The notes under the pieces were generated by a model. It was not told the DNA's origin, made no database searches, and worked only from the letters and a program-made list of their open reading frames with translations. Shown in pieces: positions 1 through 64,000 of a DNA stretch of 64,000 nucleotides. Position 1 is the stretch's first letter. Each line of letters starts with the position of its first letter. The position numbers were made by a program, and so were the translations under genes. The DNA comes from Aphelidium insulamus (taxonomy: Eukaryota > Aphelidiomycota > Aphelidea > Aphelidiaceae): positions 30,001 through 94,000 of the forward strand of contig JAZDSV010000021.1 of NCBI GenBank assembly GCA_036784855.1. The letters run 5' to 3'.

Positions 1-1940
1 ACCCCTGCTGCGTCCGACACTGCCAAGGCGCCACCACCAGCTGTAGACTTTTCAGAGTTTGGTCTGTCGGGCATCTCCAGCTCCTTTCTCGTGGACACTT
101 CGCGCACCTTGTCGTCGCAAAAGGTCGCCTGGGATGTACGCCACCGATGTATATATTTGCATATATGCACGCACTCACCGACGTCTGTGCACCACGCTAG
201 ACCTACCTCAAAGCGTCCATGATCGATGATGCGGAGCTGGAGGCCATCATGCGGTTTGACGAGGCGCCCGCCGCCCGACTTGCCGATCTCTCTCCGCAGG
301 TAGCTGCTGTAGCGCCCTCTTATAGGCCCCATATTGACATGCATATAGGAGATGCAGGCCACAGTGATGCTGCTTGTATCATTTCTGCAAAAGATATCGA
401 GAACAGACACGGTGCAGTACTTGCTCTTCAGGCTCAATGGCGTTGTTGGCACAGGCAAGTCCATATATGTATAGTTGACATTATGTGATTATAAGTCCTT
501 AACATACTAAACGGATCCCTCGCAGCCAAGGTGGCCAGCATGCAGAATTCACCGCAAGTTGCAAACATTTACCAGACCCTGGCCAAGTATGTGTGTGTTG
601 CGTTAGATAGGCACTTGTTAACGTATTCAGGTTGATGGCCAAGGATGACGAGTACACGCAGTTCATGGCGGCCAAGATTATCGCGGATTTGTTTTGGTAC
701 ATATACATATACATAACTATATACTTATATTGACCGTGTGTTAACTTGTGCAGTTTGTGGGGAGCGATGCCCGCCAACCTGCTCACCGACTACCTGAGCT
801 GGATCGGGGTGCGTTTACGGGACAGCAAATCGCCTAAAGGCGTGGATTTGACGGCGCAATGTATCAACGCTATTCTGCGTAACTCGCAGTACCGCGAACG
901 TGTATGGGGCAGTGTGTCGGTGTTGGAGGGGTATGCAGCGCACTGCCACTTTACCGGTTATTACATTGTATTCAACATACACCCCAGGATCGTCGACATA
1001 TTGAAGAAAGGAGCGCCATCGCCGCAGCTACAGTATCAGTGCATTCTCTCGCTGTGGCTTCTCAGCTTCATACCAGAGGCCGCTGCTGGACTGCAGAGGT
1101 TTGCAGTTGGATTTACTACTTCAATCAATTAGCTTTTAGAGCTTACGATGTGATGCCCGTGCTGCTTGACATCAGCCGCCAGGCGCTAAAGGAAAAGGTT
1201 GTTCGAGTGTGTCTGGCCACACTGCGCAACATGCTGGACAAGGCACCAGAGACAAACACGCTGCCAATGGTCGGTCACAAAGTGATGAACATGTGCGAGA
1301 TGTTTGCATCGCGCAAATGGGCCGACGAAGAGATCAAGGAGGACTTGCAACATTTGCAGACCGAACTTGGCAAGAGTATTCAAAGCCTGAGGTCGGCAAA
1401 TTTGTTGCGCTTCTGTGCTTCTGTGACGTAACCGCATGCAGCACCTGGGATGAGTATGCGTCCGAATTGCGGTCCGGTAAACTAGTTTGGTCACCGCCTC
1501 ATAGCAGTGAGAATTTCTGGAAGCAAAACGCGGCAAAACTCAACGAGCGCGATTTTGAGCTTTTAAGGTGCAGTGGCATACACGGCATTGTGCTGTAAAA
1601 CATTCATATGATGTTAGAGTGCTATCGCGACTGCTTGTTACCGCGTCCAACCCGGTGTCGTTGGCGGTTGCCTGCCATGATATTGGCCAGTATATCAAGC
1701 ACTGTTCGCAGGGGAAAAAGTTCGTGCTTCATGATTGCTTAGCGGTCTCATAATCTCGCGGCAGGGTCATTCAAGATCTGGGTGCCAAGCAGCAGATTAT
1801 GGAGTTGATGACGCATGACAATCCAGAGGTGCGATATCAGGCGCTACTGGCCGTGCAAACGTACATGTCAAACGCATGGTGCGTTATCGCAATGTGGATG
1901 CAAAGTTATAAATTGACATATGCACCGCAGGGGCGCATAG
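1..1940 (+). CDS. VMA13: V-type H+-ATPase subunit H, 5' truncated
   Basis: Regulatory V1 subunit H, which couples V1 to Vo and gates ATP hydrolysis on acidic organelles. The reading frame enters from the window edge and continues through about ten exons. Recognisable segments are [12 protein letters not shown] (exon near 380-450), the armadillo-like helices around 840-1130 and 1140-1390, and the conserved C-terminal block [17 protein letters not shown] at 1808-1858. After a last intron (about 1880-1930) the stop is TAG at 1938-1940. The intron starting near 452 begins GCAAGT and ends CGCAG at about 526, a probable GC-AG intron. The next gene ends 55 bases downstream on the opposite strand, so the two converge. 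Family identification rests on the C-terminal block and exon order; exon limits are inferred. Confidence 0.9.
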
Positions 1941-1994
1941 AGCTCCATAGTCGGCCGTTTATAATTAAAAATGCGCACCAACTATCTCTACTTA

Positions 1995-4907
1995 TTACTC
2001 ATTGCTGTACCATTGATCCACCCAGGCGAAAATGTCTTGCTGTGTCGCAGTTTGAGCTTCTTGCGGAAACTCCCGAGCAGCATCCAACACTTGTTGCACC
2101 ATATTGCGGAATTTTTCGCTCTTGACAGTGTGCTGCAAGAAAGATTTCAGTCTAGCACCCTGGTCGGAGTCATCATGACAGCTACGGCAGAACAAGAGAG
2201 CTGCATTTTCCGGTGGAGGGTCAAGCAACCGCTTATCATCTAATTTGCAGCTGTGTTGCTGCACTTCAGCCTCGTCCCGCTTCAGCCGCGCCACATCATG
2301 CGCTACGGCAAGTGCCACATTGAGCAAATGTCCATATGATTCCAGCCACTCCAGATACTTGTCACTGACTGATGCGTCATCGAGCAACACCGCGTCGACC
2401 ATAAGCAGAACCGGCATGCCAAACTTTGTCGAAGTAGTGCGAGAAATGTACTCGAGTACGCGAGCTGGATCTCGTCGGATGTCAGCAATGGCCGCGGCCA
2501 CGTCGCCAAAATTACTACTGGTGTCTGGTGTCATCAGGGAGCGGTGCATGGTTGATAATATCCTTTGACGCAATCGACGATTGCCTACTGACTGTAGCAA
2601 TCGGTACTCAAAAGACTGCCACAGCGCTACCACCAGCGCTCCGCCGCTTGTAAAAGTATCTCGACCAGACAGATTCTTCGACAGCGAGCGACTCCAAGAT
2701 ACCAAAATGCGTGATCTATCCTGAATGCAGGCGATAGTGTAATCCGACTGCTGCTCCGCCAATTTTCGTATCAAGTCACCTATGTATATCGTGCATGGCG
2801 GGTGTCGCTGGAGGCGTCGCACAGTCATCGCCAGCAAAACGTATAAAAGTCGTAGCTGATGCTGTGGGCGTACGTTGGAACGTAAACTGCCACGACCTCG
2901 GATGGCATGAACAGTGTCCAGTGCACTCAAGGCGCGCTCAATCCATTTCTGCTGTCTTTGGCCGCACAGCAGACTATACAGCGTGTCGTCATTGTCAGCA
3001 CTTCCGGCCTCGCCCACAATCAGTGTGAGCGGCTGCTGACCGGGAAGCGTCTGAAATGCCACATTGAAGTCATTCTCGGCGCTGTTGCCTCCACGATGCC
3101 GAAATATGAGAATACTTGGCCGCATGATTGCTTCAGCATTCATTGATGTCAGATCTCGGTGACAGTGATAGGCGGCAAGATAGCTGCGCGCAGACTCTGC
3201 GCTAACCGAACCCGTATCCAGCATGTATGAAACCACTTCAGCAACGCAATCTTCCGGTGTGCCGACTGCCATGGCAATGTTTCGCGCGTGCACTGGCACG
3301 TAAGCACACAGATCAGATAAGAATAATGGTGCGACATACATGACATGTGTCCTCGCTGTATTCCCTCCGTGACCAAGGCGCGCAGAGCGGCAAAATTCTG
3401 CGCCAGTCCCACACACACCATTATCTGCCCACTGTAAGAAATGGTCTTCAATTATATTCTCGCCAAGCTGCACCTCTGCCAATTGCTGTGCCGTAGGCTT
3501 GCCCATCAGTTGAAGGTTGTAGGAATAAACCGGATTACTGCCGAGTGCCCCACCAACAACGCCGACGGCGACTGGCAGCTCTAATTCTGCACACAAGCAA
3601 CGCTCTTTTCCGTCATCGCCATTGCGTATCCAATATCTAGACATGGACCCATATCCTCCTTGACGTCTGATGGCGACATGTGCGTGGCACGATGCCTCTA
3701 TCGCACGCCAATCCTGGCCGCACGCAATGGCCACCGCATCAACCCCGTTCATGATACCCTTGTTGTGCGTTACGGCCCGATACGGATCGGCATCTGCCCA
3801 CTCGAATGCATCCACAATTCGCCGCGCCACCTCGCTGCCTTTAACGCTCTTGTAGTCCAATTTGTCAACTGGCAGCTCAAACGAGGCCTGACACGGAAAT
3901 GTTACTAGTACATAAACAAGGAACGCTTACCTTGACTAGACGTTGCGGTGAATAGTTGGACAGAATGCACACGCCTACTTCTACTTGGTCACCAGCAATG
4001 CTCTTCAGCAGTGGCGCGATGCCTGTATGAGATAAAATTGAGTATCTGTGATCATAAACCTAAATACCTTCAGCAACCCGAGTTGCAATGTTGGCACCCA
4101 TGGCTTCACACACGTCGATGTGCAAATGGCAGACCAGCCATTGAGAATGACCATCACGACTGCGCAACTGCCTGACAGTCATATCAAACACACCGCCGCC
4201 ACGTTGAACCATGGTTTGGCACAGTTCGTTGGCCCGACGGCACAGCTCCTCTTTGCGCCCCATAAGCTGAACAATTTGTTACATAGTTGATATACAAGTA
4301 TCTAGTACTCACTGAAAAAATTAAATTATACTAATCTAGTACTCACCGTGGCTGTAATCGTATCCACGTTCACGGTACTGATAATACGCAGCTGAACCTG
4401 GGCAATTATTACATTCGTACCAGCCACCGCGCAAAATCCATCTCTGCCAAAAGTGGATATCAGCTTTGCCGCGCTGCTGCAAGCTGCAATAACCGATGGT
4501 TCCTGCAAGTTGCAATTACAATTTTATCGCAACACATACAATGCAGAACTATACCTCGGTGGCCATTGGCACAATCACTTGCCGCCCATTGATAAGGAAA
4601 TGCAAGCCGAGACCCAGTGGAATGCCCACGGTGCTGATGGGATACGGGTGTTACATAAACTTTGTAATAGGACGGTGTATCTGCCGCACCCAACACAATT
4701 CTCCACCATTAGGTCGGCGCGCGTCGCGTTCAGCCCGTCCAGCTCGGGTATCAGGGACGGGGTGCGCGTCACATGGGCGTCTTTTGCGCTCTCTCCAGCG
4801 CCATCACCGCCCGCAGCCGTCGAACCATGAAGAAGCTGAAGTAGCTGCTGCCGCTCAGCCAAAGTCTTTTTGTAGAAGCCTGTCCAGAGATTATTTTCCG
4901 TGTCCAT
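1995..4907 (-). CDS. class II (bacterial-type) HMG-CoA reductase with long C-terminal extension
   Basis: Converts HMG-CoA to mevalonate for isoprenoid synthesis. The start at 4907 gives an N-terminus with [14 protein letters not shown], typical of soluble class II enzymes; no membrane domain precedes it, unlike the class I enzyme usual in eukaryotes. Catalytic positions are visible: Glu in ENCVG, Lys in [12 protein letters not shown], Asp in GQDW, and His in EGIQRGHM, the last spliced to HARNIA through an intron near 3305-3350. A second intron near 3430-3480 restores the frame before [13 protein letters not shown]. About six exons. After the usual enzyme end (near YMLDTG) the frame runs on for about 390 residues that I do not recognise. 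Horizontal origin is likely but the introns show long residence. Converges with V-ATPase H. Confidence 0.87.
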
Positions 4908-5155
4908 TAGATCTCTCTGTCGGACGTGTTTCCCCGAGTGGCACAGTCGGATGGGTGATAGAGGCCTCCTAATAGTAATAGTTGTGCAACTATTGGCGCT
5001 ATGTAGTGGATAATATGTCTATTATTATTGTGTTGGATGCAGAAAGGCTTGGATGGAAACTACTTTTACTACAATGGTTGCCCGTTACTTGTAGCAATTA
5101 AAGTACTTGACGTGTCTGTCATGGCCACAGCTACACCAGTGTCAGATTATATAAA

Positions 5156-8100
5156 TCAACTCACACAAAACCTACAGTAACGGTCGTTCTTGAGCGGAGT
5201 GGGAGTGGGCCGCATGGTGACACGGGGACTCTGCACGGATGTGGACTCGGTGTAGCGGGCAATGGCGTCCCGCAGGTCTGCCAACTTGGCCGGCTTGGCC
5301 ACAAAGTCATTCATCCCCGCGTCCAGGCAGCGCACACGATCATCCCAAAATGCATTGGCAGTGAGTGCAATTATCCACGGGCGTGTGGGTGGACTCCCCG
5401 CTGCCAGACTGTCCAGTGCAGTAGCTTGAATTTTGGGCGGTTCGGATGCAGAGTCGGTGCCCGCCGTGGTAACACTGGCGACACTGCTCTTCCGACTGCT
5501 TGCGGATCCATTTGCCAGCGCCTTGTACAGCTGTCGGATCTCGGCGCTGGCCTGGAATCCGTCTTTAATAGGCATCATAATATCCTGGAAGTTAAATATG
5601 CTCATTTCATGAGTATAGCCGACATACCATGAAAATAATATCGAATGTCTGATTTTCCTCGAATGCGTTAATCGCTTCCTGGCCATTGTTGACCAGGGTA
5701 AAGGTGTAGCCTAGCTGGCCAAGCATCTTGCCAATGACCATCTGGTTGATGGGATTATCCTCTGCCACCATGATCTTGATGGGCATGACCTGGCTAAAGG
5801 AAAGTGCGCGGGTCACAGGCGCAAGTTTCAGCGACGGCGGTCGCTGCGATGATGCCGATGAGTGCGGACGGTCTTGTTCCAGCGCTTTGGCCGTTGTCCT
5901 GAGCGATGACAATACTGAAGCTTTCATCGACGACGTTAGTTCATCGGGCGCTTCTCGAGGAGACGTCGACAGGCACAGCTCGTTGCTTTCAGCATTATTG
6001 CGGTGCACAGATGAGCACATTGCTTGAAGGAATGACTTTGATATTGGGTCAATGCCTTCAGACAGTGTGTCGACGGGCGTCAATGCGGGCAGGTCGAACT
6101 TCCTGATCACATCGGCAATATTAATGGCTTGATGTGCATTTTGGAAAAACTTTTCCATCGGCCGCGCCTTTATCGGGCGAATCATACACGAGACCGAAAC
6201 TCCCTCAGGCAGACTTAGCGATCGCCACTGCCGATGATGGGAAGCATTTCCCGTGATCAGCAGGTTCTTGGTGGACACGGATTCAAGCAGCGAGCAAAGC
6301 AGCGGGAAGCATCCATTCTTTTGCACTGTAGCCAGGTCAATTACCACCGCTTGAAATGATATATCAGAGCCCATCTGCTGGCACTCCATGGCCAGTTTGT
6401 AGATGTTGTCGGCGTGGTACACCTTGTTTACACCCAGTGTCGCCATAAGGTGTGAAAATCCTTCTCGATTGGCCGTATTGTTGTCCACGTATGCGACATT
6501 GACGTTGCGCAGCGACTCGACTGGGAAACGGTATGCGGGTGCCACAGTGACCGGCAACCGGCTCTTGCCACTGTCATCCGAGCTAGACAGAGTCTTGAAC
6601 GCCATAATGATAGTGAAGCTGGTGCCAGTGTTGGGCGCCGATTTGACTTGAATATGACCGTCCATCAGCTGCCCTAATGTTAGTTCTCCAATTTACATAT
6701 ATATTTATATATATATATATGATATTTACCTCGGTTAATCGCTTCACGATAGCTAGTCCCAGGCCAGTCCCTCCATACTGTCTTGTGATAGACCGGTCTG
6801 CCTGGAAAAACTTTTCGTAGAGTCGCGAAATTGCCTCGTCAGCAATTCCAATGCCAGTGTCTTGAATCTCGAGACGAATGTGCACCCGGTCATCGTCATC
6901 GCTCGACTCGACAATGTTCAGCATTATCTTGACCGAGCCGCTGGGGTCAGTGAACTTGCAAGCATTGTTGATCAGATTGACGGCAATCTGCCTGAACCGG
7001 GTGAAATCGCCAATAACCGACTCTGGAACGTGGCTGTCGATAAAATAATTCACCGCAGGGAATCTGTAAATGTTACGAAAGTATGTTAATGATAAGACCT
7101 ACTTTGACATTTCGTCCTGCACGCAAACAATCTCGATTGCCGTCTCAATGGCATCGCGCAATGAGAATGGCTCCTCTTCCAGGTGAAACTTTTCGCTCTC
7201 ATACTTTGTAAAGTCCAAAATGTTGTTCACAATGCCAATAAGCATTTCGTTGGACATTTGAATGACACGCAACATCTCGCTCATCTCGGCAAACTCGGCG
7301 ACATTCCGTTTCAGCAGCGGAGAGTCTACCAGGATGGACGAAAGGGCCGACGTGGCGAACAGCGGTGTGCGCATCTCGTGCGACATCACCGCCAGGAATT
7401 CACGCTGCGCATGAAAGTTATCTACTTCACGGCGGGCCTGCACGAGTGCCGTATTGATCTCGGCCATCTGCTTGGTGCGCCGACGTTCATTCTCCATCAG
7501 TTCGGCCTGCTCCAGAGCGATTGCGACTTGTTCACTCAGATCCTCCATGAGGTACTGCACATCGTCCAGATGTCCGTCGAGGACGGTATCCCTGTCAAAC
7601 AGCAGCAGTATGAGGTAGGATGAGCGACTGTCGGCAAACTGGTGCGCAATGCCGTAGTGCTTCTCGGCCAGCGCGGTGCCAACAAGTCCGCATAGCTGCG
7701 TGCTGCCGGGTAAATAGCGCTCTGGTCGCCCGTGGCTGGCAAGAGTTTCGACCACCACAGTGGGCAAAATTGGACGGCACGGCATTTCATCGTCCTCGTG
7801 CGCGCTTTCCAAACCATTCTCCATGACTGAGGCAGAATCGTGCTGCTGCTGTTGCTGCAACAATTGCGTGGTGTCGGCAGTGTCATCCTCGTCACCATCG
7901 GGATAAGGGTCACGGCCATCATGGCGTTGCCGGTCCACCAGCAGTGCATAGTCACTAACCGCGGAGCGCTGTGCATAAATCACACACCGATGCACGTCCA
8001 TGTGCAGTAAGAGGTCGCGGGACAACGAGTCAATAATGGCTGAGGCATTCAACGTGTGCCGCAGACCAAACGTGACTTTGCGCAACTTGTCCAGCTGCAA

Positions 8101-8679
8101 ATTCTTCCGCATCAGTGACCGCTCCGATATCAGCCGGTTGGACACTTCCATCTCCATGCTGCGCGCGTACAATGGCAGCGCCAGCGCTTTCGGTATAATG
8201 TTGAACAGCGCCGTGGTGGTCACCAGCGACACCAGGGCCGTCAAGCACTTTATCACCAGTAGGAACGTGTGGGTAGGCCACCTGCAGGCAAGTGTCAGTG
8301 GATATTATGTACGAGGCACAGACATATATCCACATACCAAGCCATCCAGGCAGTAATCATGTGCGACATGCCGCACAGGAAGATAAAGAGGATAAAGAGC
8401 ACCACCACGTGCTTGGCGGGTATGCGCGGACAGCTCTTCAGAAAGTAGACCAACTGCAGCGGTATGGCAAAGTATGCGACGGCGATCAACACGTCAAAGA
8501 CCTGCCGGCATGTGTCAGCCAAGTGGTAACACGCAGGCGCAATAGCTGTAACGTACACATGCTAGCGTTGCCTGGGTGTCGGCCGCGGGGATGAATGGCG
8601 GGACATTGCAGTTGGCGAGTAGGGGGGCAGCCTCAACAGAATTCGTAAGCATCAGGGGAGCCAGGTGCTCTAGCCGCAT
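5156..8679 (-). CDS. ethylene-receptor-like hybrid histidine kinase
   Basis: Membrane sensor kinase. The first exon (start ATG at 8679) leads into three hydrophobic helices whose third contains FIFLCGMSHMITAW; the Cys and His four residues apart match the copper-holding pair of plant ETR1. A GAF-type region follows, then the dimerisation histidine in MSHEMRTP (around 7380), N box NLINNACKF, and GTGLGLAIVKRL of the ATPase domain. A degenerate receiver-like stretch follows, then a true receiver with AEDNPINQ and the phosphoacceptor Asp just before IMMPIKDG, which lies across an intron near 5585-5628. At least five introns; the one near 8510-8560 uses donor GTACGT. The domain order is that of ETR1-type receptors. 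The ligand cannot be told from sequence alone. Confidence 0.92.
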
Positions 8680-9499
8680 CAGTTGCTGGCAACTAGTTGG
8701 CTATATGGGCGGGAGTGTATGTGCGTGTGCTCGCCGTTCCCCCCGAGGCTCTCTGTCTCTGTATGTATGTATGTATGTATGTTTGTGCGTTGTTAGACGC
8801 GGGTGTGCGGGCAGGCTTGTGCGGCGCAGCGCGGGTTCAATGGGAGCGATGACTCATCGTGACTAGGAGGCAGAGACTGTGCTGATTGTTCCGCCCTTGA
8901 TCGCCCACGGGAGACTTCTTATACACATACATGGATATATGCACATTCAGACCGGTACATTCATTCAGATATCTATGGCAGTGGTACAATAATAACGTGC
9001 AGGCGGCACTGAGTGTAGATGTTGATACAGTTTATCTCTGAACGAGGATTCCGGTTGAGTAACTAAGTGTGACGTCATTCCATGCAATTTCTTCAGTGTA
9101 TGTAAAGTATTGCATCGCGCCTTGCGTCTGTGAAGATGGCACAAAAAATTATTATCAACAACAACACATATTATTTTATCTGCACATTCCGTTGATCCGT
9201 GCAGGGGTGGAGACTGCAAGTGACAAAATAGTTCCATGTCTCACTTACCTGAAACCGCCCCTTGCTAGAAATAATTGTTAAGGAAGGTGTATTACTAGTA
9301 TTACTTTTGCATAATACGCTCTTATGCGGATGTGTATGTAATACAATGTGTGTATACATGTGTAGACATGTGTATAGAACCACTCGCCGGGCGCGGCTAA
9401 TATAGGCAACACATGTGCTATCATCCATAGTGTGCCTTCATTGCTCACCACTGAAGTAAACTATTGATACTGTGACACAACCGGATTGCAGAATATCAA
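8680..9499. other. intergenic region between divergent genes
   Basis: About 820 bases separate the start of the histidine kinase from the start of the next plus-strand gene. I see no convincing coding frame. A short GTAT tandem repeat occupies about 8761-8781. Promoters of both flanking genes should lie here, but no clear TATA element stands out. Confidence 0.5.
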
Positions 9500-10759
9500 A
9501 TGGACCAGCAGACGACCACACCATCTCTCCGCGATGTCTCCCTGCCGACACATGGTCGCCCACGCGCCACCACGCAGCCCTATGTGGCCAAGCCCGGGTT
9601 CTCCAAATACGATCTCGTGAAGATTCGCGTCTATCTCTCTGACCAGCACTACTACGTGCTGTCGCGGTTCCTCGTCAGCCGTGTACTCACTGCGGCCAAG
9701 GTGCGTGTTGTGCATGATTAATACCTACAGCTCTTGTCCGCTTACTCTGTGCAGGTGGAGCATATGCACGCGGTGCGCATGGCACTGGACTTGAAGAAGC
9801 GGCTGGTGGACCGTGGAGTGCTGGAGGTTACGCAAGCACAGCTAGAGTGGCATCTCTTTGACATTATGCTCGCCAATGAGGCTCATGCATATGGACCGCA
9901 CAACATTCGCCTCTACCGCATGATGTCCAGGTGTGTATAACTTATCTTTATATATATTAATGTATGCAGGTTCCACCACCAGCGCATCCCGTTGATCGTG
10001 TTAATGGCGGGAACTTGTTGCGTGGGCAAGAGCACGCTGGCCACTCAGCTGGCGGAACGGCTCAACTTGCCCAGCGTGCTGCAGTCCGATCTGGTGTATG
10101 AAATGATGCGCACGTCGTTCCGCGCCATCCCGGCATCTAGCCACGCCATATGGGAGCCGTGCCAATTTAATATTAGTGGTGTTGGTGGTGATAACAGTTC
10201 ACTGTGTGCGTGTCGCCGTGACTTTTCTGGCCACTTTGACGCCGAGTGCGAGTTGGTTGAGCGCGCCCTGGTTGCCGACATACAAAAGTGTATCGCAGAG
10301 GGCAAGTCCATCATCATTGAGGGGCTGCATATCAGGCGGTCGCTGCTGGCCCGAGTGCAAGCGGAGGCCGCCAAAGTACGCGCCGCAGTTGTGGTGCCAA
10401 TGTTGGTCACTGTGGCCGACGAGCCGATGCACTACGCACTGTGGCAAAAGAGCCGCCGTGCAGACGGCGGTCATAAACTGCATCACCATAAGCCTGACGG
10501 AGATGGCGATCATCGTGATGAGAAGGATGGTGACGATAGTAACGAGCTCTTGTTCAGCAATATCCGCACGGCGCAGAAGCAATTAATGGGCGAAATGTCG
10601 ATGCCACCCTGCACCGTGTTTGAGTGCGATTTCGGGGACAGTGGCACCACACTGGAGGCGATGCACTCGGCGGTGCTGGCAGGCATCGAGGCTGCCATGA
10701 ATGATTTATCATCCGCCGCGGAGCAGCCAGGCTCGCTGAAGATTGCAAACATATCATAG
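9500..10759 (+). CDS. LPA1-like P-loop kinase (2-phosphoglycerate kinase related)
   Basis: Three exons (about 9500-9701, 9754-9931, 9970-10759). The N-terminal part, with KYDLVKIRVYLSD and HYYVLSRFLVSRVLT, matches the regulatory domain of plant LPA1 (low phytic acid 1) proteins. The kinase part begins FHHQRIPLIVLMAGTCCVGKSTLA in phase after the second intron, with Walker A GTCCVGKS, then a Walker-B-like IIIEGLHI. A His/Asp-rich loop (around 10,470-10,540) and an acidic tail are less conserved. Relatives act in inositol-phosphate metabolism or as 2-phosphoglycerate kinases; the substrate here is unproven. The stop is 14 bases from the end of the convergent minus-strand gene. Confidence 0.82.
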
Positions 10760-10773
10760 TGCACACTTGTTGG

Positions 10774-11844
10774 TCATATTGGGTACGGCTGCGTGGGGAA
10801 GCGGTCAGAGTTGTGCGCGTGTGCATGGCGCTCCGAATCCCAACCCGCGGCTGCCAGTACGCTTGTATCAGAGTCCAAATCTTCGAGTGGCTGCTGGTCA
10901 AGAAAGATGTTTGGGTTGGCCGTGATAAAAGACAACAAGTGCTGGCTCGACTGCAACACGGCCGCGAATGTCCCGCCATTGTTGGCTGCCACAGAGTTGG
11001 CATTGGAAACGGACCGTTGACCGTCCACACTGATGAAGGGCACTCGTCCAACCAACTGTCGATGCTCGGACAGCATATGCACGCGGAACTGCGGCACAAT
11101 GTGGACACGGTTTATCTGCAGTTGGCGGAGTAAGTCGGCTCTCGCCCACTCTGGCATAAGTAGCAGATTGTCAAGCTGGTCGTGCAGAGTGACGACAACC
11201 GACGTCTGATCGCCACTCATAATACTGTCACCATCGCATTCTATGACCACCAGTCGGTACTCGGTAGGCACGGGTCGCGGTGGCGTGGCACGCTGTGGAA
11301 GTGGCGGCGTAACGGGCACATGCACCAGATCGCGCCTCAAATTATACATGGTCACGGTAGTGGACGCGTTGGCCAACACCACTTTGCCGACCACTGTCGG
11401 CACATTGAACGGGATGAGCGAGTTGCCCGCAAGCAACAGACTGGCATCTATAGTACTGCTGCTTATGCTGTTGCCAAAGTACAGTGCCATTGTGGGCCAC
11501 TGCGGATCGACGCGACCGTCGTCCGGCACCAGAAATGCGCGCACTGTATGCCGTGACGGCGCGTGGGCTGCATGTGGGCGCGTCACACTCAGCATAACTT
11601 GTGCATCGCCGTCCATGGCCCATATAGCGGTATCGATATCGTCATTATTGTCGTCAACAATGGCGGCATTGTCGCTCCACGAGGAGTAAGCCGTGACACG
11701 CACCTCCATATCTACTTGTTTACCATGGATATCGGACGCACACGTGTAATAGAGAGCATGGCTCCACATAGCTGCAATGTATGATATTGCAATGATATCA
11801 AATGCTTGCGGCCGGTGCATTATACAATATTGCAGATATGTCAT
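10774..11844 (-). CDS. hypothetical protein
   Basis: A single open frame of up to 356 codons with no family I recognise. The N-terminal 45 residues of the longest version look non-coding, and an internal ATG at 11709 (MEVRVTAYSSW) is an alternative start. The protein is rich in beta-type hydrophobic runs such as YRLVVIECDGDS and FRVHMLSEHRQL, has a Pro-rich linker, and ends in a hydrophilic tail. No signal peptide or membrane segment is obvious from the internal start. Convergent with the LPA1-like gene. Real coding status is supported by length and host-like composition only. Confidence 0.6.
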   Translation of the reverse strand: MTYLQYCIMHRPQAFDIIAISYIAAMWSHALYYTCASDIHGKQVDMEVRVTAYSSWSDNAAIVDDNNDDIDTAIWAMDGDAQVMLSVTRPHAAHAPSRHTVRAFLVPDDGRVDPQWPTMALYFGNSISSSTIDASLLLAGNSLIPFNVPTVVGKVVLANASTTVTMYNLRRDLVHVPVTPPLPQRATPPRPVPTEYRLVVIECDGDSIMSGDQTSVVVTLHDQLDNLLLMPEWARADLLRQLQINRVHIVPQFRVHMLSEHRQLVGRVPFISVDGQRSVSNANSVAANNGGTFAAVLQSSQHLLSFITANPNIFLDQQPLEDLDSDTSVLAAAGWDSERHAHAHNSDRFPTQPYPI

Positions 11845-12294
11845 TGAAGCTTTATTGAACAGTGTCCGTGACTGCGCTGATTGGCTCTCGTAGGCGCAAA
11901 TATATGATTCTGCAGCACACGATGTAAAATAAGAGTCGGTTCACAGTCACAGAGTATTTGCAATAAGAATACAGAGAGTAGCTTAAACATATACATAAAC
12001 AAGGAACCGCACAAATCTCTCAATTAGAACTGGACATGGCCTGCAGTGCCAGTCGCGTGGACACAGCTCCATGCTGCCAGTGCTGTAGAGCAAACCTGCT
12101 CGTGGCATCTACAGTTCTTACTGGGATTTGACCGCCGGCGCCGCTGCCACCAACCTCCCCACCACCAACTGATCTCTTGCGACCACCTCCATGCTGTAAG
12201 TATGTTGCCACTGAACTGTTGGCTGTTGATGGTCTGGATCGCGCTGTTGCTGCGGTTTTATTCACCGTTACGGCTAGCCTGTGGCAAAGTTCCT

Positions 12295-13263
12295 TTACAC
12301 AGACAATATATAGTGCAGCATAGTCACATCAACTTGCATGGCATCCAAGCAGCGGGCAATGCACTCGATCTGCCTGTCCAGCTCCGTGCCGTGCGGTTGT
12401 CGTGTGCCGAGTATTCGCGAGAGGAAGGTTGTCGAGTGCTCCACCGCAGTTTCCAACCAAAGGACAGGTCGCACTACCTCGCGCTGCACATTGCGCGCGG
12501 TAACTGTGGCCACAACGCGTTCCATAACCGCGACTGCCTCGTGCAGAGACTGCGCGTCCGCCAGTGCCGTGGCATCCGCGCTCCAGTCCCGCTGATGACG
12601 CTGTGGTGGCGCGTAGCCGAATCCACTGCCACCGCCACCACCACCACCTATCGACTCCGCGAGTGAGTACCGTACGTTGTTGTCTCCGGGAGCAGCGTCG
12701 CCACTAGCCTCCCGGAAACTGCTGTACGACGGCAGCCCCACCGACTGATCATTAAGCGTGCCAGTCAGTATGGGCGAGGGCAGTGTGTTGCCGGCGTGGT
12801 CACCACCGCCACCGCCATTCAGGATGCTGGCAATGTCGGTACGAACAGTGACACCGCTGCCACTCAACTCGGCCTCTGCTGCGGCTGATGTTGGTCGGGA
12901 CACTGTGGGCGCGGCGTGTGCAGTATCAGTGACAGTGTTGCCACCGACAGCCGTGTTGGTGTTGGAAGTACGGGTGGCAGATATTGAGGGCGGCACATGC
13001 AGCAACGATGCTGATGGTCGCTGTGACTGTACAGCCGCGGCCACCACGCCGCCCTGGAACGAGGTGGACAAGAATTTGGAGAATGAGGTGCCGAGCGATA
13101 TGCCGTCCACGCGGCCATCATCGTGTGATGTGGCGGCCGCGGCTGCTGCTTCCAGTGCGGCTGCCAGCAGTGTGGGCGGTGGTTGCCGTGGTTGTTGCTG
13201 TTGTTGTTGCTGCGGCATGTCGATTTGTGTGTGAGCCCTTGGCCTGATGGCCCTCAACACCAC
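12295..13263 (-). CDS. hypothetical low-complexity protein
   Basis: An open frame of 322 codons. The likely start is the internal ATG at 13218, followed by a poly-Gln tract. The first two thirds are Gln-, Ala-, Ser- and Gly-rich and probably disordered. The last 90 residues form an ordered helical segment with EAVAVMERVVATV and LDRQIECIARCLD. No family recognised. A separate open frame at 12020-12265 on the same strand, rich in Gly and Arg, could be a further 3' exon, but I found no in-frame GT-AG join. Confidence 0.5.
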   Translation of the reverse strand: MVLRAIRPRAHTQIDMPQQQQQQQPRQPPPTLLAAALEAAAAAATSHDDGRVDGISLGTSFSKFLSTSFQGGVVAAAVQSQRPSASLLHVPPSISATRTSNTNTAVGGNTVTDTAHAAPTVSRPTSAAAEAELSGSGVTVRTDIASILNGGGGGDHAGNTLPSPILTGTLNDQSVGLPSYSSFREASGDAAPGDNNVRYSLAESIGGGGGGGSGFGYAPPQRHQRDWSADATALADAQSLHEAVAVMERVVATVTARNVQREVVRPVLWLETAVEHSTTFLSRILGTRQPHGTELDRQIECIARCLDAMQVDVTMLHYILSV

Positions 13264-13336
13264 TGGTATGTATTACGGTAGAAAGCAGTATTTACCACGA
13301 ATTCCATAGGACAAAACAGTTACACGAGATGAACGA

Positions 13337-14586
<1,250 letters not shown>

Positions 14587-14751
14587 ATATACATATATGA
14601 TGTGTATCTACGTGTATGTTGTGTATGGACGACTGTGCTCGTTTGTGTGTGTGTGATATTTACGGTGGATTTATTTAAGTCACGCGATTATTGTATTCGT
14701 CAGTCTTCACACTTTCCACTCCATTCAGGAAAAAGATATCAAAATTACAAC

Positions 14752-15515
14752 ATGCGCGCGAAAATTTCACTCGTCGCGCTTACAATAGCTTCACTATTCG
14801 CCACAGTGGCGACACCGGTTCAGGCAGCGCGTCCGGGGGATACACTGCGTGTTTTGGGCAAGAATCTGTTGACGCTGGGCACGTATCGGTTCTGGCAGCA
14901 GAAGCTGATCAACTGGCGATGCGGGTACGCCTACGACCAGGAGGGCTGCGACGCGCAATACGCGTGTGAATGGGTGGTTCCAGCCGATGATGGCGACAAT
15001 GGCGATAATGAGGGTGAAGACGCTGGCAACGGTTACTGCACGGGCCTTTCATTCGAGAGTGAGCTGGTATTGCGTGATAAGCAGTGTGCCATGCTGGCCA
15101 GCAGCAACTGGGACGCAAGCTGCAGTCGTGCAGCCGAGTGCAAGCTCGCAGTTCAGCCCGGCAGCTCAGAAGAGGCAGTTTGCATCGCGAGCAAGATGAA
15201 TTTGCACAACACACGCGGCGCCCCGGTCAAAGAGTTTGTCAAGTACGCACGGTCACTGTCTGCTGCGAAGGGTGATACTTTGTCTGCCACATCAACTTCG
15301 AATGGCAACGAACCGTCAACTAACCATGAGACAAATAAGGGATACTTGTGGCATTCACGCAGACTCGGGTAATTTGCACTGATGAACCTCGATTGAGAGG
15401 ATCTAATCGTTTGCGTAGCAGTGCCAGTGTCGAAGACCTTCGCACTAGAGTAAAGGAAAGTGCTGCTATCTTGCGTAAAAGCTTCTTAAGACGAAAGAAG
15501 TTGCTATTAATGTGA
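14752..15515 (+). CDS. small secreted Cys-containing protein
   Basis: The start ATG at 14752 opens a clear signal peptide (KISLVALTIASLFA, cleavage likely after VQA). The mature part has about nine cysteines, including WRCGYAYDQEGCDAQYACEW and SWDASCSRAAECK, and a short Asp/Gly/Asn linker. An intron at 15369-15418 (GTAATT...TAATCGTTTGCGTAG) joins RRLG to a basic helical tail, SVEDLRTRVKESA, ending with TGA at 15513-15515; without splicing the frame stops at 15372. AATAAA follows near 15527. No known family. An extracellular or lumenal role is inferred from the signal peptide. Confidence 0.75.
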
Positions 15516-15670
15516 TAGAACTACTTTAATAAACGCATACACACTACTGTATAACGTTATCAGTATGCAAGTGCTCAGCAATCTAAAGAAGGATCCAGTA
15601 AAACGGCAGCGCACGGCGTGAAAGCTTGCTAGTAACTATGTAAGTCTGCATGTTGCAATTTTTTACAAAA

Positions 15671-15872
15671 AGTGCGTTGATCATTAACACAATGTTGTCT
15701 GTCTGTAGGCGCAGTTATTGCATTACAGAGGAGTTAGGGTTAACCCTTAGGGTTTTTTAAACCCCCCCCCCCCCGGTGACGCGCCCCTACGCCCATTAAA
15801 GCTGTTTTATGGTCTCATTTTGTGTATATTCACACAGTGTTGACACACTCAGTGTCGGATATTGAGCGGCAT
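15671..15872. repeat. left terminal inverted repeat
   Basis: It begins AGTGCGTTGAT and passes inward through TTGCATTACAGAGGA, GGTGACGCGCCCCTACG, GGTCTCATTTTGTGTATA and GACACACTCAGTGTCGG to GAGCGGCA. Each block recurs in reverse complement at the right end in the opposite order. This copy has an extra segment at about 15733-15761 and a run of 13 C (15762-15774). Confidence 0.85.
15733..15774. repeat. telomere-like insert and C homopolymer inside the left repeat
   Basis: GTTAGGGTTAACCCTTAGGG (15733-15752) contains two TTAGGG units around an inverted AACCCT, followed by TTTTTTAAA and 13 C. The right repeat lacks this segment and has only six G at the matching place. Confidence 0.7.
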
Positions 15873-15922
15873 TTATTGTAGAGTGAAACAAGTGTATTCA
15901 AATGCTATATTACTATCACCAT

Positions 15923-16357
15923 TTACCCCTCCTCCTCCTCCACGTACGTGACGGCCTTTCTCGATCTTCCTGCTTTACGCGGCACTGGCGTCTCCACTGG
16001 GCTGGGCATTGATAGTGACGACGCGGGAACTTTGGCTTCTTTCAGAACTCCTTCTTGAGACGTTGTAGACGACGTAGTCTGAACTCCTTCTCCAGGCTTC
16101 AACGACGAACCAGTGGCAGCCTGCGGCGGCTCAGCAGTGACCACCGATTGACCCAGTGCTGGTTGGGTGCGTGTGTATTCGCGCTGGAGCAGAAACTGCG
16201 AGTGCTGAATCTGCGTGATGTCGTCGGCACTGTATGCATTGAACGTGTTGTATGTGTTGAACGTGTTGTTGGCGGTGGCAGCAGGCTGGTTGACGTATTG
16301 GCCGCCCGGTCCAAATTGCATTGCCGGGTCCGTCTGCGATGCGCGTTCTTCAACCAT
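15923..16357 (-). CDS. element orphan ORF A
   Basis: An open frame on the minus strand. I prefer the ATG at 16357 (MVEERASQTDP) over an upstream one that would overlap the next gene. It predicts about 144 residues, with an Asn/Thr-rich repeat (NTFNTYNTFNAYS), Gln-rich helix, Ser/Thr/Pro-rich middle and a basic patch PRKAGRSRK before an acidic end. No family recognised. It is divergent from ORF B with only about 48 bases between starts. Confidence 0.45.
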   Translation of the reverse strand: MVEERASQTDPAMQFGPGGQYVNQPAATANNTFNTYNTFNAYSADDITQIQHSQFLLQREYTRTQPALGQSVVTAEPPQAATGSSLKPGEGVQTTSSTTSQEGVLKEAKVPASSLSMPSPVETPVPRKAGRSRKAVTYVEEEEG

Positions 16358-16405
16358 TTCAACAACTTGAATCAAAAGAGGCGTTTCTCTTTTCTTTCTG
16401 CAAAA

Positions 16406-18296
16406 ATGTCTCAAAATTATTCCGCGCACCAGCATCTCGCCCAGGTGAAGAAGGACTTGGCACGACTACGCCTCGATGGTATGCCGTGCTCGCTGGGTAT
16501 ATGGACGGAAGCGACGATTTGGAACTGGAAGAAAACTGTCTAGTGCCATTGTCGCCGGGTCCCTCGACCATCACGTGTGCCCTAGTCCTGCGTGCGGGAG
16601 ACTACATTGACCCCCAACGGTGAACAATCCCCATTTATGGGAATCGAACGGGAACCTGCGGGCGATAGTAGTTGGCCACGTGTGAACTGATACCTGGTCG
16701 GAGCACCCGATGACGCGAGTTGAGTATAGAAAGAGAAGATGCAGACGTGGATGGCGTGTGCCCAGGTACGTTTCGTTTTTGTTCTAATATTTTGTAGGCC
16801 AATTTCCTCCCTCGTTGGCCGTTGGTGTTTCAACTGCTGATACGCGCTGTTTGAACTCTCCCGGTACGCCATTGGTCAGTACGCGTTGGTCTCACTCCTC
16901 TGTAGATGGCGGCAGCACCGTTCAGCTTCCTTCTCTTCTTGAAAAGATGCGGAATGGCAAGAAGCGTCAACGAAATGATGTGGATGTGCTTGATGATATC
17001 AACTTGGTCGATTTGCCGCCGTCGCCTCCACATTCGTCCAAGAAAGTCCACATATATCACGAGGCGCAATGTAGGAAAACTTTCTGAACTTTGACCGAAT
17101 TTATTGATTTAGTTGGAGAAGAAGTGAATCGTGAGTCGCGGGTGTGTTCTCGAAACAAGTGCAAGGAGGGTTCCAAGAAACGCGATGGCAAATTGATTAC
17201 ATTCACGGCGAAGATGGATGGGTCATTTTACAAAGAGTGTGATATATGCCGTGGCCATACGAACAATGTTTCAAACCCGATGACCAATGCCAAGGTAAAC
17301 TTTAATTTCTCTTCTCCCCACCCACTTCTTGTCGTATCATCGGTGAATTCCGTGGTGTAACAGGGGGTGGCGGGGACTTTGTGATCAGTATTCTAACTTT
17401 TGTAGAAGTCAGATGCCGCCAATGTTGCTCGTGCGAATGGGATGTGTCCTGGGGCTCAGAACAATGGTTGTCCTACGAGCAGTGCCGCCGCCACTCCAGA
17501 TGCTATTTATTGCGACATTTGTCAACAACGAGTCACGGCCAACGGTCCTGCTGTGTTGCGCTCTCAGCAAAAGGCCACCGAGCGAGCTCTGGCCATCAAA
17601 GTTGCTCGTCCGCTGATCTTGGAACTGTCTGCTCTGGGTGCCGAACCAGTCCAAGTTGCGCTGGGCGCTGACACAGTGATGAAGATACAGTCGGATATCG
17701 TGGGCATTGACACGGCTGGCATCGACAAGTCGCACGGAACCGACAAGATGTACGAGGTCGCCGGCTTTTACATTGACTGTGATGGATGCGAGCACCAGTT
17801 CTACTCGAACCGCAGCAAATTGAACAAGGTGGAAGTGTACAACTCTGTGTGGAAAGTCATAGTTGATGAGAAACTGCTGCGGGAGACGGACTGCTTGGGA
17901 ATGCTGCAGGACTTCAAGGACTTCACAGGCAGCCGCACGATCGCCTACCACGCGTCCCAGAATGCCATCGACTACCATCGACTGACTCGCATTTACTCTG
18001 CACTCAAGGTCAAGAATCCGTTTCCCACTTGTGACAAGTGGCTGAACACGGGGTTTCACGTCGCCTCCAAAGTCTTTGGCCCGCACTCTTCATCACTGGT
18101 CACCAGTACTCATTGGAAGCTCGAGATTCTATTCGCTGATATGTGGACTGTCTCTGAGGTCACTGTTGTGCCGCTGCCGGATAGTCGAGTAGTCACTGTT
18201 CCAACCAATGCTCGTAATCCAATTCAAGACGCACGCCGTACCTGGAATCTTGTGCAAATTATTCGCGAAACATTGACTGGCTCGGTATACAAGTAA
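16406..18296 (+). CDS. element ORF B: paired-zinc-motif protein with introns
   Basis: Multi-exon gene. Probable introns are about 16683-16720, 16766-16797 (32 nt), 17069-17110 (removes an in-frame TGA) and 17295-17405; each has GT-AG ends and keeps frame. Two Cys clusters, ending KECDIC and YCDIC, lie on either side of the last intron and look like duplicated zinc-binding units. The 250-residue C-terminal part (from about 17550) is well ordered with a third Cys pair, DCDGCEHQFYSN, but matches no family I know; the stop is 18294-18296. The first exon needs one base added at GGG 16495-16497 and one removed at CCCCC 16611-16615 to stay open. Function unknown; a DNA-binding or structural role is possible. 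Confidence 0.55.
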
Positions 18297-18337
18297 AGTC
18301 AATAAAGTTGATTCATCTTCAAATGGTTGAAGCAGAA

Positions 18338-18362
18338 AATTCGTCCGCCTCGCGGACGAATT
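18338..18362. terminator. perfect hairpin between ORF B and ORF C
   Basis: An 11-bp perfect stem (arm AATTCGTCCGC) with a 3-base loop, 42 bases after the ORF B stop. It shares the core CGTCCGCC with the hairpins at 19279. It could be a transcript 3'-end signal or a protein-binding site. Confidence 0.55.
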
Positions 18363-18467
18363 CTACATATTCCTCAGCTGCTGATGGGCAGTCTATAAAA
18401 GGCAACATTTCATTTCAAATTACTACAAAAGGAATCTCGAATGAAGTGCATTCTTCTTCCACAAAAA

Positions 18468-19210
18468 ATGGCTGTCACGGAGGAACAACAGCAGTTTATC
18501 ATCAAATGCTTATACGATTTGGACCAGAAACAACGGCTCAAACTGTCAATGGCCACGCTTCGTCAACTCGCCAAGGAGATGAACGTGACGGTACCGTCAC
18601 AGGCGACGCAGGCGACGATGCCGAAAACGCCACAACTACTGAGAGCTCCGATAAGTACGCTGGAATCAAGTCCAAGCTCATTGAGTGGCACGAACAGCTA
18701 CGCGGCATAAAGGTTGATATGGCCGAAGTTGACGGCGCAGACAAAGAGAAGATGGAGCTTTTGAAGGAATATCTACGCAAATCGAATGTAGCTGGAAAGA
18801 CGAATCTGTACTACACATTTATGGCCGGCGAGATACTGAAAGACTTCAAAGAACAGAAGAAGAAGATTGCTGGAAAGTCATTCGATGCTTTCTGCAAGGA
18901 TAATTTGCTGATGGGTCGCACCGCTGCATACGAGCACATAGCATTCTTCACCGGTTGTGGCCCCGTCAAGCGATTTCTTCTCGTCGTCAACTCGAGTCGC
19001 AAAGAGTTGATTGCAACGGTCAAGCAGGCCAATGCGCTCTTCACTGAGGTTGCGGCCGGAAACGTTGAGAATGTGCACGTTGCCTGGAGAATGGAATCGT
19101 GGACGATGAGTCTTGTGCAGTATAAGAGCATCGCCGAGCCAATAGTCCCAAAGCCTGTCATTCAGCTGGAAAAGGCGCTATATTCGTCGTGTGTCATTAC
19201 AGACGACTAA
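18468..19210 (+). CDS. element ORF C: possible helix-turn-helix protein, frameshifted
   Basis: The natural start is ATG 18468 (MAVTEEQQQFIIKCLYDLD), in a frame that shifts near AAAA 18624-18627; after it the coding frame continues to the stop at 19208-19210. The middle segment SFDAFCKDNLLMGRTAAYEH resembles the recognition helix region of phage/plasmid-type helix-turn-helix proteins (pattern F..F......+..AY..I). The N-terminus is helical and the linker acidic/Thr-rich. If the frame were really broken, an ORF from 18308 in the other frame would cross the hairpin, which is unlikely. Assignment to DNA binding is tentative. Confidence 0.5.
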
Positions 19211-19278
19211 TATTAATAGATTCGATGATTTCATAATACGAGTTTAACATCAATCACAGTAATAGAGCAGAAGCACAT

Positions 19279-19316
19279 TTCGTCCGCCTGGCGGACGAAT
19301 TATCCGCCTGGCGGAT
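19279..19316. terminator. two adjacent hairpins between ORF C and ORF D
   Basis: A 10-bp stem (arm TTCGTCCGCC, 19279-19299) is followed directly by a 7-bp stem (arm ATCCGCC, 19302-19316). Both share CCGCCTGGCGG with each other and nearly with the hairpin at 18338. All lie between genes. Confidence 0.55.
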
Positions 19317-19361
19317 TGGTCAAATAAACGAGTTTAAAGTTATCGTTTCTATCCCTGGTAA

Positions 19362-19568
19362 ATGCCTTGTGAGATTTGTAAGAAAGATTTAATCCGAAAG
19401 AATGTTTGTTCTCATTGTAAGGAACAGCACGAGTATCTTAAATGCGTCAACTGCAAGAAGTACAGGCCGCGATACTACGGGCTGGAAGTAATCAACGATA
19501 AATTGATTTGTTTTGCGTGTCTGGAATGTACTTGTGGCACAGCAATTATATGCTATAAATGTATTTAA
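19362..19568 (+). CDS. element ORF D: small Cys-rich zinc protein
   Basis: 68 codons with six CxxC-type pairs: CEICKK, CSHCKE, CVNCKK, CFACLEC, CTCGT and CYKC. Dense CxxC spacing indicates a compact zinc-binding protein. It ends 55 bases before the polymerase start on the same strand. No specific family recognised. Confidence 0.55.
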   Translation: MPCEICKKDLIRKNVCSHCKEQHEYLKCVNCKKYRPRYYGLEVINDKLICFACLECTCGTAIICYKCI

Positions 19569-19623
19569 AGTTAATTTTTATATCTACGGTATAACAATAC
19601 AAAGAACTACATTTCCATCCAAG

Positions 19624-21650
19624 ATGAGCTACACTTTGTACGAGAATATAAAGCTGACCATCCCAAATAATTTCCTGCTCGAATACGACGGCAAGTTTGT
19701 ACTGAGAGGAATGCGACGTATCAGGAAACGCGAGCGCGTTATCAACGGCATTGTTGTGCCTATTTCAAACGACCATCGAAAGCAGCTCCAAGTAACATTG
19801 GCTGCACTCACGCGACGCGGAATTGCCGTTTTAGATCCAAAATACATTGTCACTCCATCGAATCGGATTGTCAAGAACGGCCAAAAAATAATGCGACAAC
19901 TTCAAACAGGAGGTTACAATGTAAAGAAGAACATTGCCAGTAAGAAGCGGCGCCGATCTATGAATATCGAGCCGGCGAACAAACGGCAACGCGTAGATAA
20001 CTTCGACTTCATCGTGAACGTCAAGTATTCCATTTCATACGTGACACAGTTTACGGGAAAGCAGCGTGCTCATACGCATCGTGGCTTCCTAAGAGACACG
20101 CACATCTTTGATATTGATTCGGAGCTTCAGACAATTGGCGAGACATACTGTTCTCGTCAGGCATATTCAACGCGTGTCATCAACATTGAGTACGACACCG
20201 AAGCTGTGCCTGCTGAAGTAACGGCATTGGCTGACGAGAAGATGTTTGGCGCTGTGGTTGACTATCACTATTTGAATATAGAATCTAATCACTCTGACAA
20301 GCGCGATTGCGTGTATCAATATCTGGTTGGTGCCTACGGAAGCAGCATCAAGTCACTCAGCCAACAATCATTGATGGAGCTGTTTGGAGAAATAAACATC
20401 AACACAGGAGTTTCCAGTGTGCAAGTGCAGGCATTCTGTATGAGATACAACATTCCACTGTACGCGTTGGACGTTGACTTGAAGCTGTTTCACAAGTTTG
20501 TCCCAACTAATCGGAGTCACAAGCTACCAGCTCTAGTTTATGTTGTAGCAAATGCTCATATGTATCCAATAGTGGACAAAGCAATGCGAAGCTCACTTTT
20601 TGCTGTGGAGCGTACAATTAATGACAACCAATGCGCGTACGTCAAGAAGAGAAAGAGCAACACACAGTATGACAACAAGAAGCCCGTTGTGGTGAATCCC
20701 AGCTTTGATGAGCTACAACAACTGTCTAACACGAATGTGATTTACACTAACGTAGACACATTGCTACCATTGGTGTTGTATCTATTCAGTACGGAAGCTG
20801 TTATATACAAATCACGTAGTTACGGCGGTAATGTGGTGACTATCAACTACAAGGACAATATTGATGTTCAAATCAATGCCGACTATCACGAAGCTGAAAT
20901 TAATTGCAAATCACTTACCATTCCATTCAAGAACCAAAACTTAATTACATTGGTGAATGAAGCATTTGAGACGTACAGGCAAACGGACAAGATTAAGAGC
21001 ACATTCAACTCCGTGACTAAAGATGTATTCTTCAACCATATCAAGCAACCATTTGACCATACATTCAGTGTTCCAGGTCGAGAAACAAACTTGAAGTCAT
21101 TTGATATTCAAAAGTGCCACAGTGCAGCACTATCAAATGAAAACGAGTACGACTGGAGCGTGTTTTCAATATTCGATGAAGTCAAGCCGTATTCTGGAAT
21201 GATGAACAACGGATTCTATTATGTTGAAACATCCAACTTCTTTCCATTACGCGGCACTGGCTGGTATTCACGCGGCATCCTAGAGTATGCCAAAAACCAA
21301 GACATTCAACTTGAGATTAAATACGAGATACTTCCAAGCCACACTTTGTCAGCTGACTATTTCAACGATTTTGTTGAGCGTGTCTATGAGAAGTGCACGT
21401 CTCCAAAGCAGATGATGAACTGCTTCATTGGGTGTTTGAACAAGAAGGTCACGCGGAGACAAAAGGACCGGTTCACCTGTGAGCTTAGTGATGCAGTCCG
21501 ATACTATTTCTCAAACGAGCATACAACGTACTTCAAGTATCCAGAGTGTCCAGAGCTGTATCACGTAATCATTGAAGAGACCGAGGCGATGCATCAGAGC
21601 TGCATCCTATCTACTGGCAAGTTATAGACAACAGCAATGTTATGTTGCAC
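19624..21650 (+). pseudogene. divergent family B DNA polymerase part
   Basis: The ATG at 19624 (MSYTLYENIKL) begins a long frame. Around residues 260-330 a conserved pre-polymerase block (CVYQYLVGAYG, YNIPLYALDVD, NAHMYPIVD) is visible. Polymerase motif A is FDIQKCHS (about 21,100), motif B is KQMMNCFIG (about 21,400-21,430), and motif C is KTDC at 21690-21701 in place of the usual DTDS. The frame breaks at CC near 21609, where one extra C would keep it open into the motif C region and helicase. This is the replicase of the element. Lack of a recognised terminal-protein domain leaves the priming mode open. Confidence 0.75.
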
Positions 21651-22754
21651 AAACTGGCAGTCAAAATGGGTGGGAAGATTGTGAAATTGAAGACTGACTG
21701 TGTGGTTGTTCAGGATGGCAATGATGTTGTGTGCAAGCCGGGTATTGGTCGGTATCGTGTCGAGCCCATCCCATCAGAGTTCATAGAGTCCCGTCCATTT
21801 GAAGTTGACTACTCATTCAGGCTGAAACAGATTGTCTGGCGAGAATCAATAAAAGGACATCAGCGACTGTTGTGCGGTATGGCTGGAACGGGAAAGAGTT
21901 TCGAATCAAGGAAGACGTCAAGAATCTCGATAGTTACGTGTTACTTGCCACAACAAACAAGGCAGCACGATTAATTGGAGGTCAGACGTGTCACAAGTTC
22001 TTTGGTATTGACATCAATGGTACGTACAACAGAAATGCGGCGATGAAGCTTGCCAGGAAGTATGAGTACATAATAATCGATGAGATTAGTATGCTGCAAG
22101 CAGACTTGTATGAAATCTTGTATGATTTGAAGTTGGCGACCGGCGTCAAGTTCATACTGGTAGGCGATTATGACCAACTGCCGGGGGTGGAGAAGAAGTC
22201 ATACGAATACTTGAACTCGATGGCATTGAAAGAACTTGTCGGATACCAAAGGAGTGTCTGACTGAGAACAGACGTTCAGATGACGTGATGTGGGACTTGT
22301 TTCATCGTGTTGATGAACTGACACCGGATGACTTTGGCACAAATAGTAAGACGCGCATCCACTTGTGTTACACCAATGCAAAGCGAAAAGAGATTAATGA
22401 TTTGATGATGAAGTTAGACAGCTTGAAGAAGAAGCGGATGCTATCCATCAAGGCTAACACAGTTGACAGTAATTCACAGGTCGTGAAATTGATGACGGGA
22501 ACACCAGTGATATCCATAAAGAATAATCACGCGTTGTGCCTTGTAAATGGCGCCACATTTGTAGTGAAATCCATTGAGCCACTGCGACTCAAAGATACCC
22601 TCACGGGAACAATACTAGATATAACCATTGAACAGTTCCAGCAGTATTTTTACGTCAACTACTGCAGTACTGTTCACAAATGTCAAGGCGAAACATTCAC
22701 TGAACCGTATACAATTCACGAGTGGAACAGAATGTCAAGAAAGATGAAGTATAC
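21651..22754 (+). pseudogene. SF1 (Pif1/RecD-like) helicase, N-terminal part, interrupted
   Basis: Continues from the polymerase without an intergenic gap. Walker A GMAGTGKS (about 21,876-21,899), motif Ia TNKAARL, Walker B IIIDEISM (about 22,072-22,095) and motif III VGDYDQLPG are present. Frame breaks at TTT near 21901 and GG near 22242 each need one added base. Motif V-like STVHKCQGETF follows near 22,670. The frame ends at 22754, where the retrotransposon starts; motif VI is found beyond it. Probably fused to the polymerase as one polypeptide before insertion. Confidence 0.8.
22750..22754. repeat. target-site duplication, left copy
   Basis: TATAC directly before the 5' LTR; the same five bases follow the 3' LTR at 28652-28656. 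Confidence 0.9.
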
Positions 22755-23419
22755 TGTAACAGTGGCCACTGTTAACGACACAATCGGCAACCTGGACCTC
22801 GACCCGGACCCGAACCCAAACCTGGACCCACGACGCGTGCATGTGTAAGGGACGCGGGGCACCAGGTGCTCCCTAGTCAACTTGTCCCATCTTTGTGTGT
22901 CTGCTGCTTGTCGCTGCTCACACGGGCCTGTTACTAGGTGAGCCTGGTGTCCTGCTGTTCCCGTCTCACACACCAGGTCTGTCGCGTCGTGTCTCTCTCT
23001 GCTCCTGTCCTGTCTGTGCCGTGTGTCGCGCGCCTCTCCCGCTTCTCCCGCTTCTCCCGCTTCTCCCGCGCCGCGTCTCACTCTCCTCCCAGGTACAATA
23101 GACACTATCCCATCTTTGTGTGTCTGCTGCTTGTCGCTGCTCACACGGGCCTGTTACTAGGTCTGTCACGTCGTGTCTCTCTCTGCTCCTGTCCTGTCTG
23201 TGCCGTGTGTCGCGTGCCTCTCCCGCTTCTCCCACTTCTCCCGCGCCGCGTCTCACTCTCCTCCCAGGTCTGTCGCGTCGTGTCTCTCTCTGCTCCTGTC
23301 CTGTCTGTGCCGTGTGTCGCGCGCCTCTCCCGCTTCTCCCGCTTCTCCCGCGCCGCGTCTCACTCTCCTCCCAGGTCCGGTTACCTCACTCGAACAGCGA
23401 GCCGCCGGCCGCTGTTACA
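22755..23419 (+). repeat. 5' LTR
   Basis: 665 bp. After a short U3, it is built from tandemly duplicated blocks: a roughly 105-bp unit (from CTGTCGCGTCGTG to CCTCCCAGGT) occurs three times, and a block with CCCATCTTTGTGTGTCTGC occurs twice. These low-complexity C/T-rich repeats open spurious frames. Confidence 0.95.
22875..22885 (+). promoter_or_regulatory. self-primer segment in the 5' LTR
   Basis: AGTCAACTTGT is the exact reverse complement of 23419-23429 at the LTR/internal junction. In Tf1 the first 11 bases of the RNA anneal to the primer site, so the transcript start is predicted near 22875. Confidence 0.65.
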
Positions 23420-23429
23420 CAAGTTGACT
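23419..23429 (+). promoter_or_regulatory. primer-binding site of self-priming type
   Basis: ACAAGTTGACT immediately follows (and overlaps by one base) the 5' LTR. It does not begin with the TGG expected for a tRNA 3' end, but pairs over 11 bases with 22875-22885. Confidence 0.65.
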
Positions 23430-23433
23430 CCCT

Positions 23434-24489
23434 ATGGCACCTGATCCGAACGGTTCGGCCCCTGCTAGCTCAGTGTCGAGCGTCGAGTATCAGCTGGCTC
23501 AAGTACTCAACGCTCTCAATGGGCTCACAGCACAAGTCCAGCGACAGGCGGAACTGCAACAGCACTTGGAGTCGCGCCTCGATATGCAGCTTCCACCAGA
23601 CAGCCCTACGCCTGTACCTCGCCGACAACCACCAATCCTCGTGGAAGATGAAAACAAAAAAAATATGCAGCAGCTTCTGCGAGCCGCCATGATTGACACA
23701 TTCATGGGAGAGCGCAGCGTGGTGGCTGTGCGGAAGTTCCTGTCCCAGTGTGAAGTAGGTTTTGGAGCTTTCGATGTCTCTGGCCCCGGACAACAATTGT
23801 TGGTTGCCACTTCCCGGCTGCGAGGGCCAGCTGAGGCGTGGTGGGCCACAATTGGCATTGAGCGACACCCCAAGAACTGGCACGACTTCACCACCCTGTT
23901 CAGAGCGCAATTTAACCCGGTGGATGATGAAGATCAGGCCCGGATCGAGCTTCACCAAATGAAGCGACATCAGTTCACCACCCTGGCCAAATACCACGAG
24001 GCGTTCCGCACCACATTGTCGCGCATTGATAACATGGCCGAAGCGGACAAACGCCTTATCTACTTGCAAGGGTTATCGGATGAACAGCAACGAGCCATCC
24101 GCCTGTACCAACCAAAGACCTATGAGGAGGCTATGGAAAGTGCGGTATTCCTAGAATCTCTTGACCGGCGCAAGCCACGGACCCTAGCCTATCAGGCCCA
24201 ACGAACGGCAGCATACACACCAACACCACGTAGCGCACTTGCTAGCAGCACGGATGGCCCACAACCAATGGATCTCTCGGCCGTGGAAGGTAGCCGCCGT
24301 TACCCACCAAAACTTACTGCCGAAGAGCGAGAGCGTTGCTTGCGTGAAGGCCGCTGTTTGGCATGCCGTGGGCTTGGACACTATGCAAATGACTCTGCCT
24401 GTCCATTCCACAAGAACATCAATAGAGCGACTTCGGCCTACTTGTTATATGGCAGTGATTTGAACAAGCAAGATGCTGGATTGCAGTAG
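23434..24489 (+). CDS. retrotransposon Gag
   Basis: 351 codons from ATG 23434. The central region has the retrotransposon-gag fold signature (GPAEAWWATIG, then a helical block with YHEAFRTTLSRI). A CCHC-like knuckle CLACRGLGHYANDSAC lies near 24,355-24,403, with wider spacing before its last Cys than usual. It ends in TAG at 24487-24489; the same frame continues straight into protease. Confidence 0.9.
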   Translation: MAPDPNGSAPASSVSSVEYQLAQVLNALNGLTAQVQRQAELQQHLESRLDMQLPPDSPTPVPRRQPPILVEDENKKNMQQLLRAAMIDTFMGERSVVAVRKFLSQCEVGFGAFDVSGPGQQLLVATSRLRGPAEAWWATIGIERHPKNWHDFTTLFRAQFNPVDDEDQARIELHQMKRHQFTTLAKYHEAFRTTLSRIDNMAEADKRLIYLQGLSDEQQRAIRLYQPKTYEEAMESAVFLESLDRRKPRTLAYQAQRTAAYTPTPRSALASSTDGPQPMDLSAVEGSRRYPPKLTAEERERCLREGRCLACRGLGHYANDSACPFHKNINRATSAYLLYGSDLNKQDAGLQ

Positions 24490-27400
24490 TTCCTGTTCGA
24501 CCCCGGGGCCACACATAATTTCCTGGCACGGCACTTGGCAGACCAGACCAGCTCCCAACTAGTCACCAACGGGGACCCGAGTTCTACCGTACGACTACCG
24601 ACGGGGGACACCCAACCTGTCCATGGCTCTATCACTGTCGGCTGCTCTGTAGGTAACTATGTTGCCAACCTCAGCTTCACGGTGCTGGACCTACATCGCG
24701 GCGTGGATGCAATTCTGGGCAAGGAGTGGTTCCACGCAGTGAACCCATCAGTGGACTGGAGAACCAACACCCTCACTCTGCGATACAAGGAAAAGGAAGT
24801 GTCAATGCAGGCAACGGCACCGCGGGAGCCACTACCAGATGCAGATGAGGAGGATCAGCAAGAGTGTTGCCTGATGGAGTTAGCCGAATTTAATGCTCTG
24901 GCTGCGGACACTGGCACACCTGTCTACGCATTGTTCCTGAAGGAAGCACTTGACTCACGACGCGAATTTGGAGTAGAGGTGGAAGGCATGAAGGAGCTAT
25001 TGCTGGAGTTTGAGGATGTTTTGACCAAGCCACCGGACTCACTACCGCCTATGCGTGATGTACAGCATGAAATACCCTTGGTGCCTGATGCACGAGTGCC
25101 TACACCGCGGCTGTACCGTCTATCCTTTGCCGAGTCGGATGAACTCAAAACACAACTCGAGAAGCTTTTGTCCCGCGGATGGATCAGGCCGTCCACTAGC
25201 AGTTATGGCGCACCAGTACTCTTCGTTCAAAAGCCAAATGGGCGTGGACTGCGCCTGTGTGTCGACTACCGAGCATTAAATGACATCACCCTGAAAGACC
25301 AATATGGCATGCCGCGCGCAGATGACTGCCTGGATCAACTGGCCGGCGCACAACTGTTTTCCAAAATGGACTTGTTTGCCGGTTTCCACCAAATCCGCAT
25401 CAAACCGGAGGACGTACACAAGACCGCGTTTCGCACTAAGTATGGACACTTTGAGTACCTGGTCATGCCTTTGGCCTCACCTCCGGACCGGCCACATTCC
25501 AGCGCCTAATGAACCAAGTATTTCAGCCATTGCTGGATCAGGGTGTTGTGGTCTACCTGGACGATTTACTGATTTACTCCAAGACGGCTGATGAACATGT
25601 AGCAACGCTTAAGAAGGTATTCACCCTGCTACGGCAGAACCAACTATTTGCGGAACCAGAGAAGTGCGCAGTTTGCCCGCTCAAGAACAAAGTTCCTAGG
25701 CCACGTCGTTTCTGCAAAGGGTCTTATGGTGGACGATGCTAAGGTGGATATAATCCGTGACTGGCCTTCACCTAAGTCGGCAACCGAGCTCCGTTCGTTC
25801 CTTGGCCTAGCCAACTACTACCGGCGCTTCATCGGACAATACTCACTGATTGCTGCTCCATTGACGGAGTTGACAGGTTCTGCTACAACTTGGAGGTGGA
25901 CACCAGACAAGGAACAGGCATTTACGAAGTTGAAGGAACGCCTGACATCCGCGCCCGTACTACAAGCACCGGATCGTAACAAGCCATTCCACATATTTTT
26001 CGATGCCTCCACGGTCATTGCCATAGGGGCAGTACTTTGCCAGGAGGACCAGGACGGCCGCCTGCACCCAGTGGCTTTCGAATCACGCAAGCTCATTCCA
26101 GCGGAACGATCATACCCAGTGCATGAGATTGAGTTAGCGGCACTGGTTCATGCATTGAAGAAGTGGCGACATTATCTGGATGTGGAGCGGTTCTTTGTAT
26201 ACACGGACAATATTTCCCTCCAAACCATACACACCAACGAGAACCTGAGCAAGCGCCAAGCGCGCTGGCTGGCCGAAATACAAAGTTATCAGTTTACCAT
26301 CAAACACATACCCCGCGAGCAAAATGTTGTCGCCGATATCCTTTCAAAGTGCCAGCATGCACCCATTGTTGTGCCAGCTACTGCAACAATTCAACGCACC
26401 TACCATGGGGATAATGCACTCCTTCTCAATGCGGTGGACCAAGAGCGTGCACAGTTGCCATTGCTGGAGCGACAAAAGAATTCCTGACAGCAGTTAAGGC
26501 AGGTTATGTTAACGACAGACGTTGCGCCAAACTGCTGGCGGAACCACAACAACCATTTCGGGTGTGCGATGGACTCATCTACTATGATGCGGGAGACGAC
26601 CCACCACGGCTGTTATTGCCTACAGCACCAGCAATCCTTCGTCTGGTGCTCGAGGATGAGCATGACCTGGCGGGTCACCTAGGCATTGAGAAGACCTATG
26701 CCCGAGTTCGACGCCGCTACCTGTGGAACCATTTGCATCGCGATGTCAAACGACACTGTGAACAATGTCTGTCCTGTCAACGGAACAAAAGCCACAATCA
26801 GCCCCCCGCTGGTCTACTACAACCACTCCAAGTCGGATTAGACCGCTGGACAGACATAGCCATGGATGGCATCCCCAACCTACCTTGCTCAACATACGGC
26901 AATGACATGATTTGGGTAGTGACATGTCGGAAGACCAAGGCCATTGCATTGATCCCATGTGCTACCACGGTGTCCGCTCCGCAACTCCTCCACTTGCTTC
27001 GATTACAGGTATTTGCTAAGAAGGGCTACCCGCTAACGATTGTCAGCGACCGCGATCCCCGCATCACCTCCAAGTACTGGCAGGCATCCATGAAAAGGTG
27101 GGGTATCATCTCCCACATTTCAACGGCACGCCACCAGCAGACAGATGGTCAATCTGAGCGATGCGTGCGTACTATCAAGGAAATGCTCCGGCACTACTTG
27201 GACCACACTCAAGAGAACTGGGAGGAATTACTACCCGACGTGGAAATGGCATATAATGACTCGGCACATGCTTCAACCGGGTTGTCGCCATTCTTTGCAG
27301 ATCTAGGGCGGCAGCCCAACGTGCTGAAGTTGACGACAGAACCAAGTGCGGCCCCAGCGGTGGATGAGCTGGCATCCCGACTGTCCCAGCTTAACACAGA

Positions 27401-28112
27401 ACTCACAGACCAGATACTAATGGCGGGCCAGCGACAACGTTTCTATGCCGACCTACGCCGCCAGGATGCTCCACCATATGCGGTGGGTGATCAAGTGCTC
27501 TTGGACCACTCTGCACTTGAAAGTTGGTCCGTGTGGCAGTTGGCACCCAGTCGGAAGCTACGTCCCAAACGCTATGGACCATTCACCATTACAAAGGTGG
27601 AAGGACTTAACGTCACATTGAAGTTACCGCCCACGTTAACACGCCTACACCCGACATTCCACGTGTCCTTACTGACGCCTTACCGCCCTTCCGAGACGGA
27701 TGCGGTGACTGAACTGCCACCGGACATTGTTGATGGTCATGAAGAATTCGAAGTGGAGGCAATCTTAGGCGAGCGCACTTACCGGCGTCGGAAGCAGTAC
27801 CTAGTCAAATGGAAGGGATATGGACCTGAGCACAACACATACGAACCGGTAGAGAACTTGGCGAATTGCAAGGATGTGTTGGCGGACTATCAGCATATGC
27901 TTGCCACACTCAGTATGACGGACACGACAGAAGTTTCAAATTTACTGCCAAATTTTTTTGAGGGGGAGGAGGCTTCTGTTTTGCGGGGGAGTGTAACAGT
28001 GGCCACTGTTAACGACACAATCGGCAACCTGGACCTTGACCCGGATCTACCCCGCTCCTCGCGCCTCGCCCGGTGCACGTGCACGGCGCCCGGCTCGCCA
28101 GGTGCTCCCTAG
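24490..28112 (+). pseudogene. retrotransposon Pol: protease, RT, RNase H, integrase, chromodomain
   Basis: In the gag frame after UAG, the protease site is FDPGATHNF. Reverse transcriptase shows LCVDYRALND and the catalytic YLDD (about 25,550-25,565). RNase H carries FDAST and YTDN. Integrase has an HHCC finger (HLGIEK to CEQCLSCQ) and D,D,E in AMDGIP, SDRDPR and HQQTDGQSER. The chromodomain has YLVKWKGYGPEHNTYEP near 27,800-27,850. One-base breaks occur at TTT 25470-25472, AAA near 25690 and AAAA 26474-26477. The frame has no stop before the 3' LTR and ends inside it at 28110-28112. Confidence 0.93.
27984..27991 (+). promoter_or_regulatory. polypurine tract
   Basis: GCGGGGGAG-type purine run directly before the 3' LTR, the expected plus-strand primer. 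Confidence 0.7.
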
Positions 28113-28651
28113 TCAACTTGTCCCATCTTTGTGTGTCTGCTGCTTGTCGCTGCTCACACGGGCCTGTTACTAGGTGAGCCTGGTGTCCTGCTGTTCCCGT
28201 CCTCACACACCAGGTCTGTCGCGCCGATTGTGTCTCTCTCTGCTCCTGTCCTGTCTGTGCCGTGTGTCGCGCGCCTCTCCCGCTTCTCCCGCTTCTCCCG
28301 CGCCGCGTCTCACTCTCCTCCCAGGTACAATAGACACTATCCCATCTTTGTGTGTCTGCTGCTTGTCGCTGCTCACACGGGCCTGTTACTAGGTCTGTCA
28401 CGTCGTGTCTCTCTCTGCTCCTGTCCTGTCTGTGCCGTGTGTCGCGCGCCTCTCCCGCTTCTCCCGCTTCTCCCGCGCCGCGTCTCACTCTCCTCCCAGG
28501 TCTGTCGCGTCGTGTCTCTCTCTGCTCCTGTCCTGTCTGTGCCGTGTGTCGCGCGCCTCTCCCGCTTCTCCCGCTTCTCCCGCGCCGCGTCTCACTCTCC
28601 TCCCAGGTCCGGTTACCTCACTCGAACAGCGAGCCGCCGGCCGCTGTTACA
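27992..28651 (+). repeat. 3' LTR
   Basis: 660 bp. It matches the 5' LTR almost throughout the repeated part, but the stretch about 28042-28101 differs strongly from its counterpart 22805-22862. One array has two instead of three CGCTTCTCC units. Confidence 0.95.
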
Positions 28652-28656
28652 TATAC
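28652..28656. repeat. target-site duplication, right copy
   Basis: TATAC directly after the 3' LTR, matching 22750-22754. Confidence 0.9.
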
Positions 28657-29068
28657 GGCCATCAGCAGAGCCACTAGCAAAGATTTAATCAGTGTCGTGA
28701 ATGGTGATAACGAGCACCATCAAGCTACAGCTGATACGGACTTTAAAAAGTTGAGTTTCAAGATGAAGAGAGCAAACCGATGTCAAGACCCTTTGTATCA
28801 ACGACGTCAAGATGCTCAGCACGTAATTAATTCCATACTGAGAGGGAACAGTAGCGACGAGTATTGTCTCCAGCACACTTTTAAAACGCGTAAAGAGTTA
28901 CTGGAGCATCTTGGCATAGATGATGATGTTCCCAAAGGATATGAGATTGACCATATCAGGCCGAGACACGAGCATATTACTGAGGAAGACTTCAAGAACA
29001 TCAATGCCTATTGGAACCTAAGATTGTTGCCGCGTAAAGACAATAATGAGCGTAATTGGATGAAATAA
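28657..29068 (+). pseudogene. helicase C-terminus with HNH-like nuclease tail
   Basis: Right of the retrotransposon the reading frame resumes with the SF1 motif VI block AISRATSKDL, the missing end of the helicase at 21651-22754. After about 70 residues comes KGYEIDHIRPR, then YWNLRLLPRKDNNE: the Glu-x-Asp-His and downstream Asn-x-x-Leu...Asn pattern of HNH nucleases. Stop TAA at 29066-29068. The HNH tail is therefore part of the same polypeptide as the helicase. Confidence 0.75.
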
Positions 29069-29096
29069 ATTATCTTGTGATGAGTATAACTATTTA

Positions 29097-29897
29097 ATGA
29101 AAGACACATTGACTATATCATACGAACTCAGCAAGGAAGACCTCGCGTGTTGCATCTGTCTGGATGAAATTACAGTCCCCGTTATTCAATGTTCCACTGG
29201 TTGTCACTTTGTATGCAGCAAGTGTATGAGGAAACTTCACTCCCGCCGATGTCCAGTATGCCGAACGCGTAATGTATTTAATAACAAGTTACTTCAAAAA
29301 GAGCTATTAAAGCATATGGTAGAGTGCACCAATGAAGGATGTGATGTCAAGTGTCTTCCGTGGTCTCTTGACAGTCACGTCAGCAATTGCAAGTATGCTG
29401 TGAGTAATTGTTTCATCTGTGGCAAGGAGACATCCTTGTTGATGCTCCGTAGTCATCTCAAACTTCAATGCGATACTGTCCAATGGGTCGAAGAAGAAAA
29501 CGATACCATCATTGGCAACTTGGCATTGCTTCAGAGCTGGGGTGCTAGTCACGATGTATGCAAGATGACACTCAGTTTACCTGAAGCAAATGAAAATCTC
29601 GTCGCGATAATGAATGATACAGTTGTGATGTTCAAGTACAATGAAGATGGATACATTATTGGTGTAGTGAACACAGTTGCGTCTGACAATCCAGTCAATC
29701 TGTCATACACATCAAGTCCACAGAGTAGCGTGTACAGTTGCACCACCAATGTATCCATTATTCCATCCGAAACATTGGCTATACTCGATGAGAATGAATT
29801 AAAACTGCCCGTAATACCTTGTAGCATCAAGCAAATAGAACTGCAAACAGCAATGGATGAAACACTGAGTAGAACTGCCGCAACTTATAATGAGTGA
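29097..29897 (+). CDS. RING plus TRAF-type zinc-finger protein (probable E3 ligase)
   Basis: 266 codons, intact. Residues 18-57 form a C3HC4 RING: CCICLDE, CSTGCHFVCSKC, RRCPVC. A SIAH/TRAF-type zinc finger follows (CTNEGCDVKC, HVSNC, CFICGKE, HLKLQC). The C-terminal 130 residues are beta-rich without a clear MATH domain. RING-TRAF proteins transfer ubiquitin; in a mobile element this could act on host proteins, which is inference. It starts 28 bases after the HNH stop. Confidence 0.8.
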   Translation: MKDTLTISYELSKEDLACCICLDEITVPVIQCSTGCHFVCSKCMRKLHSRRCPVCRTRNVFNNKLLQKELLKHMVECTNEGCDVKCLPWSLDSHVSNCKYAVSNCFICGKETSLLMLRSHLKLQCDTVQWVEEENDTIIGNLALLQSWGASHDVCKMTLSLPEANENLVAIMNDTVVMFKYNEDGYIIGVVNTVASDNPVNLSYTSSPQSSVYSCTTNVSIIPSETLAILDENELKLPVIPCSIKQIELQTAMDETLSRTAATYNE

Positions 29898-30096
29898 AAC
29901 ATCAACCCTGATTTCTTCTTTGAGTTTCAATCTGAGTAGATGTCGAGTAAACTCCTCTCGGGGATTAGCCTCTGCTCTTCTGACGCGACGGTTGTTGTAA
30001 TTCTCCAGGGGAAGTTAACACCTTTAGGGTGGCTGTGTTTGGGGTTCACAGCGTGGCAGCAATGTCATACGTCCCCCGCCCGTTTTATTTGTCATC

Positions 30097-30651
30097 TCAT
30101 TGAGCTGTGAGCAATGAAAGCAACTTGGACTGCAGCTTCTGTTGCCTCTCCATCTGTTTGCACAACAAAGTTTCATCTTTCCATACAGATGAAGAATATT
30201 CATCAATGCACGCGCGTGAGTCTCCATCGGTATCCTTTACTCTCATATGAAACACAATGCCGCATTCAATGTAAAAGGCATCTGTATCTGTAATGTGATA
30301 TTTATTCTTGCACAATAGTTCCTGTATCTGGTCGTAGCGCGATTTAATATCCAACTTGCTCATCAGCGATGAATTGAGTGCCTCCAAGTGTGTCAGACGT
30401 TGTTTCATCGTGGACATAATGTTGGCTCTGACTGGGTTCTCCACCTTCATATACTTGTCCGCGATATCATCAAGTATCACTGGTGTACTCTGTCCAAAGT
30501 AGGGCACGGCAATCTTAGAGTAGCTATTGCCCACTCTCTTCTCCTGCACTTCATACACGTGATTATTACGGGGGTCAGAATACACTGTCCCAAGTGGAAG
30601 TGTGCGCAGGTAGCAGCATTTAATAGTTGTAGATGGGACAGTTAGTTTCAT
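30097..30651 (-). CDS. element orphan ORF
   Basis: 184 codons, start MKLTVPSTTIKCCYLRTL. N-terminal part beta-type, middle strongly helical and likely coiled (NIMSTMKQRLTHLEALNSSL), C-terminus Gln/Leu-rich. No family recognised. It is convergent with the RING gene and lies just inside the right inverted repeat. Composition is AT-rich like the polymerase. Confidence 0.55.
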   Translation of the reverse strand: MKLTVPSTTIKCCYLRTLPLGTVYSDPRNNHVYEVQEKRVGNSYSKIAVPYFGQSTPVILDDIADKYMKVENPVRANIMSTMKQRLTHLEALNSSLMSKLDIKSRYDQIQELLCKNKYHITDTDAFYIECGIVFHMRVKDTDGDSRACIDEYSSSVWKDETLLCKQMERQQKLQSKLLSLLTAQ

Positions 30652-30795
30652 TGGAGAGAGTTGTTATACTGTATGACAAGAAAATAAATTCGCCGTAAAC
30701 GTAATTGAATATCCGCGTAATTACTTTCATCAATACAGTGTAAACATAGGACGAGAATAAAGCCTGAGTTCATTGCATTATCTTATCACAACAAT

Positions 30796-30973
30796 TGCCG
30801 CTCAATACCCGACACTGAGTGTGTCAACACCGTGAGAATATACACAAAATGAGACCATAAAACAGCTTTAATGGGCGTAGGGGCGCGTCACCGGGGGGTC
30901 TCCTCTGTAATGCAATACACTGCACCTCGCTTCGATTCAGACAACATTGTATTATTAATATTATCAACGCACT
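30796..30973. repeat. right terminal inverted repeat
   Basis: Reverse complement of the left repeat block by block, ending ATCAACGCACT at 30963-30973. About 178 bp without the telomere-like insert. The golgin-like gene starts only 7 bases outside. Confidence 0.85.
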
Positions 30974-30979
30974 CTTAAT

Positions 30980-31815
30980 ATGGCCGAGCAACTGTCGGAG
31001 CAGCCGTCACGGCCACCGCCGCCGACACAGTCCCAAGGGGCAAATGCTACGGTGGCTGCAGCACAGCAAGAGCACCATATTCAACGCACACCATCGCATG
31101 ATAAGGCCTCACCATCACAGCTACAACAGCAACAGCAGCTGGTGGAAGAGCTGCGGCGAGAGGTCCGCCACCTGCAGCACCTCAACGACCAGCTGCAGAT
31201 GGAGTCCGAGACGGTGCCCCTGTAGTACGTGTCGCTGTTGCTTTCCATATGGGCAGGCACCATGTACTCACGCGCTGCAGCATCGAGCGGTACCACGAGG
31301 AGCGGACAAGGCTGCGCGAGAAGGCCGCGCAAAAGGACCAGCTAATAGTGTCGCTATCGCGGCAACTGCAGCAGCTATCCGCGCAGATGGCGGCCATGAT
31401 GCGGAGGCAACAGCAGCTGGAACAGCAGCAGCAACCGCATAAGCGGCCCGCAAATGATATGGACAACATTGAAGGTGGCAATGCTGCCGGACAAATGCTG
31501 GCAGAGGCGGCGCAACTCTCACTCAGGGCGGCGCAGACCGTTGCCGACAGTCAAGTGTCGCAACACCATCCGCACTACGCTTCCGACGCCGACAGCACCG
31601 CCGACGGAGTGCTGCACCCGCTCTCACCGGTGCTACTCACGGCCGCCAACTCGTCCGTCGCCTCGACATCGCCGCCGTCGCTCACGGACGGACAGCACGG
31701 CCACGCAATGCTGCACAGGAACGGCAGTGGCACGTCGGTGGCGGCACACGGCGGCGGCGCCTACATGTCATTCGGTCCGTGCGCCGACTGCACCGGGCCA
31801 CAGCACACAATATAG
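30980..31815 (+). CDS. golgin-like coiled-coil protein (GM130 C-terminal type)
   Basis: Two exons, 30980-31224 and 31281-31815, with intron GTACGT...GCTGCAG of 56 nt. A coiled coil spans residues 45-130. The join gives VPLYIERYHEERTRLREKA, which resembles the YI.LY..QR..LKE+ block near the C-terminus of golgin GM130. A Gln-rich helix and a long Ser/Thr/Gly tail follow. The N-terminus is Pro/Gln-rich. The Golgi role is inferred from one short block. The 5' region is immediately next to the mobile element, so its promoter may lie in the element's repeat. Confidence 0.55.
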
Positions 31816-31908
31816 CAAGAGTCAGTTCGGAGTGAAGTGCGCAGCCATGCCAGCGATTTCCCGTATATTTTAGTTGCAGTGCCGTCGACTGCGGCCCATT
31901 AGCCACAC

Positions 31909-32583
31909 TTAGGCGCGCGCGGTGAGTCTCTGGCGGGCGGCCTGGCGCCGCTTGGACAGCTTGACGGTGACGGCCGTCTCCTCCTCTGCGCGCTTCACAG
32001 TCACCGCCTCCGGCACCAGCACCAGTTCAATGTGGCATGGATGTGAGAGGTAGGCTGCGGGCAATTATTATTTTGATGTACATAAATGTATCGACGATAG
32101 CATTTCATCCACGTACGGTTGATGCGGCCGTGGGCGCGGTAGGTGCGACGACGCTGCTTGGGCGCCTGGTTGACCTGAATGTGCTTGACAACCAGCGTCT
32201 CCGTCTCCAGTCCCTTGGACTCGGCGTTGCTGATGGCGTTCTTCAGCAGACCAACCACAAACTCCACGCTCTTTACGGGCCATCGACCCTGCGTCGTCTT
32301 CCACTCCTTGGCCTGAGCCGTGCGGCCCACACCGCCCTGGAACACGCGGAACGGGATGCAGCGCTTGTGGTCCTTGACGGCGTCCAGGTAGGTGATGGCC
32401 TTGTCGACGCGCATGCCCTGGATGGCCATGGCGGTCTCGTGCGTGTTCTTGAAGTGGACGCGCAGGTACGAGCCACTCGCCTTGGCGCCTGTCATGCTGT
32501 GTGAATACTACACCACACATAGGTTCTCGGCACCTACACTTGGACTGGTCCGTGGGCGTGTACGTGTACTTGGTGACGGGCAT
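31909..32583 (-). CDS. RPL17: 60S ribosomal protein uL22 (RPL17)
   Basis: Three exons: 32538-32583 ([15 protein letters not shown]), one from 32488 down to about 32116, and the last to TAA at 31909-31911. Family blocks are [32 protein letters not shown], and [16 protein letters not shown] spliced to [12 protein letters not shown]. The acceptor of the first intron must be ...CATGACAG so that the frame reads SKCAKASG. It lines part of the exit tunnel of the large subunit. Convergent with the golgin-like gene. Confidence 0.95.
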
Positions 32584-32875
32584 GTGGTGTGTGTGTGTGG
32601 TGGCGGTGGATGGATGGATGGATGGCTGCTGGCAGTGCAGCTGGATTAACGGCGGCATGCATTCCATGCTCTCCTATGATTGGCTGTCAGAGCTGTGGTC
32701 AAGGTTACTGATACTAATAACATACTAATAACATAGACACTGTTATACGTGTAGATACTTCTCCGATACTATCATAATGCTACCACAATGACAGCAAATG
32801 GTGCATACAGTTGATGTATATTGTGCTGAGAGTAGAATGGCGCCGTGATAATCATCGCAGACATGGTTACACAAC

Positions 32876-33388
32876 TTAGATGGTGATGCAAGAGTACTTG
32901 TAGTACGTTCCCTTCTTTGGCTTGCACTCGTCCGTCTTTTGCTTCTCTGGGATGCAGTTCTTGCCGTCGGCAGTCTTGCACGCCTGGAAGGTGATCTCAC
33001 CGTTCTTGCACACCGCAGTGCGGTAGTACGAGTTCACCAGGATCGCGGGACCGCCAGTGATCAAAGCCGAAGAGCCGACGATTGTTCCAGGCTTGCACTT
33101 TTCACCGGAATACTTGCGGAACACGGCGTATTCCTTGCCGGGTGTCAGTTTATTCAGCCGCGCGTACGAAGGGCTATTTGGATTCAGCTTGTCGCAAGTC
33201 GTGACGGTCAGACCGGACCTTCCAGCAACACACGGAATTCCGGGCTTGGCCTCAAAGTCCATGTACACAACGGGGCTGTTGGCGGTTGCGTCGGCGTGGA
33301 TGATTACAAGAGAGCTAAGCCCTGCCGGAGTTGCATTGGCGCTGAAGGCCAACAATGCCAGGATGGCGGAGATCTGTTTAAACTGCAT
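32876..33388 (-). CDS. secreted Cys-rich protein, tandem copy 1
   Basis: 170 codons, no intron. Signal peptide MQFKQISAILALLAFSANA. The mature part holds eight cysteines and ends CKPKKGTYYKYSCITI, identical in that tail to its neighbour. No known domain; the fold is likely disulphide-rich beta. The upstream region shares a conserved promoter block with copy 2. Confidence 0.85.
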   Translation of the reverse strand: MQFKQISAILALLAFSANATPAGLSSLVIIHADATANSPVVYMDFEAKPGIPCVAGRSGLTVTTCDKLNPNSPSYARLNKLTPGKEYAVFRKYSGEKCKPGTIVGSSALITGGPAILVNSYYRTAVCKNGEITFQACKTADGKNCIPEKQKTDECKPKKGTYYKYSCITI

Positions 33389-33909
33389 AATAAGTAGCTG
33401 AGTGGTTGTTGAGGTGGTTCTGAGTGGATCTTATGCTAATATTGCACACAAATAGTCGCTTTTGTAGCCGAAATCGCAATTAATATTTCGGCACGATCGG
33501 ATTGGTGATTCAAGCAATATTCCGTGTACTGTGATTTGCGTGTACATAATTACAAGTGACGTGACGCAAGAAGTCCCTGGTTTTAACACAGATAAGTACT
33601 ATTGATCAAACGACGCTGCACTAGCTGCACCTTTACTACGCGACTCCACCGTATTAACATCGTACCAACGATTTACTTGATCGTGCATCCGCGGCCAAAA
33701 TTAATTTGCCAACATTATCATTTCACCATGCCGATAATGATATTGCAGTGACTATCGTGAAATTGCACTAGCGAGCAAGATAAGGCAAAAGTTTAAATAT
33801 TCTGTTTCTCATATTTTGATGCACAAAGCAGTACTTTGATACATGACTATATGAGTGATTAACATAATGTATTGACTTATTTGAGCGCCCCAAAAATGAC
33901 TTCGCCAAC
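33389..33909. other. AT-rich intergenic region between tandem secreted genes
   Basis: No gene seen. It contains the promoter block of copy 1 at its left end and otherwise AT-rich sequence. Confidence 0.5.
33455..33508 (-). promoter_or_regulatory. promoter block of secreted copy 1
   Basis: Matches the block upstream of copy 2, including an AATTAATATT core and an inverted CCAAT (ATTGG). The TATA position reads CTACAAAAG on the minus strand, one base off consensus. It lies about 67 bases before the start codon. Confidence 0.6.
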
Positions 33910-34425
33910 TTAGATGGTGATGCAAGAGTACTTGTAATAAGTGCCCTTCTTTGGCTTACACTGGTCGGTCTCTTGCTTCTCCTCGGTGCAGTTCTTGCAG
34001 TCTGCAGTCTTGCAGGCATAGAAAGTGATCTCGCCGTTCTTGCACACGGCCTTGCGGTAGAAGGAGTTCTCCAGCACCGTCGAGCCATCAGTGATCAGTG
34101 CGGACGAGCTGACAATTGTTCCAGACTTGCACTTGTCATCAGAGTACTTGCGGAACACGGCGTACTCCTTGCCGGCAGTCAGCTTCTTCAGGCGAGCATA
34201 AGACGGACGACCAATGTAAAATTGGTCACAGGTCGTGACACTCAGACCACTCTTACCAGGAGTGCACGGTACCATCGGCTTGGTATCGTAGTGCATGGAG
34301 ACGATGGTGCTGTTGGCAGACGCATCGGCATAGGTGAGCACTGTGGAAGAGGCCGTTACCAGCGGGACGGCGTTAACATTGGCGGCCAACAGAGCAAAGA
34401 TGGCGGCGAACTGCTTGAACTGCAT
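33910..34425 (-). CDS. secreted Cys-rich protein, tandem copy 2
   Basis: 171 codons from ATG 34425, signal peptide MQFKQFAAIFALLAANVNA. Closely similar to copy 1 along the full length (KEYAVFRKYS, SSALIT, VCKNGEITF, identical C-terminus) with two added cysteines near NCTEEKQ. A recent local duplication. Confidence 0.87.
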   Translation of the reverse strand: MQFKQFAAIFALLAANVNAVPLVTASSTVLTYADASANSTIVSMHYDTKPMVPCTPGKSGLSVTTCDQFYIGRPSYARLKKLTAGKEYAVFRKYSDDKCKSGTIVSSSALITDGSTVLENSFYRKAVCKNGEITFYACKTADCKNCTEEKQETDQCKPKKGTYYKYSCITI

Positions 34426-34503
34426 AATGCTTTGCTGAGTGTTTGATGAGTGCTGTGTTGTAGATTTGGTGATGTTGTGATGGTGGCAGCAGTGCGCGAA
34501 ACA

Positions 34504-34556
34504 GCCGCTTTTATAGTCGAAATCGTAATTAATATTTCTGCGCTGTCTGATTGGTT
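34504..34556 (-). promoter_or_regulatory. promoter block of secreted copy 2
   Basis: Minus-strand TATAAAAG at 34508-34515, AATTAATATT core, and CCAAT (ATTGG at 34550-34554 on plus). About 79 bases before the start codon and conserved with copy 1. Confidence 0.7.
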
Positions 34557-34722
34557 GGTACGATGGGAGAACGTTAATTAATAACATTTTAATATTCCGC
34601 GTTCTGCGATTCGTGAGCACAAAATTAACTGCTACGTACGCAAAGATGACCCTGGTTACTGCTTGGTCTTAAATATTATGCAATCTATTGAACGCGCTGC
34701 AATCATTGTGCCGATTGCTGCA

Positions 34723-37345
34723 TCAAGGCTCCGCGGCATGCAACATTCGACCAATAGCACACACACGCTGAAGTATGCCACTGCGAACCTGAATCGGGGT
34801 GCCGACGGTGTCGAGGGCGCGCACAGCTCCCAACAATCCATCTGCACGCTCAGCAATATCTGCAAAGTACGAACGTCTACTCTCGGCCTGTTGCGCCACC
34901 TGTGCTTGTTGTTGAACCTGCGAGTCCAGGTTCTCCTTGACGGCGCCGGCAGTCTTTTGGAAGCTGAAGGCGATTTCACGCATGGCCTTGTCAGTGACAA
35001 ATTGGACTCGCTTGAATGGCCGGTGTATACGCTGCTCACCATATCGAAGCTGGTGACGTGCTTTACGAATGACACGCCGCTGCACCGTGCCCTTCACATC
35101 CCACATGATAAAGGCGCCGGCTCCGACCCCCACTGCCGTGGCCGACGCGACTAAAAACGTATACGCGCTGTTGATTCCAAACAAACCACCAATGTGCACG
35201 GCGCCGCGAGCCACACGTCTGAAGCCAATGACGCCGCTGACCAGCACCGAAGCCGAGCCAACGGCAAATGTGGACATGGCCACAGACGGTGCCGGTACCT
35301 CGACCAGATCAAGCCAGTTGAGGTGGATATTCAGCACTGCTTCATCCCCGGCCTGGCGCTTGGCATCCTTGATGGCCAGCAGTGGCGAGTACGGGTCACG
35401 ATTCGTGCCGGTCCAGTGCTCTTTCCAGCCGGGCACACTCTCGTCAGCCAGCTGATAGAGTCCGGATGCAGACTGCAGTGCACGCGATCGCGAAAAATCG
35501 TAGTGCTCCATCAACTCGTGACACAGCGAGTCGTTCAGCCTGTCCACCACCGCATCGACATATGACCAGATGCGCAACAGGCCGGGGTACGGCACATCCC
35601 GCACGGTCGGAGCCGTCTGCACCATTAGTCGCTCGAGTGAGGCCCGACCGTGAGCGTGAATTGCTGCAGACAGCTCGTCCGCGGCAGTTCCAACCGTGTC
35701 CGTGAATGAATCGTGAAAGAGCTGCATTGCCGCCAGTCCCGGCGACACCAATGCCAGCGCGCGCTCCGCCTTGTCCAACTCACTTTGTGCCAGCTGCTGG
35801 TTGCTACGACTCAGTGAGATCATGTCCGTCAGCAGGTTTGACAGATAGGTCTTGATGGGCTGCAGCTTGGACTTTAGCCGCTTCTCCAGCAGAAATGAGC
35901 GCAAGCATGCTTCAAAGTTTGCGAATGCCACCACGGACTGTTGCGAGTGGCGAAAGTGGTGCTCGGCGTGCCGCCCGGCCAATTCTTCGCTGAACTGCAT
36001 TGCAATATCGCGCGCGCTTATAAAATGCACCAGTTCATCGGCATTGGCCGCAGTTTCCGGCAATATCTTTTCGATTTGCTCCAGCACGCGGCGGCGGCAC
36101 TTTTCTTTATCATAGATGACATCAAAGCGGTTCACTGCAATAAATATAAACGGTTTCTCGTGGCGCGTTTCCTCAATAAACTCGACGCCCTACAGATTAT
36201 TATAAAAATAATATTATGTATAATTCACATACACTGAGCGTGAAGTGGTTCTCGGCATTCACGACGAATATCACGGCATCGATCGTGGCTTGGCGCGCTT
36301 GCACAGACATTGTGTGCGCAATATCGCGGTTCAAACCAGGCGTGTCAATGAATGTGACATTAACCAGCCCATTCGACAGCAGGTTGGCCGACGCGGGACG
36401 ATTATCGCGACACACCACACGCCACGTGGACAGATCCGACACGGACGTGGCACCGCTCATCGAATGCAGATCCGCTGATTTCAAATGCTCTCGCGTGAAG
36501 GGCGTATAGGTGCGCACATCATGCGGGTCATAATTGGCGGTGTCGTGTACGGCACGCACCTCACCCTCCTCCTCGCCGTCCATCGGTTCGCACACCTCGT
36601 ACATGGCGCTGGTGCACGGCTGCTGGTCCGTCTGCAATATGTCTTGCCGCAGCAGGGCGTTGATGAGCGTGGACTTGCCGGCATTAACATCGCCTGTCAC
36701 CAGCACTCTGGAAGTGCGGTCTTCCACGCGGTGTATGAGCCGGTTGATATGCGTGAATGCAGCGTTCATATTCAGCGCCAGTTGGGCGTCCAGTGTGCCA
36801 TTGTCCACGCCGGCGCACTCGGCGAGCATCGCGGCTCCGGCAGCCGAGTAGCGTTGAGCACCGGCCGCCTGCAACGACACTCGCAGCGTAGTCAGTGTGC
36901 TGTGTCCAGCGGTGGCCGGATATCGGAATGGGAAGGTGGCTGTGGCGGGCAGCACGGCGCCGGCAGTCATCGCCACCACACCGCTATCACCATCTGGCGA
37001 GCCAACCACCAGATCTTGGCTCGAGGCGCGGCTGTGCGTGGTGGAAGAGGCCGACGCCGCCACAAATATCAGATCGCGTGCTTCATGCAGTATTTGTAGG
37101 GCCTGCTGCTGTCGGGCGGTATAGAGCGTCCGGTGTTGCTCCTCCTCGTCGATATGCTGCTGCACCGCCTCGGCCGACACTGTGCCCTCTTGAGTATTGT
37201 CACCGGTACTATCATTATCAGAGTCATCGCCGTTGCCGCGAGACTGTGCGGCCGCGGCCTGCTTGCTCAGACTGGGGTTGAACATTGCGGGCGGAGTGCG
37301 CCTCTGCTCCCCGCCATCATCGTCCCCTCGGTCCCGTCCAGACAT
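34723..37345 (-). CDS. FZO1: mitofusin, fungal Fzo1 type
   Basis: Dynamin-like GTPase of the mitochondrial outer membrane that drives fusion. Exon 1 is 36233-37345, the intron 36190-36232 (43 nt), exon 2 34723-36189. The GTPase domain has the P-loop TGDVNAGKSTLINALL, switch block FIDTPGLN and AVNRFDVI, the last two on opposite sides of the intron. Two membrane segments lie near 35,130-35,290 (VAMSTFAVGSASVLVSGVIG and AYTFLVASATAVGVGAGAF), followed by a C-terminal heptad helix. The long disordered N-terminus before the GTPase fits fungal Fzo1. About 860 residues in total. Confidence 0.92.
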
Positions 37346-37892
37346 TGTGTAAGTGGGTGTGTGTGGGTGTATATGTGTGCAAGTTGCAGCTGGTGTGCGT
37401 GATTATGCAGCGAGCGAGCGCCAACCAGGGAATCGGTACAAGGCGCGCGCGCAGTGTGAAAGTATCGGTGGTGGTGGTGGACAATCGCCAATTAAGCGCC
37501 AATTAATACGCGCTTGCTTCTCGCCAGCCAATCACAGGCGTTTGTTTATTCATGCAAGCAGGTTGCATATTGACGTGCATTTTTTGTAATTAAACACACA
37601 CATATTTATATGCTGACAGTGACAGGTATATAACACTGAGTACAGTACTCAGCGCCCATTTGCGCCATTTACATGCATGTGTCCATTGGATGAAATATGC
37701 ACAGCATTCCACATATAAATACGATTAAACAATCACTGTAGAGTCTTAAAACTGCTTAAGCAGCAACTATACCGTAAAGTACACTTCTATGCCAACGTTT
37801 TGGTTAGTTATCCTATAGCAGCATTAAATAATTTATTCCATGTACTTCAAGTGACATTTATGCGCTTGACATTGAATGCGATATTACCATCA
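37346..37892. other. intergenic region upstream of Fzo1
   Basis: Holds the Fzo1 promoter (CCAAT motifs near 37,520-37,540) and the 3' flank of the hydrolase gene. No coding frame supported. Confidence 0.5.
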
Positions 37893-38460
37893 CTATGAAC
37901 CACGATACGTTGTGTAGCCAAATGGGCTTAACAGCAGCGGAATGTGATAATGCTCAGAATCGGCGCCAGCTTGGACTTGGAAGGCAATCTGTCGCGAATC
38001 CACGTTAATCCACCTGGAGATCATCTCAAGATTATGTACACACTTCAGCGTATGGATAGAATGCTCGGCCGCCGGTTTGCAGCAGGTAGTCGCCGCACAT
38101 GAACACCATCTTGTAGCAGCCAGCTGTGAGTGTTGTGTCTGGGTTCAGCAGTGTGCTGCAACGGCCATCGCTGTCGGTCTTTCTGCGATGTCCAGAGATT
38201 AAGTTGGATTATACCACGACACGTTCGGCAGCAGGTGACTCACCCGGTGGCCAGACACTGTGCAGACGCCCACTCGTGCACACCAGTAGACGTCACAGGT
38301 CTAGCCATTGGAGTCAGCGGCCTTTATCCTTCCTTACATTGCGCCGTCATGGGGCTTACGTGTCCGGTGACGCGTAGTACAAATGGACCGCCACGTCAGA
38401 CGCTGGCTTGCCTAGCGCCGTGTCTAGCACGTGGCAGGTGATGGGCGACCGGCGTGACAT
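37893..38460 (-). CDS. 5-hydroxyisourate hydrolase (transthyretin-like)
   Basis: Second step of uric acid breakdown to allantoin. Four exons on the minus strand: 38360-38460, 38244-38300, 38042-38182 and 37893-38013. The first gives SPITCHVLDTALGKPA with the catalytic His; later come KTDSDGRC, the internal strand region, HYHIPLLLSPFGY and the C-terminal signature TYRGS directly before the stop. All family hallmarks are present and length is normal (about 120 residues). The third intron, 38014-38041, is only 28 nt (GTGTAC...CTCCAG). The gene is too fragmented to show in a simple ORF scan. Confidence 0.9.
38014..38041 (-). other. 28-nt intron in the hydroxyisourate hydrolase gene
   Basis: Reads GTGTACATAATC at its start and ATCTCCAG at its end on the minus strand. 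It contains an in-frame TAA if unspliced, and its removal gives AEVWINVDS, the expected strand of the family. Confidence 0.7.
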
Positions 38461-38815
38461 GCTTGTTTCTGTATAGGTGTTTGTGTAAAGTGGGTGAGCA
38501 AGTGTGTAGCACAATTGCAGAATGGGCGCGTCAATTGAATACAAGGCGCGTACTCTCTGCGTCTGTGCATTTGATGTGGCCCCAGGTTAGAAGTCGTGCA
38601 CGGACAGACACCGTGACACGCTAGGTAATGGGGCACAAATATTGAGATATATGCAGTTTGTATATACAGTAGCACGTCTCCATGAAGCGATGCTAGTGTG
38701 CGATGCTCTAAACCATTGCATCGAGAGTGATTAGTGAAAATTAAGGTCAATGATAATCGTAAAGCACAATTATAGTATTTATCGACGAAAAACATTCCCG
38801 TAACTCGACATCACA

Positions 38816-41800
38816 TCAGATGCGAGTCACATAGTTGCTGGGAAACAATCCTTTGGTGCGGCGAGTCTCACTAAAGCCCTCCAGCCAGCCGTCGCCGACA
38901 TCAGGGCCGGTGACGCGCAACACCTCTCCCGGCGTGATGTCGATCTCCTCGGGACTGACTGCATTGTATCCATATAGTACACGCACGTATTGAGGCGCTT
39001 CAGCTGTGATTTTAGAGAATCAGCTCTCCTTTGTATAGACAAAGTAGTGCAGTCATTCCAGTTGTACCTGCAATATTTGCTGGCGGTTGCACTGCATGAT
39101 GGTGTATAAGTGGCCAAGTGGTAGAGTAATACCCTTCAATTTACCTGGCGGGGGAACCATCATGGGAGGTGCGGCCGGAGGTCGGGCAGCGTTAGACATC
39201 ATCGGTGATCCTGCAGCGAAATGAAATCATGTGGCAACTATACTTTGCAATTGGTATACCCGGCAGCCCTTATGATCAGTTGGACGTATAATTAATTGTC
39301 TAGCTTACCTCTGGTACTTTTCTGAGCAGCAGCTGCTTGACCAGGCGGAGGTCCTGCAATATATCTATGGATATCTGTAGCGCTTGGGTTTTAGCTACGA
39401 ACCTGGTGGAGGTGACATGATAGGAGCTCCCATTGGCGGCGGCGGCGGTCCTTTAAGTCAGAATCATAGTTGAGATCATTGTCTGAGGATTACCTGGCGG
39501 CGGGAGCGGCATGCCTTTTTGCGCCGGTGGTGGACCTAAAAGTAAGAATTGTTGCACTCTATCAAATTAATACCAGGCGGTGGCGGGACCATTCCCATCT
39601 GCGGCGGTGGTGGTCCTTTGGGATGAGACATTCTATCACCTGTAACATCTGACAATTAATCGTTTTACCTGGCGGCGGGGGCATCATGCCCATTCCCATG
39701 TGTTGTGGAGGCGGTCCTGTTGGGTGAAGTAGAATAAGTTGCGCTACTGCATTTACCTGGCGGCGGTGGCATTCCTGCACAGGTCATTGATCAAATTATA
39801 TGTAGCTATCAAGACAAACAATACGCACCGGGCGGACGCATCGCACCAAACCCAGGCGACGGCGGCGGTTGGGCGGGAGGTCCAAATTTTCCTGCTTTCG
39901 ATGAATTCGCATTTACAACAGGCAGTAGCTTACCTGGCGACATTGGCAGGCCAAACGGAGGCGGCCCTGGTGGCGGCCCTGGAGGTGCACCGAATCCCGT
40001 ATTAACTGTATGTGACGTTAGTTTGGTATACTGCTGTTGAGATTTACTACAACTTGGTCGAACTGGGGGTCCCGGTGGCGGCGGTGCTCCTACCATAATG
40101 AGCAATATGTAATATCAACTAGTAAACAACCTGGCGGGCGCGACGGCACCATCGACGCGTTCTTCATATTAGCAGTACCTAAGCAGTCTGTAAGCCCAAG
40201 TTCCCAGTCTCATTTTTGAAGTACCAGGTGGTGGTGGAGGCAAAGCTATAAACATTAGCTGCTTTAATTATAGAATAAGAATATGCATACAAGATGCGGA
40301 CGATTGTTTCATTCCAATTCCGTGCTGTCCATCTGCACCAACCGCAATTAGAATTTAATTGGTACCTTGGTATATTGTACCCGGCGGAGCATGTTGCTGC
40401 TGTAGTGGCGGTCCAGGTGGGGCTATATGTTAGTCACGTACCAACACATCACAACGTGGACCCACGACCTACCCGGAGGACCCGGAACCACAGCAGGCGC
40501 TGGTGGAGGTCCTGATTAAAGCTGTCAGACGTGCGATATGGTACAACACCCCATACCTGGCGGCCCAGTTGGACTCGACAACGACCATGACGACGATCCA
40601 CCTACTAATGAGATATCGGTGCGACAAACCGAATATACCCACCAGCACCTGAGGGTCAACTTGACGTGAGATGCAACTCAAAGAGGCAACTCACCGGAAA
40701 AGGCCCGACCAACAGAGCCATGCGAACTGGTGGACGAGGTAGAGCGAACTGTATTGCTGGCAGCAGTGCGATTCACGGCGCCCGTGGGAGTGACGCCGTA
40801 ATTTCCACGCGACAATGTTACGGGCGGGGAACTGGTGCGGCCAGGCTCGGCGGCGGCGGGCACACTGTACTGACCACGAGACAGTGGCGTGGACGATGAG
40901 TCACTTCGTGGCGGTGCCGTTTCGCTGTGAGAGCCGGTGCGTGGCAGCGTGGATGCGGGTGTCGACACCGCTTCCGACGACCCCGCCGCCGGTCCATATT
41001 GACCTCGGGACAGCGCTACCGGAGACGAATCAGTGCGCGGCGGCTCACTGCGCGCAGCAACACGTGGCAGTGTCGAAGAGGAATCACGGGCTCCCGTAGG
41101 AACGGTGGGCATTCCCGGTGGCAGTGCCGGCATACTGGGCGCCACCGGCACGTCAATGTCCATGCCGACCGAGTCGGATGCAGCCTTGGCCCCGCGCATT
41201 GTCCCGTAGTAGGACATGCGCGATCCAGCACCGCCACCACGGCGCACTGTTCCCGCGCCCATCGCCTGACGCGCACCACCTGCCGGCATCGACGACGCCG
41301 AAGCACCGGCACTTGCCATCTGCGCACCGCCACCCGACGACGACAGGTCGGAACCTGTGCCGATTTTGTGCTCGCGGCGGAACTGATCGCACATTGACGT
41401 GCCGGGATCTCCAGTAAGCGGCACGCCAACACTGTCCAGTGCATTGAGGTCCAGCTTGCGCATCGTAGAGGCAATGCCACCGCGAGACAGTGCCACGTGC
41501 TTGACCTGTCGTACCGCCGGTCCCGATATTCCTTGCGCCGTCACCAAATAAATGGGTGCTAGATACATGGATGTTAATATAATCAATATTGATTTATACA
41601 CTTGTATACAAAGACTTGCCATCACACTTTGTAACCTTGTCACCAATAACAGCGTCAGTGCGCGCAACTGTTTGCATGTCACCAACAGCGCGGCGCCCAT
41701 TGATCTCGTGCGTGGACAGCAGTCGCTGTTATTTGATGGGTGATTATGATTTTTAGCTGGAATATATATATATATGTATATATATATGCATTCACACAAA

Positions 41801-42278
41801 CAGCAGGTAATACATAACACTCATGATATCGAACGACAGACAAGGAGACCGTTACAGCAAGATATACTTATCGGCGTGTAGAAGGGAGGCAAGCAGTACA
41901 TACACATATTGATATGTAGATGATACATAGGAGTGTGCAAGTAAATGTAAGTGTAAGAGAACACACCTGAGATATGGACTGGATGTCGTGCGATTGTCCG
42001 TCCAACCAATCCACCTGGATGGAGAGACACTCGTGCAGGGACTGTGCGCACTGGTTCAACTGGAAGGCGAGTGACTGCAGCGACTGCGTGGCGTAGGTGC
42101 GGCTCTGTGTCATTTGCTGCAGGTACTGTTGTCGCGGCATCTCCGCGGTGGCCATGAGTGAGCGGCGACAGTACTCGGCCAGCTGCTCCAGATTCTGGTG
42201 GCTCTGGTGCAGCTTGTCCAGGTGGGCGGGTAGCTGTGTGCCCGTCAGCTGCTGCAACTCGGTCTCAATGTCGGCCAT
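38816..42278 (-). CDS. ABI: Abl interactor (WAVE complex subunit) with SH3 domain
   Basis: The first exon (ATG 42278) encodes the Abi helical region: LEQLAEYCRRSL, AFQLNQCAQSL, QVDWLDGQSHDIQSISQ. After a long intron, an exon from about 41,500 to 40,696 begins VKHVALSRGG and is Ser/Gly-rich. A small exon near 41,720 (STHEINGRRAVG) may belong in between. Then about 14 short exons each encode a Pro-rich cassette starting Gly-Pro-Pro-Pro and ending Pro-Pro-Pro-Gly, all split in the same phase. The last exon is an SH3 domain (ALYGYNAVSPEE-like start, DGWLEGF, GLFPSNYV) with stop 38816-38818. It would link Rac signalling to actin assembly. Confidence 0.88.
39068..39091 (-). other. 24-nt micro-exon of the Abl interactor
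   Basis: Flanked by GT-AG introns and in frame with its neighbours, coding VQPPANIA just before the SH3 exon. Confidence 0.7.
39757..39774 (-). other. 18-nt micro-exon of the Abl interactor
   Basis: Bounded by CAG on the acceptor side and GTAAA on the donor side; codes GMPPPP in the shared phase. Confidence 0.65.
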
Positions 42279-42690
42279 GTTATTTGTGTCTGCTTGTGAG
42301 GTTTGTATATTGAAGTTTCTCACTTGTAGCTAAAAGCTAACACACTGACACCTCAGCCACATACAGCCACATACCGACGGTCCGTAACACTAACACACAG
42401 AGACACAGAGGCACACGGAGACACAGAGACACTAATAATATACACGGAGAGACATCACATGCACACAGAGAGACACAGATGCACACAAAAATCAATCATT
42501 ACAGCGAACAATCAGTGAATGCTAATTACGCGCACATTCAACCACCAATTGTTGCCGCGTCGCCTGCTTGCCTTCTCCGCCACCGCTGCTGCCAATACTC
42601 TCCCATACATCTCTAGCTTGCACGTCTACTCGGTGTGTATTATGTACTACAACTTGCATACTCACGCCTTAATAGGCAAGATCACTGCGC

Positions 42691-44534
42691 ATGGACACCA
42701 CAATTGCGCAGGAATTGAAGGCGGCTCGCACACAGCTGGCTGCGTTGAAAGCCGCGCCGGACACCGCGGCTGACGTGTTGGCCGCGCAGTCAGCCAAGCT
42801 GGACTCTCTAGTAGCCAAGATGCGTGAATTGCGCGCGGCGGATGGTGCCGCTACACCGGCTGCCAAGAAGCTCACGGTCAAGACACCCAAGGTAGGCATT
42901 ATACATGGTGTGTACTTACCCAGACACAGACACTCACCCGCTCTTTAAGGGTACTGTCGACTACACTCCGGCTGATATGGCGCTGCGTGAACACATATTC
43001 TCCACCATCACCACGGTGTACCGGCGTCATGGCGCCGTGACCATTGACACTCCCGTCTTTGAACTCAAGGTATAAACTATATAATATATAATATATATAT
43101 ATATATATTACGTACACTACTTACACTGTTGCGGTAGGAAATTCTGCAGGGCAAGTACGGGGAGGACAGCAAGCTCATCTATGACCTACAAGACCAGGGC
43201 GGCGAGCTGTGCTCACTGCGCTATGACCTTACCGTGCCGTTCGCGCGCTACCTGGCCATGAACACCGACTGCAAGACGCCCATGAAGCGCTACCACATCG
43301 CCAAAGTATATCGCCGTGATCAGCCGGCAATGACACGCGGTCGTATGCGTGAGTTCTATCAGTGTGACTACGATGTGGCCGGGGTGCATGAGTCCATGGT
43401 TCCTGATGCCGAGGTGGTGCGGGTTATGTCGGAGGTGCTGACGGCTCTTGATGTCGGCGCGTTCACCGTCAAGGTCAACCATCGCAAGATTTTGGACGGC
43501 GTGTTTGAGCTGTGTGGTGTGCCTGAAGACAAGTTCCGCGCCATCTGCTCTGCCGTGGACAAGCTTGACAAGGTTAGCATTTTGCATGTTCAAATAATTA
43601 AATATGTCTTAAAATCACATCAGTCACCATGGACGGAAGTTCGACAAGAAATGACTGGAGAAAAGGGATTGGATCCGGCAGTAGCGGACCGCATTGGCGA
43701 GTTTGTCAAGTTGAAGGGTGGCGCGGATCTGGTGGCAAAGCTGGAGGCAGATCCTAATTTCACGGCAAACGCACGGGCCAATAACGGGTTGGCAGAGATG
43801 AAGCTGCTGCTAAAGTATCTCGAAATATTCAACGTCACCAAACATGTAAGTGGGGTGTAGTCTGCGTAGCTGTCTTATGTATAAAATATTGTTCAGGTGT
43901 CTTTTGACTTGAGCCTGGCCCGAGGACTAGACTACTATACAGGTGTCATATACGAGGCGGTGCTGACCGCCAAGCCGTCCTCATCGTCAAAAGATGGCGC
44001 TGAAGGTGTGGGATCTATCGCTGGCGGTGGTCGCTACGACAACCTGGTGGGCATGTTTGCATCGGGCAAGAACGCCCAGATTCCGTGTGTGGGATTCAGC
44101 ATTGGAGTGGAACGTGTCTATTCCATTCTCAAGGCCAAGATGGCGGACAAGAAGCCGCGACAAATATCAACAGAGGTGTATGTGGCGTCCGTCGACGGGC
44201 AGCTTGAAGAGCGGATGAAGATATGTGCAGAGCTCTGGGATGCTGGCATACAGGTGCGCATTGAGAGTATGTACTTGCCGCTAACCAAATGCAGGCCGAT
44301 TTCATGTACAAGGCCAAACCAAAGCTTGTCAAACAATTTGAGCACTGCGAAAAGCCCGAGAACAAGATTCCGTGGACCGTGATTATTGGCAGTGATGAGG
44401 TGGCCAAGAGATTGGTGCGCATCAAGGATCAGTCGCTTGTCACTACGGATCAGGATCTCAAGAACGGCGTGCTTGTGCAGCGATCGCAGCTAGTTGACGA
44501 GCTACTTATACGCTTGGGACGGAAGCGGCGCTAG
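42691..44534 (+). CDS. HARS1: histidyl-tRNA synthetase
   Basis: Charges tRNA-His. Six exons. The N-terminus (residues 1-55) is a WHEP-like helical hairpin, as in animal-type enzymes. Class II motifs follow: motif 1 region DTPVFELKE, motif 2 [19 protein letters not shown], the His-specific [13 protein letters not shown], motif 3 SIGVERVYS, then the anticodon-binding domain ([11 protein letters not shown]). Introns near 42,892-42,949, 43,071-43,137, 43,574-43,620, 43,846-43,897 and 44,253-44,292 restore the frame. The stop is 44532-44534. It starts about 410 bases from the divergent Abl interactor. Confidence 0.96.
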
Positions 44535-44649
44535 GTACATAATATCGACATCGTAGATACCATAAAAGCGCTTGGAAGCAATAGGATTATGTATTGCTAG
44601 ATGATTACTACTATGATTTGAATGTGTGTGCGATTAATGTTCTGTGCTA

Positions 44650-47600
44650 CTAAGCCTTGATTGCCTCGCCCCACTTTGTCGCCGAGTCCATGTCGGCAGC
44701 AGCCAAGCGCAACGACTGCTTTGCGGTGCCGATTTTGAACTGAGCCTTTCCACCGACAAGGATTGGTTCCGCCGTGCACTGCAGCTCCGAGAACACACCG
44801 GCAGGCTTGCTCAGATTAGACGGCCGATAGTACGTCAATTGCTTGGCTCCATCCTCACCAGTGACCAGTGCAAAGTATCGGCGATTCCAGAACTTGAAAA
44901 ACGCGCCTGTATTTTTGTATTATAAGCAAGTTTTACGCATGGATATAATGCACGTACTCTGCTTCTCCAGCCAGCCAGACATAAGCGCACCTTCCACAAC
45001 TGGCTCAGCTGCTGGTGCTGCCACAGACTTCCGACGATTAAAGAAGCCGAAGAAGAACGCACTATGAGATTTAGCGCTGCTTAAAAAAGAATCACAGACA
45101 TACCCGCCATGAGTTGGCGAGCAGGCGCCTTCTTCGGCATCCACTTTCTCCACTTCTTCCGCTGGCTTCGGTGACTCGTCAGCGTGCACGCCAACCGCAA
45201 CAACTTCATCGACAGCCTTGGGAACCTCCTTAGACTCCTCCGTTGCAGGGACCGTAGCAGGTTCTTCCACGGCGGCGGTTTCACTTTCCACGACTTCCAC
45301 GACTTCCTTGCTCGCAGCTTCGTCAATGACAGCAGCTACAGCAGCTTCGGGTACGGCGACAGATTCGGCAGGATGTTCCTCGGCCGCTACTTCCGGTACA
45401 GCCTCTGCACTTGCCGCCTTGACGTCTTTGGAGAAAAACTTTTTACTCACACGACCAAGGGTCGATGACAGGCTAAATTTGGCAGCGGAACTATTTTTGG
45501 TAGCTTCACTAGATTCGGCAGTCTCCTGTGCTTCCACTGACGGTTCCGTAAGAGGCGTCTCAGGTGCATCAGGCGCAACTTCAGTTTCCGATGCTACCAC
45601 GACGCTCTTATCCTCGGATGGCGGCTCCTGGGACGCACGGGACTTCTTGAAGCGCGAAAGAGTGCCAGTCATCTTGTGAACAAACGCAGCAGCCGACATG
45701 GTCTTCACGGCCGACTTAACCGTTGAATCCATCGCTGGGGCTGCCGGTTCTTCTTTAGTGACGGCATCGTCAGCCGCTTCTTCCGCCGCCGGGGCGTCAC
45801 CTTCTGGTCCCGCTTCAGCGGTTTCAGCATGGTTCTCTTCCGCAGGCTTCTCAACTGCTTCTTTGGCAGAAAACGTGCTCGAGAAACGCTCAAACAGCGA
45901 TACCTTGGTAGCAACGGCGGCCTCCGAAATGTCCTTATCGTCGCCTGCATCAACTGGGGCATCCACCGGCACAGCCGACTCGGCAGCTGCTTGCTCTGCC
46001 TCCTGACTAGGCTCTGCTGACTCCTCATTCTTGGTAGCCTCAGACATTTTGCTGACCATGCGTGAGAACAGACTAGACTTTTCCGTGGCACCTTCCACAG
46101 ACACGTTTCCAGCATCTGCAGACTCCGCAGTCTCTGCCGCATCAGTTGCGTGCGGCACTTCAATGACAGTAGTCGCTTTCTTGGGACGCATCAACGTCGA
46201 AGATAGCTTGGCAAATAGAGACTTTGACGATTCGCTAGCTTTGAGAGGAGATTCTTCGATGACGGTGTCAACTTCTTCCTCCACTGCTTCAGCTGCTTCG
46301 GTAGCGGTAGGCTCCTCTGGGACAGCTTCCTTGGCCGTGTCAGTCTCGCTCGGCACCGATTTGACGGCTCCATTGGGACGCATCAAGGTCGACGATAGCT
46401 TGGCAAACAGTCCTTTGCTTGGCTTGGATAGCGGAGCTGCTTCAGAGGCTGTCTCTGCCTCGGCTATGACAACTTCGGGAACAATTGGCAAGTCCTTATC
46501 GGCAACAGCGGCAGCGTCTGCTGTGGCCGGGACACTCTCCGGCTTCTTATCCGCAGCAACTCCTTCAGCTTCTGCCTTCTTGGCGCCCATAAAAGTGGCG
46601 GTCAACTTTTCAAACAGGTTCACGTGTGGCTCGATGGACGGCTTCTCATCCACAGCTTCCGGCTCAAGCTCCGGCGCGGCAGGCAAATCCTTCTCATCAC
46701 CCACCACTTCACTGTCACTAGCGGCCGCAGCACTGCTGCTTGCCATGCCCGTGGACGCCTTGGATGACTTGCGCGTCAGAGACGACGAAAGCCTCGAGAG
46801 CAGCACTAGGGGAAGCGCTTGCTTGACAGCCGCCGCTGCAGGAGCTTCCACCTCCATTTTCTTTTCTTCGACAGGCTCCTCAGCAGGCGTTTCCTTGACA
46901 GCCATTTCCTCGTCAGCCGTTTCCTCGGTAATGACCGGAGCGACTGGTTCATCGACCTTGGTCTCATTCTCGGCAAGAGCGGGCTCTTCTGCAACAACGG
47001 GCCTCTTATCCGCAATTTCAACCTATACTTGTGTCAGTATAAAGTGTTCACTGTGTGACACATACCTCTGGAGCGGCTTCGGCGACGGCCACCTCCTCGG
47101 CGACTTCCTCAACGACTTCCTCAGCCGCCTCCTCGTCAATTGCAGGCTCGGATGACGCTGTAGCCGCACCGCCGCTGGCCGTCGTCTTCTTCGAAGCACG
47201 TGACAAACGCTTGCTGAGTTTTGAAAACACACTTTCCGACGAGGCCTTGACTGCGACCGGAGCTTCGGTGTCTTCCTTGGCTGCCGGTACCTCTTTTACT
47301 GATTCCCCGTGCTGCACTGAGTGTTAATACAGGAAAGGGACACGTAACGCAAATGCACTTGCCTCAGCAGATGGCTCAGCCACATCTTCCATGGTGACAT
47401 CGGCATCTGTAGCGGCTGGTGCTGCCCGCTCGGCCGACTTGCCGCGTTTGAGCGTGTGTGCCAGGTGGGCAATCAGGCCAGCAGGAGCGGCCGCAGCACC
47501 GGCACCTTCGGGAACTTGCTTGACGGCAGACAGACCGGCCAGCGCATCCACGTACGACTGGGACGACGTGTCGAATGCGTAGCCCTTGACAGCGGCCATG

Positions 47601-48199
47601 CTCGTCTCAATGGTGTAGAGCCAGTTGTCGCGCTGTTTATCATCACTGGCCGCTAGTGTAATGTCGCCCTCGGCCGCCGTGGTGATGATGAACGCGTGAT
47701 CCTTGCCCAGAGCACGCGCCGCCTTGACCGCCGTAATCTTGGCCAATTCCACGACGCTGTGCACGGTGGGCACTGTCTCGCCGGCTGCATCGTCGTCGAC
47801 AGTGTCAGTGAACAGGAGGAAGCCCTTGCTGGACACGGTCAGTCGCGCAATTGTCTCAATGCTGTCGGGCTTCTTGGCAAACAAGGAGGCCAGTTGCTGC
47901 ATGGGCACGGCGGAACCATCACCCACCACCACGCGGCGCTTCTTCCACAATTTTAGTGTGCCGCCACGTTTCCACACGGTGCCATCTGCGATGCACTCGA
48001 CAGAGTGGGTCGCCGCATTATCGCCAGTCTCGGCATCATCTTGTTCAGCCTCTGCGGCAGGCTTGGTGTCATCACTGTCATTGTGTGCAGCCTCGGCGTC
48101 GACCACTGTCCCCGCGGCCACGACAGACTCTGCAGCAGCAGGAACAACAGTATCAGCAGCAGCAATATTATCAGTATTATTATTATCCGTGTCACTCAT
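44650..48199 (-). CDS. PH-domain protein with repeated Phe/Leu motifs
   Basis: About 1,050 residues in five exons. The N-terminal 200 residues, from MSDTDNNN, contain a PH domain (GTVWKRGGTLKLWKKRRVVV to DNWLYTIETSM). The C-terminus is a second PH domain (GWLEKQ, then FFKFWNRRYFALV, split by an intron near 44,906-44,957). Between them lies a long Ala/Glu/Val-rich disordered region with about ten repeats of a short amphipathic motif such as LFAKLSSTLMRP, VFSKLSKRLSRA, LFERFSSTF and FVHKMTGTLSRF. No named family recognised. It could bind membranes at both ends and partners along the middle. A 374-codon antisense frame is an artefact of this composition. Confidence 0.75.
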
Positions 48200-48700
48200 G
48201 GTTGGTGGAGTGTGGACGGACACGTGTGCTCAATACGCGTAAATGATTTTTACAATCAACAAGCGTGCTAGACGAAAAAGAAGAACCGAGCGGTTTTTGA
48301 GTGTTTCAGCGAGCGCGCTTTGCGTCGCACAAGCACTTCAGCTCTCAGCCAATCAGACGTCGAGGATTAATAGGGCGAGCATTAATCAAGCCAATCACGT
48401 GACGCCATGTACACGCATCGATTTCTATTTCACAGTGAACAAGTCACCTATACTTCATCATTACACAGCAACCAACAACAGCATTAACCTTTACAGCTAT
48501 ACACCTTGTTCGAGAAATTACTCGTTATAGATCACACCGGAAGCGTAAATTACATTATGTAAAAGATCCCAGCGGTAAGTATCACGTATAGTGGAATGTA
48601 ACCTGACTCCATTCACATTCAATGGTTCCATCACGATGTCTGTATTTCTCAAAAGATAATAATATAAATAATCAAAATTCTACGCAAAATTCGCGTATGG
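48200..48700. other. intergenic region
   Basis: The promoter of the PH-repeat gene (CCAAT-type motifs near 48,350-48,400) and the 3' flank of the pterin synthase. No supported gene. Confidence 0.5.
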
Positions 48701-49271
48701 CTATACTTCGCCGCGATAAATGACCACGTTGTTCTCCGTTTCATGAAGTTTGACTTCATGCAGGGCCACCGCCTGCGGTAGCACTAAATTATCCACCAGT
48801 TGTTGCCACACATACACGGCCAAGTTCTCCGTAGTGCTGTCCGGGGGCATGTTAGCACGCAAGCAAGGTACCATATGATGCATATCGTTGTATGTACTCG
48901 CCTTGGACGGCTGTGAAAGTACTCCACATCCAAGTCCAGATTTCTGTGATCAACGTGGAGGAGGACGTGCTTGGCAATGCACTCTTTCAAATCTGCAATG
49001 TTGTATATCATTCCAGTGCGAGGGTCTATCTGACGTGGGGAGATGAGACGCTGCATGCAGACATCTGTGCTGCACACGCTGCACCTACTTGGCCGCGGAG
49101 TACCACCTCCAGCGTATAGTTGTGGCCATGGCCGTTGGGATGGTTACACTTGCCGTATATAGCGGTGTTTTCCTCGGCAGACAGGTGCTGAGAATTCAGC
49201 CTGTGCGCGCTGCTAAAATGTTCTCTCCGCGAGATGTACGCTATCGGCATGAGTGGTTCTCCAAAAATCAC
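48701..49271 (-). CDS. PTS: 6-pyruvoyl-tetrahydropterin synthase
   Basis: Second enzyme of tetrahydrobiopterin synthesis. Three exons. Zinc ligands are the His of SSAHRL and both His of NGHGHNY; the catalytic Cys is in [23 protein letters not shown] and LDHRNLDLD-like [13 protein letters not shown] follow, then [11 protein letters not shown] and the end [15 protein letters not shown]. Start either 49271 or 49250 ([14 protein letters not shown]); the shorter fits the family. The second intron has donor AG|GCGAGT and acceptor GGACAG: only this GC-AG join gives YFHSRPSTTEN with correct spacing. Confidence 0.93.
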
Positions 49272-49362
49272 TTAAAATGTCAAATATCGGCTTCTATTGC
49301 TGAATCTCCTAATGCAAGACCGCACTACTTTTGAATAATCATCGCTTCAACTTTTCATCGTT

Positions 49363-50684
49363 TCAATAAACGTTTGCAGACGACAATATCCACTTTTCCC
49401 ACCACTTGACTTCGGGAGAAATTTGTTTGGTACTCGCTGGAAGGCATTGGACAACTTGACGTCCGATAATGTCCATGAACGTCATCCCATTAACATTGTT
49501 GACATTTGCTGTATCCGCCGAGCCACTCAAACCCACAGTCTCCATGAACACATTAGTTATCAGCACAAACTGCTGAAGCTGGATCACAAAGTTCAGTCGC
49601 TGGCATAACATCGAATCCTCCTTCATCCCCGGCTGCAAGAATATCAGCTTGGCTAGCGTTGGAACCGTAAAATGCGCCAGACCGTCGCTGAATCCGCTAA
49701 GCAGTCGTGGGCAGAGGAGGACAAATGTAGCCTGCTGGTCAAACGAAAGCACTTTTGCTTCATTCAATGCATGGTTGCAAATGGACTCGGTCGGCAGGCG
49801 TGCTTTTCCCATCAGCGCTGCCACAGTGGGGAGCAACACATCGTTGTCGGATCGGAGTGCTGCGTCCACTGCAATGAGTTGGCTTTCATATTCTTGTGCC
49901 AGTTCGCCGACAACGGTTTGAATCAAATTCAACGGCAACGGTATCAGCTGGCGCAAAGAGTAGTCCCGAAGGAGAAACCTTTTTTTTGACACGTACGCCA
50001 CATGGGACATGACGCTTTTGAAGAACGGCGATCCATCTTGACTCGCAGGTGTTGTCAGATAGTAATCGCGCACAACGTTGATGAAGTTCTGTTGCGGCAC
50101 CGTGGAAGAGTACCACAAAAAACAAAGTGTTTCGAAATTCTCGGTGCTGAGTGCCTGCTTGATGCTAGCCATCATATTCTGAATAGCATAAAATAAGTGT
50201 TCGTTGTCAAGCCACACTACACTACACATACCGGTCGCCATTGGGTTAGGGCAATATTAAATATCGTAGCGGAAGCTGGTTGCAGCGGCTCAAAGACGCT
50301 ATCAAAGAAACGGCCCATATCAGAATCGTGCAGCATCAACGGCATAGCGCTCATGGCAAAAATTGATGCAAGCGTGCCGCGACGTTCTGCCAGCGCACTC
50401 TGGTACAGTCGATGCAGCACAGACAGATAAATCTCATCAGCCATCGAGTCAAAGGTTATGACGCGTAAATATCGATGTGGCATCGGTTCGATATTGTATA
50501 AGTACCACAGACACGCCTCAGTCTGCTTTTCACCAATGCCACTACTGGTGTCCCACTGCAGATAGTTCTGATTCGCGAACAAGGCCTTTTGGCAGCGGGA
50601 ATTCATATTGAGTTGCACTGCAGTTGCACGGCTGGCCAGACACATTGCCACCACGATGGCAAACACGCTGATCATTGCAGACAT
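49363..50684 (-). CDS. hypothetical secreted or lumenal protein
   Basis: Two exons joined by an intron near 50,181-50,231 (GTATGTG...TATTCAG). The N-terminus is a signal peptide, ISVFAIVVAMCLASRATA. The mature chain of about 400 residues is helical, without repeats or membrane segments, with scattered Cys. No family recognised. The stop is just past the convergent end of the pterin synthase region; the 5' end lies 62 bases from the Ctr9 stop on the same strand. Confidence 0.7.
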
Positions 50685-50745
50685 CCTTCGCGTTTTCGCG
50701 TTTTTTTGTATGATTAAGAGTGCAGAAAAAAATTATATTGTGGCG

Positions 50746-53700
50746 CTAATCGTCCATGTCATCTGCAATAATCATGGCTGTTCCTCGTGGTGCGCTCGCG
50801 GCATGGTCGGCGCCTTCTTCGTCGCTGCTAGACTCCACCACGTCTTCAGATAGGGCAGCGGCGCGAGGCCGCGTCAGCTTCTTTTTGCTGCTGCTTGCTT
50901 GCTTCTTTTCCTTGTTGTCATCTAGAACCACCTCGTCGCCTCCAACGACCGCTTCTTCCTCCTCCGCAACAGGATCTTCGGCGTCTACAGCGCTCACATC
51001 CTTGTCACGCGCTCGTTTCCTCTTCTTCTACACGAAATTATAGGGCAATAAATTCAGAACGGGGCAAACCTGAGGCGGAGCTTCCACTTTAGCAATCTGC
51101 TCACGTCTGTCAGTCTGCAGCATGTCGTATATGGCCTGGCGTTCGCGGGCAAGTTTCTCCTGCAATTCCCGCTTCTTTCTCTCCTCCTCCTCCACCTGAG
51201 CCTGTTTGGCCAGGAGCTCCTTCTCGCGCCGCCGCTTCAATTCGTCCATCTTTTCGCGCTGGATCTCCTCGTTGGCCAGTTGTTGCGTGAGACGGCGCGT
51301 GACGGTGCTGCTGACGTAATCACAATGTTTCTCGCGCTGTGCTGCCAGTGACGGGTCATAGCCAAGTCGTTCGGTGGACTGTTCCGTCGCCTTGGCGTCC
51401 TTCAAACTGCCGAACATCCGTTGCGCCTCGGACACGTAGCTTTGCGCTTTTCGCAGCTCGACCACAGTTCTCTGCTCTGCTGGTTTATCGCAGACAAGTT
51501 GCGCGAATTGCTGCATAGCCAGTGCCAAGTTAAAGACCAATGTCAGGTCTCGCGGGACATAGTGGCAGGCCTACGCCGTGATTTAGTACCCCAGTAAATC
51601 ATTGATATCCACTAGTATACCTTTTCCAAGTATACTATGCACGACAGCATGTCGTCTGGGCTCTTTTCGGTACGCGCAAGAATGTAGTACGCACGCGCAG
51701 AAAACAGCAGATACTGAACATCCTTGTCATCGCCAAATTTGCGATTCATGGCCGTGTACTGCACTGATTAGGTGGGAACTCACATTGAAGCAAATCGCCA
51801 TACCAAGGCAATGGCAGCGTGATATTGACCCAACTCCACCATGGTATGAGCAAAGTTCACCTGTGGATGCAGCAGTTGTGGGCATGCGTCACGCAGCTTG
51901 GACAGCACATCCCGGGCCTCGGTGGTGCGGCCCATCTCGGCAAGAGCCACTGCAATCCCATTGGCGGCGTACGGATTATTTGGGTCCATCCGCAGACACT
52001 TGTCAAAGAATTTGAGCGCCTCCTTGCACTGGTTGTGCTTCGAGTCCAGTTTCGGGTCAGACTGCGCGCTAAGTAGCCGGTCGTTACCAGACGCGGCCAG
52101 GCAGTACACGTCGTGGCTGTCAATCTTCTTCAGCACACGCTCGAACGAACCGCGAGACGCCTTGTACGCGCGACGCTCCAGGTCCAAATTGCCCAGCGAG
52201 ATCCAGCCGTCAATGCAGTTTTCGTCGGCGCCAACCACCTCCTTGAACCGTTCGGCGGCCTCGTCAAACTTGCCAGTTGACTGTGACAAATACCCAAGCC
52301 GAAGCGTTGCATCCACGTAGCCCGGGTCAACGGCAAGCAATTCCTTGTACATCGCCGCTGCCTTGCTTCCGTGATCACCACTGGCGGAAGTAGATGCCAT
52401 TAGCTCCATCAATCGGCCCAAGTTGTACATGAGCGTGGGTCGCATGGACGCCAGCTCTGTCTTGTTGTCCACACATATCTGGTACGCCTTTTGCAGCGTT
52501 TTTTCGGCACCCTCCAGGTCTCCCGCACTAAGTAGCAGCACTCCGAGATTGTTTAGCATCTGCAGCGACACCTGGCCCTTGCTGACCATGGCAGTGTTGA
52601 CCTGCTGATAGACCTTGATCGCCTCTGGCTGGTCTCTAGTCTCCAGCAGTCGGGCAAGTTCAACGAGAGCGTCAATATCTGCCGCATCGTTCGCGACAAC
52701 TTTACGCAGCATATCCACGGCGTCGGCCTCCTTGTCGGCAATGGTCGCGTAGATGAAGGCCAGCAGCCGCGTCACGTCTGCATTGTCGGCGTCTATTTTC
52801 AATGCCGCCTCAAGGTGCGTGCGAGCAGAATCTCTATCATTGCGCTCAAGCAGCACCTGTGCCAAGAAATACAGCGTCAGGGTATTCTCGGCATCGAGCT
52901 GGTTAGCGCGACTGTAGTACTGCAGCGCTTCCACAAAGTTGCCCTATGATTTAATTGTATATCAAGCGTACTATCTATTTAAAAACTTACCTGAACGTGG
53001 TACAGACGACCAGTATAGAAGAATAGAAGCGCTTTGGTGGAGGGACTCTGGGTGCGAGTCAGTGCCTGCTCAACGAACTTGGTGCACTTTTCAAAATCGC
53101 TACGCTGAAATAAAATGTCGGCCAGCTGCGAGATTATTGCCGGATGCTCCTTGTCCAGTTGTTGGCCACGCTTCAGCAGCTGAACGGCCAGCTGAACATA
53201 GGCGCGCGCTTCAGCAGATTTTGTATCCACACGCGCCAAGTTAAAGTACACTATAGCCAGCATGGCCATCACAGCCACGTTGCCCGAATCCTACGCAATC
53301 AAAATCCATCAAGTTGACATCAAAGTGAGCTTTAATTACCGACTGGACCACGCGCTCAAAGGCCACCCTGGCCCGCTCCCAGTCACCGAGTGCCGCCATG
53401 CACAGCCCAATACCAATGCGTGCATCAGGCTTGCTGCGCGGTGCCAGCTTGAACACTCGTTGATACAACTTTAGCGCTTCCTTGTCTAACCGCGTTAATG
53501 TTGAGATACATAATGTACTTCAATACAAAGCTATGACAGAAGGCTACAATATAACAAGCACGCCATAACAGAGAGATAATCCATATTTCGCTTACACTGC
53601 TTGCGATGAAAGTGCACCTGGGCCATGCCGAGTAGAGCGGGCACACTATCCTTTTGCCCATTGATGACCATCTTGAACTGCTGCGCGGCGCTGTCCCAGC

Positions 53701-54219
53701 TGCCCTTGGCCAGCAGCAGCACACCCTTACCCAGCCAGGTGGACACGTCGTGGATGTTGATGCGATCAGACTGGTTGTAGAAGGCGGTGGTCTTGTCCAG
53801 CAGGGACGCCTTCTCATCCATGTCATGCAGCGCACTGGCCCGCTGCGTTGTGAATGCCGCCAAGCAGTTGTAGAGCGCGATCTTGTGCGACGGGTTGGCG
53901 ATGTCGTGCGCCTCCATGAACGGCACGTCGACCAGGCCCTGCTCCAGCAGCTCTTGAAACGCCACATAGTCCCCCTTGCGATAGTACTCCACCTGCGGTG
54001 AACGTGACGGATAAGTGAGGGTGGGTGGGTGTACGTGTACACACGAGTATGTCATACGGCAAAGCGCAGGTATAGTAGGCGCGGGGACTCTTCCTCGCGC
54101 AGAATCTCGATAATGTCGGCTGCCTGCTCCGGCAACTCGTCGATATCCACCTCCACCACATCCACCGAACCCTTGACGGGGATGTCAATGTGGCGCTGCT
54201 GTGCGGGCGCGGCCGCCAT
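50746..54219 (-). CDS. CTR9: Paf1 complex subunit Ctr9
   Basis: TPR scaffold of the Paf1 transcription elongation complex. The start ATG 54219 gives MAAAPAQQRHIDIPV and DVVEVDIDELPEQAADIIEIL, the family N-terminus. About eight exons follow with successive TPR units (GMAQVHFHRKQ, RIGIGLCMAALGDWERARVAFERVV, IISQLADILFQRSDFEKC, NNLGVLLLSAGDLEGAEKTLQKA, ANGIAVALAEMGRTTEARDVL). The last third is a charged coiled coil (QREKMDELKRRREKELL) and an acidic/Lys-rich nuclear tail ending IIADDMDD, stop at 50746-50748. Length about 1,050 residues is normal. Confidence 0.95.
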
Positions 54220-54911
54220 ATTGTATGCGGTGATTATGTAGTGTGTGAAGAAGTTGTGATTAGCGGCGCGTAAAGAAGCACTGATTGTCCATATTGATTT
54301 TCTCCCTTTCATTATCGAATCTCTGGGAGCATTTGGTACTCGAACTATTTCTGTTGTCCGACGTATCGGCCGAGCCCTGGCAAACGTGGACAACCTTGCG
54401 GCTACTGTACGCATTCAGCGAGTGTGGCAACGACTCTCTTTCATTGTGGCGCATGAGACGGCTATGGCACTGGCCGCGCGGCAGTAATTGACTCACTTTA
54501 ATATAATTTAGTCTTTAAAAAAGAAAAAGATTGTCCATATGTACATACATACCTTCAAAGCAAATACTGCCCACGTAGATGTCGCATACATATAGTTACC
54601 GCCAGCATGCTCCAATATTTAATAATGGTTATGATAATGGTTAATACGTACGCGTTTTAACATGGTTGCAGCAAAACTGCAAGTTTATGAGGCTACGATG
54701 AGCGCATAAGAACATCGAGCTTGCATATCAACATTGAGGTGGTAAAGAACACTGAATTAACATCAGTACATCAGTAAGCATTCAGCATGCAGACGCGTAG
54801 TTTAGCTGCACAATATATATTCACCTGCAGCATATGATGACTGCAGCGCAGTGTATGATAACTGTCAACTATCGTCAATCAATCCCATAATTATATATTA
54901 TATATAATATA
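54220..54911. other. intergenic region between divergent genes
   Basis: About 690 bases upstream of Ctr9 and of the Coa1-like gene. AT-rich after 54,500; no gene supported. Confidence 0.5.
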
Positions 54912-55155
54912 ATGTTGCGGGCACTTAGACGCGCATATGCGCATATACGGCGCCCGCAGATGTGCCGTGCCGCGACCACATTCACGCGCCGTCTACCGGT
55001 GGGCCGCGTGCACGCCAAGGGCCTACTGCGACCCGACAGAAGTGCGCCACCACAAATAGAGCTGACCCCTGCGCAAACCCGTCGTCGCTGGCTGGCGTGG
55101 AGTGCTGCCTTCGTGGGCTTCTCCTCCGTGTCCCTGTGGTGAGTTGAATGTGTGT

Positions 55156-55209
<54 letters not shown>

Positions 55210-55799
55210 AGTATAACTTCTGTATAAACATATCTAATATTGGATAGGTACGTATGTGTGTATATAATATAATATATATATGTGTGTGAAAGTATAACTT
55301 CTGTATAAACATATCTAATTGGATAGGTACGCGTACACGAGACAAATAATGAACACGCCGCTGTTCAAGGGGACCATGTTTACTCTGCGGCAAGACCCGG
55401 AAGTGCGCAAGTGGATAGGCGGTGACATTACCGCTGCGTGGAATGTATGGATGGATTATGTATATAATTGTATGCCTACATACCCACCTATATAGAACAT
55501 TGAGGGACAAGTGAACCACATCAAGGGGCGTGCAGATGTCAAGTGGGAGATTAGCGGTACCAAAGGCATGGCGCAGTAGTGCATGCATAGCAGCACAGCT
55601 ACTTATACATATGTCAGGTGTGGGACACGTGCATCTGGTGGCGGTACGCTTTGCCGAGGACTGGTTTGTGAAGCGGCTGTCGGTCGAGTGTGCCGGCGAG
55701 CACATTGTCGACATTGACAATGAGCGTGACAGAGCCACTAACACCACCACCACCACCACCACTACATCTACATCCACACAGCATCTAATTGCCCAATAA
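54912..55799 (+). CDS. mitochondrial Coa1/Tim21-like inner-membrane protein
   Basis: Four exons: 54912-55138, 55327-about 55,446, a short third to 55565, and 55618-55799. The N-terminus is Arg-rich without acidic residues, a good mitochondrial presequence, followed by one membrane segment (WLAWSAAFVGFSSVSLWY). The rest fits the Coa1 domain: VRKWIGGDITAAWNNIEGQV, WEISGTKGVGHVHLVAVRF and WFVKRLSVEC, ending with a poly-Thr tail. Coa1 assists cytochrome oxidase assembly; Tim21 has the same fold. The last intron (55566-55617) has a GC donor. The first intron holds TA and TG repeats and a tandem duplication. Confidence 0.72.
55139..55326 (+). repeat. intron with TA/TG microsatellites and an internal duplication
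   Basis: A segment including GTATAACTTCTGTATAAACA and ATTGGATAG occurs twice (about 55,210-55,249 and 55,290-55,326), so the 3' splice site is duplicated. Runs of TA and TG precede each copy. Confidence 0.8.
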
Positions 55800-55924
55800 T
55801 ACGCAATAATGAATAATGACATTGTATATGTTTGCCTTGCAGTGAATACATAATACATAGCCTGCATAAGTAGACATCAGTGCAATCACAGACTGCAAAA
55901 AGACTATCAAGACGCGTCAACGAC

Positions 55925-56827
55925 ATGGACGCGCGCGTTGACGCAATGCAGCAGCCACAGCAGGCCAACGAAGACGACCACAGCACTACTGATATAGATA
56001 CCATGTCCACGGTGGCCACCACTCACAACGCCATAAAGAAAAAACCCCTGTCGGCCAAGCACTTGAAGACATTCCAAGCGGAGCACGACCGATCCGGCGT
56101 GGTGTACATGTCGCGTGTGCCGCCACACATGAAGCCCCAAAAGGTCAAGCAGCTCCTGTCACATCTGGGCGCCGTGGGACGCATCTATCTGGCTGCTGAG
56201 GGTGCGTATGAGTGTAGTATTCTGTATATACACATATTATATGTATTAATCTGTACAGATGACAAGGCACGCGAGCGCCGAAAGCGGGCTGGCGGCTCCA
56301 AGAGAAGACAGTTCTGCGAGGGATGGATAGAGTTTGAGGACAAGAAGGTGGCGCGGCTGGCGGCGGCCACACTGAACGGGCAGATCATGGGCGGCAAGAA
56401 GTCGTCCATGTACCACGACGACCTGTGGAACCTAAAGTACCTGCCCAAATTCAAGTGGTCCAATTTGACGGAGCAGCTGGCGTACGAGCGGCAGGAGCGG
56501 CAAAAGACGCTCCAGGTGGAGATGAGCCGTGCCAAGAAGGAGATTGGATTCTACCTGCAGAACGTCGATAAGGGCCGCATGATCCGCGCCATGGAGGACA
56601 AGTCGGCGGCAAAGGCGGCGGCATCCACCGCACAGCCGCTTCAGCCGGAAGCATCAGATAATATCACTACTACTACGAATAGAAGTAGTAGTGGTAGTGG
56701 TGGCGGAGGAGAGGATGTCGCCCTGAACCGTGCCAGGCGCAAGTTCCGTCAGCGCAAAGTGATTGCCGACACGGCGGACACGGTGCCCACAACTTCCCTG
56801 TTGAAATCGCGCCTCTTCACCGACTAG
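55925..56827 (+). CDS. ESF2: pre-rRNA processing factor Esf2/ABT1
   Basis: Nucleolar RRM protein of the small-subunit processome. ATG 55925 (MDARVDAMQQPQQ). The RRM begins SGVVYMSRVPPHMKPQKVKQLL and is cut by an intron at about 56,201-56,258, resuming at DDKARERRKRAGGSK; the family-specific CEGWIEF, LNGQIMGGKK and YHDDLWNLKYLPKFKWSNLTEQLAYE are complete. The C-terminus is a charged helix and Gly/Ser linker. Stop 56825-56827. Normal length. Confidence 0.94.
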   Translation: MDARVDAMQQPQQANEDDHSTTDIDTMSTVATTHNAIKKKPLSAKHLKTFQAEHDRSGVVYMSRVPPHMKPQKVKQLLSHLGAVGRIYLAAEGAYECSILYIHILYVLICTDDKARERRKRAGGSKRRQFCEGWIEFEDKKVARLAAATLNGQIMGGKKSSMYHDDLWNLKYLPKFKWSNLTEQLAYERQERQKTLQVEMSRAKKEIGFYLQNVDKGRMIRAMEDKSAAKAAASTAQPLQPEASDNITTTTNRSSSGSGGGGEDVALNRARRKFRQRKVIADTADTVPTTSLLKSRLFTD

Positions 56828-56999
56828 CACATTTAGATGCGTACTTGCACATTAGATCACGTCAAGTTATCATTAATGCATCCATGGAATGCTCTCAGTG
56901 GGAGTATGTATGCACGTGTAGCTGACATTCCACAGAACAAATTACAACAAAGTACTTTCACTGCCGAAACAGCAGCCTGATATGTGCAGTGAGACATGG

Positions 57000-57078
57000 T
57001 AAAGAGAAAAGAGAGACATCCAGGAGAGAGAGAGACTGTCAAGAGAGAGAGAGAGGAGAGAGAGAAAGAGAGACGAGG

Positions 57079-57121
<43 letters not shown>
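57000..57121. repeat. GA-rich and CA microsatellites upstream of the CLC gene
   Basis: GAGA-rich sequence (57,000-57,078) followed by about 21 CA units (57,080-57,121). They lie in the 5' region of the CLC gene, 50 bases before its start codon. Confidence 0.85.
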
Positions 57122-57125
<4 letters not shown>

Positions 57126-57170
57126 AGAAAGTGAGAGACATCCAAGAGAGTGGACAGTCACACAATCGTA

Positions 57171-60100
57171 ATGCCCACCAACCCGTACCAGCCAATTGGG
57201 GATGGCGGCGACGGCGACGACGATGAGGTGGAGGCCGTAATGCCTGCAGTACATCCACGTGGTACAAGTGATGGCACCCGTGTTGGCGGTGTGGAGCAGT
57301 CCCTGGATGGCACTACTGCCGCTGCGGATCCAGCCACTCGGGCGCCGTGGCCATTCGGCAAAGTGATGTACACGGGCACGCGCCACCCAGACCGCATCGA
57401 CACCTACGATGACACCGCTATCGATGACAATGACGTTGATGATGATGATGACGACGCGGATGACCTAGTGGTGCGCATTGACGGACTGGGCGCTGCTATT
57501 GGTACGGACGGTGCTACAACATCCAGTGCCGAGGCATTGCTGTTGAGCGGTAGCGACGATGCTGACGACGACATATCACCGAAACCGCGCCGCTCCTCTG
57601 GCCCCGCTCAGCCACGGCGCAGCGAGTTCCCCGGTGATCCGTCCGGGCGGCGCATACACTACGCCGACTTCAGCACCATTGACTGGATCCACGATCTGGC
57701 CAAGGAGAGGATACGTGTGAAGCGGTTGCGGAGTATGCACGGGTGGCGTGGCAGGCTGCGGGTGTGGATGGACGTGTCGGAGGGTTGGATTGCCGTCTCT
57801 GTCATTGGTGTGTGTGTTGTATGCATATATGTATATATCTTACTTTAGTGTTGGATACTTTAGCATCTCCTCGTATAGACTAATGGTGCAGGGTTGTTGG
57901 CGGGGATATTGGCCGCGTTTATCAGCGTGTCTGCAGAGTGGCTGAGCGATTTGAAGGGCGGGTACTGTCGTGATGCTTGGTACTTGAACCGCAACTTTTG
58001 CTGCTGGCAAGAGTCTGGTATGTGCTGATTTTATATACTGGTGTACTATTATTATTATTATTATTATTATTTGTATTACAACTTTTTATTGTGCAGCGGA
58101 ACAGTGCCGACAGTGGGAGCGCTGGGCGCCGTCATTCGCCCCGCAGTACATTGTGTACACGCTGTATGCGTGCTTATTCGGTGGGGTGTCCGCGCTTCTC
58201 GTGAGGATATTTGCGCCATATGCTGCCGGCAGCGGCATACCCGAAGTCAAGACCATTCTCTCTGGTTTTGTTATCCGCAAGTTTCTCGGCTGGTGGACAC
58301 TGCTCATCAAGATCATTGGGCTTGTGTTGTCAGTGGCATCTGGTCTGGCACTGGGCAAAGAAGGTCCGATGGTGCATGTCACCTGCTGTCTGGGCAACAT
58401 TGTTCCGCGCTTCTTTCGGCAATATGCCAACAATGAAGGTATGTAGATTGATTATTGCAGATTTATAGTACATTAATGTAATGCCTGTAGCAAAGAAGCG
58501 AGAGATCATGTCTGCGGCCGCTGCTGCTGGAGTGTCTGTGGCGTTTGGCGCTCCAATTGGCGGTGTTTTGTTCAGTCTGGAGGAGGTTTCGTCCTATTTC
58601 CCGTTCAAGACTCTGTGGCGGTCATTGTAAGTAGGCAATCGGTCAGTGATGCGTTGACGTCCTCAGCGTATGTGCCTCTGTGGCAGCGGTGTCATTGCAA
58701 ATGATGAATCCATTCCGCACAAACCAGCTTGTCATGTTTCAAGTTACATACCAGCACAGGTGGCACGGGTTTGAGCTCTTATTCTTTATCATACTCGGCG
58801 TGCTTGGAGTGAGTTCTTTTTGAGGTTCATTCGCGATCGATACTTACTGTTTCTGTGCGCTCACAGGGCTTGTACGGCGCAATGTTTATCAAGTTGAATG
58901 TGAAGTTAAACGCATGGAGGCGGCAGTCATTTGTGCGCTTGTGGCCCGTCGCCGAAGTTGTCGCGGTGTGTCTCTTTGGGGCGCTCATTGGCTACTTGAA
59001 CGTCTTTACACAAAGTATGACAGCAATTATATTGCTTATTATCGTCGACTAATTCGCAGTGAACATGTCGGAGCTGGTGGCCAATTTGTTTCGCGAGTGT
59101 GAAGAGACGTCCTTTCACGGACTGTGTGAGTACGTTCCGTTCTGCATAGGCAGTGATTATTTAACTTTTCTCAGCGCCGGGAAACGCTCAACGATTATAC
59201 CGTCGTTATTGTTTGTGGCTGCGTGGAAGACATGCATGACTTTGGTGTCGTTTGGATTGCGTGTACCTGCCGGTATATTCGTGCCGTCCATGGCTGTGGG
59301 CGCAGCAAGCGGGCGTGTGATGGGTATACTGGTTCAGATGCTGCATGAGTCGTATCCCGACCATCGATTCTTTGCCAGCTGTGCCACAACCGCCGTGTGC
59401 GTGACACCCGGCTCGTATGCCATGGTCGGCGCGGCGGCTGCGCTGGCCGGCGTGACAAGGATGACGGTGTCGCTGGTAGTGATTGTCTTTGAGTTGACTG
59501 GCGCGCTGTCCTACGTGCTCCCCATCATGGTGGCGGTGATGGTGTCCAAGTTGGTGGCGGACACTTTTGGCAAGGAGGGGATATACGATGCACTCATTGA
59601 GCTGAACCAGTACCCGTTCCTGGGCAGCAGCGAGTACGTTGAACAGTCGACTGGTGCCAAAACCGTTGCACGAGACATCATGAAGCCCGTGGAAAAGTTG
59701 CAATTTCTCACTGCGTGCAGCACTCCAGTACATGCTCTAGAAGCCATTGTGTCCGCTGTGCGAGTCAAGGGGTTCCCAGTGGTAACGGATGAGACGGACA
59801 TGCTGCTCCTTGGCTACGTCGGCCGCGCCGAGATACAGTACGCACTGGGGCAAGTGCGCGGACAGAGCGGCGGCAAAGCGCTGGACCCAAACATCCTGTG
59901 CATGTTCACTCCGCGCAAAGTGTCCGACATCCCCGCCTCACTGTCGCACCTGTCCACCGCCAACACTCCGCATCAGCACCGGCAATTGCTCCGCGTTGCC
60001 GCCCACGAAGACCCGTTTGATGCCCCGTTCCAAGAGCGGGACGGTTCCACCGCACTGCCGATGGTTGTATCGAATTCCTCGGGCATGCTCCGGAATATGG

Positions 60101-60360
60101 ACAGCACCGTGGACCTGTCGGCCGTCCCAACAACAACAGCCGTCTCATCGATCGACTTTCGGTCTTGGGTGGACCAGACGCCGGTCACACTCAGCCCGCT
60201 GCTACCCGTCGAAGTGGTGTTGGAGATGTTCAAAAAGATGGGCCTGCGCTATGCCATTGTCTCGTGCCGCGGACGCCTCGAGGGAATCATCACGAAAAAA
60301 GATCTACTCACCCATCTAACCATGCTCCGTCACCGCCGCCGACTGCTTCAACCGCAATAG
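57171..60360 (+). CDS. CLC chloride channel/transporter with CBS domains
   Basis: Eight or so exons. The N-terminal 190 residues are acidic and disordered, followed by [11 protein letters not shown] and the first membrane helix. Selectivity motifs are [16 protein letters not shown] (gating Glu) and the [14 protein letters not shown] block; SLEEVS holds the proton-glutamate position of exchangers of the ClC-3/4/5 or Gef1 class. [18 protein letters not shown] and two CBS domains (from [12 protein letters not shown], and [15 protein letters not shown]) complete it. Probably an endosomal or vacuolar Cl-/H+ exchanger that would work with the V-ATPase. Confidence 0.95.
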
Positions 60361-60735
60361 ACATTTAATAGTAATGTGTTTTGTTGGCAGGCTCCCTAAT
60401 GTCTTTGGGCGTGGTTTTTTGAACATGCAGTGTACATATGCATGAGATCTGCCGACAGATTAATCATGGAAACTGACTGAACTTCTAGGAGTGTCCCACC
60501 TGTATTAAAATCCCTTCCCCTCGTCAAGAAAAGGCAAACTAACCATCTGCAACATGCTACTCCATAACCATAATCAATTATTAAGGGTGTGCTTTGAAAG
60601 AGAAAGGCTTTTGTATATTTAAAGAAATTGTTGATAAATAACAAGCATTGCTGCGCCTTGAACACACTTTCAACATTTTTTTTTTAACACACACTTAACA
60701 TAACACAACACCCATTTCACACACAACACACAACA

Positions 60736-62441
60736 ATGTCACACACCAAGGTGCAGTACGCCTTCCCCATCCTGAAGAGCGCCGAGATCATATCGTCGCT
60801 GGATGGCTTCGAGATCATGTCGGTGACCGAGGCCGACATCAGCAAGCCCGGCCCCGGTGTGACAATGCGCATTATGGAGGCGCTGGCGGAGCTGTTTCTC
60901 GGATACCGCTACGGCCAGTACGGCGGTGTGTTTGACGAAGATGACAGCCGCATGCGGGACATACTGGAGGAAATTACCGATGCACCCACCCTGCACCGGG
61001 ACAGCGTGCCGCTGATGGCATTCTACCGCAAGATGTGGGTGGCTGTTCAGTGTGTTGATTAAGTACTGATATGACCGTCAACCGTGCAGGTCACAGTTCT
61101 TTCACGACATTGGCGTGCATGACTTTGGCTTCAAGTATGCTGCCATTAACAGTATGATATGCCTCTGTGTATAATTCAATTAGGGATATGACGGCACCAG
61201 AGCCGGGCAGGATGCGCTGCATGCTCAGCGCCGTAATCAACTTTGCCAAGTTTCGCGATCACCGATTTGCTGCATTTGAAGCGCTGTCTCAGCAGTCGGT
61301 TCGCTGACAGACAACTTGTACACAATATTTTCAACTGTGTAGGAAAAATGCACTGAAATGCATGAAAACTTGCTAGCCCGAAACGCCGCCCTGCTCAATG
61401 AGATCAATGCGATAAAGTAGGAGCCAGATTGACACTTACACATTCAAGTAATTTACTAGGCAACAACGAGCACAAGAGGAGCCGCAAGTTGATCACTTGC
61501 GACAGCGGCTGATTACTCTCTCCACGGAATTGAAGGAGCGCAAGAGCAAGGGCGATCACTCAAATAACGAGCTGGCCAAATTGAAGCAGCAGAAAGTCGA
61601 CGTGTCTGATCGCTTGGTGTGTCTATGAATTTAAGCTGATGTGTAATACGACTAAGACAATCAGGCCAATACGCAGCAGCTGTTAGCGAATTGCCGTGCC
61701 GACTGTGTGCGGCTTCGATCTCGTATTGTGCACAACCCGGAACAGCTGCAGCAAGCTATCCATGATATGCATGCGTCACTGGCGGCTCTCCGTACCGAGA
61801 ACGAAACGTTTGAGTCGTCTTCTCGCAGCCTGCAGACCAAGCTAGAAAGTCTGACATTGATTGAACAGGTGGGATGATAAGTGCATTTGATTATCATCTA
61901 TACAGTTCACCCTGCAGGACTTGGTCACCTGTCTGCAGTTGATTAAAGAGTGCGAGGATGAAAATACGTTTCTGGACGAGGCATCTCAACTGCTCAACAA
62001 GGCCAACGATGAAGTGCACCGCAAGGAGGCAGAAATCCGCGAAGTCGGGATCAAAGAGCAGCAATTGCGACGTCAGGAAATATCCATGATAGAGAAGCTC
62101 AGTCGATTTCAGGCACATGTCGGCTCCAAGCGTGCCGCAATGGAAAAGCGTCTGTCCACGCTGCGCTCAGACTGGGAGCGGTCGGGTCGTGAGCGATCGG
62201 ACATGCAAGAACAGTTGGACAAGTATGAAGAGGTGGTCAGTGAGACCAGACAGATGGTAACAGGTGATCGATTATTACTGCTCCGGTTAAATTGTCTTCG
62301 CAGATCCACAAAATGAAAAGCCAGCATGAAGCCGAAGTTTCTTCAATTCAGACCGACTTTCATCGCTTGAAACAACAAGTGGTGACCTACATTGGTCAGA
62401 TGCGCCAAGGCATGGTCGCTAGTGACGTTGCAGCACGATAG
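60736..62441 (+). CDS. NUF2: kinetochore protein Nuf2 (Ndc80 complex)
   Basis: ATG 60736 begins MSHTKVQYAFPILKSAEI, the calponin-homology-like head of Nuf2. A short second exon reads SQFFHDIGVHDFGFK, then DMTAPEPGRMRCMLSAVINFAKFRDHR, the typical end of the head. The rest, over about six exons, is a continuous heptad coiled coil (for example QLLNKANDEVHRKEAEIREV). The frame closes with TAG at 62439-62441. Slightly shorter than the yeast protein. Nuf2 pairs with Ndc80 to hold microtubule ends. Confidence 0.88.
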
Positions 62442-62496
62442 GTCACGCAATTACTTAATTTTGATTTGAAATATAAAACGGGTTTTCTCAAATACT

Positions 62497-64000
62497 TTAT
62501 GCACCTGCTGGAACATTGAATCCTTCAAGGACTGATTTGGGGCTGGAGCGCTTGGCGCGCAACGCTTCTGAATTAGCCTTCTCGGGCGGCTTGATATCTG
62601 CTTGCCGCGGCTCGGCTAGAGATTTTTGCTGCAGTCGCTTGACAGCCGGCGATCCCCTGCTATTGCTGTAAACCTCATCCGTAGTGTTGAGCATGTACGA
62701 TGACTCCTTCAGCACTCGCCCGTCAATTGTAGGCAATTTGAGCGCGGTCTTGTCGTTGATCTCCACAGCTTCAAACAGATCCTGAAGAAAGCGCCTCGCT
62801 GTCATCCGATAATGATAGACGCTTGTTATTCGCATAACCTTGACGTAGATATCGTGCGAGCTCAATAGATCACTGCGCTCCGACTTTAACCTGCAGATGC
62901 GTAAGTTGCTGCAATTGAGAAATAAATTGTGTACTTGCCGCGACAAGGCCTTTGATGCAGCTTTGGCTAGTATGTGGTTGCTCATGTTCCCAACGTTGAC
63001 AAGCAGCTCTCGAATGTCGGCATCATCGGACTGAAATAGCGAAGATTCTATGCGTTCATAGTGCGGACTCTTTGTTTTCCAAGGCGCGACCTAGTGAATT
63101 AATATATATATATATATATGACTGCGAACAAATCCTACCTTTAAGAATCTGGATGGCTTGCTGGGTACAGCAATGCCATTACTGCCGCACTTTCCTCGCA
63201 CAGTATCCCAGCCAAACTCCTCCAACAGCGCGGCACCCTCTGGTGTCCGTGAAATTAACCCCAGCGCATAAAAGCAGGTACTACAGAGTCAGCATATACC
63301 GCATCAACAAATTAATTGTGCCATACGCCTTGATGGTAAGCACAGGAGACGACTCGGCAAGTCCAGCAATGTTTTGCACCGCCTCGGATGGTTCTAGCAA
63401 TTTTATTCCCTCAACAGAAGCACCAATATGTCCCTACATAAATTTAAAATTGATGAATTTTGTCAGATGTAGTGTACCAATGCCCAAATGCTGCCTTTGA
63501 GCTTCAGCACACCGCTAGCGTCCGATGAATACTCGGTGGGGTTCTTCAACACTGATATCAGCCGGGCAAAATGGCCCGCTTTGACTAGCATCTCACAACC
63601 CGCGGCCGTTTTAGTCAATTCTCCGAAAAAATGCGGTATTGCGGTCCCGTCCCTTTCATCACTAAAATTAAATAATTTAAAAAATCAAGTTACTTCTAGG
63701 ACAGACGTACTCCCGCTGTTCTTTTGCCACATTATCGTTCGACTTCACATCAGATGTGCCCTGATTGCCGCTGCGAGTATTCATTGCTTGAGAAAGCATC
63801 ATTTCTTGCTGGATAACAAAGCGAATGATGCCTTCGCGACTCCAGAAATTAAGCTCCTTTTCCAAGTACTCAATTTCCTGCAAGTATACAAAACCAACCG
63901 GCTGTGACAGAAATCTAGCACTGATAAGCAAAATCGAACAGAACAGATTGTTACAATTCTTGCCGTAGCAAAAGCGGATTTCCAATCTCGCCCAGGTGGT
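62497..64000 (-). CDS. RICTOR: TORC2 subunit Rictor, 3' part
   Basis: The C-terminal portion of the TORC2 scaffold; the 5' part lies outside the window. In order from the right: EIEYLEKELNFWSREGIIRF, IPHFFGELTKTAAGCEMLVKAGHF, LKLKGSIWALG with HIGASVEGIKLLE, a block with ESSPVLTIKAYGT and the Rictor-type GAALLEEFGWD-like EEFGWDTVRG, then NVGNMSNHILAKAASKALSR. Short introns separate these. The last 100 residues are basic and disordered, stop at 62497-62499. Its end is 55 bases from the Nuf2 stop. Confidence 0.85.

Follow-up and report, generated by a model that had tools for sequence, protein, structure and literature searches.

The window, a 64,000-nucleotide stretch of DNA, contains a broken copy of an element that probably resides in chromosomes, lacks a capsid and is related to polinton-like viruses and transpovirons; it is built around a pPolB-S1H core. 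As read, this core comprises an OTU-like domain, a protein-primed-type family B polymerase, an SF1 helicase and an HNH-like tail. If this reading is correct, pPolB-S1H, whose published occurrences are in viruses and in the episomes carried by giant viruses, would also occur in capsid-less residents of a probable fungal nucleus, and the element would represent a step between virus and transposon.

Element boundaries and gene content

A scan of the window reports a single inverted pair of at least 40 nt, 15769–15879/30788–30898 (111 nt, 95% identity). The original prediction, in which inverted ends bracketed a self-contained gene set, was right about this pair, but its bounds (15671 and 30973) lie too far out: when the genome is searched with each end, the other copies start instead with a C-run and then GGTGACGCGCC. 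Because they begin at the C-run, the window element is taken to span 15762–30898 (15,137 bp). The orphans and the RING-like protein of the proposed gene set are present, the latter with matches below the Pfam cut-off, but the set also harbours a 5,897-bp Ty3/gypsy insert that had been missed and without which the element measures about 9,235 bp. Its gene order is given in Table 1.

The window element is flanked by an outer inverted duplication of 66–77 nt (15668–15733/30899–30976, 75% identity). A search of the own genome finds no second occurrence of this repeat, which is confined to the window locus and is possibly a trace of the insertion of this copy.

Table 1. Features of the window element. 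C followed by a number (C1, C32, C63, C150 and so on) denotes a contig of the window's own genome (17,953,404 bases, 169 contigs).
Feature	Position	Strand	Remarks
Left terminal inverted repeat	15762..15879	+	Starts with 13-C run, then GGTGACGCGCC
ORF1 frame	15926..16465	-	Adjoins left end; low-complexity protein; 74% identical relative in C110 element
Predicted spliceosomal intron	17295..17405	+	GT..AG, CTAAC at 17393; position common to 7 aligned elements
ORF2	17406..18296	+	Exon downstream of predicted intron
ORF3	18218..19210	+	Orphan; 65-86% identical relative in C63
Replicase piece 1	19507..21627	+	OTU-like region and family B polymerase
Replicase pieces 2-4	21576..22754	+	Polymerase end (KTDC) and SF1 helicase; three further frames
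Nested Ty3/gypsy LTR retrotransposon	22755..28651	+	5,897 bp; foreign to native element
Replicase last piece	28652..29068	+	Helicase end and HNH-like tail, EIDHI at 28943
ORF7	29097..29897	+	RING/TRAF-like zinc protein; Pfam matches weak, below cut-off
ORF8	30097..30651	-	Conserved orphan adjoining right end
Right terminal inverted repeat	30788..30898	-	6-C run, minus-strand reading

A polymerase-helicase replicase

The pieces of the window replicase occupy frames 1-0-2-1, and this copy is therefore dead. Elsewhere in the genome, polymerase and helicase share a single open frame (1192 aa at C32 and 1126 aa at C150), in agreement with the original prediction that they had once been one polypeptide; the HNH-like piece beyond the retrotransposon continues the replicase, as had also been suspected. 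The description of an autonomous replicating or virus-like element was right for the family, which appears to be self-replicating and is related to viruses.

Piece 1 carries polymerase motif A (FDIQKCH) and motif B (NCFIG), and in its conserved start the first Met falls at 19624; part of its domain assignment draws on a structure comparison run on the relative P0002. The palm combines family B motifs A and B with a motif C lacking the first Asp of DTD, and the SF1 helicase is fused C-terminal to it, both features of pPolB-S1H. In the OTU-like region, Cys180 and His263 are kept in 10 of 10 aligned relatives, a correspondence of sequence positions and not of a matched fold. A Pfam search of the replicase recognised no polymerase. 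The predicted replicase model (mean pLDDT 66.7 and pTM 0.40, with part of the OTU-like region below 50) aligns to phi29 from chain residue 6 and, given this alignment, the replicase may contain an exonuclease remnant. The HNH-like tail matches HNH_3 (PF13392) with an E value of 0.023, below the cut-off. Of the five genome copies checked, two have this tail in frame with the helicase (C32 and C63) and three do not (C150, C97 and C162). Among the relatives, P0005 has a GIY-YIG match of 21.9 bits against a cut-off of 22.6, and the HNH of P0007 and P0010 is internal, not terminal.

The accessible text of PMC11071308 and PMC12721341 describes a class, the Tlr1-like helicase or pPolB-S1H, that has an OTU Cys/His, a palm with a single-Asp motif C and a fused SF1 helicase, with HNH or GIY-YIG on some members. 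The replicase fits this class, known from polinton-like viruses and transpovirons, in its palm motifs and fused helicase, and the earlier statement that the element fits no standard class is superseded by this match.

The nested retrotransposon

The Ty3/gypsy insert has Pfam matches to gag, aspartyl protease, reverse transcriptase, RNase H, an integrase zinc domain and a chromodomain. Identity between its LTRs is 93.9% over 670 columns. The target sequence TATAC is repeated on either side, at 22750–22754 and 28652–28656, and the insertion site is unbroken in C63. The LTRs also contain a 107-bp tandem duplication (23159–23377 and 28391–28609 of the window). The same insertion is found at the same site in C165 (loci L002, L018 and L049), with 97.1% identity to the window over 7,893 bp, yet the left parts of the two copies are only about 76% identical in two aligned stretches (16508–16966 and 17292–17413). 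This divergence beside a shared insert implies either that copies are mosaic or that an insert-bearing element was copied.

Genome copies and the search for capsid, packaging and integrase genes

The search for further copies that had been proposed with the original prediction reveals a multi-copy family of elements of roughly 10 kb in a small eukaryotic genome, probably from a chytrid-like fungus: replicase stretches of at least 300 aa occur at at least 10 loci, and ORF8, the most widespread family gene in the genome, has at least 37 matches on at least 26 contigs. Long copies measure about 9–11.5 kb. C32 has a complete copy of 10,632 bp whose inverted ends are 83% alike, and C97, C1 and C124 have ends 10.6–11.5 kb apart with the replicase between them. 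Short copies of 4–5 kb (C110, C53 and C90) keep ORF8 and the RING gene, the RING frame being split in C90, and give no match to replicase queries.

The stop-to-stop frames of C32 are 1192, 273, 236 and 223 aa, then shorter, and among its frames of at least 60 aa a single Walker A motif is found, within the helicase. With no non-replicase frame above 273 aa and no other Walker A, there is no place for a single-exon gene encoding either a capsid or a packaging ATPase. For the double jelly-roll major capsid protein this holds in C32, the sole copy read whole, and for a single-exon gene; a multi-exon capsid gene could escape such a reading. A profile search of the genome found no Pox_A32-type packaging ATPase, its control being positive, and Pfam detected no integrase in the scanned ORFs outside the gypsy insert, to which the sole integrase zinc domain in the span belongs. 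The original observation that integrase and capsid are lacking thus stands, none having been recognised outside the nested retrotransposon.

Accessory genes and a predicted intron

In the ORF2 slot, seven aligned elements of both families share the intron signals AAG/GTA (7/7), CTAAC (5/7) and TTTGTAG (6/7), the exception to the last being the decayed C63. The predicted intron suggests nuclear transcription and splicing. Repeats of about 130–138 bp lie by the intron, two in C32 and three in C150; in the window copy, outside the gypsy insert, the one tandem array reported is an 18-bp unit in 2.2 copies. Inspection by eye finds a D-T-E motif in ORF2-slot frames of three other copies, where the window copy has D-T-A. 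These frames are a possible candidate DEDD exonuclease, for which a profile search gave no support. The ORF2-slot frame of a short element (C53:209689–210351) resembles, by eye, a PD-(D/E)XK nuclease.

The dN/dS values of ORF8 and of the RING gene across copies show purifying selection on family proteins. C63, interrupted by an insertion, was left out of the ORF8 set, as were C10 and the copies of family B; the RING set omits C90 (two frames) and C96 (fragments) but includes C162, despite its stop at codon 135. Synonymous divergence among copies is high, and the proteins are conserved. Short partial ORF8 copies lie in or near family B elements (C32:147011–147163, C150:444655–444807, C1:555039–555146 and C154:4786–4911), that of C32 doubling as an internal inverted repeat. 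C32 also has a small basic Cys-rich frame (147349–147789), by eye like the cysteine-adaptor repeats of large DNA viruses and without support from Pfam.

Termini and target sites

Nine copies are readable at both ends, and all 18 of these ends bear a C-run of 6–22 nt. The proposed check for target duplications was negative, with no flush direct repeat of 2–12 nt in any of the nine; when offsets of up to 3 nt are allowed, the best direct repeat is 3 nt, in two of them. The base preceding the C-run, read at 29 ends, is A in 23, T in 5 and G in 1, an excess of A (p = 5e-7 against one third) to be read with paired ends non-independent and C unseeable at this position by construction. This count leaves aside C63R, where the contig ends in the run, the truncated ends of C117, C53b, C38 and C12, C22L and C86R (no run found), the ends of C85 and C26 (end pattern unmatched) and those family B ends that were not read.

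Proposed mechanism and alternative explanations

In a capsid-less resident element, transcription and splicing would be nuclear. Copying would be primed by a protein, the putative N-terminal alpha/beta domain, which a putative OTU-like protease would free, and the polymerase would initiate at the C-run ends; slippage at these ends would yield variable run lengths, and the helicase would unwind DNA in front of the polymerase. The linear product could join chromosomes at A/T-rich breaks, possibly cut by the HNH-like tail, and end-joining, alone or with this tail, would leave no duplication. Short elements lacking the replicase would depend on one acting in trans. Such a protein-primed, integrase-free route can be tested through the homopolymer ends and the lack of target duplication, and the persistence of accessory genes under purifying selection in replicase-less copies suggests that a satellite system is hidden here. 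A more ambitious version, which we put forward tentatively and at somewhat less than even chances, is that these elements form a separate lineage of self-synthesising transposons of chytrid-type fungi. They would be nuclear and capsid-less, start copying at their homopolymeric C ends with a protein-primed polymerase-helicase, enter A/T sites through a tethered nuclease or end-joining with no duplication of the target, and support 4–5 kb satellites that keep ORF8 and other accessory genes under selection.

The main rival, unlikely but deserving serious attention, is that the copies are fossils of a linear plasmid that lived outside the chromosomes, in the nucleus or the cytoplasm, and were passively captured by host end-joining, the element having no integration function of its own. 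Target sites without duplication (9/9), the failure to find an integrase, C-runs of any length, high synonymous divergence with conserved proteins and an HNH-like tail out of frame in three of five copies checked speak for this reading. The retention of both ends in nine copies and the A before the C-run at 23 of 29 ends argue the other way, and a cytoplasmic plasmid is further at odds with the spliceosomal intron predicted in seven aligned elements, six of them with the TTTGTAG 3′ site.

It is improbable that the copies are decayed proviruses of a capsid-bearing polinton-like virus, with the structural genes lost in those seen here. Polinton-like viruses typically have this class of replicase (PMC11071308, PMC12721341), and a capsid-bearing virus of this kind is reported in the chytrid Spizellomyces (PMC7805220), as far as the accessible parts of these papers go. 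However, C32 is complete, its replicase frame intact at 1192 aa and followed by one of only 273 aa, with its one Walker A in the helicase; three more long copies have ends 10.6–11.5 kb apart, their interiors read in part; and the profile search of the genome yields no Pox_A32-type packaging ATPase. A polinton, Helitron or cut-and-paste transposon whose integrase or transposase hides unrecognised among the orphans is more improbable still: flush duplications of 2–12 nt are lacking in 9/9 two-ended copies, terminal repeats and a family B polymerase are a misfit with Helitrons, and Pfam detects no integrase outside the gypsy insert in the ORFs scanned. Assembly artefact or contamination is scarcely credible since, although, as is usual for repeats, several copies sit at the ends of contigs (C63, C150, C162 and C165), differently flanked ones are found inside the long contigs C88 (256,554 bases), C32 (342,337), C97 (615,101) and C1 (1,020,338).

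Comparison with known systems

The following comparisons draw on the accessible portions of the cited papers. As in the pPolB-S1H of polinton-like viruses and Tlr1, the replicase has a palm with a single-Asp motif C and an SF1 helicase fused behind it (PMC11071308, PMC12721341). Published viral members belong to capsid-bearing elements, whereas C32, the one copy read whole, leaves no space for a single-exon capsid gene. Transpovirons (PMC7031253, PMC11788076) likewise combine inverted ends and a pPolB-S1H replicase with the lack of a capsid, in a small linear-type gene set with small zinc or DNA-binding proteins. They are, however, episomes of giant viruses, about 7 kb long, and their inverted ends measure 380–520 nt. 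The present elements, known from the assembly alone, occur as numerous copies in eukaryotic chromosomes and have ends of about 110–150 nt that carry C-runs, as well as a predicted intron.

Polintons/Mavericks (PMC12220804) likewise have a protein-primed-type family B polymerase, inverted ends and chromosomal copies; here, in contrast, the helicase is fused to the polymerase, and neither a retroviral-type integrase outside the gypsy insert, nor a 5–6 bp duplication (0/9), nor a capsid is found. Terminal inverted repeats set the elements apart from Helitrons. Cytoplasmic and mitochondrial linear plasmids of fungi (PMC11071308) are also capsid-less and encode a pPolB, but the elements described here are chromosomal, with a predicted intron and a helicase-fused replicase. 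The open-licence literature, judged mostly by titles and abstract openings, yielded no capsid-less pPolB-S1H element in a fungus. The replicase class is already published; what is unusual is to find it in a probable fungus, in chromosomal copies that have homopolymeric C ends, show no target duplication and leave no space for a capsid gene.
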